Part shown: positions 1 through 64,000 of the stretch, piece after piece
Layout of the letters: every line of letters starts with the position of its first letter
How positions within the stretch are numbered: position 1 is the first letter of the stretch
Origin: Alphaproteobacteria bacterium
GTDB lineage: Bacteria; Pseudomonadota; Alphaproteobacteria; Micavibrionales; Micavibrionaceae
Direction: 5' to 3'
Length of the DNA: 64,000 bases
NCBI GenBank assembly: GCA_021775995.1
Contig: JAJFGS010000013.1
Span: 248,001 to 312,000 of the forward strand
The notes under the pieces: generated by a model
Seen by the model: only the letters and a program-made list of their open reading frames with translations
What the model was told of the DNA's origin: nothing
Database searches by the model: none
Position numbers and translations under genes: made by a program

Positions 1-328
1 TCAAAAAGCTTGGCTGACATCTCGTCCGTCACATAATATTTCTCTTGGGTCAAAATATTTGGGGCAGATGGCTAGTCGGTATAATGGTAACTATGCTATG
101 GCAGCGGCGGCGTATAATGCGGGACCAGGTCGTGTTGATCGATGGATTAAACAATTGGGAGATCCACGCAAGGGGCAGGTTGATTTAATTGATTGGATTG
201 AACAAATCCCGATTTATGAAACCAGAAATTATGTGCAACGTGTCTTGGAAGGTGTTTATGTTTATCGAAACAGTCTGAAAGGAAAGCAACCTCCAGTAAA
301 CACACCTATACATGTTGCGACAAAATGA
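1..328 (+). CDS. Lytic murein transglycosylase (SLT family), C-terminal part
   Basis: The reading frame is open from the left edge, so only the last ~108 residues are present. The fragment holds the end of the SLT catalytic fold: a GSKYLGQM segment, then the family's AAAAYNAGPGRVDRW motif, and near the end ETRNYVQRVLEGVYVYR, typical of Slt-type soluble lytic transglycosylases. These periplasmic enzymes cleave the MurNAc-GlcNAc bond of peptidoglycan to give 1,6-anhydro ends. The catalytic glutamate lies upstream of the window. No terminator is obvious in the 132 bases before the next gene. Confidence 0.9.
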   Translation, partial: QKAWLTSRPSHNISLGSKYLGQMASRYNGNYAMAAAAYNAGPGRVDRWIKQLGDPRKGQVDLIDWIEQIPIYETRNYVQRVLEGVYVYRNSLKGKQPPVNTPIHVATK

Positions 329-460
329 TTTTTGCATTTTGCAAAGCAAGTAACGTCGCAAGTTGCAAAAGCGATTGAGGTTTTTCTTTTAAGTTATTGA
401 ATTTACGTTATTTTGATCTGGCATCAAAAGTGCAATATTATCCTATAGGGGTAGGGCATT

Positions 461-982
461 ATGATATTGTTTTATAGCGAACAACAGATTGTTGCGGATA
501 TATTTATAAACAATTTAAGTTGTTTTTTGGATGATCAAGTGATTGAACCTTTATCTTTGCAGGAAGATAAACAGGGTGTTCCTGCTGATCTGCTTGTTAT
601 CGACGGACGTAAAATTCACCCGCAACGATTAAATAAGATTGTTAGAACTTATTCTAATGCCCCTCTTATCTTAATTTCGAATAGAAAATTTAAATCCTTA
701 GATGCAGTGGCAATAGTAGAGGAGTCAACTTCGATGAGGAGTATTGCTGATATCTGTCGTTTAATTTTAAAAAAACCAATAGAACGCCAACAGACTGACT
801 TCAAACTAACTGAAGAAGTACTTTTAAAAAAATTGGCGGAAGGGGCTTCAAATAAAGAAATATCAAGAGATTCTGGTTTGGCCGATTCTACGGTTAAATA
901 TCATTTGCGCAATATTTACAGCAAAATGGGCGTAAAAAATAGAACGCAAGCCGCTATCAAGGCAGGTAAATTCATTCTATAA
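461..982 (+). CDS. LuxR-type response regulator with degenerate receiver-like N-terminus
   Basis: 173 residues. The C-terminal third (about residues 112-170) is a LuxR/FixJ helix-turn-helix, with the signature KLTEEVLLKKLAEG, SNKEIS, STVKYHLRNIYSKMGVKNRTQA. The first ~100 residues have the size of a receiver domain, but the usual acidic pocket and the phosphoacceptor Asp are not evident, so regulation may not depend on phosphorylation. It probably acts as a DNA-binding regulator; its targets are unknown. The gene ends 7 bases before the CCA-adding enzyme start, so the two may be co-transcribed. Confidence 0.8.
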   Translation: MILFYSEQQIVADIFINNLSCFLDDQVIEPLSLQEDKQGVPADLLVIDGRKIHPQRLNKIVRTYSNAPLILISNRKFKSLDAVAIVEESTSMRSIADICRLILKKPIERQQTDFKLTEEVLLKKLAEGASNKEISRDSGLADSTVKYHLRNIYSKMGVKNRTQAAIKAGKFIL

Positions 983-989
983 TGATGGA

Positions 990-2165
990 ATGAAGGTTGA
1001 ATTAACATTACCGCCGCCATTGTGGATGCAAGATGAAACAACGCAGATAATTATGCGGGTTTTGAATACAGAGAATGATGAACCGCAGACGTTGTTTGTT
1101 GGGGGTTGTGTACGTAATTGGATTTTGAATAAAGAGGTTCATGATATTGACCTAGCCACGAAATATACACCTGAAGTGGTTGTAGAGAAATTAAAACAAG
1201 CAGACATTAAGGTTATTCCAACAGGCATTGATCACGGCACGGTAACGGCAGTGCTGAATGGTAAACCCTTTGAGATCACAACACTTCGTCATGATGTTGC
1301 AACGGATGGACGACATGCCGAGGTTTGCTTTACGGATGATTGGCTCGAAGATGCTAAGCGGCGTGATTTTACAATGAACACGTTATTAGCTGATATTTCT
1401 GGAAATATTTATGATCTTTTGGGGCGGGGGATTGAAGATACAAAGGCGAGGCATGTTGTGTTTGTGGGTGATGCAGCAACACGTATTCGTGAGGACTATT
1501 TGCGCATATTAAGGTTCTTTCGGTTTCATGCGTTTTATGGGCACGGAGAAATGAATGAGGAGGCATTGAAAGCATGTCAATTAGCTGTCGACAAGATTTC
1601 TAGCTTATCGTTGGAGAGAGTAAGCAGTGAGTTTTTAAAAATTTTAGGCGTCGATCATGCCACAGAAATTTTAACAACTATGTTTGATAATAAAATATTA
1701 GAAGATTTATCTGCCAAAAATTACCAACCCAAAATTTTAGAAAAACTTTGTGCGGCACAGCTTGAGCATAATGCCATTAATGTTGAAACGCGTTTATTTG
1801 TTTTGGCAGGGAATAAAGCGAGTTTGTTTGATGATTATTTGCGACTGTCTCATGCGCAGAAAAAATTTATTATAAAATTAGAAATGGTTGCGGGGATAGA
1901 GTTTTATGAAGATGAGAAGGCATTGAAGAAGGCAATCTTCTATCATGGGAATGATTTGTTGCTGCAGGGGTATTTATTAAATATTGCGAAAGGTGAAGTT
2001 AAAGAAGATGCCAAAATGATTAAGGTTTTAAAAAATTGGCAAGCACCGAAATGCCCCATAAATGGTGAAACTTTAATGAAAGAGGGTTTTGTCACTGGCC
2101 CAGATTTGGGGATAGAATTAAAACGCCGTACCGAGGAGTGGTTGGAAATAGCTTTAGAGAATTAA
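990..2165 (+). CDS. cca: CCA tRNA nucleotidyltransferase (class II)
   Basis: 391 residues. Adds or repairs the 3'-terminal CCA of tRNAs using CTP and ATP. The N-terminal nucleotidyltransferase head has the GGCVRN loop (~38-43) followed by the metal-binding pair in HDIDLAT (D52, D54) and the RRDFTMN element. The residue after GGxVR is Asn where Asp is usual. A LRILRFFRFHAFYG segment marks the neck domain. Length and order match the alphaproteobacterial PcnB/Cca family, so a poly(A) polymerase cannot be fully excluded. The start at 990 is the first in-frame ATG after the regulator's stop. Confidence 0.88.
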   Translation: MKVELTLPPPLWMQDETTQIIMRVLNTENDEPQTLFVGGCVRNWILNKEVHDIDLATKYTPEVVVEKLKQADIKVIPTGIDHGTVTAVLNGKPFEITTLRHDVATDGRHAEVCFTDDWLEDAKRRDFTMNTLLADISGNIYDLLGRGIEDTKARHVVFVGDAATRIREDYLRILRFFRFHAFYGHGEMNEEALKACQLAVDKISSLSLERVSSEFLKILGVDHATEILTTMFDNKILEDLSAKNYQPKILEKLCAAQLEHNAINVETRLFVLAGNKASLFDDYLRLSHAQKKFIIKLEMVAGIEFYEDEKALKKAIFYHGNDLLLQGYLLNIAKGEVKEDAKMIKVLKNWQAPKCPINGETLMKEGFVTGPDLGIELKRRTEEWLEIALEN

Positions 2166-2168
2166 TAT

Positions 2169-2450
2169 TTAAAAGTTTTCTAATGTTCGCTTTATTCCTT
2201 GGTCTATAGGCTTAACAGTGATTAGTTGTAGGTTTGTTTTTGGTATATCAGTAAGTCCTTTAACCCATTCTTTATCAGGGCTAATATCAACATGAGCAGT
2301 TTTAGTACGGAACTCACTGAGAAGTTTTTGAAGGTCGCCATCTTTTTTTATTACAGCACACATCCATTGAGGGTTTAATTCTACGATTGTTCCAATATTA
2401 TTGAGCGCATATTGTGTTGCGCTTTTTTCGTCAGAAATTAGAACTGTCAT
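2169..2450 (-). CDS. Hypothetical protein, 93 aa
   Basis: A small soluble protein with no motif I recognise. The start is well supported: an AAGGAG sequence lies 8 bases before the ATG on the minus strand. No signal peptide or membrane segment. It converges on the end of cca (3 bases apart) and is separated from hemF, on the same strand, by 82 bases. Function unknown; the position between two conserved genes suggests accessory material. Confidence 0.65.
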   Translation of the reverse strand: MTVLISDEKSATQYALNNIGTIVELNPQWMCAVIKKDGDLQKLLSEFRTKTAHVDISPDKEWVKGLTDIPKTNLQLITVKPIDQGIKRTLENF

Positions 2451-2532
2451 TTTTAGTACTCCTTTTATTTTCCGTATAAATAGGGTTTTGTAGGTTGTTT
2501 GTCAATAAAAAGGATGAATTATCCCGAATAAA

Positions 2533-3420
2533 TTATGGCCATTTCACTTCAGGAGGTAAGGACATCAGGATGGCTTCGGTATTGCCGCCAGTTTTAAGAC
2601 CAAATTGCGTGCCACGGTCATAGAGGAGATTATATTCAACATAACGTCCGCGCTTGATGAGCTGGGCTTCACGCTGTTCTGCTGTCCATTCTTCATGCAT
2701 ATGTCTACGGACAAGCTGCGGGTAGATATCTAGGAAGGTTTTTCCGACATCTTGGGTGAAATTAAAGTCTTTTTGCCAGTCCCCTCCTTTATTAGAGGAG
2801 TCGAGATAATCATAGAAAATGCCGCCAATGCCGCGCGGTTCATCACGATGAGGTAAAAAGAAGTATTTATCACACCATTCTTTAAATTCAGGATAATAGC
2901 TGGGGTCATGTATATCACAGCAAGCTTTAAAGGCAGCATGGAAGTCTTTGGTATCTTGTGTATTTTCAATCATCGGAGTCAGGTCTGAACCGCCACCAAA
3001 CCAGCCTTTAGAGGTTACAATCATACGTGTATTCATATGAGCGGCGGGAACAAGGGGGGAGCACATATGTGCCACGAGTGAGATGCCAGAAGCCCAAAAT
3101 TCACCATCGCTTTCGGCAGCACCTGGGATTTTATCAGCAAATTCAGGCGCAAAGGTTCCGTGAACTTCGGAGATGTTCACGCCGACTTTTTCAAAAACAC
3201 GCCCTTTCATTAAAGAAATTTCACCACCACCTTGTAAGATAGAGCCACTATGATTGGGTTCAGCTTCATTTTCACGAGTCCAAGGTTTGCGCTCGAAAGT
3301 ACCTGCTGGTTTATTGTTATCTAGCTCAGTTTCAATTTTTTCAAATTCGGCGCAAATATCGTCTCGTAAGCTTTGAAACCATTGTGAGGCTTGTTTTTTT
3401 CTATTTTCCCAATCAGTCAT
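2533..3420 (-). CDS. hemF: Oxygen-dependent coproporphyrinogen III oxidase
   Basis: 295 residues, the normal HemF length. It oxidatively decarboxylates coproporphyrinogen III to protoporphyrinogen IX using O2, a step of haem synthesis in the cytoplasm. Family hallmarks run through the protein: GGGEISLMKGRVFEKVGVN, the SLVAHMCSP...AAHMNTR segment, WFGGGSDLTP, HRDEPRGIGGIFYDYLD and the C-terminal GRYVEYNLLYDRGTQFGLKTG. The start overlaps the stop of the upstream trmL by 4 bases (ATGA), so both are translated from one transcript. The oxygen-dependent enzyme fits the aerobic bc1 chain encoded next door. Confidence 0.97.
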   Translation of the reverse strand: MTDWENRKKQASQWFQSLRDDICAEFEKIETELDNNKPAGTFERKPWTRENEAEPNHSGSILQGGGEISLMKGRVFEKVGVNISEVHGTFAPEFADKIPGAAESDGEFWASGISLVAHMCSPLVPAAHMNTRMIVTSKGWFGGGSDLTPMIENTQDTKDFHAAFKACCDIHDPSYYPEFKEWCDKYFFLPHRDEPRGIGGIFYDYLDSSNKGGDWQKDFNFTQDVGKTFLDIYPQLVRRHMHEEWTAEQREAQLIKRGRYVEYNLLYDRGTQFGLKTGGNTEAILMSLPPEVKWP

Positions 3421-3860
3421 TTTGTCTGCCTTAAGGCCTCTCCTGTGATCATGGCGGTTGCATTGATAATGTTTAGTGAACGTGCCTCACCATGCATAGG
3501 TATTTTAATCCGACTTTCAATAGTTTGATGTATATCAAGTGGAACTCCTGCGCTTTCGCGCCCTGCGATTAAGATATCATTTTCTGAAAACTGGAAGTCT
3601 GTGTAAGGAGCAGATGCTTTGGTGGTCATGAGGACTAAGCGCCATTCTTGATATTCTTTTTGAAAGGATTCCCACGAATCATGGCGAACGATGGTGGCTT
3701 CTTCGAGGTAATCCATGCCTGATTGTTTGATTTTTTTGATATTCCAAGGAAATCCACAAGGTTCAATAATGTCCAATGTTATGCCAAGGCACGCGCAAAG
3801 CCTTATGGCGGCCCCAACATTTTGTGGGATATCTGGCTGAAATAGGGCAATATGTATCAT
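3417..3860 (-). CDS. trmL: tRNA (cytidine(34)-2'-O)-methyltransferase
   Basis: 147 residues, a SPOUT-class methyltransferase of the TrmL/YibK type that 2'-O-methylates the wobble nucleotide of certain leucine tRNAs. The start MIHIALFQPDIPQNVGAAIR, the GRESAGVP loop and the C-terminal SLNIINATAM knot segment are diagnostic. It is the first gene of a two-gene unit with hemF (4-base overlap). Nothing unusual in length or motifs. Confidence 0.93.
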   Translation of the reverse strand: MIHIALFQPDIPQNVGAAIRLCACLGITLDIIEPCGFPWNIKKIKQSGMDYLEEATIVRHDSWESFQKEYQEWRLVLMTTKASAPYTDFQFSENDILIAGRESAGVPLDIHQTIESRIKIPMHGEARSLNIINATAMITGEALRQTK

Positions 3861-3991
3861 CTTGTGGGCAAGGTAAGGTTTTTTTGTGTAAAAATCTAGA
3901 ATTCTTCGCTTGTCTTCGGTATTAATATGGTGGTGTTTCCCTGTTCTGGAATTTCTTTTCAGGATTTAATGCAAGATAGCGGTAAGAATAC

Positions 3992-4564
3992 ATGAGTGCA
4001 GATACAACAGTAGATAATTCAGCAACGGACGATAATCATGGTGATGGCGAAACACGTCGTGACTTTCTTTATTTAACAGCAGCAGCGTTTGGCGCAGTAG
4101 GGGCAGCATCTTTTGCTTGGCCTCTCGTTGATCAAATGAACCCAGCGGCGGATACCTTGGCACTGTCATCAACGGAAGTAGATTTAAGCCCGATTGAAGA
4201 AGGTCAGGCTATTACAGTTGTTTGGCGTGGTAAGCCAGTTTTTATTCGCCATCGTACAGCCAAAGAAATTGAAGAGGCGCAGGCTGTTGATGTTGCTGAT
4301 CTTCGTGACCCCGAAACTGATGGAGATCGTGTCCATGAAGGTCAGGAAAAATGGTTGGTTATGGTGGGTATTTGTACACATCTAGGTTGTGTTCCTTTGG
4401 GTCAAAAAAATACTGATGTTAAGGGAGAATATGACGGTTGGTTCTGTCCTTGTCATGGATCACATTATGATAGTTCTGGTCGTATTCGAAAAGGCCCAGC
4501 ACCAAAAAATCTAGGTGTTCCAGAGTATAGTTTTGTAACAGATACAACGATCAAGATTGGGTAG
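3992..4564 (+). CDS. petA: Ubiquinol-cytochrome c reductase, Rieske iron-sulfur subunit
   Basis: 190 residues. Carries the 2Fe-2S cluster of the bc1 complex and passes electrons from ubiquinol to cytochrome c1. Residues 22-23 are the twin arginines of a Tat signal (ETRRDFLYL) that stays as the membrane anchor. Cluster ligands are C128/H130 in CTHLGC and C152/H155 in CPCHGSH, with C133 and C154 forming the stabilising disulfide. The KGPAPKNL stretch follows as expected. First gene of petABC, 10 bases before cytochrome b. The 131 bases between trmL and petA form the divergent promoter region. Confidence 0.97.
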
Positions 4565-4574
4565 GGCGTAAATA

Positions 4575-5846
4575 ATGAGCAGTGGAAATAGAGAAAAATT
4601 GAATAATCCAATGATGGAATGGGTTGATTCCCGCCTTCCTATATTCAGTTTGTTACAAAAAGAATATGGTGTTTTCCCAACACCAAAAAATTTCAATTAT
4701 CTTTGGAATTTTGGTGCTATTGCAATGGTGATGTTGGTGATGATGATTGTCACAGGTATTGTTTTGGCAATGAGTTATGCAACAACAACGGCGGAGGCAT
4801 TTAATAGTGTCGAACGTATTATGCGTGACGTTAACCATGGTTGGATGTTGCGTTATATTCATGCTAATGGGTCATCGTTTTTCTTTATCGCAGTTTACAT
4901 TCATATCTTTCGTGGAATGTATTACGGCTCCTATAAACAACCGCGTGAGTTGCTTTGGATATTAGGCGTTCTTATTTTCCTATTGATGATGGCGACAGCT
5001 TTTATGGGGTATGTGCTTCCTTGGGGGCAAATGAGCTTTTGGGGTGCAACGGTTATTACTAATTTGTTCTCTGCCATTCCTTTGGTGGGTGACAGCATTG
5101 TAACATTGCTATGGGGCGGGTTTTCAATTGATAACCCAACGCTAAATCGTTTCTTTTCACTACATTACTTGTTTCCATTTTTGATTGTAGCTGTTGTGTT
5201 TCTTCATGTTTGGGCGCTTCACGTGACTGGATCAAATAACCCATTGGGTATTGAGCCAAAAGGCAAGCAAGATACATTGCCGTTCCATCCTTATTACACA
5301 ATGAAAGATTCATTTGGTGTTGTGGTTTTTCTTGTAATCTTTGCAGGGTTCACATTCTTTGCGCCAAATTATTTAGGGCACCCAGATAATTACATTCCTG
5401 CTGATCCATTGGTAACGCCAACACATATTGTTCCTGAATGGTATTTTTTACCGTTCTACGCCATTTTACGGGCGATTACATTTGATATCGGTATTCCATT
5501 GACGAGCATCGTTTTTATTCCTGCAAAATTGGGTGGCGTTTTGATGATGTTTGGTTCTATTGCCATGCTGTTTATTTTACCATTTTTAGATAAGCATCCT
5601 GTGCGGAGTGCGTGTTTTCGTCCTTGGTATAAAATGGCGTTAATCATATTTGTGGTTGATGTGTTTATCTTGGGGATTTGCGGTGGTAAACCAGCAGAAG
5701 GTTTGTGGGTTCCATTGGCACAATTCTGTACGGCATATTATTTTGCATTCTTTTTGGTGATTATTCCTTTCTTGAATAAAAAAGAACCTGTGTTGGCTTT
5801 ACCCAATAGCATCAACGAAGCTGTTCTAAATAAGAAGGTAGCTTAA
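4575..5846 (+). CDS. petB: Ubiquinol-cytochrome c reductase, cytochrome b subunit
   Basis: 423 residues, an integral membrane protein with eight expected helices. It binds two haems b and forms the quinol-oxidising (Qo) and quinone-reducing (Qi) sites. Seen: haem-ligand helices [15 protein letters not shown] and [23 protein letters not shown], and the Qo-site motif [15 protein letters not shown]. The C-terminus continues through the final helices ([15 protein letters not shown]). Only 2 bases separate it from cytochrome c1. Confidence 0.98.
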
Positions 5847-5848
5847 AA

Positions 5849-6625
5849 ATGAAAAGATTAAGTATGATAAAAATTACTCTATCCTTTATGGTTTTGGTTT
5901 TAGCGTTTGCACCGCAAGCGCAGGCAAGTGAAGGTTCACATGATTTAGAAGAACAACATTGGAGTTTCAGTGGCCCTTTTGGAACGTTTGATCGTGGTGC
6001 GTTGCAACGTGGTTTTCAAGTTTACACGCAAGTTTGTGCGGCATGTCATTCTCTGAAATATTTATCTTATCGTAATTTGAGCGATCTTGGTTATGACGAA
6101 AGTCAGATCAAAGCGATTGCCGCAGAGAATACGGCTATGGATGGCCCAAATGATGAGGGTGAAATGTTTGAACGCCCAATGCGCCCAAGTGATGCGTTTA
6201 AAAGTCCTTATAGTAATGATCAAGAGGCACGTTATGCGAATAATGGCGCTTTGCCACCAGACCTTTCTTTGATTGCGAAAGCACGTGCTGGTGGTGCAGA
6301 TTACATCTATGGGATTTTGACTGGCTATGAAGAGCCACCAGAAGGCGTTGTCCTCGGTAATGGTCAGCATTGGAATAAGGTCATGCCTGGTAATAAAATT
6401 GCAATGGCGGCGCCTTTATCTGATGACATTGTTGGTTACTCTGATGAAAGCCCCACAACAAAAGAACAATATTCTAGAGATGTGGCTCAGTTCTTAACGT
6501 GGGCGGCAGAACCAAAAATGGAAATCCGTAAACGCACGGGAATTAAAGTGATTCTGTTCCTTCTTGTTTTTGCAGGCATTATGTATGCCGTTAAGCGCAA
6601 AATTTGGGTAGGCGTGAAGCATTAG
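5849..6625 (+). CDS. petC: Ubiquinol-cytochrome c reductase, cytochrome c1
   Basis: 258 residues. A Sec signal peptide (about residues 1-26, ending AQA) precedes a periplasmic domain with the covalent haem site CAACH (C63, C66, H67). The likely axial Met lies in the VMPGNKIAM segment. A single C-terminal helix (VILFLLVFAGIMYAV) anchors it, followed by a basic tail. It hands electrons from the Rieske centre to a soluble or membrane cytochrome c. Last gene of the bc1 operon. Confidence 0.96.
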   Translation: MKRLSMIKITLSFMVLVLAFAPQAQASEGSHDLEEQHWSFSGPFGTFDRGALQRGFQVYTQVCAACHSLKYLSYRNLSDLGYDESQIKAIAAENTAMDGPNDEGEMFERPMRPSDAFKSPYSNDQEARYANNGALPPDLSLIAKARAGGADYIYGILTGYEEPPEGVVLGNGQHWNKVMPGNKIAMAAPLSDDIVGYSDESPTTKEQYSRDVAQFLTWAAEPKMEIRKRTGIKVILFLLVFAGIMYAVKRKIWVGVKH

Positions 6626-6653
6626 GCTATATCGGCTTAATATCATTACTTTC

Positions 6654-6683
6654 CCCTGATTCTAAACTTTGATAGAATCAGGG
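6654..6683 (+). promoter_or_regulatory. 11-bp perfect hairpin covering the translation start region of the DUF924 gene
   Basis: The arms CCCTGATTCTA (6654-6664) and TAGAATCAGGG (6673-6683) pair perfectly around an 8-base loop, and the hairpin ends 2 bases before the ATG at 6686. The only Shine-Dalgarno-like bases (AGGG) lie inside the 3' arm. No T-run follows, so it is not a standard terminator. It could reduce translation of the DUF924 protein or protect the 3' end of the petABC transcript. The role is inference. Confidence 0.55.
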
Positions 6684-6685
6684 CT

Positions 6686-7237
6686 ATGAAGGATTTACAA
6701 AAAGACATATTGGATTTTTGGTTTGCCGAAACCCAACCTATACAATGGTTTCAGGTCAGTGATGAGTTTGATCAAATTGTAAAGGAGCGTTTTGAAGATG
6801 CCTATGAAGCCGCTGCACGTGGAGAGTATGACGACTGGCAGAATAGTGCAGATGGTGCATTGTCTTTATGTATATTGTTGGATCAGATGCCGCGTAATAT
6901 GTTTCGCGGGACGTCGAAAGCCTTCGCGACTGATAAAAAAGCGTTAATTATCACTAAATATGCTGTTTCTAAAGGGTTAGATCAGGTGCATCCAGCGCAA
7001 AAACGTCGTTTTATTTATTTGCCTTTTGAACATAGTGAGAATTTAAATGATCAGCGTCGTAGCGTTGAGCTATTCGAAAAAACTAAAGATGACGACCAGT
7101 TGGGGTATGATTATGCGATCCGTCATTTAAAGATTATCGAAGATTTTGGACGTTTTCCGCATAGAAACAAGGTTTTGGAGCGGGATAACACGCCTGAAGA
7201 GGAAGAGTATCTTGCGCAAGAAGGTGCAGGGTTTTAA
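6686..7237 (+). CDS. DUF924 family protein
   Basis: 183 residues matching DUF924, a helical (TPR-like) family: ILDFWFAE near the start, FEDAYEAAARGEYDDW, LCILLDQMPRNMFRGTSKAFATD, and a C-terminal HRNKVLERDNTPEEEEYL. Cytoplasmic, molecular function not established. Translation may be limited by the hairpin immediately upstream (6654-6683). It sits between the bc1 operon and the Na/Pi transporter with no evident functional tie. Confidence 0.9.
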   Translation: MKDLQKDILDFWFAETQPIQWFQVSDEFDQIVKERFEDAYEAAARGEYDDWQNSADGALSLCILLDQMPRNMFRGTSKAFATDKKALIITKYAVSKGLDQVHPAQKRRFIYLPFEHSENLNDQRRSVELFEKTKDDDQLGYDYAIRHLKIIEDFGRFPHRNKVLERDNTPEEEEYLAQEGAGF

Positions 7238-7279
7238 ACTAACCAATAGTTTTTCATTTCCTTTGTTAGGAGAATTCTT

Positions 7280-8932
7280 ATTACCCCGACCCTTATTTTA
7301 CTCAATATTATTGCTGGTGTCTGTCTTCTGCTTTGGGGGGTAGGGCTGGTGCGTTTAGGGGTTACGCACGGTTTTGGTGCTGAATTACGGCGCGGGCTCG
7401 CAGTGGGGGCAAAAAGCCGCATTCTGTCTTTCTTTTCAGGTATGGGAATAACCGCATTGCTTCAAAGCTCTACTGCAACGGTTTTAATTGTAGCGGCCTT
7501 TGTTGGGCAGGGAATGATAAATTCTGCAACGGGCTTGGCAATGGTTTTGGGTGCTGATGTTGGCACAACTTTGGTGGCGCAATTATTCTCGTTAGATTTA
7601 AGTTTTTTAGTACCTTTCTTGATGGTTGTGGGGTACATCACCTTTTCGATGAAGAGGTCGTCGGGACGATTTAAAAATGTAGGGCGGGTATTAATTGGAG
7701 CTGCTTTAATGCTATTCGCCTTAATGTGGATCAAGGATTCAGCACAACCTTTAAAAGAGTCTGAAATATTGTCTACTGTTTTGGCGGCTCTTAATTCAGA
7801 TAAGATTTTTGGAATATTAATTGCGGTTTTGCTAACTTGGTTGGCTCATTCCTCTTTGGCAATTGTTTTGCTTCTTATGTCCTTTGTAGCGAGCGGTATT
7901 CTTCCTTTGGAGCTAGGGATTTATATGGTACTCGGCGCAAATTTAGGCGGCACGATACCACCAGTTTTAGCAACCTTGAAAGATCATCCAGAGGCACGTC
8001 GTGTGCCAGTTGGTAACTTTATTATTCGCCTTATTGGTGTTATCGCAGTGTTTTATTTTGTGCCGTATATTAAACCATATTTGGATGTATTGGGTGGTGA
8101 TGAAACGCGTAAAATTGTTAATTTTCACACGTTGTTTAATGTTTCACTAGCTCTTGTCTTCTTACCATTTACTGGCACAATTATTAAAGTATGTAAGTCT
8201 ATTATTCCTGATAAAGTTGAAAAAGACGATCCATCTAAGGCGCGCTATTTAGACCATAAAGATTTAGTAACCCCATCGGTTGCGCTGGCGGCGGCAACAC
8301 GTGAAACTTTGCGTATGGCTGATATGGTTCAGCAAATGTTGGACGATACTATTACCGTTTTTAAGACTAATGATGCAGCGTTGCTCAACAAAGTGCGTGA
8401 ACAAGATGATGTTATTGACCGTATTTATGAACAAATAAAAATTTATATGGCCAAACTTAGTCAAGAATTTATGGATGAAAAAGAAGCGCAGAGATATGTT
8501 CAAGTCCTAACTTTTTCAACAAATTTAGAACATGCAGGTGACGTGGTTGATAAGAATTTAATGCCATTGGCACTCAAGAAAATAAAACGTGGAATCGATT
8601 TTTCAGATGAGGGGATGAGGGAAATTTCCCATATTCATTTTCTTGTGATGGAAAGTGTTCAATTGGCGCAATCAGTTTTTGTCTCAAACGATACTGAAAT
8701 GGCAAAAAAATTATTGCAAGATAAGCGTGATATTCGTGAAGCAGAATTGCTAGGGATGTCGACTCATATTGAGCGTCTTAGCGATGGCGTACCAGAAACA
8801 ATCGCAACGAGTAGTCTGCATGTCGATATTATTCGCGATTATCGCCGTATTAATAGTTATATGTGTACTGTAGCTTATCCATTATTAGATGAGGCGGATA
8901 GGTATGAGTCTTATCAGAAGGAGGTCAGATAA
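7280..8932 (+). CDS. Na+/phosphate cotransporter family protein with PhoU-like domain (probable ATT start)
   Basis: About 550 residues if begun at 7280. Two Na_Pi_cotrans repeats carry LLQSSTATV and WLAHSSLAIVLL. The C-terminal ~200 residues form a helical PhoU-like domain (ATRETLRMADMVQQMLDD...). It probably moves phosphate or a related anion across the inner membrane. The frame has no ATG, GTG or TTG between the stop at 7247 and a GTG at 7349, but the first helix (TPTLILLNIIAGVCLLLWG) lies upstream of that GTG. AGGAG at 7268-7272 sits 7 bases before the ATT at 7280, the likeliest initiator. The stop overlaps the next start (TAATG). Confidence 0.85.
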   Translation: MTPTLILLNIIAGVCLLLWGVGLVRLGVTHGFGAELRRGLAVGAKSRILSFFSGMGITALLQSSTATVLIVAAFVGQGMINSATGLAMVLGADVGTTLVAQLFSLDLSFLVPFLMVVGYITFSMKRSSGRFKNVGRVLIGAALMLFALMWIKDSAQPLKESEILSTVLAALNSDKIFGILIAVLLTWLAHSSLAIVLLLMSFVASGILPLELGIYMVLGANLGGTIPPVLATLKDHPEARRVPVGNFIIRLIGVIAVFYFVPYIKPYLDVLGGDETRKIVNFHTLFNVSLALVFLPFTGTIIKVCKSIIPDKVEKDDPSKARYLDHKDLVTPSVALAAATRETLRMADMVQQMLDDTITVFKTNDAALLNKVREQDDVIDRIYEQIKIYMAKLSQEFMDEKEAQRYVQVLTFSTNLEHAGDVVDKNLMPLALKKIKRGIDFSDEGMREISHIHFLVMESVQLAQSVFVSNDTEMAKKLLQDKRDIREAELLGMSTHIERLSDGVPETIATSSLHVDIIRDYRRINSYMCTVAYPLLDEADRYESYQKEVR

Positions 8933-10446
8933 TGCCCTATAGTGATATTTTAAAACGCAATGGGTTGGTTCAAAAAAGTAAAGGTGATATTGCCGTTGAA
9001 ACACCGATTGATGGTTCTATCCTTTCATATGTTGATTGCCACAAAAAAGAGGAAGTTGCTAAAGCTATAGAAAGTGCCCAGCAGGCATTTATAGTTTGGC
9101 GAAAAACACCTGCCCCTGTTCGTGGAGAGTTGGTACGCATATTGGGTGAAGAATTACGGAGTGCCAAAGATGATTTGGGTGCTCTTGTAACATTGGAGTG
9201 TGGGAAAATTTTGTCTGAAGGCTTAGGCGAAGTTCAAGAAATGATTGATATATGTGATTTTGCTGTGGGACAGTCACGTCAGTTATATGGTTTAACGATT
9301 GCGTCGGAGCGACCAGGTCACCATATGCGCGAAACATGGCAACCTTTAGGGGTTGTAGGAGTTATTAGTGCCTTTAACTTTCCTGTGGCGGTATGGGCAT
9401 GGAATGCTGCTTTGGCATTAATTTGTGGTGATCCTGTTATCTGGAAGCCTTCTGAAAAAACGCCATTAACGGCGATGGCATGTGAGAAGATTTTTGAAAA
9501 AGCAGTGAAGCGTTTTAAAGAAGCTGGGAATGAATGTCCCGAGGGTTTATTACAAGTTCTTATTGGCGAAGCTGATATTGGTCAGGCGATAGTAGATAGT
9601 AAGGATGTACCATTAATTAGCGCAACAGGTAGTACGCGTATGGGACGAGTTGTTGGCGAACGTGTGGCATCCCGTATGGGAAAATCATTGCTGGAGCTAG
9701 GCGGTAACAATGCAATGATTGTTGCACCTTCTGCAGATTTAGAATTGGCCACGCGGGCGATTGTTTTTAGTGCAGTGGGAACGGCAGGGCAACGTTGTAC
9801 GACATTACGCCGTTTGATTGTTCATGAGAGTATGAAAAAAAGCCTCATTCCAGTACTTCAAAAAGCTTATGATACGTTAAAAGTAGGCGATCCTTTAGAT
9901 AAGGATACGCTTGTTGGTCCTTTGATTGATCATGATGCTTTTGATGGTATGCAAACGGCTCTTAAAGAAGCGAAAGAGCAAGGGGGAACAATTCTTACAG
10001 GTGGTGATGGCGTGTCTTTAAAAGGAGGATATTATGCGCGTCCTGCGCTGGTTGAAATGTCCTCAGGAATCAAAGGACAAAGTGAAGTGGTAAAGCATGA
10101 GACCTTTGCGCCTATTTTGTATATTATGACCTATTCGGATTTTGATGAAGCGGTGGAGATGAATAATGCTGTGCCGCAAGGCTTGTCATCCTGTATATTT
10201 ACCACCGATGTGAGAGAAGCAGAAGGGTTCTTATCTGCAGTGGGCAGTGATTGTGGTATTGCGAATGTAAATATAGGTCCAAGCGGTGCTGAGATAGGCG
10301 GAGCCTTTGGTGGAGAGAAAGAAACAGGCGGTGGTAGAGAAAGTGGTTCCGATTCTTGGAAAGTTTATATGCGTCGCCAGACACAGACCGTTAATTATTC
10401 GACTGAATTACCTTTAGCACAAGGGGTTAGGTTTGATTTAGGTTAA
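8932..10446 (+). CDS. Aldehyde dehydrogenase, ALDH7/antiquitin-like (probable aminoadipate-semialdehyde dehydrogenase)
   Basis: 504 residues. An NAD(P)-dependent aldehyde dehydrogenase: FNFPVAVWAWNAALAL and WKPSEKTPL in the cofactor domain, general base region in LLELGGNN, catalytic cysteine in GTAGQRCTT (about residue 290), and a C-terminal GGAFGGEKETGGGRESGSD loop typical of ALDH7. Characterised relatives oxidise alpha-aminoadipate semialdehyde in lysine breakdown; the exact substrate here is inferred. The start overlaps the previous stop by 1 base, implying translational coupling with the transporter. Confidence 0.9.
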   Translation: MPYSDILKRNGLVQKSKGDIAVETPIDGSILSYVDCHKKEEVAKAIESAQQAFIVWRKTPAPVRGELVRILGEELRSAKDDLGALVTLECGKILSEGLGEVQEMIDICDFAVGQSRQLYGLTIASERPGHHMRETWQPLGVVGVISAFNFPVAVWAWNAALALICGDPVIWKPSEKTPLTAMACEKIFEKAVKRFKEAGNECPEGLLQVLIGEADIGQAIVDSKDVPLISATGSTRMGRVVGERVASRMGKSLLELGGNNAMIVAPSADLELATRAIVFSAVGTAGQRCTTLRRLIVHESMKKSLIPVLQKAYDTLKVGDPLDKDTLVGPLIDHDAFDGMQTALKEAKEQGGTILTGGDGVSLKGGYYARPALVEMSSGIKGQSEVVKHETFAPILYIMTYSDFDEAVEMNNAVPQGLSSCIFTTDVREAEGFLSAVGSDCGIANVNIGPSGAEIGGAFGGEKETGGGRESGSDSWKVYMRRQTQTVNYSTELPLAQGVRFDLG

Positions 10447-10558
10447 ATATTGAGTAATTATCTTGCTTTTTTTCTGATTTATTTGATTGGAGAGGCAGAT
10501 TTGGGTTACTATTAATAGTTAATCATAAACAATACTTATCAGAAAAAGGAGTCTGCCT

Positions 10559-10747
10559 ATGTCGCTACAGCAAGCTGTTGTTCCAAACCCATCTGCACGT
10601 GTTGAGGCCTTGAAAGCCAAACATAAAAATCTTTCAGATAAAATTGAATTAGAACAACGTAGGCCTTTTATAAGTGAACATATTCTAGCCGAGTTGAAGC
10701 GAGAAAAATTAAAAATAAAAGAAAAAATAGAAGGTATTCGCGCTTAA
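10559..10747 (+). CDS. YdcH-like small protein (DUF465)
   Basis: 62 residues, almost entirely helical and charged. The pattern RVEALKAKHKNLSDKIELEQ followed by LKREKLKIKEKIE matches the DUF465/YdcH family, common in alphaproteobacteria and of unknown function. A purine-rich AAAAAGGAG precedes the ATG. A strong hairpin terminator follows 19 bases after the stop. Confidence 0.85.
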   Translation: MSLQQAVVPNPSARVEALKAKHKNLSDKIELEQRRPFISEHILAELKREKLKIKEKIEGIRA

Positions 10748-10762
10748 ACAAGATATTTTATT

Positions 10763-10799
10763 AAAAAAACGCAGCACTGTGATAGGTGCTGCGTTTTTG
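10763..10799. terminator. Bidirectional intrinsic terminator between ydcH-like gene and trcR
   Basis: A 12-bp perfect stem (AAAACGCAGCAC at 10766-10777 with GTGCTGCGTTTT at 10786-10797) and 8-base loop, with an A-run on the left and T-run on the right. It can stop transcription from both converging genes: the DUF465 gene on plus and trcR on minus. Confidence 0.9.
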
Positions 10800-10820
10800 T
10801 TTATCTATTATTAAAGATTA

Positions 10821-11513
10821 TTACTCTTTATTTGTCTTTGAACCAGAAGATAGGAAGTTAGAGAAGTCAAAACCACCAACTTCATCAGTTTTATTGCTAT
10901 CTTCGCTTTGTGGAGCATTATCTTGTTCCAATTTTTTTAAACGTTCAGCTTTGATCGCTTCAGGATCTTTACCTTGGGCGCGTAAACCCTTATCGGATGC
11001 TGCTTCCAGCTCTTTATAGCTACATAAGCCTAATTCCGCTGGGTGGCGGGGACGAATAGTAGAAGAGTTTGTGTGCGTACGATCACGAACAGCATTAATA
11101 GTTGGTTTGGTTGTGCCGACCAATTTACCAATTTGAGCATCACTGATTTCAGGATGATTTTTCAATATCCACGAGATGGCATCAGGTTTATCACCGCGTT
11201 TGGAAACAGGGGTGTAACGTGGACCTTTAGCACGTGTTTTAACACTTGGGAGGTCAGTACGCGTAAGTTTCATGACATAGTTACCATCACTAATAGCTTT
11301 ATCAAGTTCGTCTTGTGTGGTTTCACCATTTTTAATAGGGTCACGACCAACAATACCGTACCCGACATCTTCGTCCGCTAGGGCTTGAACTTCGACTTTA
11401 TGAAGCCCTGTAAATTCGGCAACCTGTTCAAAACTCAATGTTGTATTGTCAATTAACCAAATTGCGCTTGCTTTTGGCATTAATAATGTCGGCGCTTCTT
11501 GTGCTTTTGCCAT
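10821..11513 (-). CDS. trcR: TrcR-like cell-cycle transcriptional regulator (DUF1013)
   Basis: 230 residues. Matches the alphaproteobacterial DUF1013/TrcR family over its length: LMPKASAIWLIDNTTLSFEQVAEFTGLH at the start (a helix-turn-helix), IVGRDPI, RGDKPDAISWILKNHP and IGKLVGTTKPTINAVRDR (second HTH-like part), and HPAELGLCSYKELE. In relatives this is an essential cell-cycle transcription factor. The last ~45 residues are charged and low-complexity. A 200-base upstream region separates it from the divergent DUF1192 gene. Confidence 0.9.
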   Translation of the reverse strand: MAKAQEAPTLLMPKASAIWLIDNTTLSFEQVAEFTGLHKVEVQALADEDVGYGIVGRDPIKNGETTQDELDKAISDGNYVMKLTRTDLPSVKTRAKGPRYTPVSKRGDKPDAISWILKNHPEISDAQIGKLVGTTKPTINAVRDRTHTNSSTIRPRHPAELGLCSYKELEAASDKGLRAQGKDPEAIKAERLKKLEQDNAPQSEDSNKTDEVGGFDFSNFLSSGSKTNKE

Positions 11514-11713
11514 ATCAATATTCCTTTATTCTTTTGTTTATCAAGATCATGGGGCTCGCCCATGGCTATTACTGTGTCGACCCATTCCCTTGAGGATCAA
11601 CTGATTTAGACTATTTAATGTCTGGGAATATGAGGAATATATTGATATTTTTAAGAAAATGCAATCTTTTCATTCAATAAAATCTTCGTTAATCTGTAAG
11701 AAATAAGGAGAAA

Positions 11714-11893
11714 ATGATGTTTGATGAAGAAGATTTGGGCAAAAAGCCCGCTGGACTTAAAAATTTAGAGCCAATATCTCTTGATGAATTAGGCAATTAT
11801 ATAGATGAATTAAAGGCGGAGATAGTTAGGGTAGAAGGAGAAATAGCCCGAAAAAAGAGCCATATGGATGCCGCATCATCTGTTTTTAAGTAA
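11714..11893 (+). CDS. DUF1192 small protein
   Basis: 59 residues. The sequence begins MMFDEEDL and contains LEPISLDELGNYIDELKAEI and RVEGEIARKKSHMDAA, the complete signature of DUF1192, a short helical family conserved in alphaproteobacteria and of unknown function. An AAGGAG lies 5 bases before the first ATG. It is divergent from trcR and 64 bases before the next gene. Confidence 0.88.
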   Translation: MMFDEEDLGKKPAGLKNLEPISLDELGNYIDELKAEIVRVEGEIARKKSHMDAASSVFK

Positions 11894-11957
11894 GGGGAGT
11901 TGCACTGTAAAAACGAACAAGGTAAGGTGTGTAATATTTTTATTTTGGGAGAGAGTT

Positions 11958-12314
11958 ATGGATGACATTAAAGCTAGATTACAGGAATGTTCAGAAGCTT
12001 GCTTTAAAAATTATGAAGCATGGGATGCAAGTAAAGAAACACAAACAAGAGAGAATTTGCAAGAAGCTATCCATGATTTAAGAAAGGTTGCTTCTCGTCT
12101 TGAAATTGAAATTACATTGAGTGAACGTGCTAAGGTGACAGGAAAGCCAATTCCTATTCCATCTCATAGGTCGAACTCAAAATCAAAAGGCCCGGTTGAA
12201 TCTATTCTTCCAGATGAAGGAAATACAAAGGGTAGTCATTCTGATAAAAAAGAAGGGGGCCCGCGCCGTTCTCAACGATCACGCCGTCCTAATCCTAAAC
12301 GGAATGACGGTTAG
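11958..12314 (+). CDS. Conserved hypothetical protein, 118 aa
   Basis: I place the start at the ATG at 11958 (MDDIKARLQEC), preceded by GGGAGAGAG; a longer frame from 11868 overlaps the DUF1192 gene and adds a poor N-terminus. The first ~65 residues look like a compact helical domain (ENLQEAIHDLRKVASRLEIE, then PIPIPSHR). The last third is a disordered basic tail (GGPRRSQRSRRPNPKR), which could contact nucleic acid. Function unknown. It converges with gloB, overlapping it by 4 bases. Confidence 0.7.
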   Translation: MDDIKARLQECSEACFKNYEAWDASKETQTRENLQEAIHDLRKVASRLEIEITLSERAKVTGKPIPIPSHRSNSKSKGPVESILPDEGNTKGSHSDKKEGGPRRSQRSRRPNPKRNDG

Positions 12315-13027
12315 AAATTATCTTTTAATTCTCTAAATTTTTTAAATTCTTCAGCGTTTTTTGCTTTTAGAAAAATATTTGTTTTCTTCTCCTGTTCAAG
12401 TGTGACAGGGAGTGTCGGCTTATTATTGGTTCGTAAATTTTCTATTTCTTTAATACGTTTGATAAGGTGTTGATTATCCGGGTCAACGCTTAAGCAGAAT
12501 TCAGCATTCTCAAGCGTATATTCATGGCCGCAATATATTTTTGTATCATCAGGCAGTGCTTTTAACTTTTTAAAGCTATTAAATGATTGCTCTGCGGTGC
12601 CTTCGAATAATCGACCGCAACCTAATGAGAATAGTGTGTCACCAGAAAAAAGTATTTTTGAGTTTTTAAAATAAAAACAGATGTGCCCTAATGTATGTCC
12701 CTGTGTTTCAATAACTTCTACGGTTTCATCACCAAAGTTAAAGATGTCTCCATTTTTAAGTCCTGTATCTAACTCTGGGATGCTCTTTCTTTCACTTTCA
12801 GGTCCTATTATTTCAACATTATATTTTTCTTTTATTTGTTTGTTACCGTTCACATGATCCCAATGATGATGGGTGTTTAGAATAAATGAGGGTGTTATAT
12901 TAAGCTTTTCAAGGGCGTTAATGATAGCTTTGGATTCCCCTGGATCAATTATAGCGATACTATCTTGAGATTGTATGATGTAAGCGTAATTATCTTCTAA
13001 AATGGGGACAAGGGTAACGGTCAACAT
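12311..13027 (-). CDS. gloB: Hydroxyacylglutathione hydrolase (glyoxalase II)
   Basis: 238 residues, a metallo-beta-lactamase-fold enzyme that hydrolyses S-lactoylglutathione to lactate and glutathione, the second step of methylglyoxal detoxification. The dinuclear metal motif is THHHWDH, followed by TQGHTLGHICFY, FSGDTLFSLGCGRLFEG and CGHEYTLENAEF, all standard GloB landmarks. The start overlaps the end of the upstream methyltransferase gene by 7 bases, indicating an operon. Confidence 0.95.
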   Translation of the reverse strand: MLTVTLVPILEDNYAYIIQSQDSIAIIDPGESKAIINALEKLNITPSFILNTHHHWDHVNGNKQIKEKYNVEIIGPESERKSIPELDTGLKNGDIFNFGDETVEVIETQGHTLGHICFYFKNSKILFSGDTLFSLGCGRLFEGTAEQSFNSFKKLKALPDDTKIYCGHEYTLENAEFCLSVDPDNQHLIKRIKEIENLRTNNKPTLPVTLEQEKKTNIFLKAKNAEEFKKFRELKDNF

Positions 13028-13890
13028 GGGAGTTTCTCCTCATTTGTTAGTAAAGCATCGGCGAGGCGGTATTTGGCACTACCTGGTTGCAAAGGTTTTT
13101 GCTGGCTTTTGTGGGGTTTCCACCCAAGAAGAAAAATTATATCAAAGGTTGCCTTTATACGTCCATCTTCTTCACTAAATTTTTCTTTATAGAGTTCACC
13201 AACAGTTTGGAAAAAGGAACGGGATGTAAAATTTTTCTTGCGTGACTTAATACTGTTGCTTTCACCCATGAAGCGTAAATCTTGCATGAGTTTAAAAACA
13301 TTATCATAGGTGACGGTGATTTTTTCAGAATCAATAACCGGTAAATTGAAGCCCGCGCGTTGCATAAGAGAACTCATTTGAGGTAGGTCAGCGAAGGGGG
13401 ATATTCTAGGGGTTATGCCACCTGCTTGTTGCATCTCTACTTCATTCATAATTTGTCTTAATTCGTATAAGGTCTCACCACCGAACATGGCGGCAATGAA
13501 CAGGCCATCAGGCTTAAGACAGTTTCGAATTTGTGATAATGTTCCCGGAAGATCGTTGGTGGAATGTAAATTAAGAGGGCTTATCGTTAAATCGAAAGAA
13601 TTTGATTGGAAAGGTAAAAGCTCTTCATCACCCAGTATGCTTGGCTTCAGTTTATGAGCATTATCCAAAGTAATTATTTTTTTTACACCAAATTTTTCTA
13701 ATTGTGTAATTTGGACTCTGTTGCCGATTTGAAGGGCGAGGGGGTATTGTTTTTTTATTACATTTAACCGGTCAATAATTTGCTCCAACGTCCAATCAAA
13801 TAGAAAGCTATAATCAGACAAGCAGGGTGCAGAACGATTTTTTTTCTGCGCTATGATGTTTCTGTCAAAAACAAAAATATCATTGGTCAT
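13021..13890 (-). CDS. SAM-dependent methyltransferase-fold protein (NDUFAF5/BioC-like)
   Basis: 289 residues. A class I SAM-binding fold with PFQSNSFDLTISPLNLHSTNDLPG (motif IV region) and LKPDGLFIAAMFGGETL after it. The N-terminal FDRNIIAQKKNRSA and the central FADLPQMSSLMQRAGF segment are typical of the alphaproteobacterial NDUFAF5-like group. The mitochondrial relative hydroxylates an arginine of a complex I subunit; that role here is inference. It overlaps gloB downstream and the 813-residue gene upstream (11 bases), so the three form one minus-strand operon. Confidence 0.8.
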   Translation of the reverse strand: MTNDIFVFDRNIIAQKKNRSAPCLSDYSFLFDWTLEQIIDRLNVIKKQYPLALQIGNRVQITQLEKFGVKKIITLDNAHKLKPSILGDEELLPFQSNSFDLTISPLNLHSTNDLPGTLSQIRNCLKPDGLFIAAMFGGETLYELRQIMNEVEMQQAGGITPRISPFADLPQMSSLMQRAGFNLPVIDSEKITVTYDNVFKLMQDLRFMGESNSIKSRKKNFTSRSFFQTVGELYKEKFSEEDGRIKATFDIIFLLGWKPHKSQQKPLQPGSAKYRLADALLTNEEKLPC

Positions 13891-16321
13891 AGTTGTAATC
13901 TTTTTTGTTGGAGTTTGAAGCGGGCGTGCTCACGTCCGTCATTCCCATAAAGGAGGATTTCCTGTCTGCATGTTTTTCAGAAAAAGACAGTGAGGCACTC
14001 ATGTCACTATTTTGTCCTAAGCAAGCATTGTAAGACATAGCAACAATTTTCATGAAGCTATAATCATTGTCTAAATAAAGTAAACGATATAGTCCATAAA
14101 GGGGGGCGTAAGTTGTAGTTCCATGAGTTCGTCCAGCTTTCATCCATCCTTTGGCGCCGCCTTGGCTAACCGCAAATGGATAAATTCGTTGAGGCGTAAC
14201 GCCGATATGGGAGAAATAGCTTTCCCCCATGCGTGCAACACAATCAACAGGAACTTCAAATTTATCAGCAATGTATTTTCGTGCCATATCGAAATTTTTT
14301 ATTTCAACGGGAAGGGGAAAGCTAGGGCAGCTAATTGTATATCCATTGCCTTTATATCTTTGGGGGATAGGAAGGTATTCTTCAACGATGCCTGCCATGA
14401 CTTCACCATTTATCGAGCGTGTGAGAGGTAAAACGACGGCGGTGTTCATTGAGCTTTCTTCATTCAAAATAAAATCTTTTTCTTTAGAAGCAAGTCCCAT
14501 AATGCCGCCATTATTTTGACCTTCATCTACAAAAACAGATTGCATTGTTTTGATTTGACCCGTTGTTCCTTTAATATCTTTAAAACGATTGTCATCCGCC
14601 GCAAGCTTAGAAATAATCTCCTGAAGCTTTGTTGTTTCCTTTGGAGACTCTGTTTGTAGAGAAAGGGGCGAGCTTGCCCACGCTTGGTAGGGGAGACCTA
14701 ATTTTTCGTAGAGACCTAAAATTTGAATTTCTAAGCGACTGGTTGGAATGAGTCCAACACTGATAGCATTTAAAATTTGTTGAGCATTAATTTCACGAAT
14801 ACGCCCATTTGTTGAAAATCCAGAAGCATCTTCTAGAATAATTTTAGGAGAAATTGATTTTTTTGGCGCTTTGACTTTTAGGTACAGCGTGTCGATATGT
14901 TCATCAATGCAATTTGGCGCAGGGAAAAATCCAGGACCATTTTCAAAAAGCGTACCCATTTCTGGCTTTAATCCTAAATAATTTTGGGAAAAATCCATTG
15001 TGCTTCTAAAATGATCTTTGTCTAAATTTTCGATGATTTCTTGTGGGATAGCAAAAGTTTCGGTCATATGTCCTGACCATTGTTTGCCATCAATATTGGG
15101 GCCTTTGCGTGGTATTGTATTCGCAAGACATCGTGGAATGCCTTCATGAATAAAGACATGTAATTTATTATCAGATGTAATGCGATAGGGCAGAATTTCA
15201 GTGATGTGCATATCGCGTGAAACAATATCGACAATAGAGCTGTCGTGCTCATTCCGCATTGCTGTAATCCGAAGGGCAGAGTTTTCGGCTTTACTTGGTT
15301 TTCGCTCTTGTAGAGTGAGAGAATGCCGTTCTTCAGTTTTTTGTGCCAAAAGGATAAAGCTAGTTTCAGGTGATCCCATAGATTCACCATCTTCTTTGAA
15401 CAAACGCATTTTTTTATTATAATGATTTTTAAGGATGTCTTCGTTCCAATGGGGCGCTGTATATAATAGTTTGGCACCGAACCCTCGTATTATACGGCTA
15501 AAATTAGGGCAACTTAAAAAACTATATTCTTTATAAAGCTCTTCTTTCCATGAGCTGCGGTTGTCTTTTCTTAAAATAAATTCATATGCCCATTTTGCTG
15601 GTAGGCGAAAGAGTCTGGTTCGTGGAAAGCGAGCGGGCAGTTCTTCTAAGTAAAACCCCTTATAGCTATCATTTTCACGGGGTCGCGCAGATTCAGAGTA
15701 TAAAATGAGAAGTTCGATTTCAGATAGGTCTTCAATATTATTACTTTTGCTCTTTTCGTCAGGCATTTCCATTAAGACATATTCATCTTCAGGGTACATA
15801 TTGTATCCTTGGGTGTAGATATAGCCGTCTTTTTTAAGAAGCGCGAATTGCCGCTCTAATGTTTCTATGACTGATTTTTCATTACAACTATTCTCAGAAT
15901 AGATTTCGTGGAGATTGAAAGAGTTTATAATGGCGTCGAAGGACCCCAAAGGCATAAAGTTTTCCTGAATTTTGTGCTTTATAAAACTGAGATTTGGAGA
16001 TTGGTATTTCTTTTTTGAAATTTCTATTACTTCTTCGGATTGATGAATGCCAATAAATTCGATATCAGGGTTTAAAACGGCCATCGTGTAAGTCATGGCA
16101 CCGTCATGCGTCATTATATTTAGAGTTTTAGCTCCTTTTTCCAACACGAGATGCGCCATGATAAACCATGCTTGTTTGATGGTTTGGCTAGGGATGTTTT
16201 TTAACAAGGGGTTGGGCTTTGCTTTAATGTCCATAGCCGTGTCTGTAGGAGGAGCTTTCCTATCTTCGTGAGTAGGGGGGGCTCCACTCCATAAATTATC
16301 AATTTTACTTGGTTGTGACAT
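13880..16321 (-). CDS. Orphan multidomain protein: N-terminal methyltransferase-like domain plus Nudix-like C-terminal part
   Basis: 813 residues from the ATG at 16321 (a TTG at 16339 is an alternative; neither has a clear ribosome site). About residues 45-210 look like a SAM-methyltransferase (AKTLNIMTHDGAMTY, FDAIINSFNLHEIYS, LLKKDGYIYTQGYN). The rest has two stretches resembling Nudix beta-sheets (EILPYRITSDNKLHVFIHEG and TAVVLPLTRSINGEVMAGIV), but no canonical Nudix box GX5EX7REUXEEXGU. No signal peptide. It heads the operon with the methyltransferase and gloB. The biochemical role is unknown; the domain calls are visual and moderate. Confidence 0.6.
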   Translation of the reverse strand: MSQPSKIDNLWSGAPPTHEDRKAPPTDTAMDIKAKPNPLLKNIPSQTIKQAWFIMAHLVLEKGAKTLNIMTHDGAMTYTMAVLNPDIEFIGIHQSEEVIEISKKKYQSPNLSFIKHKIQENFMPLGSFDAIINSFNLHEIYSENSCNEKSVIETLERQFALLKKDGYIYTQGYNMYPEDEYVLMEMPDEKSKSNNIEDLSEIELLILYSESARPRENDSYKGFYLEELPARFPRTRLFRLPAKWAYEFILRKDNRSSWKEELYKEYSFLSCPNFSRIIRGFGAKLLYTAPHWNEDILKNHYNKKMRLFKEDGESMGSPETSFILLAQKTEERHSLTLQERKPSKAENSALRITAMRNEHDSSIVDIVSRDMHITEILPYRITSDNKLHVFIHEGIPRCLANTIPRKGPNIDGKQWSGHMTETFAIPQEIIENLDKDHFRSTMDFSQNYLGLKPEMGTLFENGPGFFPAPNCIDEHIDTLYLKVKAPKKSISPKIILEDASGFSTNGRIREINAQQILNAISVGLIPTSRLEIQILGLYEKLGLPYQAWASSPLSLQTESPKETTKLQEIISKLAADDNRFKDIKGTTGQIKTMQSVFVDEGQNNGGIMGLASKEKDFILNEESSMNTAVVLPLTRSINGEVMAGIVEEYLPIPQRYKGNGYTISCPSFPLPVEIKNFDMARKYIADKFEVPVDCVARMGESYFSHIGVTPQRIYPFAVSQGGAKGWMKAGRTHGTTTYAPLYGLYRLLYLDNDYSFMKIVAMSYNACLGQNSDMSASLSFSEKHADRKSSFMGMTDVSTPASNSNKKDYNYDQ

Positions 16322-16408
16322 AGGCAAGACATTACCCAATCATTTGGAAATTGCAACAAAAAGAATTATAGAAAATAAATAATTATTTTCCCCTTTGATG
16401 AATTGTTT

Positions 16409-17158
16409 ATGCTGAAGTTTATGACCGCTTTCAATAAAATTATAGATTTTGTATTGCCCTCACGTTGCATTGTGACAGGAGATATCGTTGATAGACAGGG
16501 CGTGTTATCAGCACAGGCATGGCGGGAGTTAAATTTCATTGCTGCTCCTCAATGTATGCGTTGTGGCTTACCTTTTGATTTTATTGAGGAAAGTTATGTT
16601 GAGCAGAATGTATGTGGTGGGTGCCTTAAAAGGCCGCCGATATACAACCAGGCGCGTGCAGCTCTTATTTATGATGATGCCTCTAGAGATATCGTTCTAG
16701 GATTCAAACATGGTGATCAAACACAGAGCGTTCCTTGCTTTGTTCCTTGGCTAAGACAAGCGGGGCATGATTTTTTAGATAAGGCAGATTTGTTGATGCC
16801 AGTGCCGCTTCATCGGTGGCGTTTATTGAGGCGACGGTTCAATCAGTCAGCACTTATTACAAAATATTTATCAGCTAGTATGGAAATACCATTTATATTG
16901 AATGGTTTAGAGCGTGTTCGTCACACACCAATTCAAGGATATTTGCCAGCCAATGAAAGGGCAAAGAATGTAAAAAATGCCTTTATTGTTCCTAACAAGA
17001 TTATCCCCCAGATTAGGCATAAAAGAATTGTATTAATTGATGACGTTTTTACAACTGGAGCGACGATTAATGAATGCACGAAGGCTTTGCTTAAAAATGG
17101 AGCAGGGACAGTCGATGTTTTAACTTTAGCGCGGGTTGTAAAACCGACGAGAGTCTGA
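16409..17158 (+). CDS. comF: ComF family protein (phosphoribosyltransferase-like)
   Basis: About 249 residues. The N-terminal zinc-finger cysteines appear as LPSRCIVTG, CMRCG and CGGC. The C-terminal phosphoribosyltransferase fold has LLRRRFNQSALI and the PRPP-binding loop RIVLIDDVFTTGATINEC. ComF proteins are linked to DNA uptake and single-strand DNA handling. I chose the ATG at 16409; a TTG at 16403 would add two residues. It diverges from the 813-residue gene and precedes grxC by 36 bases. Confidence 0.9.
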   Translation: MLKFMTAFNKIIDFVLPSRCIVTGDIVDRQGVLSAQAWRELNFIAAPQCMRCGLPFDFIEESYVEQNVCGGCLKRPPIYNQARAALIYDDASRDIVLGFKHGDQTQSVPCFVPWLRQAGHDFLDKADLLMPVPLHRWRLLRRRFNQSALITKYLSASMEIPFILNGLERVRHTPIQGYLPANERAKNVKNAFIVPNKIIPQIRHKRIVLIDDVFTTGATINECTKALLKNGAGTVDVLTLARVVKPTRV

Positions 17159-17194
17159 TTATCTGAAGCGACAACTTAAAGAGGATAAAATATT

Positions 17195-17461
17195 ATGAGT
17201 AATCAAGCTAAGGTTGAAGTGTATTATTGGACAACATGTCCCCATTGTATAAAACTGCGTTCTTTTCTTGATGGTAAAGGGATTGAATATATCGGACATG
17301 ATATTACAGGAGATCCTGCAGGGAAGGACAAACTGGCGGAACTTACGGGTGGACCAAAAACTGTACCTCAGATTTTTATCAACGGGGATTATTTCGGTGA
17401 TGAGGATGATCTCTATCCATTGGATGCTGCGGGAACGTTGGATAGTTTGTTAAAAGGATAA
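17195..17461 (+). CDS. grxC: Glutaredoxin 3
   Basis: 88 residues with thioredoxin-fold landmarks: the dithiol active site CPHC (C15, C18), the GPKTVPQIFING cis-proline loop and the GDEDDLYPLDAAG end. It reduces disulfides and glutathione mixed disulfides with glutathione as electron donor. AAAGAGGA precedes the start. It lies 3 bases before the nitrilase-family gene, in the conserved comF-grxC-nit order. Confidence 0.96.
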   Translation: MSNQAKVEVYYWTTCPHCIKLRSFLDGKGIEYIGHDITGDPAGKDKLAELTGGPKTVPQIFINGDYFGDEDDLYPLDAAGTLDSLLKG

Positions 17462-17464
17462 ATC

Positions 17465-18301
17465 ATGACAGAGTTAATAGTTGGCTGCGTTCAGATGAAC
17501 AGCGGACCAGAAATTCAAGACAATCTACAGTCAGCGGCGAAGCTTATTATTAGTGCGGCAAAGGAGGGAGCAGAGTTTATTGTTACTCCAGAGAACACGG
17601 ATTTTATGAGATTAAATGCTCGTTTAACACTCGAAACAGCGTTAGAGGCCGATAAACACCCAGGTATACAATTTTTTTCTGTTTTAGCTAAAGAGTTGGG
17701 GGTTTGGCTTCTCATTGGTTCCATGAAAGTTAAGGCTTCTGAAAATAAAGTTGCAAATAGAAGTTTCTTATTCAACCCCAAAGGCCAACTTATGGCATCT
17801 TATGATAAAATTCATTTATTTGATGCGGATTTACAAAATGGTGAAAGCTATCGTGAGAGTGAGTTTGCGATAGCAGGTGAAAAAGCTGTTATTGCGAATG
17901 TTGAAGACCGTAGTTTGGGTATGAGCATTTGCTACGATGTTCGTTTTCCTTATCTATACAGAACATTGGCGCAAAATGGGGCGGAGATGATTGCTATTCC
18001 TTCAGCTTTTGCAGCACATACGGGAAAAGATCATTGGGAAACGTTGGTTCGTGCGCGTGCGATTGAAACGGGGAGTTACGTTATTGCCCCCGCACAATAT
18101 GGTGAGCATGAAGGTGGACGTAAAACACATGGACATTCAATGATTGTTGATCCATTGGGAAGAATTTTAAAAGAAGTCACTGAAGATCAGGATGGTGTTA
18201 TCACACACAAAATTAAATTTATTGAAGTAGCGAAAGCGCGTACAGCCATTCCTTCGTTAAAGCATGATCGTGACTATCAATTTTTAAAACCTAAACATTA
18301 A
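17465..18301 (+). CDS. Carbon-nitrogen hydrolase (Nit family, probable deaminated glutathione amidase)
   Basis: 278 residues of the nitrilase superfamily. The catalytic triad is visible: E43 in TPENTDF, K115 in SYDKIHLFD and C156 in MSICYDVRFP. The C-terminal GHSMIVDPLGRIL is typical of Nit1/NitFhit-type amidases, which remove deaminated glutathione formed by transaminase side reactions. Proximity to grxC and gloB agrees with glutathione-linked housekeeping. The substrate is inferred from the family. Confidence 0.88.
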   Translation: MTELIVGCVQMNSGPEIQDNLQSAAKLIISAAKEGAEFIVTPENTDFMRLNARLTLETALEADKHPGIQFFSVLAKELGVWLLIGSMKVKASENKVANRSFLFNPKGQLMASYDKIHLFDADLQNGESYRESEFAIAGEKAVIANVEDRSLGMSICYDVRFPYLYRTLAQNGAEMIAIPSAFAAHTGKDHWETLVRARAIETGSYVIAPAQYGEHEGGRKTHGHSMIVDPLGRILKEVTEDQDGVITHKIKFIEVAKARTAIPSLKHDRDYQFLKPKH

Positions 18302-18837
18302 AGAATTATAATGTCGGACACTCCAGAGGCAATTTATCTGGTCTGAAGCACTAAATTTAGCACGTTAGGGCTAAAAATCCGCTCTGTAACCTTCTGATTT
18401 CGTTGTTAAATCAGAGTTACTCATTTTGCTCGCTGGAAATTGGGGAGGGGGGGGGTAGGAAGAGGCTTATCCGTTCTGCTTAACGATGTCTCCCGTCAAG
18501 CCGTGCCGCATGTGTTAGATGCAGACAGTGAAGAGAGTATAGCATAAATTGCGTTCATTCGTGATTTTTATTTTACCGGATCCCCGCTCGGAGGCGGGGA
18601 TGACATCTTTCTTTGGGGGTGACGTTTTTCTTCATTGTCATGCCCGCTTTAGGCGGGCATCTGGGAAAGGTAAAAAGCAAGGCCCCCGCCTGCGCGGGGG
18701 TGAGGAAGGTGACGAGGGTGACGAGGGTGACGAGGGTGACGGGAGGCGCGGGGGTGAGTGGGTGACGGGGATGAGCACATGACAAGGTGATGGGGGCGAT
18801 CATTGGGCGTGAAACTATCCGCAGCGTATTTGGTGGA
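18302..18837. repeat. Gene-free 536-base stretch with GC-rich palindromes and a 9-bp tandem repeat
   Basis: No convincing gene. From ~18578 there are three back-to-back palindromes: GATCCCCGC/GCGGGGATGAC (about 18580-18605), TGCCCGC/GCGGGCA (about 18641-18660) and GCCCCCGC/GCGGGGGT (about 18681-18701). Four copies of GGTGACGAG (last one GGTGACGGG) follow at 18708-18743. Translations across it give the PAQAGAL and CHPRLRAGI type peptides usual for dispersed palindromic repeats, so the frames here are spurious. A run of nine G lies at about 18447-18455. The first ~250 bases show nothing I can name. Confidence 0.75.
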
Positions 18838-19476
18838 TTAAAGAGATAGTTTTTGGGCGATATTTTTTGAAACCGCTAAACCAACTCTTTTTTGAGGTTC
18901 TACTAAGCTACCCCTGTTATCACTCGTGACAACTTTATAATCACCATATTGTTCAAACTGATGAACAGATAGAGAATTTGCTAGTGATAAAGTAAAGATA
19001 TATTTGATACCCAGTCGTGACATATTGTTAGGCCAGTCTGAAATATGATTCGTACCACTACTCATAAATGTTGGTAAAGAACCATTTGGCATTTTTGTTA
19101 ATCCAGAAACTTTATCCAGAAAATTAACATCTTCTTGATCATAAGGCCAATAAATATTACTTAAAAATACAGCATCAAAATTACTTTCTGAAAATATTAT
19201 ATCTTGGGTTTTATCTGTGGTGTCTTCTACATTGAATACCGAATATTGTGCGTCATTAGATAGGGGTATGTCTTTTTCTGAAGCTATATTAAAACCAGTT
19301 TTCAATAAAGTTGTATCCCGACTTGATGGAACAATCTCATCGTTCGCTTTTTTTTCAAAGGTAAACCCTACCAGTGCTATTTTGCTAATTTCTGGTAAGT
19401 CATTCTTATTGGCAACCGTAATATTAGGAATATTGTACATAGTTCTAATCTCTTGTGCAGTAAGTTCTAAAGACAT
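18838..19476 (-). CDS. Hypothetical protein, 212 aa
   Basis: A soluble protein with no motif I recognise. Alternating hydrophobic strands (ISKIALVGFTFE, FDAVFLSNIYWP, IKYIFTLSLANSL) suggest an alpha/beta fold. GGAG lies 8 bases before the ATG (GGAGTCCTCT). It is 66 bases downstream of the XRE-regulator gene on the same strand, so the two may be one unit. It borders the repeat-rich region 18302-18837. Probably accessory. Confidence 0.6.
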   Translation of the reverse strand: MSLELTAQEIRTMYNIPNITVANKNDLPEISKIALVGFTFEKKANDEIVPSSRDTTLLKTGFNIASEKDIPLSNDAQYSVFNVEDTTDKTQDIIFSESNFDAVFLSNIYWPYDQEDVNFLDKVSGLTKMPNGSLPTFMSSGTNHISDWPNNMSRLGIKYIFTLSLANSLSVHQFEQYGDYKVVTSDNRGSLVEPQKRVGLAVSKNIAQKLSL

Positions 19477-19541
19477 AGAGGACTCCTTAACGATAATGAT
19501 GGTTATCTTTAAGGCATTTTTTCTATTATGTCAATAAAAAA

Positions 19542-19856
19542 TTAACTTACTAATTCCAATGAAACATCCAACGCGCCAGCGATAGACTTTAGGGCGCGGA
19601 TGGAGCCGTCTTTACGACCCGTTTCTATTTCAGTGAGGTAGGGGCGAGAAATCTCTGCCGCTTTGGCTAAATCAGCCTGCGTCATTCCTTTGTATTTACG
19701 GATAATTTTAATAGAGCTGTCTTGCCCTAGGGTAATTTGTTCCATGATCTCATTGGGGAGATTGGTATTGGTGCCAGCATTTTTAAGGGCTGTGAAATCA
19801 TGAATGGGCACCAAAACGTGAGGTTTGCCAGAAATATGTATGATATCGTAATTCAT
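19542..19856 (-). CDS. XRE-family DNA-binding protein (antitoxin-like)
   Basis: 104 residues. The C-terminal half is a Cro/CI helix-turn-helix: MTQADLAKAAEISRPYLTEI then ETGRKDGSIRALKSIAGAL. The N-terminal segment (HISGKPHVLVPIHDFTAL) resembles the short strand-turn-strand lead of PHD/HigA-type antitoxins. No RelE/HigB-like toxin is adjacent; the only partner candidate is the unknown 212-residue protein downstream. It may be an orphan antitoxin or a plain repressor. Confidence 0.8.
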   Translation of the reverse strand: MNYDIIHISGKPHVLVPIHDFTALKNAGTNTNLPNEIMEQITLGQDSSIKIIRKYKGMTQADLAKAAEISRPYLTEIETGRKDGSIRALKSIAGALDVSLELVS

Positions 19857-20185
19857 CTAATAACTTTCATTTGCTTTAAGACATCGTTACTTCATTCCTC
19901 ACGTATTAAAATACGCTACGTCATTTGTGCCTTGTCTTAAAACAAAGCAAAGTCATTAGGTATTCAGCAAGGGCAACGAATGTTACTGCTGGCTACATTA
20001 TATAGTGATTCTTTGTGTGGTGGTTTACAAAAAATCGTCATACCCGCGATTTGGCGTAAGACAAATATTGACTGCGGGTATCCAAGAGGTGAAAAGCGGA
20101 GCTTTTCTCTTTATAGACCCCCGCCGTTTAAGCGTTTCTGGCGAAACGCCACGGGGGTGACAAAGAGGGAATGAAATTTAATTTT
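19857..20185. repeat. Intergenic palindromic repeats between XRE gene and LpxR-like gene
   Basis: 329 bases with no gene I can support. Contains a small palindrome around CGTATTAAAATACG (about 19903-19916) and two mosaic palindromes of the same class as in 18302-18837: ATACCCGC...GCGGGTAT (about 20040-20090) and CCCCCGCCGTTTAAGCG...CGCCACGGGGG (about 20118-20157), whose inner arms GCGTTTCTGG/CGAAACGC also pair. Confidence 0.6.
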
Positions 20186-21283
20186 TTAAAACCGTGTGCT
20201 CAATGTCACCGAACCAAAAATACTGGGATTATCTTGTCCATCAAATTCTTTGCTACGGTAATTGAGGGTATAAGCCAATCTATAATCATCATAGGTGAAG
20301 GCAAGCCCTGCATTGGCATCCCCAACCAGATATTTTTTATCGACGCTTGGGCCGTTTTTAAACGTATTTCCATCTAGGAAAATATTACGTGCCATGGCAC
20401 GCCCATCAAGCCCAGCGAATAAATACCAGCTAAATTTATTATCGGGCGTATCGAAAAATCCTGTGCCAGCCATCGCAGGACGAACACGTGGTGGGGTGTC
20501 TTGTAATCTATTTTTAAAGGGACCAAAAGTGACCGTTGCCCCTGTACCGGCATAAGTATACACATTGCCTAAGGATAGATTGATACTTGGTTCTATGCGT
20601 AAACGAAAATCTGCAATGTTTTTTGTATACCAAGCAGGCCAGCGACGTTGCGCCGATAAAATTAATCCTGGTTCCAATTCTAATTGGTTGTCCCAACCCT
20701 TGGGAGAGGAAGAGTTTGCTATATGTTTATGAATAAATTTTTGTGATTGTTCCGCTAAAGATTCTGGACCAACGATACCTGCGGTAAATTCTAATTCATC
20801 AAGATGGTCATTGGTAACGGTTGTTAGGCCAATAGATCCATAAAGCCAGCCCGCCCAAGGTCGGTCATTTGGTTGGTTTGCGCTGATCCTGATATTTCTA
20901 GGTGTGTAAATATTCTGACCTATGGAGAAGAAGGTGCTGGTGGTTGAGTTTATATCAAAAGTAGGAATAGCATCGGCCAACTTATCAATCATAGGAGGCA
21001 TTGCTGTTTCAATGTCAAAATAAGTTAAGCGAACGCCGCTGGTATAGTTTTCATCCTTACCACCGCCAAATAAATCATTTTCAATAGAGAGACTAAGGTA
21101 GTTATTGTCATCGGCCTGTTGAATACGTTTTTTGAGCTTGTATTCAACGGTCTGCATATCATTTAAATCTTTTTTAATTCGACTTATCTGTTGTTGTCTT
21201 GTTGAATCATGATTGTCTTGCGCATAAGTTGGAAAAGCGCAAAGCATTAAAATAGTCAAAATCAATATTGTAGACTTCATCAT
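20186..21283 (-). CDS. LpxR-like outer-membrane lipid A deacylase (DUF2219)
   Basis: 365 residues. A signal peptide (about 1-21, ending TYA) is followed by a short coiled-coil (QQQISRIKKDLNDMQTVEYK) and a beta-barrel domain. SIENDLFGGGKDENYTSGVR carries the Asn-Asp and Ser/Thr positions of the LpxR active site, and TNDHLDELEFTAG the expected His and Glu. The end SIFGSVTLSTRF has the terminal aromatic of outer-membrane proteins. LpxR removes the 3'-acyloxyacyl chain of lipid A. The coiled-coil insert before the barrel is extra relative to the basic family. Confidence 0.85.
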   Translation of the reverse strand: MMKSTILILTILMLCAFPTYAQDNHDSTRQQQISRIKKDLNDMQTVEYKLKKRIQQADDNNYLSLSIENDLFGGGKDENYTSGVRLTYFDIETAMPPMIDKLADAIPTFDINSTTSTFFSIGQNIYTPRNIRISANQPNDRPWAGWLYGSIGLTTVTNDHLDELEFTAGIVGPESLAEQSQKFIHKHIANSSSPKGWDNQLELEPGLILSAQRRWPAWYTKNIADFRLRIEPSINLSLGNVYTYAGTGATVTFGPFKNRLQDTPPRVRPAMAGTGFFDTPDNKFSWYLFAGLDGRAMARNIFLDGNTFKNGPSVDKKYLVGDANAGLAFTYDDYRLAYTLNYRSKEFDGQDNPSIFGSVTLSTRF

Positions 21284-21469
21284 ACCAATGTAACTTTCAG
21301 GTCTTTCTTAAATGATAAACTTAAAGTGTTTTGTATAGACATAGCTCTGTTTATGCAATTAAAGCTTAAACATAATAATTTTTATAAGGCTATTCAATCT
21401 TTGCCATTTTTTCTCACAATCTAAATGTTAAATTAACCCTAAATGTGTTATTTTTAGGGGCGGGGAGCC

Positions 21470-23095
21470 ATGACTGTAGATAACCAGCTTAAAATTGCTA
21501 GAGATAGGTTTGTTGCTTTTTCTTTTGCGGCATCAGATTTTCTTTTGGAGGTAAATAAGGAAGGAAAAATAATCTTTTCTGCTGGAAAATCTCAATCTTT
21601 GACAGGGAAAGAGGCCGCAGAATTGGAAGGCGCTGATTGGCTGTCTGTTTTTTCTAAATCTGACCATAGTGATTTGAATGCTTTGTTAAAGGGAGCGCAG
21701 AGGGCAGGGCGCGTTGGCCCTTTGATGGTTCATATAGATAATGGTCAAACACAAGAAAAACATAAGGCTATGATTATGGGCATGACGATGCCGGAAAGCC
21801 CCAATATATTTTTATCTTTGAATGCAACGGCTGCTTTTTTTGATTTTTTAGAGGTGGGCGATGTTCATGACTCCCGTCTTTTGGATGAAAAGCAATTTGA
21901 GGAATCTGCCATCAAAGCCTTTGCTGCGGCGAAACGTGAAGGCAAAAATTTAGACGTTACTTTTTTAGAGGCAGATAAGATTGAAGAATATAAAAAATCT
22001 TTGTCTGTTGATGAAGCCAATAATTTTAATGAGAATTTTAATGCTGTTTTAAAAGAGCAATCTTATGAAGGCGGTACGGCAAGTCAGGTTGACGATAATA
22101 AGTATGCCATTATCCATGACGCAGAAATAACGCCGGATTTTATTGAAAAGAAGATTCAGCAACTTGTTCAACGAACCTCTCCAAGTTCTAAAGGGATGGA
22201 TATAAAAACAAAAACGGTTGAAGCCGATATGGAATCGTTGAATGAGAGGGAAGCCCGTCGCGCGCTTCTCTATACAATAAATCAAATTGAAAAAAAGGGA
22301 TTGGATGCGGCTGGTGATGATTTAAAGCAAGGTTTTGATGATTACTTAAATGAAAATGCCGCAAAAATTACAAATTTAAAAAAGATTGTCGGTCTTCAGG
22401 CGTTTAAGTTGAATTACCAACCGATTGTTTTTATTCCTGATGAAACATTATGCCATTACGAGGCACTTGTGCGTTTTGATGCTGAGACTTCCCCCTATGA
22501 ATTAATTATATTTGGTGAGGATATTGGGCTGGCGCCTGATATTGATATATCAATTTTAAAACAAGCCATTGGCTTCATTAAAAATGAGGAGACAAAAGGC
22601 AATTCTGTGCGTATCGCGGTCAATATATCTGGGCAATCTATACAGAGCGAGAGCTTTTTTAAGGCTGTATTGGAAGCGATAGAGAAAACGCAATGCAGCC
22701 CCAAAAATCTTTTATTCGAAATTACCGAGAGTACACAAATTGAAGATTTGGATAAGGTGAATGGTTATTTACAAAAGCTACGTGATAAAAAATTCGAAGT
22801 TTGTTTGGATGATTTTGGCGCAGGCTCTGCCTCGTTCCAATATTTAAATGCGCTGGAGATTGATTGTGTTAAAATTGATGGAAAATATATTCGTGATGCG
22901 TTGAATTCTTCTCGTGATGAGGCGATGGTCCGTAATTTGGTACGTATGTGTAAGGATTTGAACGTGACCACGATCGCCGAAATGGTTGAGACGCAAGAGC
23001 AACTGGATTATTTAATAAAAATTGGGGTTGATAAAGCGCAAGGCTGGTTGTTCGGTAAGCCAAGCAAGAAAGCAGCGTATAAGAAGCGGGGTTGA
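21470..23095 (+). CDS. PAS and EAL domain protein (cyclic di-GMP phosphodiesterase)
   Basis: 541 residues. A PAS-like sensor at about 10-120 (FLLEVNKEGKIIFSAGKSQS), a long middle region of unclear fold, and an EAL domain from about 310. EAL motifs are intact: YEALVRF, VRIAVNISGQS, FEITES, CLDDFGAGSASFQYL, VKIDGKYI and the late EMVET and KAQGWLFGKP. This predicts active hydrolysis of c-di-GMP to pGpG. No GGDEF motif or membrane helix. Lipid-facing LpxR lies divergently upstream. The stop is followed 2 bases later by a copy of the tRNA-Leu 3' end. Confidence 0.9.
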   Translation: MTVDNQLKIARDRFVAFSFAASDFLLEVNKEGKIIFSAGKSQSLTGKEAAELEGADWLSVFSKSDHSDLNALLKGAQRAGRVGPLMVHIDNGQTQEKHKAMIMGMTMPESPNIFLSLNATAAFFDFLEVGDVHDSRLLDEKQFEESAIKAFAAAKREGKNLDVTFLEADKIEEYKKSLSVDEANNFNENFNAVLKEQSYEGGTASQVDDNKYAIIHDAEITPDFIEKKIQQLVQRTSPSSKGMDIKTKTVEADMESLNEREARRALLYTINQIEKKGLDAAGDDLKQGFDDYLNENAAKITNLKKIVGLQAFKLNYQPIVFIPDETLCHYEALVRFDAETSPYELIIFGEDIGLAPDIDISILKQAIGFIKNEETKGNSVRIAVNISGQSIQSESFFKAVLEAIEKTQCSPKNLLFEITESTQIEDLDKVNGYLQKLRDKKFEVCLDDFGAGSASFQYLNALEIDCVKIDGKYIRDALNSSRDEAMVRNLVRMCKDLNVTTIAEMVETQEQLDYLIKIGVDKAQGWLFGKPSKKAAYKKRG

Positions 23096-23097
23096 TA

Positions 23098-23115
23098 TTG
23101 GTGCGGGTGGTTGGA
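23098..23115 (-). repeat. Truncated copy of tRNA-Leu 3' end (att-like direct repeat)
   Basis: These 18 bases (TTGGTGCGGGTGGTTGGA on plus) match 23785-23802, the 3' end of the tRNA-Leu gene including encoded CCA, with one mismatch. Both copies have the same orientation, 687 bases apart, and enclose the unknown gene 23126-23719. This is the arrangement left when an element integrates into the 3' end of a tRNA gene. Confidence 0.75.
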
Positions 23116-23125
23116 AACTGCACCC

Positions 23126-23719
23126 TCACAATTCGGTGCCGTGGAATTTAAAAAATCTCTCAATTGATATTGTAACTAATGTAAGGCGTAAAGAAACGAC
23201 GTCACTTTTATGCTTCTCTATCGTCTTATTGTCTTCTGTAAAGTTAGAAATGTTTGTTTTTAGATATTCTTCGAGAGGTTTATGAGTAATGCTAAAAGCC
23301 TCATAAAGGGTAGTAAAATATTTTTTTAAACATTCCTTACTAGGATTCTCTCCATAACAGCCATAACTAACATTAACTGTCCAAGCATCTCCGACTGACC
23401 TCATATTGGACATTACAGTATTCAATAAATCTACTTCCTCCTTTTTAGGAGAAGCAACTAATTTATATTTGCTTGTGACTATATTTAAATTCCTTGATAA
23501 TTCAGTCCATTTTTCCTGATTAACACCACTATTTGTATAGCTCTTAATCTCAATTAAAGTATCTGACACGCTTTCAAAAGCTTTGCTTTGTTCAACTCTT
23601 TGAACTTTTCGCTCATCACTACTTTTTATAAAAGTATATGTAGCTAGCGAACCACAAAGAACGGATAAAATTATTAAGAGTATTGTTTTATGGTCTAATT
23701 TCTTTATTTCTTCTGTCAT
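23126..23719 (-). CDS. Hypothetical membrane-anchored protein, 197 aa, between tRNA-Leu repeats
   Basis: One N-terminal membrane helix (ILLIILSVLCGSLATYTFI, about residues 14-32) followed by a hydrophilic, largely helical domain with four cysteine-poor turns. No catalytic motif recognised. The base composition looks more AT-rich than the flanking EAL gene. It is the only gene between the direct repeats of the tRNA-Leu 3' end (23098-23115 and 23785-23802), so I infer it is an acquired single-gene cassette. Confidence 0.65.
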   Translation of the reverse strand: MTEEIKKLDHKTILLIILSVLCGSLATYTFIKSSDERKVQRVEQSKAFESVSDTLIEIKSYTNSGVNQEKWTELSRNLNIVTSKYKLVASPKKEEVDLLNTVMSNMRSVGDAWTVNVSYGCYGENPSKECLKKYFTTLYEAFSITHKPLEEYLKTNISNFTEDNKTIEKHKSDVVSLRLTLVTISIERFFKFHGTEL

Positions 23720-23785
23720 ATCTTTTACTTTTAAATATTAAAAGCTTTTCTCAAACATTCGATATTTCTACTTAGTATAAATACT

Positions 23786-23872
23786 TGGTGCGGGTGGTCG
23801 GACTTGAACCGACACGTCCTTGCGGACACTAGATTTTGAGTCTAGCGCGTCTACCAATTCCACCACACCCGC
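23786..23872 (-). tRNA. tRNA-Leu (CAA)
   Basis: Read on the minus strand, the acceptor arms GCGGGTG and CACCCGC pair perfectly, then discriminator A and encoded CCA. The anticodon stem TCTAG/CTAGA encloses the loop CTCAAAA, giving anticodon CAA (reads UUG). A long variable arm (TGTCCGCAAGGACGT) and the T-arm TTCAAGT loop fit a class II leucine tRNA. 87 bases including CCA. Its 3' end is duplicated at 23098-23115. Confidence 0.95.
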
Positions 23873-23883
23873 ATTATCAAGAG

Positions 23884-23912
23884 AGGCCGTATAAGATAGA
23901 CGGCCTTTTTTA
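23884..23912 (+). terminator. Intrinsic terminator, plus strand
   Basis: Stem AGGCCGT (23884-23890) with ACGGCCT (23900-23906), followed by a T-run on the plus strand only. No plus-strand gene lies directly before it: the nearest is the EAL gene ending at 23095. It may be that gene's terminator, now distant because of the 687-base insertion. Confidence 0.7.
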
Positions 23913-23988
23913 GCTTAAATTCGTGCATATATTCAAGTTTTTAATAAAGTTTCTTGGGTTTTGAGAGTGGGCTGTGTTTAATAGCTGA

Positions 23989-24618
23989 ATGGAATCAATG
24001 ACAACACGCACACTGACGCAACTCTTAAGTGATCTTAAATCCCATATTCAGGATGATAACGTGACAGTAAAGGCGTTGTTGGAAGAATTTCATGAGCGTG
24101 GCTTTGGTTTTTTCTTATTTTTGATAGCCCTGCCTGCGGCTTTACCTGTTCCTGCTTTGGGGCTTAGTACTGTTATTGCGTTTCCCTTACTGATATTAAC
24201 GGCGCAGCAGGCCATGGGGCGTCATACAGTATGGGTTCCCAAAAAATGGCGGCAAAAAAAAATATCACGAGAGAAAATTGATGGGTTTATCAAAACCGCT
24301 GAACCATGGATTAGGCGTTTAGAATATTTTATTCGTCCACGTCTGTCTTTTGTAACGCAAGGATTGTTTTCTAACATGATTGGGGTGGCGGGTTTTGCTA
24401 TGGCTTTGGCCGTCGCGGTTCCCTTACCGCTCACCAATACAGTGCCAGCCTTTGGTATTGCCCTCATGGCTATCGGTATATTAATGCGGGATGGTTTGGC
24501 GGTGATAGGGGGGCTGTTGATAGGGCTGAGCTGGATTATTTCACTGTTAAGTTTTGTGATTATATTTGGTCCAGAAGGTATTGATATTGCAAAAGATTTT
24601 ATAAAGGGCTTTTTTTAA
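23989..24618 (+). CDS. exoD: ExoD family membrane protein
   Basis: 209 residues. Matches ExoD: an N-terminal helical lead, then hydrophobic segments LFLIALPAALPVPALGLST, FPLLILTAQQAMG, a cytoplasmic WVPKKWRQKKIS loop, and a repeat-like second half ALAVAVPLPLTNTVPAFGIA. ExoD is linked to exopolysaccharide production and alkali tolerance in rhizobia; the biochemical function is not established. It is 15 kb from the polysaccharide locus in this window, so a link is only suggestive. Confidence 0.88.
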   Translation: MESMTTRTLTQLLSDLKSHIQDDNVTVKALLEEFHERGFGFFLFLIALPAALPVPALGLSTVIAFPLLILTAQQAMGRHTVWVPKKWRQKKISREKIDGFIKTAEPWIRRLEYFIRPRLSFVTQGLFSNMIGVAGFAMALAVAVPLPLTNTVPAFGIALMAIGILMRDGLAVIGGLLIGLSWIISLLSFVIIFGPEGIDIAKDFIKGFF

Positions 24619-24802
24619 TGTTGCCATACGCGCAGGCGCGAGGGCAATATGATATAAAACTATGGATGTCATCCCGTTGGTATGAGCGTTAGCGAATTGA
24701 CACGAACGGGATCTGGAAAAGAGAAAAGCCTTGCTTTTCACATATGGATCCCCGCCGTTTAAGCTTGCTACGCAAGCCGCGGGGATGACAAGAGAGGAAA
24801 AT
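24619..24802. repeat. Mosaic palindromic repeats between exoD and dsbB
   Basis: Contains TCATCCCGTT...AACGGGATCT (about 24669-24715) and GGATCCCCGCCG...GCCGCGGGGATGACA (about 24747-24790), with inner arms AAGCTTGCTACGCAAGC. Same class as 18580-18701 and 20040-20157. The repeat ends about 12 bases before the dsbB start, so the open frame running back to 24731 crosses the repeat and should not be used. Confidence 0.7.
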
Positions 24803-25327
24803 ATGAAGGATTTTATTACAAAATTATTGAGTTGTCACAGAGCCATGCCGCTTATCATGGTGTTTGTTGCGGCGGCATCATTGGCTATGGCGTTTATGGC
24901 GCAATATGTTTTTGGGTTGGAACCTTGCATATTGTGCCTTATTCAGCGATATCCTTACGCCATTGTTATTGCGTTGGGGCTGATTGGTTTCTTATTCTCC
25001 TGTAAATGTAAAAAAGCCGTGAGCGTGACGATGGGGTTAATTGGTCTGACGTTTCTTACCAATAGTGCGATTGCATTTTATCACACAGGGGTGGAGCTTC
25101 ATTGGTGGAAATCGTTTTTAGAGAGTTGTTCCGTACCAAAATTGGCGGGCAACATGGATCAAATTCTAACCGATATTCAAAACCGCACAAAGGCTGTGCG
25201 GTGTGATGAAATTCCTTGGGCAGATCCTATCCTTAATCTATCCATGGCAAATTATAATGTTATTTTCTGTCTTGGCTTGGCCGTTATGGCTTTTATTTCT
25301 GCCAGACTTATCTGGAAGAAAGTTTAG
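24803..25327 (+). CDS. dsbB: Disulfide bond formation protein DsbB
   Basis: 174 residues from the ATG at 24803, which has AGAGAGGA just upstream. An inner-membrane four-helix protein that reoxidises periplasmic DsbA and passes electrons to quinone. The first cysteine pair is C42/C45 in PCILCLIQRYPY, the second C109 and C134 in ESCSVPKL and AVRCDEIPW, both typical. No dsbA is in the window. It overlaps the convergent 25324-25596 gene by 4 bases. Confidence 0.92.
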   Translation: MKDFITKLLSCHRAMPLIMVFVAAASLAMAFMAQYVFGLEPCILCLIQRYPYAIVIALGLIGFLFSCKCKKAVSVTMGLIGLTFLTNSAIAFYHTGVELHWWKSFLESCSVPKLAGNMDQILTDIQNRTKAVRCDEIPWADPILNLSMANYNVIFCLGLAVMAFISARLIWKKV

Positions 25328-25596
25328 ATAAACTTATAAGTGTGAACCATAGCCTTCTTAGTTGTCTCATCTACAGAGAAAGTGCATTCAACTTTTTTCC
25401 CTACCTGATCTTTCAAATTAGACAATAAGGGGTTTTGTTTTTTAATGTGCGCAGAAACGTAACAGCCTCCTTCTACAGGAACCTCTTGGCCAGGGTCAAG
25501 CATTACAATAAAACCTGGGTTTTTTGTGCTGGCTTCTCCAAAAGAACCTTTAATTTCTCCTATTCTTGTATATATATCCATAGCTACACGCCCCAT
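25324..25596 (-). CDS. Hypothetical protein, 90 aa
   Basis: A small protein with beta-rich character (GFIVMLDPGQEVPVEGGCYV, KKVECTFSVDETTKKAMVHTY). No known motif. Two starts are possible: ATG at 25596 or, preceded by GGGGCG, the ATG five codons later at 25581. It converges with dsbB with a 4-base overlap. Confidence 0.55.
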   Translation of the reverse strand: MGRVAMDIYTRIGEIKGSFGEASTKNPGFIVMLDPGQEVPVEGGCYVSAHIKKQNPLLSNLKDQVGKKVECTFSVDETTKKAMVHTYKFI

Positions 25597-25666
25597 AATT
25601 TTTAAATTTCACAAAGGCTTAAAGAACGGGCGGCCTTATGTCAACAACTTTTCTGACATAATCTTT

Positions 25667-25697
25667 AAAAAAACCCGCCAATAAAGCGGGGTTTTTA
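25667..25697 (-). terminator. Terminator hairpin (copy 1) after the 40-residue ORF
   Basis: AAACCCGC (25671-25678) pairs with GCGGGGTTT (25686-25694) around CAATAAA, flanked by A- and T-runs. Sequence and surroundings are similar to the terminator at 25942-25972, including TAAATTAGT beside it, so the two 3' regions are duplicates. Confidence 0.85.
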
Positions 25698-25729
25698 AAT
25701 TAGTGTTTTTTCTAAGCTTTGATTGTCGT

Positions 25730-25852
25730 CTAAAGTCCCAAAACTGTTATTAAGCCTGTAAAGCCCATAAAAATTCCGTAATAGAATAAGTAAAAACCGA
25801 CAGATTGTTTCAGGTTCCGCTCTTTGGCGAAGTTAAAAAGGTCATCAAACAT
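25730..25852 (-). CDS. 40-aa membrane microprotein, shortened paralogue of the upstream gene
   Basis: Minus-strand ATG at 25852 preceded by AGGA. Residues ~18-40 form a hydrophobic helix (VGFYLFYYGIFMGFTGLITV). The N-terminus aligns by eye with that of the neighbouring 117-residue protein (M-hydrophobic-D..., then FY and G.(T/S)...LG). Directly after the TAG the same frame reads TTIKA-stop, identical to the neighbour's C-terminus. I infer a tandem duplicate that lost its middle. It may be a functional microprotein or a remnant. Confidence 0.5.
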   Translation of the reverse strand: MFDDLFNFAKERNLKQSVGFYLFYYGIFMGFTGLITVLGL

Positions 25853-25941
25853 GATGTGCGTCCTATGTAAATATTTTTGAGTTATGAGTATTTAAGGACG
25901 TATGAATAAAAAGTCAAGCGTTTCTGCGGTTTTCAGAGAAT

Positions 25942-25972
25942 AAAAAAGCCCGCCAATGAGGCGGGCTTTCTA
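25942..25972 (-). terminator. Terminator hairpin (copy 2) after the 117-residue membrane protein gene
   Basis: Perfect 10-bp stem AAAGCCCGCC (25945-25954) with GGCGGGCTTT (25960-25969), loop AATGA, T-run on the minus strand. Ends transcription from the gene at 25995-26348. Confidence 0.9.
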
Positions 25973-25994
25973 AATTAGTATTTAGCTCTTAAGT

Positions 25995-26348
25995 CTAAGC
26001 CTTAATAGTCGTCAAAATTGCGACTGGGATAAGACCAAGCATTACGTCTGTTGTGTAAGCGAGATACACAGCCACAACTGTAAGTAACACAGCAAAAATA
26101 TCGCTTGTGAGCTTACGATGTGTGAGTATGAGACCCGATACAAACAACGTAAAGATTGAGCCAACTAGAGTATGTAATGTTGAACCAGCGAAGAATGAAG
26201 CACTTCCTCCGTCAACAATACCGACCATACCTAAGAAATGTAACAATGTAGTAGAAATACCTACTAACACGACTACTGACAATACATAGAACCAAAAAGC
26301 TCCCATTGTCGATCTTACGTGACCTACGTCTAATATTTTATCAATCAT
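25995..26348 (-). CDS. Hypothetical membrane protein, 117 aa
   Basis: AGGAGG lies 6 bases before the ATG at 26348, which decides the start. About four hydrophobic helices: FWFYVLSVVVLVGISTTLL, a glycine/serine turn, LHTLVGSIFTLFVSGLIL, FAVLLTVVAVYLAY and MLGLIPVAILTTI. No known domain recognised. Has its own terminator at 25942-25972 and a shortened paralogue downstream on the same strand. Confidence 0.75.
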   Translation of the reverse strand: MIDKILDVGHVRSTMGAFWFYVLSVVVLVGISTTLLHFLGMVGIVDGGSASFFAGSTLHTLVGSIFTLFVSGLILTHRKLTSDIFAVLLTVVAVYLAYTTDVMLGLIPVAILTTIKA

Positions 26349-26407
26349 TTGCAACCTCCTTGTTTGCGTTTAAAAAAACTGAAACAATGTCTTGATTTTT
26401 TCACCCT

Positions 26408-27010
26408 TTAATAGGCGTCAAGTTCACTATCCCAGTACAGAAAATCCCCCCAGCTCTTATGTAAGAAATTTGGTGGGAATCTTCGTCCTGTTTCCTGGAG
26501 TTCATATATAGTTGGCTCGCGAGGCTCTGCCATCGGGTGCATATCGCACTCATGGGGCGTTTTGTTTCCTTTTCTAAGGTTACAGGGCTTGCAAGCCGAG
26601 ACTATATTGTCCCAGGATGTTCTTCCGCCACGTGATCTTGGGATCACATGATCAAATGTTAAGAGTTTGGTTTTACTGATTTCGCCGCAATATTGGCAAT
26701 GCCATGCATCGCGCAAAAATACATTATAGCGTGTGAATGAGGGGCTATGTGATGTTGGCACATATTCTTTCAGTGCAATCACACTTGGTAATTTGAATTC
26801 TGTTGTTGGGGAATGAATATAACGGTCATATTCGGACACAACTGTCACCGTATCACGAAAAATGGCCTTCACAGCTTCCTGCCAAGGCCATAACGATAAG
26901 GGGTAGTAGCTAAGCGGTCTAAAATCTGCATTGAGAATTAAGGCCGGACAGCTTTCTAACGGCATCGGATGGGGAGGACTATCTCCAGTTGGTAATAAGC
27001 TTGTTATCAC
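26408..27010 (-). CDS. HNH endonuclease family protein
   Basis: 200 residues. The HNH nuclease core is CQYCG...LTFDHVIPRSRGG...WDNIVSACKPCNLRKGNKTP, with two CxxC zinc knuckles. The N-terminal LNADFRPLSYYPLSLWPW segment is characteristic of a widespread stand-alone family in alphaproteobacteria, often chromosomally fixed and not part of a restriction system. Role uncertain. AGGAG precedes the start. Confidence 0.9.
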   Translation of the reverse strand: MITSLLPTGDSPPHPMPLESCPALILNADFRPLSYYPLSLWPWQEAVKAIFRDTVTVVSEYDRYIHSPTTEFKLPSVIALKEYVPTSHSPSFTRYNVFLRDAWHCQYCGEISKTKLLTFDHVIPRSRGGRTSWDNIVSACKPCNLRKGNKTPHECDMHPMAEPREPTIYELQETGRRFPPNFLHKSWGDFLYWDSELDAY

Positions 27011-27282
27011 AATAATCTCCTATACTTCTTGTAGAGCCGTCATGTCCGCAAGCGGAAGGACGACGTAGAAACCTACGGAAAGTAGGGGGAGATCTTGCGG
27101 GGGACTTATTAAAAAGATCTCGCCTTCTATACCCCTATTATACCATGAAAACATGGCTGACCCAACAAATACGCGGGTTACAGGAAATTCGCCAGAAGTT
27201 AATAAATTAGGTTAAGTTATATGAAAATTGTTTCTCAACCTAGGGTTGTTTTGTAATATTATTACAACTTATTAACAGAATC
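27011..27282. other. Gene-free region upstream of the HNH gene
   Basis: 272 bases. The part next to the HNH gene (27040-27115) contains GTCC-GCAAGCGG-AAGGAC style pairing and AGATCTTGCGGG/AGATCTCGCC elements and may form a leader structure for the minus-strand HNH transcript. A 20-codon plus-strand frame (27153-27215, MADPTNTRV...) has no clear ribosome site. Nothing firmly identified. Confidence 0.4.
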
Positions 27283-27957
27283 TTATAACGAATTGTTATC
27301 ATTAGTTATTTTTGATAAGAAATCTGCGCCGCTCTCTATTCCTTCTCCATCAATGGAATGATCAAGGTGAGGGGTGGTATGACCAGTGACGGAAAAGCCA
27401 TTTTTGAGGAAAATATCGCGCGTTTGGTGATAAGCAGTCACAGGAACAACAGTGTCTGATTCGCCGTGAATGAGGTGAATAGGGGGCTTATTTTGGGTTT
27501 TTAGCTCATTTTCACCGACGAAAGCACCAGAATAGCCCAAAATACCAGATATTTTGCCTTTTCGGCGGGGACCTACATATAGGCTCATCATTGTTCCTTG
27601 AGAAAAACCGACCAAAGTTAAGTTTTCATCCGTCAAAGAGTGTTCTTTGAGAAGGTCATCTAGGTATTCATTTAGTATCGGAGCGGCTTGTTCTGCCCCT
27701 TCACGAAGTTTTTCAGGAGTGTATTCCGCTAAAGAGAACCATTGCCTCATATTTTCGTTGGCCATACCTGCTTCACAAGGAAAAGGGGCGTCCGGAGAGG
27801 CAAATAAAGCTTCTGGAACGGCATCTTGCCAATAAGGGGCGAGAGAAATGAGATCACGCCCATTTGAGCCATAGCCATGAAGCAGGACAATAAGTTGTGA
27901 AGGATGCCCTCCTGAATGAGGGCCTTGCGTATAATGATTTAATTTTGTCATGTTCAA
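27283..27957 (-). CDS. Carboxylesterase/phospholipase-type alpha/beta hydrolase
   Basis: 224 residues of the acyl-protein thioesterase-like family. The start has the oxyanion loop LIVLLHGYGSNGRD. The nucleophile is S119 in GFSQG, followed by the Asp in GESDTVVP and the His in HLDHSI. Cytoplasmic, no signal peptide. Likely hydrolyses short-chain esters; the natural substrate is unknown. Divergent from the iron permease gene, sharing a 110-base promoter region. Confidence 0.9.
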   Translation of the reverse strand: MNMTKLNHYTQGPHSGGHPSQLIVLLHGYGSNGRDLISLAPYWQDAVPEALFASPDAPFPCEAGMANENMRQWFSLAEYTPEKLREGAEQAAPILNEYLDDLLKEHSLTDENLTLVGFSQGTMMSLYVGPRRKGKISGILGYSGAFVGENELKTQNKPPIHLIHGESDTVVPVTAYHQTRDIFLKNGFSVTGHTTPHLDHSIDGEGIESGADFLSKITNDNNSL

Positions 27958-28027
27958 TCCATAGCATGAGAATAAGTTGTAAAAAAGTTGTTTTGAGGGA
28001 TTGATTTTTACAAACTGACTTGTATGT

Positions 28028-28050
28028 TATTGCAAATCATTCTCAATTAA
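28028..28050. promoter_or_regulatory. Fur-box-like operator upstream of the iron permease
   Basis: TTGCAAATCATTCTCAATT resembles a Fur/Irr-type iron box (reverse: AATTGAGAATGATTTGCAA, compare the AATGAGAATNATT core). It lies 18 bases before the FTR1 start, next to the TTTTAGGA ribosome site, consistent with repression when iron is plentiful. It could also affect the divergent esterase gene. Confidence 0.6.
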
Positions 28051-28067
28051 CTTTTTAGGATATATAA

Positions 28068-28850
28068 ATGTTAGAAACTCTCGTTATTACTTTTCGTGAA
28101 GGTTTAGAAGCTTTTTTAATTGTCGCAATCACCATCGCTTACCTTATCCAAACGAAACGCAAAAATTTGGTTAAGCCAGTTTTTTTTGGCGCGGCAACGG
28201 CCATTCTTATTAGTTTAACGGCGGGCTGGCATATTGCGGAATTGGCGGAAGATCCAATCATGGAAGGGGCATTAGCTATTCTTGCGGGTGCGCTTGTGGC
28301 TTCTATGACTTACATGATGATTAAGAATGCAAAAAATATTAAAGCTAAGATTTCTGAAAATATAGAACAGAGTGCCGAGAAGGAAGGTATGAAAGCCGCC
28401 ATTGGTGTTTTTATCTTTACGGTTGTAATGATTGCGCGCGAAGGTATGGAAACAGCGATGATGTTGGGCGCCATGTCTAGCACTATTAATGCTGGTGATA
28501 TTATGATGGGGGCTTTATTAGGCTTTGCTGGTGTTGGTGCCATTGGTTATCTCTGGATATCTCAAAGTGCGCGGATTAATTTGAGATTGTTCATGCAAGT
28601 GACGGGCGCATTCTTGATGTTGTTCTGTGTTCATTTGTTTGTTTATGGTTTCCATGAGCTAACCGAAGCAAGCGCGATACCGTTCATTGATAATTTCTAT
28701 TGGCATACATTGACGGAGCCGTTAGAGCCAAGCGAGCCAGTTGGTAAAGCGATTACAGTTATGATGCTGGTAATTCCGTGTGCGTGGTTAATGGTAGGGT
28801 ATGTCCGTGAGAAACTTACGCATAAGCCAGTCTTTAGCGCGGCGGAGTAG
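28068..28850 (+). CDS. FTR1 family iron permease
   Basis: 260 residues, seven hydrophobic segments expected. The two iron-binding REGLE-type motifs are FREGLEAFLI (about residue 10) and AREGMETAMM (about residue 125), which define the FTR1/EfeU group that moves ferric iron through the inner membrane. No EfeO or EfeB partner follows, so it may work alone or with proteins outside the window. A Fur-like box precedes it. Hairpins follow at 28871. Confidence 0.92.
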   Translation: MLETLVITFREGLEAFLIVAITIAYLIQTKRKNLVKPVFFGAATAILISLTAGWHIAELAEDPIMEGALAILAGALVASMTYMMIKNAKNIKAKISENIEQSAEKEGMKAAIGVFIFTVVMIAREGMETAMMLGAMSSTINAGDIMMGALLGFAGVGAIGYLWISQSARINLRLFMQVTGAFLMLFCVHLFVYGFHELTEASAIPFIDNFYWHTLTEPLEPSEPVGKAITVMMLVIPCAWLMVGYVREKLTHKPVFSAAE

Positions 28851-28870
28851 GGTGTAAGTTCCAATGTTGT

Positions 28871-28937
28871 AACCCCGCACATGTTGCGGGGTCTTTGCAA
28901 GAAACGAAGAGACCCCGTAATGAATACGGGGTTTCAG
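28871..28937 (+). terminator. Two GC-rich hairpins after the iron permease gene
   Basis: ACCCCGCAACATGT-type stem (CCCCGCA at about 28873-28879 with TGCGGGG at 28884-28890, followed by TCTTT), then GACCCCGTA/TACGGGGTTTC at about 28911-28935. The first can terminate the permease transcript. The second abuts the uvrA-like fragment at 28929-28967 and faces both ways. Confidence 0.65.
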
Positions 28938-28967
28938 AAAGTCACCTGTATAACGGCCTTTGGCTTT
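28929..28967 (-). pseudogene. Orphan copy of the uvrA 3' coding end
   Basis: These 39 bases match 30396-30434 inside the 3' end of uvrA at 35 positions, same orientation. On the minus strand the fragment reads KAKGRYTGDFLKP; the real UvrA reads [13 protein letters not shown]. It lies 1467 bases from the intact copy, with three unknown genes between. I infer a leftover tail from an insertion at the uvrA 3' end. Confidence 0.7.
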
Positions 28968-29374
28968 TACGGCTTTGGCTTTATTGAGTCTAAATCTATT
29001 ATTGTTATAACTTGATTAAAATTCTCTTCGAAATCTTTGGGCGGAATATCAGGCAGGGGTGTTCCAGTCTGCTCAAAGTGATCGCTCATGCCCTTGTATA
29101 TATTTATACAAAAGGTCGAATCTGGAACTCTCCTCATCTCGCCTGTAGATGTTCTAACAAATGCAGAGAAAGCAGAAGCCCTGCGAATATGGACAGGTTT
29201 CATACCGACATCATTTGTCTTCTCAGCCACCGCATATCCTTCATCATTACTACAGCTAACTGTGAGGTTAAATTTTGGCTCTTTCCCATTATAGGTCATC
29301 CCTGCGTCAACGACTTGCGGAGAAGCAAGAGCCAGGGTCAGTATGCCAATATTGAATGTTTTAGATAGTTTCAT
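28967..29374 (-). CDS. Hypothetical secreted protein, 135 aa
   Basis: An N-terminal signal peptide (about 1-24, cleaving near VVDAG) then a ~110-residue periplasmic domain with two cysteines (SCSNDEGY and DSTFCINIY) that could pair. No family recognised. Its last codons (SIKPKP) run to the edge of the orphan uvrA tail, so the stop may have been created at the insertion junction. Probably in one unit with the lipoprotein gene upstream. Confidence 0.65.
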   Translation of the reverse strand: MKLSKTFNIGILTLALASPQVVDAGMTYNGKEPKFNLTVSCSNDEGYAVAEKTNDVGMKPVHIRRASAFSAFVRTSTGEMRRVPDSTFCINIYKGMSDHFEQTGTPLPDIPPKDFEENFNQVITIIDLDSIKPKP

Positions 29375-29438
29375 CGCTCTATTATCTTTTTATTATTGTT
29401 AGGAGGCCGTTTTAAACCTGGATTTTTAATATGTCAAC

Positions 29439-29921
29439 CTAAACCTTTTCAAGGGCAGGTCGATATCGGGGCGCCTTTTTGTGTGGCTCTTCATCGCTTT
29501 CTTCAACTGGCTTATCTTCGCAATCTTTATCCTGCATTTTTTTATTACGAACCCATGCTTGGCAAGCCTTATCCTGCATTTCCTCCAAAACGTAGCCTGT
29601 CGAAGGCAATTCTGCCTTTGAAGGATAAGGGGACTTATCCAATCCCGTTTTATATTCTGGGAATGCAATCTTATATTTTTCTAGACTTTTTTTATAGAAT
29701 TCCTTGTCCTCAGCTGTCGCTGTTGCAACAGGTTTACATGTGACATTGTCAGAACCGTTTTTAAAAAAGGTAATGTCACATACTGCGCTCCTGTCAAAAT
29801 CCAGCACCCAGGCTACGGATTCCTTTTCAAGAGGTGCAGGTTCCTGTGGTGCGCCAGTAGATGCGCATCCCGAAAAAAGTGCTGCTAAAAAATAGGGGGC
29901 AGATGCCCAAAACATATTCAT
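29439..29921 (-). CDS. Hypothetical lipoprotein, 160 aa
   Basis: Signal peptide with lipobox LFSGC, lipidated Cys at residue 19, followed by a Pro/Glu-rich linker (TGAPQEPAPLEKES). The mature part has a few cysteines (AVCDITF, VTCKPV, DKACQAW, DKDCEDK) and a charged acidic C-terminus (ESDEEPHKKAP). No family recognised. Lies within the segment bounded by the duplicated uvrA 3' ends. Confidence 0.65.
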   Translation of the reverse strand: MNMFWASAPYFLAALFSGCASTGAPQEPAPLEKESVAWVLDFDRSAVCDITFFKNGSDNVTCKPVATATAEDKEFYKKSLEKYKIAFPEYKTGLDKSPYPSKAELPSTGYVLEEMQDKACQAWVRNKKMQDKDCEDKPVEESDEEPHKKAPRYRPALEKV

Positions 29922-30002
29922 ACTCGCTATCCGTCTAAAATTTAAAATATCTGTCTTTTTAGCACTTCTATTAATTATGTCAATGATATATTTAAGGGCT
30001 GC

Positions 30003-30032
30003 TTGACAATTAACGAAGCCGATTGTTATGGT
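30003..30032 (+). promoter_or_regulatory. Candidate sigma-70 promoter for the 92-aa gene
   Basis: TTGACA at 30003-30008 and TATGGT at 30027-30032 with an 18-base spacer, 36 bases before the ATG at 30068. A perfect -35 box but an imperfect -10 box. Confidence 0.4.
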
Positions 30033-30067
30033 AAAAAATACATTGAAACATCATAGAGGCAATAAAG

Positions 30068-30346
30068 ATGAGTACATTATTTGAAGTCATTAAAGAGGAT
30101 ACTCAACTTATCCTAACTTTCAATCAACTGATGTTGGAAGGGTTTACGGTAGATAGAGTTTATAATGGCGGAACAGACTTAATGTTTTCAATGGAGCATG
30201 AGAAAAATAATGAAAATGCTGTAATTAGGTGCCCTGACTTAAAAGACCAAGATTCTGGAACAATTCAAAGAGCCCTAAGCTCTCAACAAGGGCGCCCTGA
30301 AGAACAATCTCTCATAAAGTATAACCAAGCAATGTGCTTATCGTAG
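30068..30346 (+). CDS. Hypothetical protein, 92 aa
   Basis: A small soluble protein without recognised motifs; starts with an acidic helix (TLFEVIKEDTQLILTFNQLM). A purine-rich GAGGCAATAAAG precedes the ATG. It converges on uvrA, ending 10 bases before the uvrA stop, and sits inside the segment bounded by the duplicated uvrA 3' ends. Function unknown. Confidence 0.6.
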   Translation: MSTLFEVIKEDTQLILTFNQLMLEGFTVDRVYNGGTDLMFSMEHEKNNENAVIRCPDLKDQDSGTIQRALSSQQGRPEEQSLIKYNQAMCLS

Positions 30347-30356
30347 GGTTTATAAA

Positions 30357-33212
30357 TTAAGCCGCTTTTTTTGTTGGTTTCTTTTTATCCAAGATGGGTT
30401 TTAGAAACTCACCTGTATAGCTGCCTTTGGCTTTGGCGATGTCTTCGGGTGTGCCAGAAGCCAAGATTCTTCCGCCTTTATGGCCGCCTTCGGGGCCGAT
30501 ATCTATAATATAGTCGGCGGTTTTAATAACTTCCAAGTTATGTTCGATCACAACGACGGTGTTGCCTTGTTCAACAAGGCTTTGCAGAACTTCCAAAAGT
30601 TTGCGGACATCTTCAAAATGTAAACCCGTTGTGGGTTCATCCAAGATATAAAGTGTTTTACCCGTTGAGCGCTTTGAGAGTTCTTTAGAAAGTTTCACGC
30701 GCTGGGCTTCACCACCTGACAACGTATTGGCGGGTTGCCCGACTTTAATATAATCAAGACCGACTTGTTTTAATGTTTCCATCTTGTCACGAATGGAGGG
30801 GACAGCTTTGAAAAACTCGGCGGCATCTTCAATGGTCATGTCTAAAATATCAGCAATGTTTTTACCTTTAAATTTAATATCAAGCGTTTCACGGTTGTAA
30901 CGCTTGCCTTCACAGGTTTCACAAGTCACATAAACATCGGGTAAGAAATGCATTTCAATTTTAATGAGGCCGTCGCCTGCGCAAGCCTCGCAACGACCGC
31001 CTTTGACATTGAAAGAAAAGCGGCCTGGGCCGTAGCCACGAACTTTGGCCTCTGGTAATCCTGCGAACCATTCACGAATAGGGGTGAACGCGCCTGTATA
31101 GGTAGCGGGGTTGGAGCGTGGTGTGCGACCAATCGGTGATTGGTTGATGTCGATAACTTTATCAAGGAACTCTAATCCTTCAATTTTTTTGTAAGGTAGC
31201 GGCATCTCACGTGACTTCATTAATTTTTGTGAAGCGGCACGGTATAATGTGTCGATTGTAAAAGTTGATTTCCCGGAACCTGAAACACCTGTGATACAGG
31301 TCATCGTACCAAGTGGAATTTTACCCGTTACATTTTGCAGGTTGTTTCCTGATGCGCCACTGAGTTTTAAGTTTTGTCCTTTTTTACCGGCGCGACGTTT
31401 AGCGGGTATGGCGACTTCGCGCTTGCTTGTTAGGTAATCTGCCGTAATAGAGTTCTTAGCCTTCATGACTTGTTTGGGTGTGCCGCTGGCAATGATTTGC
31501 CCGCCGTGAACCCCAGCCCCCGGGCCAATGTCTATGAGGTGGTCGGCAGACAAAATAGCGTCCTCATCATGTTCAACAACAATAACGGTATTGCCCAAGT
31601 CACGTAAGTGACGCAGCGTTTCAAGTAAGCGGTGATTGTCACGTTGATGCAGGCCGATGGAAGGTTCATCAAGGACATAGAGAACACCCGTCAGACCAGA
31701 ACCTATTTGTGAAGCGAGACGGATGCGCTGGCTTTCGCCGCCAGAGAGTGTGGCGGAAGAGCGGGATAAAGATAAATAATCAAGACCAACATTCATAAGA
31801 AACGTCAGACGTTCATTAATTTCTTTTAAAATTTTATCGGCGATTTGTAGGCGTTGCTTGGTGAGTTTTTTGTTTATTTTTTTAAACCAATCATCTGCCT
31901 CTTCAATTGAAAGTTGTGAGATTTCAGAAATATGTTTACCATCAATCTTAACCGCAAGCGCTTCGGGTTTCAGGCGGTTGCCTTCGCAGGTTTCGCAAGG
32001 GCTGCTGGTTTGATAACGGCTTAACTCGTCACGCGCACGGTTGCTGTCTGTTTCAACCAGACGGCGGGCTAGGGAAGGGATAACGCCTTCAAAAGGTTTG
32101 TTACTTTTCCATGTGCTTTCAGTTTTGCTTTCGTAGGTGATAGGGATCACGGTATCACCAGAACCGTAGAGGATGGCATCCTGTTCTGACTTTTTAAGTT
32201 TGTTCCAAGCTGTGGTTGTTTTGAATTTATAATGTTTGGCAACGGCCTCCATCGCCTGCATATAAAAAGGCGCAAAGTTTTTTGACCAAGGCTCAACGGC
32301 TCCTTTCTTGATTGATTTTGTTGGGTCAGGGACAATCAAGTCCGGGTCTATCAACATTTTTTGCCCTAACCCATCACAAGTCGGGCAGGCACCATGCGGT
32401 GAGTTGAAAGAAAAGAGACGCGGTTCAATTTCTGCAATGGTAAATCCAGAAACAGGACAGGCGAATTTTTCAGAGAATAATTTTTGTTCATTTGTCTTTG
32501 CATTTTCAGCAATGCAAAGACCGTCGGCGAGCTTCAGCGCGGTTTCTACAGAGTCTGCCAAGCGTATGGCGATGTCGTCACGAATGACAATGCGGTCAAC
32601 GACGACCTCAATATCATGTTTTAGTTTTTTGTTAATTTTAGGGAGTTCATCAATTTCATATAACTCGCCATCGATTTTGACGCGTTGAAAACCTTTGGCC
32701 TGTAATTCTTTGAACTCTTTTTTATATTCACCTTTGCGGCCTCGCACGATGGGGGCGAGAACGTAAAGTTTGGTGCCATCACCCATCTCCATGATTTGAT
32801 CAACAATCTGACTGACGGTTTGACTTTCAATCGGGAGTCCTGTTGTGGGCGAGTAGGGAATACCAACCCGTGCCCAAAGCAGACGCATATAATCGTGAAT
32901 TTCTGTGACGGTTCCCACGGTAGAGCGAGGATTACGGCTGGTGGTTTTTTGCTCAATAGAAATGGCGGGCGATAATCCTTCGATGCTGTCGACATCTGGT
33001 TTTTGCATCATCTCTAAGAATTGACGGGCGTAGGCGGACAAGCTTTCGACATAGCGGCGTTGCCCTTCGGCATAGATGGTGTCAAAGGCGAGCGATGACT
33101 TACCCGAGCCAGAAAGGCCTGTGACAACGATCAATTTGTCACGCGGCATATCAACATCGATATTCTTTAAATTATGTTCGCGCGCCCCGCGCACTGAAAT
33201 CTCTGTAAGCAT
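30357..33212 (-). CDS. uvrA: Excinuclease ABC subunit A
   Basis: 951 residues, the normal UvrA length. The damage-recognition ATPase of nucleotide excision repair; it loads UvrB at lesions. Two ABC modules are complete: Walker [13 protein letters not shown] and [12 protein letters not shown], signature [12 protein letters not shown] and [12 protein letters not shown], Walker [14 protein letters not shown] and [13 protein letters not shown]. Zinc-finger cysteines appear as CEACAGDG and CETCEGKR. Its 3' end is duplicated at 28929-28967. Divergent from ssb, as in many bacteria. Confidence 0.98.
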
Positions 33213-33377
33213 GGCACTTTATAGCTGTTCAAGAGAAGGATTTACAAGTAAAACCAGCGATTATGAACATGTTTAGAGGCACAAAAGCTGTGCAAAACCT
33301 TGTGTTACAGGGTTTTATTGGACGTTTTAGGTTGTATAGTGACCTCATTCTTAAAGATTTAAAAGTAAGGGGTCGTT

Positions 33378-33860
33378 ATGGCTGGTAGTTTGAATAAGGT
33401 AACATTAATTGGAAATTTGGGTAATGACCCAGAGGTTCGTAGCTTTAGCAATGGTGGCGAGGTCTGTAACCTGTCTGTTGCGACAACGGAAAGTTGGAAA
33501 GATAAAGCAACGGGTGAAAAGAAAGAAAAGACTGAATGGCATCGCGTTTCAGTCTTTAGCCCGGGTTTGGTTAATGTTTGTAAAAGCTACCTGAAAAAAG
33601 GCTCTAAGGTTTATTTAGAAGGTGCGCTTGAAACACGGTCTTGGGAGCAAGATGGCCAGAAGAAATATTCTACCGAAGTTGTTTTGAAGGGTTTTGATGC
33701 CAAAATGTTGATGTTGGATAGCCGTGGTGGACAGTCCTCAGGCGGTGGTTTTAATGATAATCAAGATTCATATAGCCAGAAACCTGTGGCTACTGCGGGT
33801 GGAACAACGAATGCCGCTCCTGCGCCAATCGACGAACTTGAAGATGAAATCCCTTTTTAG
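33378..33860 (+). CDS. ssb: Single-stranded DNA-binding protein
   Basis: 160 residues. OB-fold at 1-110 (NKVTLIGNLGNDPEVR, EWHRVSVF, GSKVYLEGALETRSW), a glycine-rich linker and the acidic tip ELEDEIPF that recruits replication and repair proteins. Divergent neighbour of uvrA, both DNA-damage linked. AAGGGG precedes the start. Confidence 0.97.
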   Translation: MAGSLNKVTLIGNLGNDPEVRSFSNGGEVCNLSVATTESWKDKATGEKKEKTEWHRVSVFSPGLVNVCKSYLKKGSKVYLEGALETRSWEQDGQKKYSTEVVLKGFDAKMLMLDSRGGQSSGGGFNDNQDSYSQKPVATAGGTTNAAPAPIDELEDEIPF

Positions 33861-33873
33861 GTATAATGGTCAG

Positions 33874-34389
33874 ATGATCCGTATTTTAAGCTTATTTGCT
33901 GTTTTAGCCCTTATAACGTCACCTGTTATGGCACAAGAAGATGCTGATGATGTTCTTGAAGCTCAGGAGCAGGCGGCAGAGAAAGATGATGATAAAGAAA
34001 TTAAAGCGCAAGATGATGGTGATTATGAAGTACGTTTAAAACTGTCACAAAAAATGCATGAAATTTGGCCCATGCGTCAGAAAATTGAAAATGCATTGGA
34101 TCTTGTCTCTGAACGTATTCCAGAAAAAGATAGATTAAGTTTTAAAGCTGCGATGCGTAAATCTATTAAATTTGATGCCTTAGAAGAAACCTCTATTGAT
34201 GCGATGGCGGATATTTTTACCGAAAAAGAGCTTAAGAAGATGATTGATTTTTATGGCTCTAAAGAAGGGCGTTCTGTTTCTTATAAAACGTCAGATTACG
34301 AAAAAGCACTCCAACCCATGATGATAAAAATGCTGGATAAGGCACTTTTAAACGCCAAAATGGGCAGTCAATCTTTCCCGTCTAAATAG
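33874..34389 (+). CDS. DUF2059 domain secreted protein
   Basis: 171 residues from the ATG at 33874; a longer frame back to 33724 overlaps ssb and is rejected because the signal peptide (ILSLFAVLALITSPVMAQ) starts at this ATG. The C-terminal DUF2059 pattern is present: DALEETSIDAMADIFTEKEL and DFYGSKEGRSV. Periplasmic, function unknown. Only 13 bases after ssb, so probably co-transcribed. Confidence 0.85.
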   Translation: MIRILSLFAVLALITSPVMAQEDADDVLEAQEQAAEKDDDKEIKAQDDGDYEVRLKLSQKMHEIWPMRQKIENALDLVSERIPEKDRLSFKAAMRKSIKFDALEETSIDAMADIFTEKELKKMIDFYGSKEGRSVSYKTSDYEKALQPMMIKMLDKALLNAKMGSQSFPSK

Positions 34390-34540
34390 GCCAAAAACTC
34401 TCTAATTTTTATTGGTCGTATATGTGGGCAAAAACCTCCTAAATCCCTTAAGTTTCCTTGTTTTCCTCGCGTAAAATTGCTACAAATCCTCATATATTTC
34501 GAATCTTTTAGAATCCTGAAAAACAGGATAAAGGAACATA

Positions 34541-37186
34541 ATGAGTGATGTTGATAATACTACCCCTGTAGACCCAGAAGTGCCTTCAATTACGATTGAA
34601 GAAGAGATGAAGCAATCTTATCTTGATTATGCGATGAGCGTAATCGTGAGCCGTGCTCTCCCTGATGTGCGTGATGGTTTGAAGCCTGTTCACCGTCGTA
34701 TTTTTTATGCAATGCGTGAAGGGGGTTATACATCTGATAAGGCGTATCGTAAATCAGCACGTATTGTCGGGGACGTCATGGGTAAATATCACCCGCATGG
34801 TGACCAAGCTATTTATGACTCGCTTGTGCGTATGGCGCAGGACTTTTCACTTCGTCTGCCTTTGATTGATGGACAAGGAAACTTTGGTTCTATGGATGGT
34901 GATCCACCAGCCGCGATGCGTTATACGGAATCGCGTTTGAATAAATCTGCTGAAGCTTTATTGGAAGACATTGACAAAGAGACAGTTGATTTTCAACCTA
35001 ACTATGATGATACGACGAAAGAACCAGAGGTTCTTCCTGCGCGCATACCGAATTTATTGGTGAATGGAGCCGGTGGTATTGCGGTTGGAATGGCAACAAA
35101 TATTCCACCACATAATTTGAATGAGGTGGTTGATGGATGTTTTGCTTATATTGATAACCCGCAAATTTCTAGTGAAGAGTTAAATGGAATTATTTTAGGC
35201 CCAGATTTTCCAACAGGTGCGCAAATTTTGGGCAAGATGGGGATTAAGTCAGCTTATCAAACGGGGCATGGCTCTGTCGTGATGCGGTCAAAAACATCAT
35301 TTGAAGAAAAAGCCAATGGTCGTGAATCTATTGTGGTGCATGAAGTGCCATACCAAGTCAATAAAGGGAAATTGTTGGAACGTCTTGGTGAAGTTGCGCG
35401 TGAGAAGATCGTTGAAGATATTTCTGAAATTCGTGATGAGTCTGACCGTGATGGTGTGCGAATTGTTATTGACCTTAAGAAAGGTGCTATTGGTGATGTT
35501 GTGTTAAACCAATTGCTTAAATTCACCGCGTTACAAACATCTTTTGGTTGCAACATGTTGGCGCTGGATCGTGGGCGTCCGAAAATGTTCATGTTGAAAG
35601 ACTTCATTGAAGCTTTTGTGAAGTTTCGTGAGGAAGTGATTACACGCCGTACAATATTTGAACTGGGTAAAGCGCGTGATCGGGCGCATGTCTTGGCTGG
35701 TTTGGCTGTGGCAGTTGCTAATATTGATGAAATCATCACCCTAATCCGTAGTGCGGCAAACCCTGTTGAGGCACGTGAAGCCTTGTTGGCGAAACGCTGG
35801 CCTGCTGGTGATGTTAAACCGTTAATTGATCTTATTGATGATCCTGAACATTTGGTTGAAGACGGTACCTATCAAATGTCTGAAATTCAGGCAAAAGCTA
35901 TTCTTGATTTACGCTTACACCGTTTGACAGGTTTAGAGCGTGATAAGATTGGTGATGAATTAAAAACAATTACGGATTCTATCGCTGAATATCTAGCTAT
36001 TCTTGCCAGCCGTGAAAAAATGCTGGCCGTTCTTATTGAAGAGCTTCAGGAAGTTAAGGATAAATTTGGCACACCACGTAAGACAGAACTATGTGATGCC
36101 GAATTTGAATCTGATATTGAAGATCTTATTCAACGCGAAGATATGGTTGTGACGATTACGCATGGTGGTTATATCAAACGTGTGCCGCTTGATACATATC
36201 GTGCGCAAAAACGTGGCGGGAAGGGACGTTCTGGTACTTCGTTGAAAGATGAAGATTTTGTCTCTGATATGTTTGTGGCGTCAACTCATACGCCGATTAT
36301 TTTCTTCACCAGCCGTGGTATTGCTCACACATTAAAAGTTTGGCAGTTGCCGCTCGCCTCACCACAATCTCGCGGTAAAGCAATGATTAACTTGCTTCCA
36401 CTTGAAGCGGGTGAGAATGTTTCGGTTTATCTCCGTGTTCCGGAGAATGAAGAAATTTGGGATAGGCTAGATATAATGTTGGCGACGTCTCATGGTTCTA
36501 TTCGTCGTAATAAATTAACGGATTTCCAAAATATTCGCTCTAATGGTTTGATTGCGATGAAACTGGATGAAGGTGAGAGCCTTGTGTCGGTTAAAATTGC
36601 GAATGAAGATGAAGATGTTTTCTTGGCATCGAAAAAAGGAAAATCTATTCGTTTTAATGTTGATGCTATCCGTGTCTTTGCTAGTCGTGCTTCAAAAGGA
36701 GTGCGTGGAATGAAGCTTGGTAAGGGTGATGAAGTGATGAGCATGTCTATCCTGAAACGAGAAGCCGAAGATGCCAAAGGGCAGGCTTTGATAAGCGTTT
36801 CTGAGAATGGATTGGGTAAACGGACATATGCGTCTGAATATCGTACCATTGGTCGTGGCGGTCAGGGTGTTGTAAACATGAAATTGACAGACAAGACTGG
36901 TGATTTGGTGGCAAGCTTCCCTGTGACGGATGATCATCAGGTGATGTTGATTTCTGATACGGGTCAAATGATCCGCATGCCTGTTAAAGATGTTCGTTTT
37001 ACAGGACGTGCGGCCCAAGGGGTGAGCTTGTTCAAGGTTGCTAAAGATGAAAAAGTTGTTTCTGTGGCTTGGTTGGTCGAAGAAGATGACGAAGATATTG
37101 AAGAAGCGATCGAAGCTGGTGCTGAGGCTGAAGTCGTTGAGGCTGTAGAACCAGAAGCGGCAGAAGAAACACCTAAAGAAGAGTAA
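34541..37186 (+). CDS. gyrA: DNA gyrase subunit A
   Basis: 881 residues. The catalytic subunit for negative supercoiling. Cleavage tyrosine is Y128 in AAMRYTES. The C-terminal beta-pinwheel carries the GyrA box in QKRGGKG, which separates it from ParC. In the quinolone-determining loop [12 protein letters not shown] the residue equivalent to E. coli Ser83 is Gln (Asp87 is kept), which may lower fluoroquinolone affinity. The end is strongly acidic ([20 protein letters not shown]). Its upstream gap of 151 bases holds no obvious feature. Confidence 0.97.
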
Positions 37187-37192
37187 TCTCTT

Positions 37193-37594
37193 ATGCCTCT
37201 TATCACTGTCATATTATTTTTTATTTTTGTAGGGCTCTTGCTTTTGTTAAGTAGCGTTCTTAAAAATAGAAAAAGACTGCAGGCGGTGACGGCGTACGGT
37301 AAAGAACATTTTGATATTGAATTGCCGAATGGTGCCAGTATTGATAAACAAAAATCAGGAAGTCAGTTTCCAGTTTTTGCAAATTGTTCAGATGGGGAAG
37401 GTTTCTTCCAGCTTATTACACCCTATATCGGTAGCCTGTCTATGAATAAACGCGAATACCTTCATCAACACGCCAATGATTTAAAGAATGATTTGAAGAT
37501 GAATAAAAATATTTATCAATATTTTATGGATGAATATAAAATTTATGAAGGTCTTACTGAAGAGCAAGCCGCCGAAAAATGGGCGGAGAAGTAA
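37193..37594 (+). CDS. Hypothetical protein with N-terminal membrane helix, 133 aa
   Basis: A strong hydrophobic segment at about 4-22 (ITVILFFIFVGLLLLLSSV), then a soluble domain with no known motif (YGKEHFDIELPNGASID, later YFMDEYKIYEGLTEEQA). It starts 6 bases after gyrA and may be translated from the gyrase mRNA, though no clear ribosome site is visible. Function unknown. Confidence 0.65.
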   Translation: MPLITVILFFIFVGLLLLLSSVLKNRKRLQAVTAYGKEHFDIELPNGASIDKQKSGSQFPVFANCSDGEGFFQLITPYIGSLSMNKREYLHQHANDLKNDLKMNKNIYQYFMDEYKIYEGLTEEQAAEKWAEK

Positions 37595-37601
37595 GGTTAA
37601 A

Positions 37602-38300
37602 ACCACTAAGACACAGAGAACATCAATATGTTTAACTTTTTTAGAAAAGACAGTTCAGAAAAGAAAGAATTAAGAGTTGACCTTTCATTACTAGATAACT
37701 CTTCTCGTTCTTATAAACTGATTGTAAAAGGAAGAAAATTAACAGATGAAGCTAAGAACGACCTTAAAGAAAAATTAGGTCCTATTCGCCCTGTTCAATA
37801 CGCCTCGAATCTTCAAGAAGAGATAGATAGTACGGTTTCAATATTTTCTTTTCAAATAGTCCATTTGGCAATGAATAATTTAAACATCTCTCTCCCATAT
37901 CCTGAAGAAAAATTTTCCAAAGAATTTATTGCTTCCTTAGTTTTCTTGATTTTTACGTCTGATGTCATAAGTCGTTTTTTTGAAAATGAAGATAACGAAC
38001 CATCAAAAGAAGTTTTGATAAAATCAACGCAACAGCTATTCATATTACATGAACCAAAACAAATAATTGACGTCATTAAAGTTGCTTTTAAAATATATGA
38101 GAAGCTATTAGACGTGCAAGATGCTAATGTAGTTCAATGGCGAGAAAGTGTTAATAAAATAGTATGGGTATACTTATTAATATTAATTGATGAAGAAAAA
38201 GATATATCTTTGGAAAAAACAGAAAATGTTATTCCATCACTATTAGAAACTTTAATCAAAGCTGTAGATTAAAACTAAGTAGCCTTCGTGCCTTAGTGGT
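37602..38300. repeat. Imperfect inverted repeats flanking one unknown gene
   Basis: Left arm ACCACTAAGACACAGAG (37602-37618) and the reverse complement of the right arm ACCACTAAGGCACGAAG (38284-38300) agree at 14 of 17 positions. They enclose the gene at 37628-38272 almost exactly, making a ~699-base unit. No target-site duplication or transposase was seen. The CCACTAAGGCAC-type word occurs as a dispersed repeat in many bacterial genomes. Confidence 0.55.
37628..38272 (+). CDS. Hypothetical protein, 214 aa
   Basis: A charged, helical, probably cytoplasmic protein starting MFNFFRKDSSEKKE. Hydrophobic stretches (FIASLVFLIFTSDVI and VWVYLLILIDEEKD) are amphipathic rather than clear membrane spans. 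No family recognised. AT-rich relative to gyrA and coaD on either side. It lies between inverted repeats 37602-37618 and 38284-38300. Confidence 0.6.
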   Translation: MFNFFRKDSSEKKELRVDLSLLDNSSRSYKLIVKGRKLTDEAKNDLKEKLGPIRPVQYASNLQEEIDSTVSIFSFQIVHLAMNNLNISLPYPEEKFSKEFIASLVFLIFTSDVISRFFENEDNEPSKEVLIKSTQQLFILHEPKQIIDVIKVAFKIYEKLLDVQDANVVQWRESVNKIVWVYLLILIDEEKDISLEKTENVIPSLLETLIKAVD

Positions 38301-38315
38301 AAAAAGCTAACACAG

Positions 38316-38400
38316 CCCGTCATTGCGAAGGAGCGTTAACGACTGCGGCAATCCATAATATAGATTGCTTTGTCACGCTGTTTCTCGCAATGACAAAAAT
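38316..38400. repeat. Dispersed palindromic repeat upstream of coaD
   Basis: CGTCATTGCGAAGGAGCG at 38319-38336 pairs with CTCGCAATGAC (about 38384-38394), with an inner arm GCAATCC...GATTGC. This GTCATTGCGA-type unit is a common bacterial dispersed repeat. Likely extragenic. Confidence 0.65.
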
Positions 38401-38521
38401 CGAGTTTATTTATATCACACCCATATCCTAACTTCACAGCATAGCTCGTATCGTCAAATACCGAACGCCCTTCTCAAAATCTAGCCTTGCGATACTCGAA
38501 AAAGTTGTTAAACATAGGGGT

Positions 38522-39019
38522 ATGACTGAACGTATTGGTATATATCCTGGAACATTTGACCCTATTACCAAAGGGCATTCGCATATTATTAAACGGGCGA
38601 GTAAGTTGGTTGATCGACTTATAATAAGTGTGGCAGAAAACCCGCATAAAAACTCTATGTTTGATCATAAAGAGCGGGTCTCTCTGGTTGAGGCAGATGT
38701 TAAAGATTTAAAAATATCGTCTCAGTGTAAAATTGAGGTGCAATCCTTTGATATGTTGTTGGTTGATTACGCAAAAGATCAAGGAGCCGCTTGTGTTTTC
38801 AGGGGGTTACGGGCTGTTTCTGACTTTGATTATGAGTTCCAAATGACGGGGATGAATCTTCATCTAGCTCCAGAAATTGAAACAGTTTTTTTGATGTCGG
38901 CAGATAAATGGCAATTTGTTTCCTCTTCATTTATCAAGGAAATCCATAAGCTTGGCGGTGATGTGAGCGATTTTGTCACGGCCAACACATTAAAAGCATT
39001 GGATGGTAAGAAAGAATAG
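38522..39019 (+). CDS. coaD: Phosphopantetheine adenylyltransferase
   Basis: 165 residues. Transfers AMP from ATP to 4'-phosphopantetheine, the penultimate step of coenzyme A synthesis. Nucleotidylyltransferase motif TKGHSHII near residue 17 (after GTFDPI), FRGLRAVSDFDYEFQM in the centre, and the SSSFIKEIHKLGGDVS signature late. Length is standard. A weak terminator follows at about 39101, then tRNA-Lys. Confidence 0.96.
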   Translation: MTERIGIYPGTFDPITKGHSHIIKRASKLVDRLIISVAENPHKNSMFDHKERVSLVEADVKDLKISSQCKIEVQSFDMLLVDYAKDQGAACVFRGLRAVSDFDYEFQMTGMNLHLAPEIETVFLMSADKWQFVSSSFIKEIHKLGGDVSDFVTANTLKALDGKKE

Positions 39020-39100
39020 TTAAATTTTGGCGCTAAACCTGTAAATATAAAGGGTTTTTCACTTGCAATTGCTTTGTAAAAGACTTAATTAATGCCCTTC

Positions 39101-39123
39101 GGAAGGTTTTAGACCTTTTTTTG
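39101..39123 (+). terminator. Weak intrinsic terminator after coaD
   Basis: AAGGT (39103-39107) pairs with ACCTT (39112-39116) around TTTAG, followed by a T-run. Five base pairs only, just before the tRNA-Lys gene. Confidence 0.45.
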
Positions 39124-39130
39124 TTAAATA

Positions 39131-39206
39131 GACCGCTTAGCTCAGCTGGTAGAGCAACTGACTTTTAATCAGTAGGCCAAGGGTTCAAATCCCTTAGCGG
39201 TCACCA
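39131..39206 (+). tRNA. tRNA-Lys (TTT)
   Basis: Acceptor arms GACCGCT and AGCGGTC pair perfectly, then discriminator A and encoded CCA. D-arm GCTCAGCTGGTAGAGC, anticodon stem ACTGA/TCAGT with loop CTTTTAA giving anticodon TTT, T-arm AAGGGTTCAAATCCCTT. 76 bases. The 3' end is not repeated nearby, unlike tRNA-Leu. Confidence 0.97.
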
Positions 39207-39248
39207 TTTTCTTCAATGATTAAATGATTAACGTCCGATCCTGATTTA

Positions 39249-39923
39249 TCAGGGACGTGGGGCTAAAATTCGTAGTGCAACAGGACGAGAGGAGTATGTG
39301 ATGTTCTTCTTATGAGTCCAACCGCTGACACCGTTCATAAAGTTAACAACGTACACGCCGGACGAGTTGTCTGGGCTCTCCGTAGATGACCACTGTTGAT
39401 GAGCGTAGTCAGAACGACGTTGAGTTACAAATGGACCGCCTTGCTCTCCAATCACTTCTTTGCGTGAGTATAGATTATTTGAAAGCGTAATATCATCTGT
39501 ACGGATTCCATGGCCATGAACAATTTCTTTTGTGCCTATAAACAAATCTGTCGTGACGTCCTGCCCTGAATTCTTTGCTTGTTTCCATGCGGCTCGAAGT
39601 TCAACTGCAATATATTCTTCAGCAGGTTTCCAATATCCTATTTCTTCATCATGGTCAGAAACCTGCATACCTTTCAGAAGTTGACCATCAGAATGTAGGC
39701 CGTGAGCTTCATTTATCCTACGAATAGCTTTTAGATCTTCTACCCATCTACCAAGATTACGCCTAAGAATTGTTGCTGTGTCTTTAGGAGAAACCAGTAA
39801 TTCTGCTGTGGCTTCATCGGGAATATCGGTTAGATATTGGCTGATTTTATTAAGCTGGACTTCTCCAGCGGAAATCATTGCATTTACAGAATTAAAAGTT
39901 TCTATACTACTTACTTTTTCCAT
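39249..39923 (-). CDS. Hypothetical protein, 224 aa
   Basis: Soluble, no signal peptide, no motif I recognise. An N-terminal helical part (IETFNSVNAMISAGEVQLNK) is followed by a mixed region with TKEIVHGHGIRTDDITLSN and a C-terminal WTHKKNITYSSRPVALRIL. AAGGAC precedes the ATG. It converges on tRNA-Lys, whose 3' end is 42 bases away, a position where accessory genes often insert. Confidence 0.6.
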   Translation of the reverse strand: MEKVSSIETFNSVNAMISAGEVQLNKISQYLTDIPDEATAELLVSPKDTATILRRNLGRWVEDLKAIRRINEAHGLHSDGQLLKGMQVSDHDEEIGYWKPAEEYIAVELRAAWKQAKNSGQDVTTDLFIGTKEIVHGHGIRTDDITLSNNLYSRKEVIGEQGGPFVTQRRSDYAHQQWSSTESPDNSSGVYVVNFMNGVSGWTHKKNITYSSRPVALRILAPRP

Positions 39924-40147
39924 TGTTTTAGTCCTTATCTATTGTTACGCAGTTATAGCTGTAATCCGAATATTCCCTTGAATACAAACACCTCATAGAG
40001 GAAAGTTAAGGGTTTTTTAACACGGCATTATGGAATTTGTCAATATATAAGTTATGAGCTCAATGACTTGAACTAATCTATTTTCCAGATTTTTGCCTGA
40101 TTTCTACCTTTTTCTCCGATTTTCTCATGCCGGTTTTAAGCCAGTAT

Positions 40148-40163
40148 TGGCACAAAATTTGCA
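40148..40163 (+). promoter_or_regulatory. Sigma-54 (RpoN) promoter upstream of the polysaccharide locus
   Basis: TGGCACAAAATTTGCA contains both sigma-54 elements (TGGCAC and TTGCA) with the exact GG-to-GC spacing of the -24/-12 class. It would start transcription about 176 bases before the cupin gene. It predicts dependence on RpoN and an activator bound further upstream in 39924-40147. Confidence 0.75.
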
Positions 40164-40214
40164 TTTAAATAGGGGCGCAATAATCAGTTTTTTTATAATT
40201 AAGCCAATTAATTA

Positions 40215-40242
40215 TTGACATAATTTAAAGGTTCTGTACATT
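40215..40242 (+). promoter_or_regulatory. Candidate sigma-70 promoter upstream of the polysaccharide locus
   Basis: TTGACA (40215-40220) and TACATT (40237-40242) with a 16-base spacer, 98 bases before the cupin start. Together with the sigma-54 site it suggests two promoters for the locus. The rest of the 416-base gap 39924-40339 holds no gene I can support. Confidence 0.4.
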
Positions 40243-40339
40243 GTTTTGGATAGAATCCGAAGCTAATTATTCTATTCTTATGATGTAGTAGAAAAATAAT
40301 TGGACGCCCCAAAAGACATAATATAAAAAGTAAAAATAA

Positions 40340-40834
40340 ATGACGACGCAAAACGCATTACAGATAGAAAGTAACCTGAAAAATTATTATTTAGGTGAAA
40401 AAGAGAAAAGACCATGGGGTTTTTTTGAGGTTCTTGATTTAGGTATCATGGATCATGAAGAATTTTGTGAAAAGAGAATTGAAGTTTTGCCTCGTAAGGC
40501 GCTTTCTTTACAAAGACATCAACTACGACGTGAAGTTTGGAATGTTGAGTGTGGTGAATTAACAGTCATTTTAAATGGTGAAATTCATAAGCTTTGTGCA
40601 GGTGAATCTATTTACATTCCTTTAAGAGCCGTACATTGCATGATTAACCTTACGGACGAGAAGGTTATTGTCCATGAAAGACAAACGGGTGTTTGTCGTG
40701 AAGAAGATAATGATAGATTATCTGATATTAATGGGCGTGATACTGAAGAAATTGCTTTAGATGATGAAAAGGCAATGATAAGTAGAGCTATATATGAAAA
40801 ACTTACAAAGTCCTTGAGACCTTTGACGTTTTAG
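40340..40834 (+). CDS. Cupin protein, mannose-6-phosphate isomerase type II-like
   Basis: 164 residues. A single cupin barrel: PWGFFEVLDLG at the start, metal-ligand motif LSLQRHQLRREVWNV, GELTVILNGE, and a second motif SIYIPLRAVHCM. It resembles the C-terminal isomerase domain of ManC/AlgA standing alone. It likely interconverts fructose-6-P and mannose-6-P, or has a regulatory role, since ManC next door carries its own cupin domain. First gene of the polysaccharide locus. Confidence 0.8.
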   Translation: MTTQNALQIESNLKNYYLGEKEKRPWGFFEVLDLGIMDHEEFCEKRIEVLPRKALSLQRHQLRREVWNVECGELTVILNGEIHKLCAGESIYIPLRAVHCMINLTDEKVIVHERQTGVCREEDNDRLSDINGRDTEEIALDDEKAMISRAIYEKLTKSLRPLTF

Positions 40835-40962
40835 ATAATTTTTTCTTTATGTTTAGTGAGTGTGCCCTTTTGATTGATGGTTTAATCATTGTTTTTTAAG
40901 GGTTGTTTTGGTGTGGAATTAGATTGAAGTGGTTTGATCTTACAAAGTAGGAAGTAAATGTT

Positions 40963-42351
40963 ATGATTCCCGTTATATTATCTGGCGGTTCAGGTGCAAG
41001 GCTTTGGCCATTATCCAGAGAATCTAGCCCGAAACAATTTTTATCATTGCATACTGAAAATACTTTATTTCAGGAAACAATATTGAGGTTAAAGAATTTA
41101 AACTTCTTAGATCCGATTGTTGTTTGTAATGAAAATCATCGTTTTACAGTGGCGAATAATATCCATCAAATAAATGCCAATGCTCTAAAAATAATTTTGG
41201 AGCCTGTTGGTAAAAATACTGCGCCAGCTATCGCCGTGGCAGCTTTAACAGCCATGCAGAACGACAAAGATGCTATCATATTAGTATTACCCGCCGATCA
41301 TGAAATCAAAAATGAAAAAGCTTTGGCTAGTGCGTTTAAAGTTGCTGAACAATTAGCGAAAGAAGACTATCTGGTTACTTTTGGTATTAAACCGACAGAG
41401 CCACATGTGGGGTATGGCTATATTAAATTAGGTGACCCGCTTTTAGAGGGGGCAAATGAAATAACTTCTTTTGTTGAAAAGCCAGAAAAGAAAATAGCTG
41501 AAGAATTCTTGAGCGATGGAGGCTATTTGTGGAATAGCGGTATGTTTTGTTTTAAGGCTTCGCGTTATATTTCTGAACTTCAGTTATACCACCCTGAGCT
41601 GCTTGAGCATGCCGAGCGGTCTATGTTGAAGTCAAAAAATGACTTTGACTTTGTGAGGCTTGAGAAAGAAAGCTTTGAGAAGTGCGATAATATTTCTATT
41701 GATTATGCGGTCATGGAAAAAACAAAAAAATCATGTGTTGTCGCTATTGATGCGCAATGGAGTGATATTGGTTCATGGGATGCGGTTTGGGATGCATCAA
41801 CAAAAGATAGCAATAACAATGTTTGTAAGGGTGACGTTGTTGAAGAGGATACAAATAATAGTTTTTTATATAGTCCAGATAAGCTTCTTGTAACCTTAGG
41901 TGTTGATAATTTGATGGTGGTTAATTTACCCGATGCTATTTTAATCGCTGATAAAGAGAGAGCACAAAATGTAAAATCGATTGTAGAGCGGTTAAAGTTA
42001 GAAAATAGGTCTGAAGTAAAACATCATTCTAAAGTTGATAGACCTTGGGGAGATTATGATCTTTTATACAAGGGCAGTTCTTCAGAAATTAAACATATTA
42101 CAATCAAGCCTAAGGGTAAAATTTCTTTGCAAAAGCATAGCCATCGATCTGAACATTGGATCGTGATTAAGGGCAGTGCCAAAGTTATTAAAGGTGAAGA
42201 GACGTTACATCTTTCAGAAAATGACTCCATTAACATTCCGATGAATGTAAGTCATTCATTAGAAAACGCAGGAGATGACATTTTAGAAATCATTGAAGTT
42301 AGAAGTGGGCATTATATTGGAGAAGATGATGTTTTAAGGGTGGCTGGTTAA
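40963..42351 (+). CDS. manC: Mannose-1-phosphate guanylyltransferase / mannose-6-phosphate isomerase
   Basis: 462 residues. The N-terminal ~340 residues make GDP-mannose from mannose-1-P and GTP: VILSGGSGARLWPLSRE signature, PKQFL, FVEKP and YLWNSGMFCF. The C-terminal cupin (DRPWGDYDLL, ISLQKHSHRSEHW, INIPMNVSHSLEN) is the mannose-6-P isomerase domain. It supplies the sugar nucleotide for the polymer. Two bases separate it from the next gene. The phosphomannomutase needed between the two steps is not in the window. Confidence 0.95.
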   Translation: MIPVILSGGSGARLWPLSRESSPKQFLSLHTENTLFQETILRLKNLNFLDPIVVCNENHRFTVANNIHQINANALKIILEPVGKNTAPAIAVAALTAMQNDKDAIILVLPADHEIKNEKALASAFKVAEQLAKEDYLVTFGIKPTEPHVGYGYIKLGDPLLEGANEITSFVEKPEKKIAEEFLSDGGYLWNSGMFCFKASRYISELQLYHPELLEHAERSMLKSKNDFDFVRLEKESFEKCDNISIDYAVMEKTKKSCVVAIDAQWSDIGSWDAVWDASTKDSNNNVCKGDVVEEDTNNSFLYSPDKLLVTLGVDNLMVVNLPDAILIADKERAQNVKSIVERLKLENRSEVKHHSKVDRPWGDYDLLYKGSSSEIKHITIKPKGKISLQKHSHRSEHWIVIKGSAKVIKGEETLHLSENDSINIPMNVSHSLENAGDDILEIIEVRSGHYIGEDDVLRVAG

Positions 42352-42353
42352 AA

Positions 42354-43842
42354 ATGAACGTAGCGAGCCCACAAATAAAAAAATTGATAAGTAGAGAAGT
42401 AAGCCTTTCTCTATTTTTTTCTGATGTGGTTGCGTTGAGCTTGGCGTATTTTGTTTCATGGATTACGTTTTTGGTCATTAATAGCTATTTTTCAGTTCAA
42501 ATTGATAAGCTTGACCTTCGTTCTTATAATTATTTTAGCGATTATGCTTTCATCTCTTTGTATCCCATAATCTTATCCTTGTTTTTCTTAAAAGGTCATT
42601 ATACGCAACGTGTACCATGGTGGAGTCAGGTTCGATATTTATTTTTATTATGTGTTGTTGCGTTTGGTGCAGATTGTTTGTTCCGTTTTGGTTTGCGGTT
42701 GTCGCTATTAAGTCTTTTGGTAACGATTAGTTGGGTTTATAGCTTCGTCTTTATTCTGACAGGTCGCCAAATTGTTTATAGATTGTTAAATCGACAAGGT
42801 GTATGGCAAGTTAATGCCGTTGTCATTGGCTCTGTTTCTACGGTAACAGATATATTGTATGCCCTTCATGCAGATAATTATACTGGATATAATATACAAT
42901 CTATATTTCTTCGAGACAGAACAAATAAAGAATTTAAAATTGATTCTGTTCCCTCTAAGTATAAAAATATAAAAATATGTCGTGATGACATGGGGTATAT
43001 AGATTTTATTAAAGAAAATTTAGATTGTTTTTTTATTGTTTGCTTAGATACGTTCAGAGGAGAAGAGAGAGATGAGTTAATAAAGGAACTTACAGATATG
43101 AATATTTTATATTCTGTTATTCCGCCGACATCCAGCATAAGTCTATCAGAAATGAAACCACAAAACTTCTTTGGTTCTGATGTTATGATGCTCCATTCAA
43201 AAAACAATATTTTTTCCCTTCTTGGGGGATTTTTAAAACGGACTATGGATGTATTTCTATCATTTATTGCTTTGGTTTTGATCTTTCCTATATTTGTTAT
43301 GGTGGCTGTTGCCTTAAAAGTTGAAGGGCAAGGAGGGAGCGTTTTTTATGGTGGAGAAAGAATAGGGCGTCATGGAAAGCTTTTTAAATGTTGGAAGTTT
43401 CGTTCCTATGGAGCCTGATTCCGATCATTTACTTCACGAGCTTCTGGAGAGTGATTCTGCCCTTAAAGAAGAATGGGAAACATACCATAAATTAAAAGTT
43501 AAAGACCCGCGTATTACAACAAAAACAGCTGAACTTATGCGAAAAACAAGTATTGATGAATTGCCACAGCTATGGAATGTTTTGATTGGTGATATGAGTT
43601 TGGTGGGACCGCGTCCTATTTTACAAGAAGAAAAAAATCTTTTAGGTGACGCCTTTAAAAATTATATAATTGTACGTCCTGGTATTACAGGTTTGTGGCA
43701 AGTCAGTGGCCGTAATGATACGAGCTTTGAAAGACGGATACTTATGGACAGCTGGTATATACGGAATTGGTCTATTTGGGGTGATATAGTGATTATGATT
43801 AAAACATTAAATGTAGTGTTGAGGGGATCGGGGTCTTATTAA
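42354..43842 (+). CDS. Polyprenyl glycosylphosphotransferase (WbaP/WcaJ-like), interrupted by a +1 frameshift
   Basis: Two frames together make one ~495-residue initiating transferase that moves a sugar phosphate to undecaprenyl phosphate. Frame one (42354-43418) has membrane helices, a Rossmann-like middle and the start of the catalytic domain (KRTMDVFLSF, GGERIGRHGKLFKCWKFRS), then YGA and stop. Frame two continues at 43408 with MEPDSDHLLHELL, RKTSIDELPQLWNV, MSLVGPRP and RPGITGLWQVSGR. One extra T near 43407 breaks it. It could be a real mutation, a sequencing error or, less likely, programmed frameshifting. Confidence 0.88.
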
Positions 43843-43846
43843 TCGT

Positions 43847-44998
43847 ATGTCAAATAATGTAAAAAAAGTTGCTATTGTTCATGATTGGCTTCCTTTAATT
43901 GGGGGGGCGGAAAAAGTTTTAGCAGAAATATTAAAAATCTATCCTGATGCGGATGTTTATACATTGTTTGATTTTTTAGATGATGAAGAACGTAACTCTC
44001 TTGGTATAAAAAATATTACGACTAGCTATTTAAATAAATGGCCAAAGGTCAAAAAATATTATCGTTATTTATTTCCCTTTTATCCATTGGCAATTGAGAA
44101 TTTTGATTTATATGACTACGATCTTGTTATTTCTTCCAGTCATTTAGTGGCAAAAGGCGTTATTACTGGCGCACATCAGGTTCATGTTTCTTATGTTCAC
44201 AGCCCCGCCAGATATGCTTGGGATTTTAGCCACCAATATTTAAAACAAACAGGTTATGATAAAGGGTTTAAGGGAATAATAGTAAAACATCTGTTGAGCC
44301 GTTTGCGTATATGGGATTATAGAACAGCTAACGGTGTAGATCATTTTATTGCAAACTCTGATTATATAAGAAAGCGCATCTGGAAAGTATATAGAAGGGA
44401 AGCGGATGTTGTTTGCCCACCTATCGATATTGAGAAATTTACTTTTCAAGAAGATAAAGAAGATTTTTACGTGACCGCATCTCGTATGGTTCCGTATAAA
44501 AGAATTGATATTATTGCAAAAGCGTTTGTAGATATGCCCGAGAAAAAACTGGTTATAATCGGAGATGGGCCAGAAATGAATAAGATTCGCGCGATTGCAG
44601 AAGATGCAGAAAATATTCAATTAATGGGTTATCAATCGACAGAAGTTTTAAGAGATCATATGAAGCGTGCGAAAGCTTTTATTTTTGCGGCTGAAGAAGA
44701 TTTTGGCATTATTCCTGTTGAGGCGCAGGCTTGTGGTACGCCTGTGATAGCTTTTGGTAAGGGTGGGGCTTTAGAAACTGTGGTGGGATATAGTGAAAAT
44801 CCAGATATTGCTTCGGGGATATTTTTTGACAGTCAAACGCCTGCAGCCATTATGGAGGCACTTCATTCATTTGAGAATATTGCTGATAAAGTTAAAGCAA
44901 AGAATTGTTTGGTGAACGCACAAAAATTTACGTCTGATGTTTTTCAATCAAAGTTAAAACAGATTGTTGACGAAGAGTTGAAGGTAAAAAATGGATAA
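43847..44998 (+). CDS. Glycosyltransferase, GT4 family
   Basis: 383 residues, GT-B fold. N-terminal AIVHDWLPLIGGAEKVLAE acceptor side, middle VSYVHSPARYAWDFS; C-terminal donor side with VTASRMVPYKRIDIIAKAF and the E(x7)E motif region FIFAAEEDFGIIPVEAQACG. The closest resemblance is to mannosyltransferases such as WbaZ, in keeping with manC upstream, but the sugar is inferred. It overlaps the flippase gene by 8 bases. Confidence 0.9.
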   Translation: MSNNVKKVAIVHDWLPLIGGAEKVLAEILKIYPDADVYTLFDFLDDEERNSLGIKNITTSYLNKWPKVKKYYRYLFPFYPLAIENFDLYDYDLVISSSHLVAKGVITGAHQVHVSYVHSPARYAWDFSHQYLKQTGYDKGFKGIIVKHLLSRLRIWDYRTANGVDHFIANSDYIRKRIWKVYRREADVVCPPIDIEKFTFQEDKEDFYVTASRMVPYKRIDIIAKAFVDMPEKKLVIIGDGPEMNKIRAIAEDAENIQLMGYQSTEVLRDHMKRAKAFIFAAEEDFGIIPVEAQACGTPVIAFGKGGALETVVGYSENPDIASGIFFDSQTPAAIMEALHSFENIADKVKAKNCLVNAQKFTSDVFQSKLKQIVDEELKVKNG

Positions 44999-46256
44999 AG
45001 TTCTTCATTTATTGAATAAGGATGATGTTCAACCTCTTCTTCTCATGGGGATTCGTGGAATATCTCTTGTTTCTAAATTTGTATTAACCCTTTTTATTGC
45101 ACGATTTATGGGTTTTGAAGTCCTTGGGTTTTATGGTCTTATTGTGTCGGCTACATTTATTGTTCCTGCTGTTACCAGCTTGGGAATCATGTATATGAAG
45201 AGCCGAAATGCCGTGACGCAAACACCCGAAGAAATTGTTGAAATGTTATATTATTACGGTAGGTTTATTATGCTTATCTATGTAGCATTGGCATTCATTG
45301 TTGTTCCTTTTGGGTATTTTATAGGACATTTTTTATTAACCACAATAATATTTTTGGTTGTTTTATTCGAGCACATCAATAATGATTTTTATGGTCTTCT
45401 TCTCAATCTATCACGACCGTTCGTTGCTAATATACTGCATTTTATACGAACATCTGTATGGATTTTTCCCTTTATGATTCTTGCCTTTATGTATCCTTCA
45501 TTGCAGACAATAGAAATGTTGTTGGTGAGTTGGGTATTAGGAGGAGGGGTTACCCTTTTTGGCTTTTTTTGGCGAAAAAGGCACTGGCCTTGGGGGAAAT
45601 TAAAAGCCTTGTCTCCTTTGAGGGGGTGGATAAAAGAGGAGTTTAAACAATCGAAAATTGTTTATATGGATTCTCTTGCGAGTACAATTAAAGTGTATTT
45701 AAATAATTTTATTATCGCCTTCTTTCTTGGGCTAGAGCTAACAGGTGTCTATGTCTTTTTTATGCAGATCATAGGGGCTATGAGCAATCTGATACAAACA
45801 GGTGTTATTCAGGTTGCTCGTCCAGCAATGGTTCGTGCGTATAAGATGCAGGATAATCTCTATCATTTTATTCATATAAAATGTCTGAAGCAGACAATAT
45901 TTCTGGCTATGATTATGTCCGTTTTAGCGGCAATTCTTATTTATCCCATAACATTGTATCTTGTTGATCAGCCTGCTATTGCTGAGTGGTTTCCAGTGTT
46001 CTGGTTTCTCCTCATAGCGTATATTATTTTTATGTGTCGTCATGCAAATGATCTTTTGTTTTATAGCCAACATAGAGATGACTTAACATTGAAGCTCAAT
46101 CTTATGGCTATGGTATTGGGAGCTGTATCAAGTGTTGTTTTTATACCGTTGATGGGCTTTTGGGGCATTGCTTTGGCGGGGCTTGTTGTTGCTTCTACAA
46201 TTATTACCATTCAGTATAGAATGGTGAAGCAATTAAAAAAGGAAAATAGAGGGTGA
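44991..46256 (+). CDS. Polysaccharide flippase (Wzx-like)
   Basis: 421 residues, about 12 hydrophobic segments: GIRGISLVSKFVLTLFIARF at the N-terminus is the classic start of polysaccharide-transporter (MOP/PST) proteins. It would flip undecaprenyl-linked repeat units to the periplasm for polymerisation by the Wzy-like protein at 52240-53445. Translationally coupled to the preceding glycosyltransferase by overlap. Confidence 0.85.
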   Translation: MDKVLHLLNKDDVQPLLLMGIRGISLVSKFVLTLFIARFMGFEVLGFYGLIVSATFIVPAVTSLGIMYMKSRNAVTQTPEEIVEMLYYYGRFIMLIYVALAFIVVPFGYFIGHFLLTTIIFLVVLFEHINNDFYGLLLNLSRPFVANILHFIRTSVWIFPFMILAFMYPSLQTIEMLLVSWVLGGGVTLFGFFWRKRHWPWGKLKALSPLRGWIKEEFKQSKIVYMDSLASTIKVYLNNFIIAFFLGLELTGVYVFFMQIIGAMSNLIQTGVIQVARPAMVRAYKMQDNLYHFIHIKCLKQTIFLAMIMSVLAAILIYPITLYLVDQPAIAEWFPVFWFLLIAYIIFMCRHANDLLFYSQHRDDLTLKLNLMAMVLGAVSSVVFIPLMGFWGIALAGLVVASTIITIQYRMVKQLKKENRG

Positions 46257-46308
46257 GGAAAATAATAGGAGCAGAGTGTCAAGGTTGTTTATATAGAGAG
46301 GGGGGCAG

Positions 46309-47196
46309 ATGAAGCGTGTTTTCGTTGTAGGATGCCCACGTTCAGGCACTACCTTGGTGCAAAGTATAGTGGGGAAACATTCAGGCTTTGTCTCTTTTCC
46401 TGAAAGTAATGTTTTTCCGCATACTCTTGTAGATATGCGATTACGTAGATATGGACATCACGTAGGTTTAGCTTTGCCAATTCTTTGGGGCGGCGGCATG
46501 CTGGCCCAGTTGGGTTTTTCTTTGCCAAGATTTCGTAACCGTGTGTTTCAATTTCTTGAAGAAGCCAGTCTTGAGAATGAGAAAAAGCGTTTTAATAAGC
46601 TTCCTAAAAATCGTACTCTTCCTATTTTATCTGCTTTTATAGATGTGTTGAATGATCATGCGGGGTGTGATGGTTGGGTAGAGAAAACACCGAGTAATAT
46701 TTTTTGTCTTGATCTTGTTCAAAAATATGTACCTGATGCGCTAGTGATACATGTTATTCGAGACGGCGAGGCAACGATTGCCTCTATTGTCGATGCTGCA
46801 CAACGGTACGAGGGTTGGAATAATCGATATTTTAAGCATGCAAACAGTATTAAGCGGCTTGTGGCGTTGTGGAATCGCGCTACAGCCATCTCGCTAAATT
46901 ATGCCAATAAATCCAATCACTTGCTGGTCAGTCATGAAGCGTTGACACAAGACCCTAAGGCTGAGGTTCAGAAAATAGCGGCTTTCGTTGGCATACCTTA
47001 TAGTGATGATTTGCTCGCCATTGATGCGTCGCCCTATATTACTTCTGGTGAACTCTGGAAAAAGAATATGGGCAACACAATAAAGCCACAAAAATCGAAA
47101 TTTACTTCAGTTTTCAGTGAAGACGAACAAGACTATATTCGAAAAAATTTAAGGCCTATAGAAAAATTTACTACGAAGAGAAAGGCTATAAAATGA
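46309..47196 (+). CDS. Sulfotransferase family protein
   Basis: 295 residues. The PAPS 5'-phosphosulfate loop is VVGCPRSGTTLVQS (residues 6-19) and the 3'-phosphate site appears in VIHVIRDGEATIASIVDA. Such enzymes move sulfate from PAPS to a hydroxyl. In this locus the likely acceptor is a sugar of the repeat unit. No PAPS synthesis genes are in the window. GGGGGCAG precedes the start, and the end overlaps the acyltransferase by 4 bases. Confidence 0.88.
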   Translation: MKRVFVVGCPRSGTTLVQSIVGKHSGFVSFPESNVFPHTLVDMRLRRYGHHVGLALPILWGGGMLAQLGFSLPRFRNRVFQFLEEASLENEKKRFNKLPKNRTLPILSAFIDVLNDHAGCDGWVEKTPSNIFCLDLVQKYVPDALVIHVIRDGEATIASIVDAAQRYEGWNNRYFKHANSIKRLVALWNRATAISLNYANKSNHLLVSHEALTQDPKAEVQKIAAFVGIPYSDDLLAIDASPYITSGELWKKNMGNTIKPQKSKFTSVFSEDEQDYIRKNLRPIEKFTTKRKAIK

Positions 47197-47861
47197 TAAA
47201 AGTTTTAAAACATCTTTTTGTTGTTTTTTTACCGAACCCTATAAAGATATTTATTTATAATAAGTATTTTGATTGGGATGTTCATAAAACTGCGCGTATT
47301 GGGTTTTCCTTTATTTGTGCCGATAAAGTTAAAATTGGAGCACATACAAGAATTGGTCATTTTAACATGATAAAAAATTTAGAAATATTCGAAATAGGAG
47401 AACATAGTTTTATAGGGAATTTTAACTGTGCTAATGCACTTCCAGTTGGGTCAAAAATACATTTTCAAGGTGAGAAAGACAGAGTTCAAGCGTTGATTAT
47501 TGGAGATCATTCATCTGTTGTAAAAAAACATTATTTTGATTGTAACAATAAAATTGAAATAGGGCGTCATACGACTATTGCGGGTCATGGATGTTCTTTC
47601 TTTACACATAGCATTAACGTTGAAGAAAATCGTCAAGAAACAAAAAAGATAACGATAGGTCATTATTGTATGGTTGGAGCATGCAGTGTTGTTACAAGGG
47701 GTGCAATTTTACCAGATTGTTCAATATTAGCTGCTAATTCTACGCTTCATAAACCTTATGATAAAACACATAGCTTATATTCTGGTGTGCCTGCAAAGGC
47801 CGTTAAAGATTTAAGCCCGGACTCTAAGTTCTTTCATCGTGAAAATGGGTTTGTTGATTAG
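47193..47861 (+). CDS. Hexapeptide-repeat acyltransferase
   Basis: 222 residues with left-handed beta-helix repeats: ARIGFSFICADKVKIGAHTRIGHF..., EIGEHSFIGNFNCA, EIGRHTTIAGHGC and ITIGHYCMVGACSVVTRGAILPDCSILAA, ending with YSGVPAKAVK. These are typical of WbbJ/maltose-type O-acetyltransferases. An insertion between repeats (PVGSKIHFQGEKDRVQ) is unusual. It probably acetylates a sugar of the polymer. Confidence 0.85.
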   Translation: MIKVLKHLFVVFLPNPIKIFIYNKYFDWDVHKTARIGFSFICADKVKIGAHTRIGHFNMIKNLEIFEIGEHSFIGNFNCANALPVGSKIHFQGEKDRVQALIIGDHSSVVKKHYFDCNNKIEIGRHTTIAGHGCSFFTHSINVEENRQETKKITIGHYCMVGACSVVTRGAILPDCSILAANSTLHKPYDKTHSLYSGVPAKAVKDLSPDSKFFHRENGFVD

Positions 47862-47880
47862 TTATTAGAAAGAAAAATTA

Positions 47881-48930
47881 TTGAGAATAGTTCATATTTT
47901 AAATGATTGTGTAGATGCAGGAAATGGCATTATCTGTGCTACAGTTGATTTAGCTTGCGAGCAAGCCAAGTTAGGTCATGATGTTTATGCTATTTCCGCA
48001 GGTGGAGAGTTTGTGCCTCTTATAACTGATAATGGGGTAAGGCATATTGTTTTAGATCAGACACACAATCCTCTGAATATTCTACAGGCTTTATATAAAC
48101 TTCATTTTATTTTAAAAGAAATAAAGCCCGATATATTGCATGCGCACATGATGACGGGGGTTGTGTTGGGTAAGGCATTAAAGTTTTTTCACAGCTATGA
48201 GCTGATTGCAACTGTTCATAATGAATGGCAAAAAACTTCTATTGTTATGAAACTGGCTGACAAAGTGATTGCCATTAGTGAAGAAGTAAAACAGGCAATG
48301 ATAAAAAGAGGGATTCCTGATTTTAAAATTACTGTCGTTCGTAATGGAACGATAGGTAGCATTCGGGAACAATCTTTCAATTATGATTCAAATATTACTT
48401 TAAAAAGACCCTCAATAACAACTGTTGCTGGATTATACAAAAGAAAGGGAATTGATTTCCTTATAAAGGCTTTTGGGATTGTAAAAGAAAAGATTCCTGA
48501 GGCGCATTTGTATATTATTGGAGAGGGGTCAGACCGCCAAGAATTTGAAGATGTTGCTAAAAAGGTAAATGGAAAAAAGGATGTACATTTTGAAGGTTTT
48601 AAAAAGAACCCTAAGTTATATTTAAAACAAACAGATATATTTGTTCTTGCTTCTAGAGTGGAGCCTTTTGGGTTAGTTTTATCAGAAGCAAGAGAGAGTG
48701 GATGTGCCATCATAGGGTCAAATGTTGGGGGGATACCAGAAGTTCTGGATAATGGTGAGGCAGGACAACTTTTTGAAGTCGGTGATTATAAAAAACTAGC
48801 AATTTTAATTATAGAGTTATTAAGTGACCCACAAAAATTATCTTATTGGAGAGATAAAGCGCAAAAAAATATTTATTGGTTATCTGTCGAACGTGTTTGC
48901 CAAGATACAGTTGATGTTTATAAAAAATAA
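47881..48930 (+). CDS. Glycosyltransferase, GT4 family (TTG start)
   Basis: 349 residues. The N-terminal IVHILNDCVDAGNGI and donor-side motifs TTVAGLYKRKGIDFLIKAF, LYIIGEGSDRQEF, and FVLASRVEPFGLVLSEARES (E-x7-E) define GT4. The initiator is a TTG at 47881, preceded by AGAAAGA. The last plus-strand gene of this block; it converges with the minus-strand tandem glycosyltransferase, 6 bases apart. Confidence 0.88.
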   Translation: MRIVHILNDCVDAGNGIICATVDLACEQAKLGHDVYAISAGGEFVPLITDNGVRHIVLDQTHNPLNILQALYKLHFILKEIKPDILHAHMMTGVVLGKALKFFHSYELIATVHNEWQKTSIVMKLADKVIAISEEVKQAMIKRGIPDFKITVVRNGTIGSIREQSFNYDSNITLKRPSITTVAGLYKRKGIDFLIKAFGIVKEKIPEAHLYIIGEGSDRQEFEDVAKKVNGKKDVHFEGFKKNPKLYLKQTDIFVLASRVEPFGLVLSEARESGCAIIGSNVGGIPEVLDNGEAGQLFEVGDYKKLAILIIELLSDPQKLSYWRDKAQKNIYWLSVERVCQDTVDVYKK

Positions 48931-48936
48931 AAATTA

Positions 48937-51234
48937 TTACTTTATATTTCTTATCAAATAATAAATTTTTTCCATCATTACCTTATTAGAAAAGTTGTTT
49001 TCAGTATGTTCTCTTGCTTTGACGGCAAGTTCTTTGGCCCATTCTGGTTGAGATAAATATTTTTGAATGGCGGTTACAAGGGCGTCAACATCTCCCATGG
49101 GAGTCAATTGCCCTGTTTTATTGTGCTGAATAATTTCTCTTGCCCCACCTGCATCAGTGGCTATGGTAGGCACGTTTGTGGTTGTGGCTTCTGCAATGAC
49201 TAAGCCAAAGGGCTCTGCTAGTGTAGAGCAATGAGCGATGATGTCACATGATGCCATTACGGCAGGAATATTATCTAAATGACCTGTGAAAGTTACACGG
49301 TGCTCAATGTTTAAAGATTGTGCGAGTGCAATTAATGAATCTTTATAGTCATTTTCACCAAAAAGAGCGTCGCCTACGATGATGGCGTTGACATCAGGGG
49401 TTTGAGCGATGGCTTGTAAGAAGACGTCTTGACCTTTCCATGGTGTTATCCGGCCAAAAATTCCAATCAATGGACTGCCGTTGGATGAAAATTTATTTCT
49501 ATAGCTTTTGATTTCACCTTTATCTTGAATTTTCTGATCAAATAATTGGATATCTACACCTGGGTAAATGACACTGACGTTTTTCGTGCTTGCGCCAGAG
49601 CTTTCCCATGATCGAAAGCTTTCTTGAGAGTTAAGAACTATGTGATTAGCACTTAGCTTAGATATTGTTTTTATAATAAAAATAACAGGTTTGCTGAAAT
49701 ATTCTTGAGAGAGAATATCATTCATAAACCATATGATAGGTTTACGTGTAAAGGGCTTTGCTAATGACGCTAAAATAAATGATTTTTGTGAAAAACATAT
49801 AAGAACGTCATGTTTTTTTTCTTCTTTGACCAAGCCCGATATCATAGAGACTGTTGCAGGAATTGCTTTGATCGCGCCCATTAATCCATCGTCTTTTGTA
49901 AAAGATTTCATGGCTTCGGGCATGGGTAGTATAGAAGAAGGGATGTTTTTTTCTTTTAATATATTTTCTAATAACCCGTTTTGAAAATGCACAACTTTTG
50001 ATGAATATTCTGATGATTCACAAAGTTCTATCATTTTATATTCTGCACCGCCCGGGGATCCAACATGTGTTAGAAACAATATTTTCTTTTCTGCGTCGGA
50101 CAATTTTTTACTATTATTAGATGATTGTAGGTTTTTATATATATTGTTAATGGTGAAGTGTAATTTTTTGATAGTAAAATCTTTTTCAATTTTTTCTTTT
50201 GCAGCTTTAGTAATTTTTTGTATTGATTCTGGATTGTTTTGAAAAATATTTACAGCATTAATAAAGCTTTCTGCGTCATTAACTAGAAATCCAGTTTTTT
50301 TGTCTTCGACCATTTCAAAAACCCCTCCAGCAGGATAGCCGCAAACTAGAATGTTTCTTGCCATAGATTCCATGATACTACGTGGTAAAGGGTCTGGTGT
50401 ATCAGATGGGACAACAACAATATCAAGGTCTTGATAAAGTTGAGTGTCATTATTAATAAAACCAGTAAATTCAATATTGGGTTCTAGGTTTAAGTTCTTA
50501 ATTTGTGAAGTAATAGCATTTTCGTAATTTGGTGCATCTTCTGAATATGTTCCTCTTACGCTTAAAGTCACGGGCAAATTTTGTTTTCTTGCTTCGGATA
50601 ACCAATCAATTAAAAGATGAAGTCCCTTTGCGGGATGAATGCGCCCTATGAATCCAATGTTTATATTGTTGCTGTTTTCCTTCTCTGGAATATTATTTTT
50701 AATGTCAATTAATGGTGTTCCGTTGTGGATGACAATAGCTTTAGAAGGTAATGTTTTATTTGGCCAACAAGCATGAGAAACCAAAATCATTTTGTCGCAC
50801 AAAGTTTTTAAAATTTTCCACGTTAAAATTTCAGACCTTGTATAAGGAATATCCCTTATATGAATGATGGCTTTTGCGCCCCCAAGGTAACGGCTCAAGC
50901 AATTAATGGCATGTGCTTTTAAACCATTGGAGTGCGCAATGGTTGCGTTGGTTTTTTTTGATATTTCTTTTAACTTATAAGCCGTTTTGTACAGATCTAT
51001 AGTGGCGTATAATCCTTTGAGAAAGGAAAAGGGGCGATGGATGTTGTGAATGTTACCAAAGGGAAGGATATAAGTTTCTATGTTTAGGCTACGGGCTTTT
51101 TCTGTAATTTCTCCTTCTGCTGGCGAAACAAGGATGGGAGTGATATTAGGATTAGATAGTAAGTCAAATAAGGAGCGTTCGGCACCACCTTTAAAATAAC
51201 TAACGGGCGTTAAAAATAATATTTTTTTTGTCAT
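48937..51234 (-). CDS. Tandem two-domain GT4 glycosyltransferase, 765 aa
   Basis: The start at 51234 is fixed by an ATGA overlap with the acyltransferase gene; a longer frame to 51303 is rejected. Two complete GT4 units: domain 1 about 1-380 (KILFLTPVSYFKGGAERSLF, NIGFIGRIHPAKGLHLLIDW, DIVVVPSDTPDPLPRSIMES) and domain 2 about 385-765 (KILFLTHVGSPGGAEYKM, LIGIFGRITPWKGQDVFL, DIIAHCSTLAEPFGLVIAEA). Two linkages could be made by one polypeptide. Each domain keeps its E-x7-E-like motif, the first in the form DTPDPLPRSIMES. Confidence 0.85.
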   Translation of the reverse strand: MTKKILFLTPVSYFKGGAERSLFDLLSNPNITPILVSPAEGEITEKARSLNIETYILPFGNIHNIHRPFSFLKGLYATIDLYKTAYKLKEISKKTNATIAHSNGLKAHAINCLSRYLGGAKAIIHIRDIPYTRSEILTWKILKTLCDKMILVSHACWPNKTLPSKAIVIHNGTPLIDIKNNIPEKENSNNINIGFIGRIHPAKGLHLLIDWLSEARKQNLPVTLSVRGTYSEDAPNYENAITSQIKNLNLEPNIEFTGFINNDTQLYQDLDIVVVPSDTPDPLPRSIMESMARNILVCGYPAGGVFEMVEDKKTGFLVNDAESFINAVNIFQNNPESIQKITKAAKEKIEKDFTIKKLHFTINNIYKNLQSSNNSKKLSDAEKKILFLTHVGSPGGAEYKMIELCESSEYSSKVVHFQNGLLENILKEKNIPSSILPMPEAMKSFTKDDGLMGAIKAIPATVSMISGLVKEEKKHDVLICFSQKSFILASLAKPFTRKPIIWFMNDILSQEYFSKPVIFIIKTISKLSANHIVLNSQESFRSWESSGASTKNVSVIYPGVDIQLFDQKIQDKGEIKSYRNKFSSNGSPLIGIFGRITPWKGQDVFLQAIAQTPDVNAIIVGDALFGENDYKDSLIALAQSLNIEHRVTFTGHLDNIPAVMASCDIIAHCSTLAEPFGLVIAEATTTNVPTIATDAGGAREIIQHNKTGQLTPMGDVDALVTAIQKYLSQPEWAKELAVKAREHTENNFSNKVMMEKIYYLIRNIK

Positions 51235-52253
51235 GCCTGATAACTTTTTATTTTTGATATAGTATATATTTGTAAGCGGGTAATAAGCACGGCCGCAATG
51301 CAAACAAATAAATATTTTGATAGGCTTAAGGTTAGTATTTTATCGGCAGGTCCAAAAGATAAGCCCCATATAAAAATAGCGTAAATATGCCATAAATAAA
51401 TCCAAAGTGAGTTTGCTGATACCCAAGACAAAAAAGGTTTTAAGAAATTTTTGGGGTAGAAGTTTTTTGCTAATAGGTACACGATGTTCGTAGCAAATAT
51501 TGCGTAACTTATGTAATAGAGGCGCGGGGGGTATTTTAAATATTCTGTAGGAACAATTTCATTCGCATCAAAGTAATAATAAAAACCTAAAAATACAAAA
51601 ATAATGAGGGAGATGAAGGAGATTGTTAGCAATAGTTTATTTGACATTTCTTCGAGACGTAATCCATACGCATATAATGCCGCATAAGGTATAATAGGCA
51701 GAAATACATTCCCTAAAATACCAAGCTCTTTGTCTGTAGGATCTATGTTATATAAGTAGGCGGCTATAAGTTCGTAAGCAGTGTATATAATAAGAACAAT
51801 GGCAGCATAGAGAAAATTATTTGTAATAGTTTTTTTGAATAAGAGAAGGGGGGGCGTTAAGAGTGCAATGAAAAGAAATATACGCAAGATCCATACATAA
51901 CCAATCCCCGAATATAAAGAATAAGAGGAGATAATTTCTGGAAAAGAAAAGGGATAGCTCGTCTTAAAGATATATGAACCAATAAAAATACTGCCGAAGA
52001 AGAATGTTAAAAAATACCAAGCCGGCAAAATTAATTGTTTTATTCGTTTAATGTAAAAAATCTTATAATCTATTGTGTTGTATTGATAGATCATGGCAAA
52101 GGTTGCGGCAGAAACAATGACCATAAGAGGTACATCAAAATCGCGTAGTTGATATAAAAATTTAGGCGGCTCGCAATGAGCTAATATAATAAGAAACAGT
52201 CCGCAGCTTCTTAATATATCAAGTGTAAAGTCTCTGTCTTTAAGCTGATTCAT
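51231..52253 (-). CDS. Membrane acyltransferase (acyltransferase 3 family)
   Basis: 340 residues with about ten hydrophobic segments. The N-terminus has DFTLDILRSCGLFLIILAHC, the usual first-helix pattern with catalytic His, and a late SWVSANSLWIYLWHIYAI segment. These proteins acylate extracytoplasmic sugars (OafA, WecH types). Between the polymerase and the tandem glycosyltransferase, overlapping both (14 and 4 bases), so the three are one minus-strand operon. Confidence 0.85.
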   Translation of the reverse strand: MNQLKDRDFTLDILRSCGLFLIILAHCEPPKFLYQLRDFDVPLMVIVSAATFAMIYQYNTIDYKIFYIKRIKQLILPAWYFLTFFFGSIFIGSYIFKTSYPFSFPEIISSYSLYSGIGYVWILRIFLFIALLTPPLLLFKKTITNNFLYAAIVLIIYTAYELIAAYLYNIDPTDKELGILGNVFLPIIPYAALYAYGLRLEEMSNKLLLTISFISLIIFVFLGFYYYFDANEIVPTEYLKYPPRLYYISYAIFATNIVYLLAKNFYPKNFLKPFLSWVSANSLWIYLWHIYAIFIWGLSFGPADKILTLSLSKYLFVCIAAVLITRLQIYTISKIKSYQA

Positions 52254-53445
52254 CTGCGTGTCCTTTGATATAATACAAAAAATGTAATCCAGACAGTAAG
52301 AAGATAGAATTTACAAAGGTGAAGCAATAAATAAGACCAGATAAGCACAGAAAGGAAACGAATAATCCTGTATCTGTTTTTAGATTAAGAGATCTTGTTC
52401 CGTTATATAATAGGGCGGATATAAAAATGAATAAATACAGGTAACCAATTTTACCAAATCTTAAATTAAACCATACCCATGAATAATGGGCATGCCCAGA
52501 GTTTGTAAGATATTGATGAGTAAATTTAACATCGTAAACACCGCCAAAACCTAACCCTACCCATTCTATTGTTGTACCAGAGTTTTGTAGTTTTAAAGTA
52601 ACAGCATCTTGTTCGGCTTGGCGTTCTCCCACGGAGCCAGTTCGCTTGCTTAAGTCTAACTCAGTTAATCCAACAATTCGCTGATGTGTTTTTGAATTTT
52701 CAGGTAAAAAATTCCATGCAGAAAATAAACCTATAATCAGAATGAGGGTAAGAATAACGCTTTTTGTTGGGTGGTAAATACTGTTCACAGCAATATAGCC
52801 TGTTCCAATAAGTGCCGTAAATAGGAGCATAGTTCTGTTGGTATCATCAATTGTTAAAAAAACAATGGAGAAAATAGCAAAAAATATCCATTTAGGAAAA
52901 GGTCTTAATATTATGAGAGCCGCCAAAATTAAAGGATAAAAAAGAGGCGGACTTCCAACGGTTGGTTTATCTGATAAATATCCGAAAAAACAAATTCCCG
53001 AGACAATGAACATTGCTGAGGTAACGATAAATCTAAAGTCTATTGGTTTGGATAGCTCTGTCATTGATTGCATGCGTAAAATATTTAGAGCAATCATTAA
53101 GATAGGAACTGTGTCGTTTAGGATAGTAAAGGGGTCATTATGATTAAGTATGCCAACAAATAATCCGTGAGCCATCATAATAAACAAAGAATAAGCAAAA
53201 ATAGAGATCGGGTTTATTGTGACACGAATATTTATGACTTTTCTAAAGGATATAAGGTAATCTAGCCCCAGTAAGCCGTAAAAAACCCATTGTTCATTTT
53301 GAGATTGGGCGAAACTCCATTGCCCTAAAATGAATTCAAATATTATTGTTACAATTAAGTGCGAAAGGAATATGTATATTATTATTCGTTCGAATAAGTT
53401 TCTTTCAAAGAAATTTTGTAATGATGGATATATATGGGAAAGCAT
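52240..53445 (-). CDS. O-antigen ligase/polymerase-like membrane protein (probable Wzy)
   Basis: 401 residues, about ten transmembrane segments with one large periplasmic loop (about 240-310: LTELDLSKRTGSVGERQAEQ, then LGFGGVYDVKF and GHAHYSWVWFNLRFG). The LGFG...H...W...LR.G layout is typical of Wzy/WaaL proteins. It would polymerise repeat units in the periplasm. First gene of the minus-strand trio, divergent from the EEP-family gene over a 123-base gap. Confidence 0.8.
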   Translation of the reverse strand: MLSHIYPSLQNFFERNLFERIIIYIFLSHLIVTIIFEFILGQWSFAQSQNEQWVFYGLLGLDYLISFRKVINIRVTINPISIFAYSLFIMMAHGLFVGILNHNDPFTILNDTVPILMIALNILRMQSMTELSKPIDFRFIVTSAMFIVSGICFFGYLSDKPTVGSPPLFYPLILAALIILRPFPKWIFFAIFSIVFLTIDDTNRTMLLFTALIGTGYIAVNSIYHPTKSVILTLILIIGLFSAWNFLPENSKTHQRIVGLTELDLSKRTGSVGERQAEQDAVTLKLQNSGTTIEWVGLGFGGVYDVKFTHQYLTNSGHAHYSWVWFNLRFGKIGYLYLFIFISALLYNGTRSLNLKTDTGLFVSFLCLSGLIYCFTFVNSIFLLSGLHFLYYIKGHADESA

Positions 53446-53568
53446 TGGCTATATTGGGCTCATTTCAAAAATTTCAAAGGGCGGCATTAATATATGATAT
53501 TTTTATCTTCATTAGTTGTTTAATATCCCCATGGTTAAGATTCAACATAATATCGTGAGTAATTAAAT

Positions 53569-54540
53569 ATGGCTTTCAAAAAGAATAACATTTATATAGT
53601 GGGCGCTCTATTCGTCATATTAAATTTATTTGTAACAGTTGCTCCTGAGTTAGATCATGATGTGCTTATTATAGAGATATTGGGTCATTATCGATTACAA
53701 GTGAGTTTTATCTTATTTGTTTTTTCCTTAGTTCTTCTTGTTAAGCGTTATTATTTACTCGTGGTTCTTCAATTTTTACTCGTTATCATTAATTTGGGCG
53801 TCGTGGTAAATTCTTATTCTAGTCAACAGGTTAGCGCAACCTGTTCTGGTGAAAATGAAGTAGTCGTAAGAGTGTTTAACTTTAATATTTACCATAAAAA
53901 TAAAAATTATAATAAAATATTAGATGAAATTAAAATTGCAGATCCTGACATAGTTTTGCTGGAAGAGGTGAAGTCTGGTTTTTATGGTTTTGGGAAAGCT
54001 TATCTATTTGCGCACTATCCATTTCATTACACTGATTTTGAAAGCGGAATAGAGCAGGGAAAGGCGCTTTTTTCAAAGTACCCTATTGTTGATGCAAAAC
54101 TCCAAGACTTGGATATAAATTATGGAAACATTCTACGAGCAGAAATAGATGTTAATGGCAGTATTGTTCATATAATTGGCGTTCATATGGTTTCTCCTCA
54201 AAGTGTAGAGCGTATAAAAATAAGAGATTTGGAGATAAATGCTTTAAAAACAGTCGTGAATTCGATTATGCAGGCAAATGAATATTTGGTTGTTTCTGGT
54301 GATTTCAATGCAACGCCTTGGCACCCTGTGATGAGGTCATTTAAACAAGAAACGGGTTTGAATAATAACAGCTTTTATAATATACTGCCTACCTGGCCAA
54401 GTTGGCTTCCTTTCTTTCTAAACGTTCCAATAGATCATATATTTTATAGCAAGAAGTTTGTTAATTCTAATTATTTCAATGGGTTATCTGCTGGTTCTGA
54501 TCATTTGCCTATATATGTCGATTTACGTATGTGTAATTAG
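53569..54540 (+). CDS. Endonuclease/exonuclease/phosphatase-fold membrane protein
   Basis: 323 residues. Three N-terminal helices (about 8-28, 42-60, 62-85) are followed by an EEP domain: FNFNIYHKN, DIVLLEEVKSG, GVHMVSPQS, VVSGDFNATPWHP and the final SAGSDHLPIYVDL carrying the catalytic Asp-His. All key residues are kept, so a metal-dependent phosphodiesterase or phosphatase facing the periplasm is predicted. Its presence inside a polysaccharide locus suggests action on lipid-linked or phosphorylated sugar. Substrate unknown. Confidence 0.82.
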   Translation: MAFKKNNIYIVGALFVILNLFVTVAPELDHDVLIIEILGHYRLQVSFILFVFSLVLLVKRYYLLVVLQFLLVIINLGVVVNSYSSQQVSATCSGENEVVVRVFNFNIYHKNKNYNKILDEIKIADPDIVLLEEVKSGFYGFGKAYLFAHYPFHYTDFESGIEQGKALFSKYPIVDAKLQDLDINYGNILRAEIDVNGSIVHIIGVHMVSPQSVERIKIRDLEINALKTVVNSIMQANEYLVVSGDFNATPWHPVMRSFKQETGLNNNSFYNILPTWPSWLPFFLNVPIDHIFYSKKFVNSNYFNGLSAGSDHLPIYVDLRMCN

Positions 54541-54627
54541 CTTTGCTAATGGTTAAAAACAATATAGAAAGTACGAATACTAACTGGGTGCTATCCATAA
54601 TAATACTTTGCTAGTTCGGATTTTGAG

Positions 54628-55824
54628 ATGATGTTTGCAAGAAAAATAATACTGACCATGTTCTTATCGCTGTTTTTAGCGGGGTGTGGAACTATGCCTG
54701 CTTCTGGGCCTTACAGTTCTCATATGAGCCAAAAGAATAAAGTAAATATTAAAATTTCATCAATTGAAGGTGAAGAAAAAGAATTTAATTTTGCTGTCGC
54801 TGAAATAGATTTAAATTTGTTGAGCTATGTAGAAGAAGAGAGAAAAAAATATCAGGCAAGTTATGATTGGCCAAAAAGTGAACCTGCAGAAGAAATTACA
54901 GTTAATGTAGGAGATACAATTCAAATCTCTATTTTTGAATCGCAATCTGGTGGTCTGTTCATTCCAATAGATTCAAGTGTAAGACCGGGAAATTTTGTTT
55001 CTCTTCCATCGCAAACAATTAATTCTACAGGATTAGTAACTGTGCCTTATGCTGGTGAAGTTCAAGCCGCAGGTAAGACAACAGAAGAAATTAGCGAGCT
55101 GATTGTTGAGCGTTTAAAGGATAAAGCCATTGAACCGCAAGTGGTTGTTTCTTTTGGTGATCGTAGTGGGGCAGAGGTTAGCGTTATTGGGGATGTTAAT
55201 AACGCAAGGCGATTATCATTGGGATTTAATCAATATAAAATTCTAGATGCTATTGCTAGTGCGGGCGGCCCAACCTCTCCTGGGTATGAGACTAAAGTTT
55301 CTTTACAAAGGGATAATGAAGAATTTTCAATTCCTTTTGATCAATTGGTCGTCGATCCAGATAGGAATATATATTCTCAAGTAAGCGACATTCTTTATTT
55401 GTATCGTGAACCACAAACATTTACTTCGTATGGAGCTGTTCAATCCCAAGGAAACATACCTTTTGGAAAACGAAATATACAGTTATCTGAAGCTTTAGGG
55501 TTAACACGAGGATTGAATGATACTCAGGCGGACCCTGCGGAAATTTATATTTATAGACAAAGAGAGTATGAATACTATACAAAATCAGATATTGATCCAG
55601 AGACATCAGAAGCTAAGTTTGAAAAGACAACTATTCCAGTTATATTTAAGTTGGATATGCGTAAGCCGAGCGGTTTCTTTTTGGCGCAAAAATTTGCGAT
55701 GGAAGATCAAGATATAATTTATGTGGCAAATGCACAATCTGTAGAATTCTTGAAATTCTTGAATATATTGAATTCCACAGCAGTAACAAATAATAATACG
55801 CATTCAGCTGTTAGGGATTATTGA
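54628..55824 (+). CDS. Polysaccharide export outer-membrane lipoprotein (Wza/OPX family)
   Basis: 398 residues. Signal peptide with lipobox LAGC (Cys20). The PES domain is ITVNVGDTIQISIFESQSGG...SQTINSTGLVTVPYAGEVQAAGKTTEEISE, then SLBB repeats (VSVIGDVNNARRL, AIASAGGPTSPGYE and SYGAVQSQGNIPFG). The C-terminal segment ends in IIYVANAQSVEF, short of a clear amphipathic helix. It forms the outer-membrane channel for the polymer. Confidence 0.93.
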   Translation: MMFARKIILTMFLSLFLAGCGTMPASGPYSSHMSQKNKVNIKISSIEGEEKEFNFAVAEIDLNLLSYVEEERKKYQASYDWPKSEPAEEITVNVGDTIQISIFESQSGGLFIPIDSSVRPGNFVSLPSQTINSTGLVTVPYAGEVQAAGKTTEEISELIVERLKDKAIEPQVVVSFGDRSGAEVSVIGDVNNARRLSLGFNQYKILDAIASAGGPTSPGYETKVSLQRDNEEFSIPFDQLVVDPDRNIYSQVSDILYLYREPQTFTSYGAVQSQGNIPFGKRNIQLSEALGLTRGLNDTQADPAEIYIYRQREYEYYTKSDIDPETSEAKFEKTTIPVIFKLDMRKPSGFFLAQKFAMEDQDIIYVANAQSVEFLKFLNILNSTAVTNNNTHSAVRDY

Positions 55825-55868
55825 TAATAATTTGTGCGTAAAAATATTATATAGAGATAGAATTTAAG

Positions 55869-57953
55869 ATGAATAATGATGACATTTTGAGCTTGCCGCG
55901 ATTGACGGCTTCAATAAAGAGAGAGTTAAGGCTTATACTTATCTGCACACTATCTTTTGCTGTGCTGGCAACTTTGTATTGTATTATCACCCCAGCTAAA
56001 TATACGGCAGACACATCTATTATGTTAGACCCTGCTCAAGCGGCAACAGTGGCTGAACTATCATCGAAGGCGGGCAGTAGATTTGAGGATGGCTCAATTG
56101 TAAGCCAGCTCGAGTTGATGAAATCACGACGTGTGGCGCAAAAGGCAATGGAATATTTACCAGCAAATGATGAATTGTCTAAAGTAAACAAGACTTCGGT
56201 CATTGATGAGGAAGTATTAGAAGAGATTGGTAAGGGCTTACATGTTTTTCGTGAAGGGGAAAGCTATGTTATAACAATTACATATACCTCAACTGACCCT
56301 CAAGTTTCGGCTGGTAGAGCGAATGCATTTGCTCAAGCATATCTTTATGACCAAATAAATTCCTTTTCTGAAGATTCTTTGGAAACGACAAAATGGTTAA
56401 AAAGTAAGATTGAAAATTTGCGTAGGCAGAGTATTGAAGCGAATGTAGAGATACAAAAATTTCGTGAAAAGAATAACCTTATTCAATCACGAGGCGGAAC
56501 GGTTAACGAACAACAGCTTGCCAATATCAATGAAAGACTGGGTGATGCCAAGGCAGCCGTTGCCAGTGCGCGTGTGAAATATTTTCACAGTAAAGATATT
56601 GTTGAGAATAAAAATATATCGGCTGCTGTAGCAGAGGCTTTTGGTAATGATGTTATTGATGGGATTAGAGCACAATATTTAGAAGATCAGCAAAAGCTTA
56701 TGGAGTTAAGTCGAACTTTGGGGGGCGAGCATAAGACAGTTAAGAATTTAAAAAATAAACTCTCTGAATCTAGAAACGTTATTTTTTTAGAAATGAAACG
56801 TCTGTCACAGAATTATAAAAGTGAATATGACATTGCTTTAGCAGAACAAAAGTCCTTAGAAAAAAGTTTGGATGGACTGGTCGGCGTAAAGCTTTCTGAT
56901 GATAGCCAATCTTATGAATTAGAGGCTCTTGAAAAAGAAGCGGAAACTTATGCCAACTTACATGAAGAGTATTTGGAGAAATACGAAGTCATACAACAGC
57001 AGCAATCATTCCCAGTCGCTGAATCTAGAATAATTACGCAAGCTACGCCGCCAATGGATAAAAGCCATCCTAAATCTATGCTTATAATAGGCTTGGCGCT
57101 TATTATTGGAGCGGGTATTGGCGTTCTGGTGGCTTTGCTGAAAGATAATTTTGATTCAAGCTTTAAACGTGCTGGGCAAATTGAAAATAAAATGGCTCTT
57201 CATTTTTTAGGTTTCTTTCCTAAGTTTGATAAGAAAAACTTCGGGTTATCAAAATCATCAGACTTTATTGATAATGAATATACTCAAAGTATTGATGTTT
57301 CTTTATCTGTTCAGGCTGAAACATGTAGGAATATTAAAACAACAGCACAAAGAAACCTAAACGGTACTTGTAAGGTTATCGGTATGACGTCCGAAAAACC
57401 TAATCATGGAAAATCGGTTATTGCCTCAAATTTAGCATTATATATTGCCCAATCTGGTGGTAAGTGTTTGCTGGTTGATGCCGATCTAAGAAATCCAGTT
57501 TTATCAGAAGATAATTATACGAACGTCCATAAGGGGTTAAATTCTGTTCTGACAAAGAGCGCTACTTTAGATGATGCAATTATTCAAGATTCCAAAGCCA
57601 ATTTATTTGTACTGCCATCGGAAACCAATAATAAGAACTTTGATTCTAACTTGATGGGTATGAAAAATATGCAGGGTCTTATCGATAATTGTAAAAAAAG
57701 TTTCGACTATATTATTGTTGATCTACCTCCGTTGTCGGTAACCAGTGATGCTTCCTATTCATCTGTCTTTGTTGATTCTTTTTTGCTGGCTCTTGAGTGG
57801 GGTAAATCAAAGCCTAATAATTTAGAATTTAATCTAAAGTTAAGTCAGATATCAAAAGATAAGATTTTGGGTGTGGTATTGGGGCAGGCTAATATGGAAG
57901 AAATGGCCAAGAATTATGGTCACAATACCTATCCAGAATATACTCAACTCTAA
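55869..57953 (+). CDS. Polysaccharide co-polymerase with tyrosine-kinase-like domain (Wzc family)
   Basis: 694 residues. Wzz domain between two membrane helices (about 22-42 and 400-420) with coiled-coil periplasmic part. The cytoplasmic BY-kinase part has Walker A in SEKPNHGKSVIASNLA, Walker A' CLLVDADLRNP and Walker B YIIVDLPPLSVTSDA. The C-terminus NYGHNTYPEYTQL has three tyrosines that could be the autophosphorylation cluster. It controls chain length and export with Wza. No Wzb phosphatase gene is nearby. Confidence 0.92.
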   Translation: MNNDDILSLPRLTASIKRELRLILICTLSFAVLATLYCIITPAKYTADTSIMLDPAQAATVAELSSKAGSRFEDGSIVSQLELMKSRRVAQKAMEYLPANDELSKVNKTSVIDEEVLEEIGKGLHVFREGESYVITITYTSTDPQVSAGRANAFAQAYLYDQINSFSEDSLETTKWLKSKIENLRRQSIEANVEIQKFREKNNLIQSRGGTVNEQQLANINERLGDAKAAVASARVKYFHSKDIVENKNISAAVAEAFGNDVIDGIRAQYLEDQQKLMELSRTLGGEHKTVKNLKNKLSESRNVIFLEMKRLSQNYKSEYDIALAEQKSLEKSLDGLVGVKLSDDSQSYELEALEKEAETYANLHEEYLEKYEVIQQQQSFPVAESRIITQATPPMDKSHPKSMLIIGLALIIGAGIGVLVALLKDNFDSSFKRAGQIENKMALHFLGFFPKFDKKNFGLSKSSDFIDNEYTQSIDVSLSVQAETCRNIKTTAQRNLNGTCKVIGMTSEKPNHGKSVIASNLALYIAQSGGKCLLVDADLRNPVLSEDNYTNVHKGLNSVLTKSATLDDAIIQDSKANLFVLPSETNNKNFDSNLMGMKNMQGLIDNCKKSFDYIIVDLPPLSVTSDASYSSVFVDSFLLALEWGKSKPNNLEFNLKLSQISKDKILGVVLGQANMEEMAKNYGHNTYPEYTQL

Positions 57954-58011
57954 TCTTGTGATTTTCGCGAAATCCTTATATCTTTATGAATATTCAATTT
58001 AAGGATTTCCA

Positions 58012-59571
58012 ATGACAACATCTGCGCAACCAGCCGAAAAACTACCTTCACAGCAAACCTCCACTATTGATATGAAAGATATTGTTGCCTTATGCAAACG
58101 TAGGGGCTTTATCTTTCAGGCATCTGATATTTATGGCGGGATTAACGGCTTTTGGGATTATGGTCCGTTGGGGACGGAGCTGAAGAATAATCTGCGGGAT
58201 TATTGGTGGAAATCTATGGTGACAACTCCGCCTGTTGGTCCTGATGGTCACCCCGTTCAAATTGTTGGTCTGGATAGTGCGATTATTCAAAACCCAGAAG
58301 TCTGGGTGGCCTCTGGGCATGTTGGAGGTTTTTCCGACCCGATGGTGGATTGCCGGGAGACCAAGAAGCGTTATCGTGCGGATCATGTCCGTGTCTTAGT
58401 TCCTAAAGATAGGTCAGATAATAAACCATGGATTTCTTTTATGGAAGGTATGGAGGTTAATGAGCGTGCTAAAAAGCTTGGTAAAGCGGGTTATAATTTA
58501 TCCGACCCTGAAGATGCTATTTTTTGGAACACGGAATTAATTAAGCTACCTTATGAAGATTATGAGAATATCTTAGCACCCGATGCGAAAAAGAAGGGGA
58601 CGCTGACGGACCCCAAAGAATTTAATTTGTTGTTTGAAACGGGTGTCGGGGCTTCAGAGCAGGATAGAACAACGGCTTATCTACGAGGTGAAACAGCGCA
58701 GGGGATTTTTATTAATTATAAAAATGTCATGGATAGCAGCCGTGTGAAGATGCCTTTTGGTGTTGCGCAGGTGGGTAAAGCCTTTCGTAACGAGGTAAAC
58801 CCAAGAAATTTTATTTTCCGTTCTCGTGAATTTGAACAAATGGAAATGGAATGGTTCTGCCACCCTGACGAGGCGTCCAAATGGTTTGATTTTTGGAAGG
58901 CGGAGCGCAAAAAATTCTGGGAGAGTATTGGGCTGTCGCAAGATAATATTTTGATGCGGGATCATGAGGCCGATGAGCTGGTGTTTTATTCAAAAGGGAC
59001 GTGCGATATTGAATATAAATATCCGTTTACCGCGCCTGACTTTGGAGAGCTGGAAGGGATTGCCAATCGGGGTGATTATGATTTAACGCAACATCAAGAA
59101 CACTCCAAAACCAAGCTGGAATATCTTGACCCTGAACGAAATAACGAAAAATATTTGCCGCATGTGATTGAGCCTGCGGCGGGATTAACCCGTGGCGTGC
59201 TGGCACTGCTTTGTGAAGCCTACACGATTGATGAAAACCGTCCGAGCGGGGTTTATTTGAACTTTCATCCGAGAATGGCACCGAAGAAAGCCGCTATCTT
59301 GCCGTTGATGGCGAAAGGGGAACAACCCGAAGTGGCAGAAAAGCTTTATATGGAGCTGCGGGAAGAATTTGCGGTTGATTTAGACATCAAACAAAATATT
59401 GGGAAGCGTTATGCCCGTCAGGACGAAATTGGGACGCCTTATTGCTTCACCATTGATGATGAGACATTGGCGGACGGCACTGTCACGGTGCGGGAGCGTA
59501 ACACGATGGCGCAAGAGCGTATTGCTTTGAATGAAGTGGCTAAATATTTGCGTGAAAAAATAAAAGCTTAA
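58012..59571 (+). CDS. glyS: Glycyl-tRNA synthetase, single-chain (alpha2) type
   Basis: 519 residues, class II synthetase of the homodimeric type: RRGFIFQASDIYGGINGFWD, DYGPLGTELKNNL, FNLLFETGVG then YLRGETAQGIF, QVGKAFRNEVNPRNFIFRSREFEQMEME (motif 2), and EPAAGLTRGVLALL (motif 3). C-terminal anticodon domain from ~400. Most alphaproteobacteria instead use the two-subunit alpha2-beta2 enzyme, so this type is unusual here. It is followed 13 bases later by the DUF502 gene. Confidence 0.93.
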   Translation: MTTSAQPAEKLPSQQTSTIDMKDIVALCKRRGFIFQASDIYGGINGFWDYGPLGTELKNNLRDYWWKSMVTTPPVGPDGHPVQIVGLDSAIIQNPEVWVASGHVGGFSDPMVDCRETKKRYRADHVRVLVPKDRSDNKPWISFMEGMEVNERAKKLGKAGYNLSDPEDAIFWNTELIKLPYEDYENILAPDAKKKGTLTDPKEFNLLFETGVGASEQDRTTAYLRGETAQGIFINYKNVMDSSRVKMPFGVAQVGKAFRNEVNPRNFIFRSREFEQMEMEWFCHPDEASKWFDFWKAERKKFWESIGLSQDNILMRDHEADELVFYSKGTCDIEYKYPFTAPDFGELEGIANRGDYDLTQHQEHSKTKLEYLDPERNNEKYLPHVIEPAAGLTRGVLALLCEAYTIDENRPSGVYLNFHPRMAPKKAAILPLMAKGEQPEVAEKLYMELREEFAVDLDIKQNIGKRYARQDEIGTPYCFTIDDETLADGTVTVRERNTMAQERIALNEVAKYLREKIKA

Positions 59572-59584
59572 AAAGGAATAATTG

Positions 59585-60268
59585 ATGAGTCATAGTAAAT
59601 TAGATGATGATTTAGAAGAGGTGTTAATTGGCCATTCTGATACTTCGAAAAAAACTGTACTGGGAAGGCTTAGGAATTATTTTTTGGCAGGTATTCTTGT
59701 TACCGCGCCGATTAGTATTACATTTTATGTGACATGGGGGTTCTTAAAGTTTTTAGATAAGAAGATAACACCTATTATCCCTGTAGACTTTAACCCCAAT
59801 ACATATTTGCCCGTTTATGTTCCTGGTCTCGGTCTCATTATTGCGGTTGTTTTCTTTATTATTGTTGGATGGTTTACACGGAATTTCTTTGGTCGCCTAT
59901 TGGTGCGTGTGTCGGAGTATGTTGTTGAGCGCGTGCCCGTTATTAATACTATTTACGGCGCGATTAAACAAATATTTGAAACTGTGATGGCGTCACAGTC
60001 TGATGCGTTTAAGGAAGTTGTTATGTTTGAATACCCACGTAAAGGCATTTGGGTTTTAGGGTTTGTAACAGGGCAGACCAAGGGTGAAGTTCAGACGATG
60101 ACACAAAACCAAACCATTAATGTCTTTCTACCGACCACGCCAAACCCTACTTCAGGATTTTTATTATTTATTCCCAAAGATGATCTTACTTATATGAAGA
60201 TGAGCGTTGAAGAAGGAATTAAAATGATTGTCTCTGGCGGAATTATTACGCCAGAGCAGCAAAAATAA
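59585..60268 (+). CDS. DUF502 family membrane protein
   Basis: 227 residues from the ATG at 59585, 7 bases after AAGGA. Two membrane segments (LAGILVTAPISITFYVTW and LGLIIAVVFFIIVGWF) and the family signature VPVINTIYGAIKQ and FEYPRKGIWVLGFVTG. C-terminal VEEGIKMIVSGGIITPEQ. DUF502 proteins are bacterial and plant membrane proteins of unclear role. The last 22 codons are duplicated after cysE (60848-60931). Two bases precede cysE. Confidence 0.9.
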   Translation: MSHSKLDDDLEEVLIGHSDTSKKTVLGRLRNYFLAGILVTAPISITFYVTWGFLKFLDKKITPIIPVDFNPNTYLPVYVPGLGLIIAVVFFIIVGWFTRNFFGRLLVRVSEYVVERVPVINTIYGAIKQIFETVMASQSDAFKEVVMFEYPRKGIWVLGFVTGQTKGEVQTMTQNQTINVFLPTTPNPTSGFLLFIPKDDLTYMKMSVEEGIKMIVSGGIITPEQQK

Positions 60269-60270
60269 AA

Positions 60271-60867
60271 ATGTTTGACCTTATTAAGTCGATTCAAAAG
60301 CGTGACCCAGCTAACCCAACATTTATGGAAGTGTTGTTTGCCTATAATGGTTTTCACGCGGTTATACTTCACCGATTGAACAGCTTTATTTGGGGGTTTG
60401 GTCTTAAGGCTTTAGCCAGAAGCATAGCAAATATAGGTCGCATTTTTACAGGGGTTGAAATTCATCCTGCGGCAACAATAGGTGATAGGTTATTTATAGA
60501 TCATGGGATGGGTGTTGTTATTGGTCAAACCTCTATTATTGGTGATGATGTAACACTATATCACGGTGTTACGCTTGGCGGGGTTGGACGTGACGGCGAT
60601 AATGGTCGTCGGCACCCGACAGTGGAAGATGGTGTTACGATTGGCTCTGGGGCACAAGTTCTTGGTGGTATTACGATAGGGGCGAAGGCTAAAATTGGTT
60701 CTAACTCTGTTGTAACGCAAACTATTCCACCCAATGTAACGGCGCTTGGTATTCCTGCGCGTATTATTGGTGGTGATGACAAGGCACGTGCTTATGGCCT
60801 TCCAAGCCGTGATGAGCTTGGTAAACTGATGAATAAAGTCGAAACTTTATATGACGATGAGCGTTGA
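60271..60867 (+). CDS. cysE: Serine O-acetyltransferase (short CysE/EpsC type)
   Basis: 198 residues. Makes O-acetylserine from serine and acetyl-CoA for cysteine synthesis. Hexapeptide helix with the active-site HPAATIGDRLFIDHGMGVVI, YHGVTLGGVGRDGDNGRRHP and ITIGAKAKIGSNSVVTQTIP, ending IPARIIGG. The short N-terminus is of the EpsC-like kind. Its last codons (YDDER) fall in the duplicated DUF502 3' end, so the gene seems to have arrived together with a DUF502 tail. Confidence 0.93.
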   Translation: MFDLIKSIQKRDPANPTFMEVLFAYNGFHAVILHRLNSFIWGFGLKALARSIANIGRIFTGVEIHPAATIGDRLFIDHGMGVVIGQTSIIGDDVTLYHGVTLGGVGRDGDNGRRHPTVEDGVTIGSGAQVLGGITIGAKAKIGSNSVVTQTIPPNVTALGIPARIIGGDDKARAYGLPSRDELGKLMNKVETLYDDER

Positions 60868-60931
60868 AGAAGGAATTAAAATGATTGTTTCCGGCGGGAT
60901 TGTTACGCCGGAAACTAAGAATAATGATTAA
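60848..60931 (+). pseudogene. Orphan copy of the DUF502 gene 3' end
   Basis: 60848-60913 matches 60191-60256 at 59 of 66 positions in the same orientation, offset 657 bases. In frame from 60857 it reads MSVEEGIKMIVSGGIVTPE then TKNND and stop; the intact gene reads MSVEEGIKMIVSGGIITPE. Five differences in this frame are silent and one changes I to V. The copy begins inside cysE and its stop overlaps the minus-strand gene end at 60928. Confidence 0.75.
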
Positions 60932-63036
60932 GAGATGGTAAGCTTTCTTCCAATGTGCTTCGGTTGTGAAGAAAAGGTTTTTCTTCCTTCCTCCTCAGTT
61001 TTAAGTAGATCAAAGGCACTTTTTACAAACCCTTTTACTTTTTCTATTTTTTCTTCCCATCCCTGTTTAGGCGCAGAATCAATAATTTCTTCAGTTGTAG
61101 GCTTGGATTTTGCTGTTACAATGCGGGTTGTTGTGTCAGGAGTCTCGCCTTGACCGACTAGTTCTACTTCTTTAGTAATGCCTTCTTTGTTAAGTTTTTT
61201 TGCAATAGCGCTGACAACATGATCAGTTCCTTCTGCACCTGCAACTTTAGCAAACGATCTTAAAGCAGTGTTTGTTGCTAATCCTGATTCTATTACTTTT
61301 GCTTTAACTGCATCATAAATTGGATCGTGCTTAGCTTCTTCTGTCTTGGCTTCTGCTATTTTTTCTAGTGTGTCTTTTTCTCTTTCATTAAGAGCTTTCC
61401 ACCATCTATTCAAATTTTTTGCACTATGATCTGTTTCTTTATGGTCTTGAACAAGTTTGTTTTTTAGGGCTTCAACTAAATTAGGCTTACCTTTAAGTAC
61501 ATTATCAAGTTGATTATTAAACCTAACTGCTGCCTCTTCTTTTAGTTTTTCTCGACCGTCTTGGCCAATATGGTCCCACCACTCATTTAAATTTTTTGGA
61601 TTCTTAATCTTTATTCCTGCTTGTTCATTACTAATTTTTTCTTGCAATGCTTCAACTAAATCAGGATTACCTTTAAGATCATCATGAAGTGGAATGTCGG
61701 CAGTGTTCTCAGCAGGTTTTTCTGTTATTATATTTTCTAGGTTTAGTGCATCATTGCCCTGTTCTGCTTCAGTCTGTACTGCTTCAGTTACTGGTGCAAC
61801 TTTTACTGACTCATTAGCCTGTACTTCTTTGACTTTTGCTTTTAGCACTGCTCGTTCACTTTTCTCAAGATGGTACCACCACGGCTCTAAAGCTTCTGGA
61901 TTATGGGTGGAAAAGTCGAACTTTTCTTTAACTTTTTTTGACGCTAAGTCAATTAACGCAGGGTTGTTTCTATCAAACTCATCATTAAGATTATAATTAA
62001 GCGGAGTAAGTCTGTTCCCGTTTTCATTCTGAACAGATTTTTCTGTACTTGGAGCAACACCGTTCCCGTTCTTAGCAGGTTCTTCTGTTAGGTCTTCTAT
62101 TGGACCTAGGTCTAGATCTAAACTATCTTGTTTTTCTTCAGCTACTGGTGATTCAACTTTTACTGACTCATTATCAGCAGAGGCTTGTGCCAATACGCCG
62201 TCAGTATTTACATCCACATAACCATGAGGGGGAACACCTTGGAATAGCTTCCAATCAGTTTTGGCTTGTTCATTATAGCTTTGTGTCAGGCCAAAATCTC
62301 CAGCTTTGATTTTAAGTTTCATGTCAGGATGCGTTTTATTATGTTTCTTAATCGCTTGTTGAATAAGGGATCTTTGATAGTCCGTTCCTGTTAACTCAAC
62401 ACCTTGCTCAAGCATTGAGCTATCAAGGGCGGCTAAATCAACCATTTGTTTTGCTTGTAAAGGACCAAATCCTTCGCTAACGGAAGTTATGGTGTCTTTA
62501 GTTACTTCAATAACGCTTACTGTTTGAAAACCTGCAACCCTGACTTTGCCAACAAAAGTAATAGCTTTCCCAGGAGCATAGTCTTTAGGAATTTTTGGAT
62601 CTAATTCTTGCATTAATTTTTCTACATATTCAACACCTGCCGCTCCTTTTGGCGGTTCTAAATCATTTTGAAAAGCGAGATGAAGGGCTTTAAGAAAATC
62701 GTCAAATATTTTATTTTCTTCATCGGTTGCTGTTGTATCTAGTTGTGCTTCGGCTGTAGATAATTGTGTTTTGGCAGCATCCTTTATTCTATTTTGTTTT
62801 TCTTTTCGGGCATCTATAACACTTTGAATTGTCCGTTGTGAGGCAAGTTTTTTTGCAGCCTCTATGGCTTCAGCATCATTATTTAAATCTGTTATTTCTT
62901 GTTTTTTTGCCGCTGTTTTTTGTTTTTCTGCTACTTCCATGTTTTTAGCATGATTGTGCATAAATTCAGGCTTTGTCTCACCATGGCGTTTAATGGTTGG
63001 TCCTTGTTGGTTTTGTTCTTGTTCGTTAGTAGCCAT
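60928..63036 (-). CDS. Large hypothetical repeat protein, 702 aa
   Basis: Very hydrophilic, no signal peptide or membrane helix. N-terminal coiled-coil (about 30-110), a compact region at about 115-270 (KAITFVGKVRVAGFQTVSVI, GVELTGTDYQRSLIQQAIKK), then three ~50-residue repeats at about 352-404, 452-506 and 512-562 with the pattern P.L(V/I)(E/D)(A/L)...K(L/V)...NL..WW..L...ER..L, separated by acidic linkers (ESVKVESPVAEEKQ). AGAGGA precedes the start. No known domain recognised. A large secreted-effector-like or polyvalent element protein are possibilities only. Confidence 0.65.
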   Translation of the reverse strand: MATNEQEQNQQGPTIKRHGETKPEFMHNHAKNMEVAEKQKTAAKKQEITDLNNDAEAIEAAKKLASQRTIQSVIDARKEKQNRIKDAAKTQLSTAEAQLDTTATDEENKIFDDFLKALHLAFQNDLEPPKGAAGVEYVEKLMQELDPKIPKDYAPGKAITFVGKVRVAGFQTVSVIEVTKDTITSVSEGFGPLQAKQMVDLAALDSSMLEQGVELTGTDYQRSLIQQAIKKHNKTHPDMKLKIKAGDFGLTQSYNEQAKTDWKLFQGVPPHGYVDVNTDGVLAQASADNESVKVESPVAEEKQDSLDLDLGPIEDLTEEPAKNGNGVAPSTEKSVQNENGNRLTPLNYNLNDEFDRNNPALIDLASKKVKEKFDFSTHNPEALEPWWYHLEKSERAVLKAKVKEVQANESVKVAPVTEAVQTEAEQGNDALNLENIITEKPAENTADIPLHDDLKGNPDLVEALQEKISNEQAGIKIKNPKNLNEWWDHIGQDGREKLKEEAAVRFNNQLDNVLKGKPNLVEALKNKLVQDHKETDHSAKNLNRWWKALNEREKDTLEKIAEAKTEEAKHDPIYDAVKAKVIESGLATNTALRSFAKVAGAEGTDHVVSAIAKKLNKEGITKEVELVGQGETPDTTTRIVTAKSKPTTEEIIDSAPKQGWEEKIEKVKGFVKSAFDLLKTEEEGRKTFSSQPKHIGRKLTIS

Positions 63037-63122
63037 TAGATTTGTCCTCTAGATTATCAAAATACATTTATTATGTTAAGGAAAACTACACAAAGTTAAT
63101 TAAAAATGCAAGCCTTTCTTTT

Positions 63123-64000
63123 CTAACCCGCTCTTAGCCTGGTTATCGCCTGATCTTGCTCAAAGAGGTAAAGGAGGGTTTTTAGGGCAATTCCCCTTGT
63201 AGATTCCAGTTTTTCGTCCTGATTTAGGATTAATTTGGTGTCATCACGGGCGGCAATGAGTAGGCCTCCGTGAGCCGCAATATCGGCTAATTTGAAGGTT
63301 GGCATGCCGCTTTGGCGGGTACCAAGGATTTCGCCACCGCCACGCAGTTCTAAATCTTTTTCCGCTATAATAAATCCATCTTCGGTTTCGCGCATAATGC
63401 GAAGGCGTTCTTTGGCGGTTTGCCCCAGATCTGCGGCATACACCAAGAAGCAAAATGATTTTGCTGCGCCACGCCCCACACGTCCACGCAATTGATGAAG
63501 TTGTGATAGACCAAAACGTTCTGCTTGTTCAATCACCATAATGTTCGCTTCGGGAACATTGACACCAACCTCAATAACGGTGGTGGCGACAAGAATTTTA
63601 ATATCACCACGGGCAAAGGCCCCCATGATTTCATCTTTTTCAGCGGCTTTTAAGCGTCCATGGATAAGCCCGACTTGTGCACCAAAACGCTCGCGTAAAA
63701 TATCGTAACGGGCTTCGGCGGCTTGAAGATCTAGCACTTCACTGTCTTCTACCAACGGACAAACCCAATAGGCACGCGCGCCTTTTTCAATTTGTCGTGC
63801 TATGGCATCAATCATTGTCTCAACTTTTTCCTTAGGAAGGAGGCGGGTATCAATAGGCTTTCTTCCTGGTGGCTTTTCATCAATACGGCTGACTTCCATA
63901 TCCCCATAGGCTGTCAGGGTAAGCGTGCGGGGAATAGGGGTTGCCGTCATCACCAAGACGTCCGTCCCTTTTGATTTTTGAGAGAGAGAAAGTCGTTGGT
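63123..64000 (-). CDS. recG: ATP-dependent DNA helicase RecG, C-terminal part
   Basis: The frame is open past the right edge; about 292 C-terminal residues are visible. Helicase domain 2 is complete: VLVMTATPIPRTLTLTAYGDMEVS (motif III region), DEKPPGRKPI, GLIHGRLKAAEKDEIM, ILVATTVIEVGVNVPEA and the QLHQLRGRVGRG motif VI, ending in the RecG wedge-facing C-terminus. RecG remodels stalled replication forks. The 86 bases between this stop and the neighbouring gene hold nothing evident. Confidence 0.95.
   Translation of the reverse strand, partial: QRLSLSQKSKGTDVLVMTATPIPRTLTLTAYGDMEVSRIDEKPPGRKPIDTRLLPKEKVETMIDAIARQIEKGARAYWVCPLVEDSEVLDLQAAEARYDILRERFGAQVGLIHGRLKAAEKDEIMGAFARGDIKILVATTVIEVGVNVPEANIMVIEQAERFGLSQLHQLRGRVGRGAAKSFCFLVYAADLGQTAKERLRIMRETEDGFIIAEKDLELRGGGEILGTRQSGMPTFKLADIAAHGGLLIAARDDTKLILNQDEKLESTRGIALKTLLYLFEQDQAITRLRAG

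Follow-up and report, generated by a model that had tools for sequence, protein, structure and literature searches.

In the Islander approach, the ends of an integrated element are marked by an intact tRNA gene together with a displaced 3' fragment of that gene in the same orientation, and a candidate must carry an integrase and extend over at least 2 kb, according to the excerpted text of the source (PMC4383910). A CIME (cis-mobilizable element) is described, likewise in excerpt, as an element that lacks the genes for integration and transfer while both attL and attR are kept (PMC5704250). The locus in our study resembles the Islander pattern, since its tRNA gene is intact and a displaced piece of the gene's 3' end lies downstream, pointing the same way. 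It differs from that pattern in that the interval lacks an integrase and measures only 687 bp, which is less than 2 kb, so that the Islander filters, as worded in the excerpt, would reject it. Excerpts of the literature on single-gene non-autonomous tRNA elements and on integrase-less tRNA islets contained nothing on point.

We argue that positions 23098-23802 of the window, by which we mean the whole 64 kb stretch of DNA that was analysed, are probably the decayed, integrase-less remnant of an element that integrated at the 3' end of tRNA-Leu(CAA). The features on which this reading draws are listed in Table 1. Among the genomes compared, G000 is the window's own genome, and G012 and G060 belong to other genera of the same bacterial family.

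Table 1. Features of the tRNA-Leu(CAA) locus, in window coordinates.
Feature	Position	Strand	Basis
EAL-domain gene, outer flank of the putative attR, convergent with the tRNA gene	21470..23095	+	Pfam EAL, E 2.4e-56
Orphan copy, read as attR (TCCAACCACCCGCACCA + A)	23098..23115	-	17/18 identical to tRNA end
Inner arm GGTGCAGTT	23116..23124	-	7/9 complementary to acceptor-side arm ACCCGCACC, 9-7-9 layout
Gene of the 197-aa protein with N-terminal hydrophobic stretch, in the direction of the tRNA gene	23126..23719	-	ORF list; profile searches
A+T-rich leader of 65 bp between repeat and gene	23720..23784	-	No arm sites recognised by eye
attL-side copy, tRNA 3' end (TCCGACCACCCGCACCA) plus one base, A	23785..23802	-	Sequence comparison
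tRNA-Leu(CAA), target gene, intact	23786..23872	-	ARAGORN; RF00005 match
Hairpin with T run, a possible terminator for plus-strand transcripts that run from EAL through the tRNA gene	23881..23909	+	Fold
ExoD gene, locus marker; its place upstream of the tRNA gene is conserved in relatives	23989..24618	+	

On the forward strand the two copies read TTGGTGCGGGTGGTTGGA at 23098-23115 and TTGGTGCGGGTGGTCGGA at 23785-23802. They agree in 17 of 18 bases, have the same orientation and lie 687 bp apart, with the orphan copy downstream of the tRNA gene. The repeat of the tRNA-Leu 3' end reported in the preliminary description is thus real at both positions. With up to three mismatches allowed, these two copies were the sole matches in the 64 kb window, and dinucleotide shuffles of the window gave a mean of 0.10 matches and never two. 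A 17-base pattern of the tRNA end with one mismatch found only these two in the genome, where its control had no match. A 16-base core with one mismatch also gave two matches only in the 2.0 Mb genome, but this count is weak by itself because a control pattern read backwards gave two as well. When the interval was shuffled 200 times by mononucleotides, no 18-mer matched the tRNA end at more than 13 bases; the real copy scored 16 in this test, as the probe lacked the base after CCA. Outside the 18-mer, neither flank showed significant identity (P about 0.45 and 0.49), and a longer tRNA fragment of the kind seen in G003 or G008 was therefore rejected.

The 197-aa ORF takes up most of the 687-bp interval. 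Its start codon lies 66 nt from the tRNA end, and 10 bp separate the gene from the orphan copy. The insert has a GC content of 31% vs 39% for the window, and the GC3 of the gene is 0.25 vs 0.35 for the EAL gene. In line with the preliminary description, there is one gene between the copies, with an N-terminal hydrophobic stretch, and no integrase: the interval contained no integrase gene and no transfer genes, integrase debris was not seen in it, and the PF00589 matches of the window's genome all lie elsewhere. The 197-aa protein had no Pfam match at E up to 1, and tblastn against phages and plasmids gave none at E up to 1. No relatives were found in viral contigs, PADLOC reported nothing for the protein, and the best matches to PHROG and to solved structures both had an E value of 0.22. 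On these database negatives, the idea of a phage, plasmid or known defence protein was rejected. The C-terminal part aligned with an NCBIfam tyrosine recombinase model at E 0.029 (14 bits, cut-off 220); we set aside integrase debris as an explanation, because the G043 homologue that aligns with it is a free-standing protein. A single-sequence structure prediction reached a mean pLDDT of 45.2, too poor for a structure search.

The gene was present in only 2 of 143 genomes, namely the window's own, where it has one copy, and G043, where the protein has 28% identity. A two-row profile of the protein, searched against 142 genomes of the order, matched the same two genomes. Instead of being syntenic in all relatives, a pattern named beforehand as contrary to an insertion, the gene is absent from all nine congeners (the genus counts 10 genomes, the window's included). 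The preliminary description had also suggested a search for homologues adjoining tRNA genes; the sole homologue found (L147 5982-6557, G043:C21) sits between genes named by eye as msrA and dnaA, without flanking repeats. Hence, a 197-aa gene of this kind can arrive by other routes.

A terminator scan found nothing between the tRNA end and the start of the 197-aa gene, although the same scan misses the hairpin at 23881-23909. The 66-nt distance and the lack of a scanned terminator make read-through from the tRNA into the gene likely, and we predict that the gene is probably expressed in this way from the tRNA promoter.

Integrase-bearing elements at the same target were found elsewhere in the family. 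A pattern search of 104 family genomes for second copies of the tRNA end identified G012 and G060. In G012 (G012:C3), tRNA-Leu(CAA) stands beside exoD and dsbB and is followed by genes for a 633-aa tyrosine integrase, a putAbiC protein and a DUF4062/STAND protein, with the end copy 8.6 kb from the tRNA gene. The integrase matches PF00589 and, below the cut-off, DUF6538. The element of G060 (G060:C1) likewise adjoins exoD and dsbB; tRNA-Leu(CAA) is accompanied by an integrase 63% identical to that of G012, and the end copy lies 8.2 kb away. In both genomes the end copies match in 17/17 bases from TCC to CCA, and the two elements have non-coding end sequences in common. The window's own genome contains a further element at tRNA-Leu(TAA) (L211 1542-10853; G000:C5:932041-941352), which has a 38% identical integrase and an end copy of 17/17 at 9.2 kb. 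Its cargo consists of cyclase, E1-E2, JAB and 2TM-effector genes, a set that we take to be CBASS-like. In these three elements, 64-86 bp separate the tRNA gene from the start of the integrase gene. The distance from the last likely gene to attR is ~210 bp in G012, 315 bp in G060 (assuming that a 106-aa ORF there is no gene) and 280 bp in the tRNA-Leu(TAA) element, against 10 bp in the window.

The cargo of the G012 element, with its putAbiC/AbiP-like gene and DUF4062/STAND gene, is defence-like as well. The 900-aa DUF4062/STAND protein (L144 7844-10546, G012:C3) matches the PADLOC candidate PDC-S60 at E 3.6e-113. The G012 integrase pattern found nothing in viral contigs, and no literature was found on DUF6538 in combination with an integrase. 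A literature search on alphaproteobacterial tRNA-Leu genomic or defence islands with a tyrosine recombinase returned none matching most of these themes.

Integrases of the right clan (E 1e-20 or better) occur in 30 of the 104 family genomes. Of 38 matches, 30 loci were covered, and a tRNA or tmRNA gene is found at 25 of these 30 loci. Downstream DNA was covered for 22 of these 25 loci, the other three running into contig ends. An end copy of 16-17 out of 17 bases was present at a distance of 4.7-14.5 kb in 13 of the 22. The nine loci without an end copy include seven that hit a contig end within 2.2-10.2 kb and two that were covered over ~20 kb. Shuffles of these stretches, one per stretch and 23 with the window counted, yielded no end copies.

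The layout of the repeats points in the same direction. In G012, G060, the tRNA-Leu(TAA) element and the window, the identity between attL and attR starts exactly at the TCC after the T loop and reaches CCA. Over 13 elements, the identity starts at this same base in five, 1-2 bases earlier in six, and 5-8 bases earlier in two. Because attL/attR identity starts at TCC, we infer that 23796-23802 is the 7-bp overlap. The single mismatch between the two copies of the window falls within this presumed overlap (TCCGACC vs TCCAACC). Tyrosine recombinases usually want identity within the overlap, and hence later drift must be assumed if the locus is a remnant.

Next to the overlap, attR has an inner stretch of 9 nt that mirrors the acceptor arm, giving a 9-7-9 arrangement that reads GGTGCAGTT TCCAACC ACCCGCACC in the window, CGTGCGGTC TCCGACC ACCCGCACC in G012 (with the same acceptor letters as the window), GGTGTCGTA TCCGACC ACCGGCACC in G060 and GGTAGGGAT TCCCCCC AGCCCCACC in the tRNA-Leu(TAA) element. 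A mirror match of 6-7/9 was found in 6 of 13 elements, with 7/9 in the window. The layout was defined on four cases, the window among them; in the ten elements examined after it was defined, at least 6/9 was reached in three and not in seven. Over the 13 elements, arms matched their own acceptors at a mean of 4.46/9 vs 3.21 when re-paired, and none of 10,000 permutations reached the observed mean. The window's arm is not specific, because it scores 7/9 with the acceptors of G012 and G060 as well, and 6/9 with three others. Within the insert, two of its 661 positions match at 7/9 or better, namely the inner arm and one overlapping position; over the window, such matches occur at 0.09% of positions on both strands. 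Copying of the tRNA end would leave the inner arm unexplained, because the arm lies outside the tRNA. From the shared start base, the extent and the inner arm, 23098-23115 reads as an attR. Beyond the core, a comparison by eye showed no sequence shared between the interval and the right-clan elements at tRNA-Leu(CAA) in other genera, nor any resemblance to the right end and leader sequences of G012 and G060.

The outer flank is less straightforward. As the preliminary description stated, the orphan copy begins 2 bases past the EAL stop, which ends at 23095, 3 bases ahead of the CCA complement. The empty site that it predicted, with the EAL stop joined directly to the tRNA gene, was not found among the congeners. 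An EAL orthologue (61-71% identity) is present in seven of the nine congeners; G003 and G005 have only paralogue-level matches. Only G002, G006 and G009 carry EAL and a full tRNA-Leu(CAA) on one contig. There, EAL lies 1-3 kb downstream of the tRNA gene in the same direction, with the start codon rather than the stop of EAL on the side of the tRNA gene. The EAL gene of G008 follows a 57-bp tRNA fragment, likewise in the same direction, and in G001, G004 and G007 the EAL and tRNA-Leu(CAA) genes are on separate contigs. Beyond EAL, the window has LpxR in place of the congeners' UvrA (UvrA named by eye). A comparison of window positions 20186-33212 with L080, L082, L087, L089, L091 and L092 showed that the order of EAL, tRNA-Leu, LpxR and UvrA varies among congeners.

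The orientation of EAL, opposite to that in three congeners, indicates that the region has also been rearranged. Judged from this gene order, the convergent EAL of the window is a product of rearrangement, perhaps one that also took place in G007, its sister genome according to a tree of eight joined proteins with gaps (support 0.969). The EAL and tRNA neighbours of G007 are compatible with the window's arrangement combined with one additional inversion, and its contigs, C101 and C126, end before the interval. Given the rearranged flank and the missing empty site, an insertion beside a pre-existing EAL stop is unproven. A plus-strand terminator had been proposed to serve EAL. The hairpin with its T run is indeed there (-14.2 kcal/mol vs -5.1 +/- 2.3 for mononucleotide shuffles). 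It was missed by the terminator scan, whose loop limit of 8 is probably too small for its 9-nt loop. By eye, no hairpin was seen at the equivalent place in seven congeners, a pattern in keeping with, but no proof of, a function tied to convergent EAL transcripts.

Copies of tRNA ends are not confined to this locus. We scanned 32 RF00005 tRNA genes of the window's genome for end copies of at least 14/17, and matches that fell within another tRNA gene were not counted. Most genes were scanned over ~8 kb downstream; three near contig ends had only 0.3-2 kb, and tRNA-Leu(TAA) had more. A downstream end copy was found at 3 of the 32 genes, all of them tRNA-Leu: at 687 bp in the window, at 9.2 kb for tRNA-Leu(TAA) and at 117 bp for a third gene. 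In 160 shuffles there were none. At this third tRNA-Leu (L294 13-216; G000:C5:858962-859165), 28 bp of the 3' end are repeated 117 bp downstream. Across the family, 2 of 26 full tRNA-Leu genes, those of the window and of G003, have an end copy within 1.5 kb or less (the 26 come from 30 of 41 matched places, four of which lacked a full tRNA). In G003, 55 bp of the 3' half of tRNA-Leu(CAA) are copied 305 bp apart (L083 2322-2713; G003:C33). Similar fragments of ~55-57 bp occur at L090 2612-2668 (G008:C11) and at about L145 3041-3095 (G014:C24), G014 being of another genus. These longer tRNA-Leu(CAA) repeats start near the anticodon loop, and perhaps reflect a second class of integrase and attachment site at the same tRNA gene. 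A CACAGCC motif after the tRNA gene is common to G001, G003 and G014 (by eye).

The slot behind tRNA-Leu(CAA) is variable in content. G001 has an AhpC-like gene there (Pfam). Judged by eye from translations, the slot holds RTX-like proteins in G002 and G007 (in opposite directions in the two), a small ORF together with an ArsC-like gene in G006, two membrane proteins in G009 and other small ORFs in G004.

How might the locus have come about? By site-specific tyrosine recombination, an integrative element would have inserted itself at the 3' end of tRNA-Leu(CAA), with strand exchange within a 7-bp overlap that presumably starts at the TCC just after the T loop. The incoming DNA would have restored the tRNA gene and displaced the old 3' end, which became the attR at 23098-23115. 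Deletion would later have removed the integrase along with most of the element, so that a single cargo gene, 66 nt downstream of the tRNA gene and pointing the same way, is left together with the two attachment sites. This gene would be co-transcribed by read-through from the tRNA promoter, and mobility would be lost. The start point, extent and orientation of the repeat, the inner arm and the lineage-specific gene are most simply explained by site-specific insertion.

Alternatively, illegitimate recombination could have copied the tRNA end to the 3' end of EAL during the rearrangement that inverted EAL, trapping the 197-aa gene. The outer boundary of the orphan copy does coincide with the rearrangement breakpoint, where EAL is inverted and LpxR replaces UvrA. 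We nevertheless regard this as rather unlikely, as it explains neither the exact TCC start shared with the G012, G060 and tRNA-Leu(TAA) elements, nor the inner arm, nor the end copies at tRNA-Leu genes of the same genome, one of which has an integrase. Chance similarity is very improbable. The copy is only 18 bp long without significant extension, and in the genome the 16-base core has no more matches than its backwards control; yet only 0.10 matches are expected at three mismatches in 64 kb, the best of 200 interval shuffles reached 13/18, and the copy has the right orientation and position downstream of the tRNA gene.

The preliminary description left open whether the integrative element is minimal or decayed. 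A true minimal non-autonomous element would be made up of a single gene between its two att sites, and a related integrase acting in trans would mobilise it. Its compact layout (65-bp leader, gene, 10 bp, attR), in which no debris was seen, would suit such an element, as would the right-clan integrases in 30/104 family genomes, including one in the window's own. Yet the gene is single-copy in its genome and occurs in 0/9 congeners, the resident integrase sits at tRNA-Leu(TAA) with an overlap of TCCCCCC vs TCCGACC, and no ends like those of G012 or G060 were seen by eye. We therefore consider a minimal element unlikely. It is still more doubtful that the 687-bp unit is a working single-gene cassette that travels from one tRNA 3' end to another, with the integrase supplied by a related element and expression from the tRNA promoter. 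Decay is favoured over a minimal design because there is no integrase, the gap on the right is only 10 bp, and the end sequences of G012 and G060 are missing.

In favour of a decayed remnant, other short scars are present as well, of 117 bp at another tRNA-Leu of the same genome and of 305 bp at tRNA-Leu(CAA) of G003. Our results suggest that tiny scars flanked by tRNA repeats, with one gene or none, can be assigned to an integrase clan by the start of attR and the inner arm, also where the integrase itself has been lost. Such scars would be uncounted in the Islander catalogue, because intervals below 2 kb or without an integrase are rejected according to the excerpted text (PMC4383910). Small scars may be one route for single genes to settle behind tRNA promoters.

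Compared to the elements of G012, G060 and tRNA-Leu(TAA), the window has the same repeats from TCC to CCA and the same kind of inner arm at attR, and in G012 and G060 also the same target gene. It differs from them in size and content, since these elements measure 8.2-9.2 kb and have an integrase as the first gene behind the tRNA gene, while the interval has neither. Likewise, the defence-like genes of the G012 and G000 elements have no counterpart left in the window. The interval resembles a CIME in keeping what appear to be both att sites at a tRNA 3' end without integrase or transfer genes, and differs from one in that it measures only 687 bp with one gene; a CIME would moreover descend from an ICE or IME and be open to mobilisation in cis after accretion. 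In form, the interval could thus be called CIME-like. Insertion at tRNA ends is a known kind of event, and the window shows what looks like a very small form of it.
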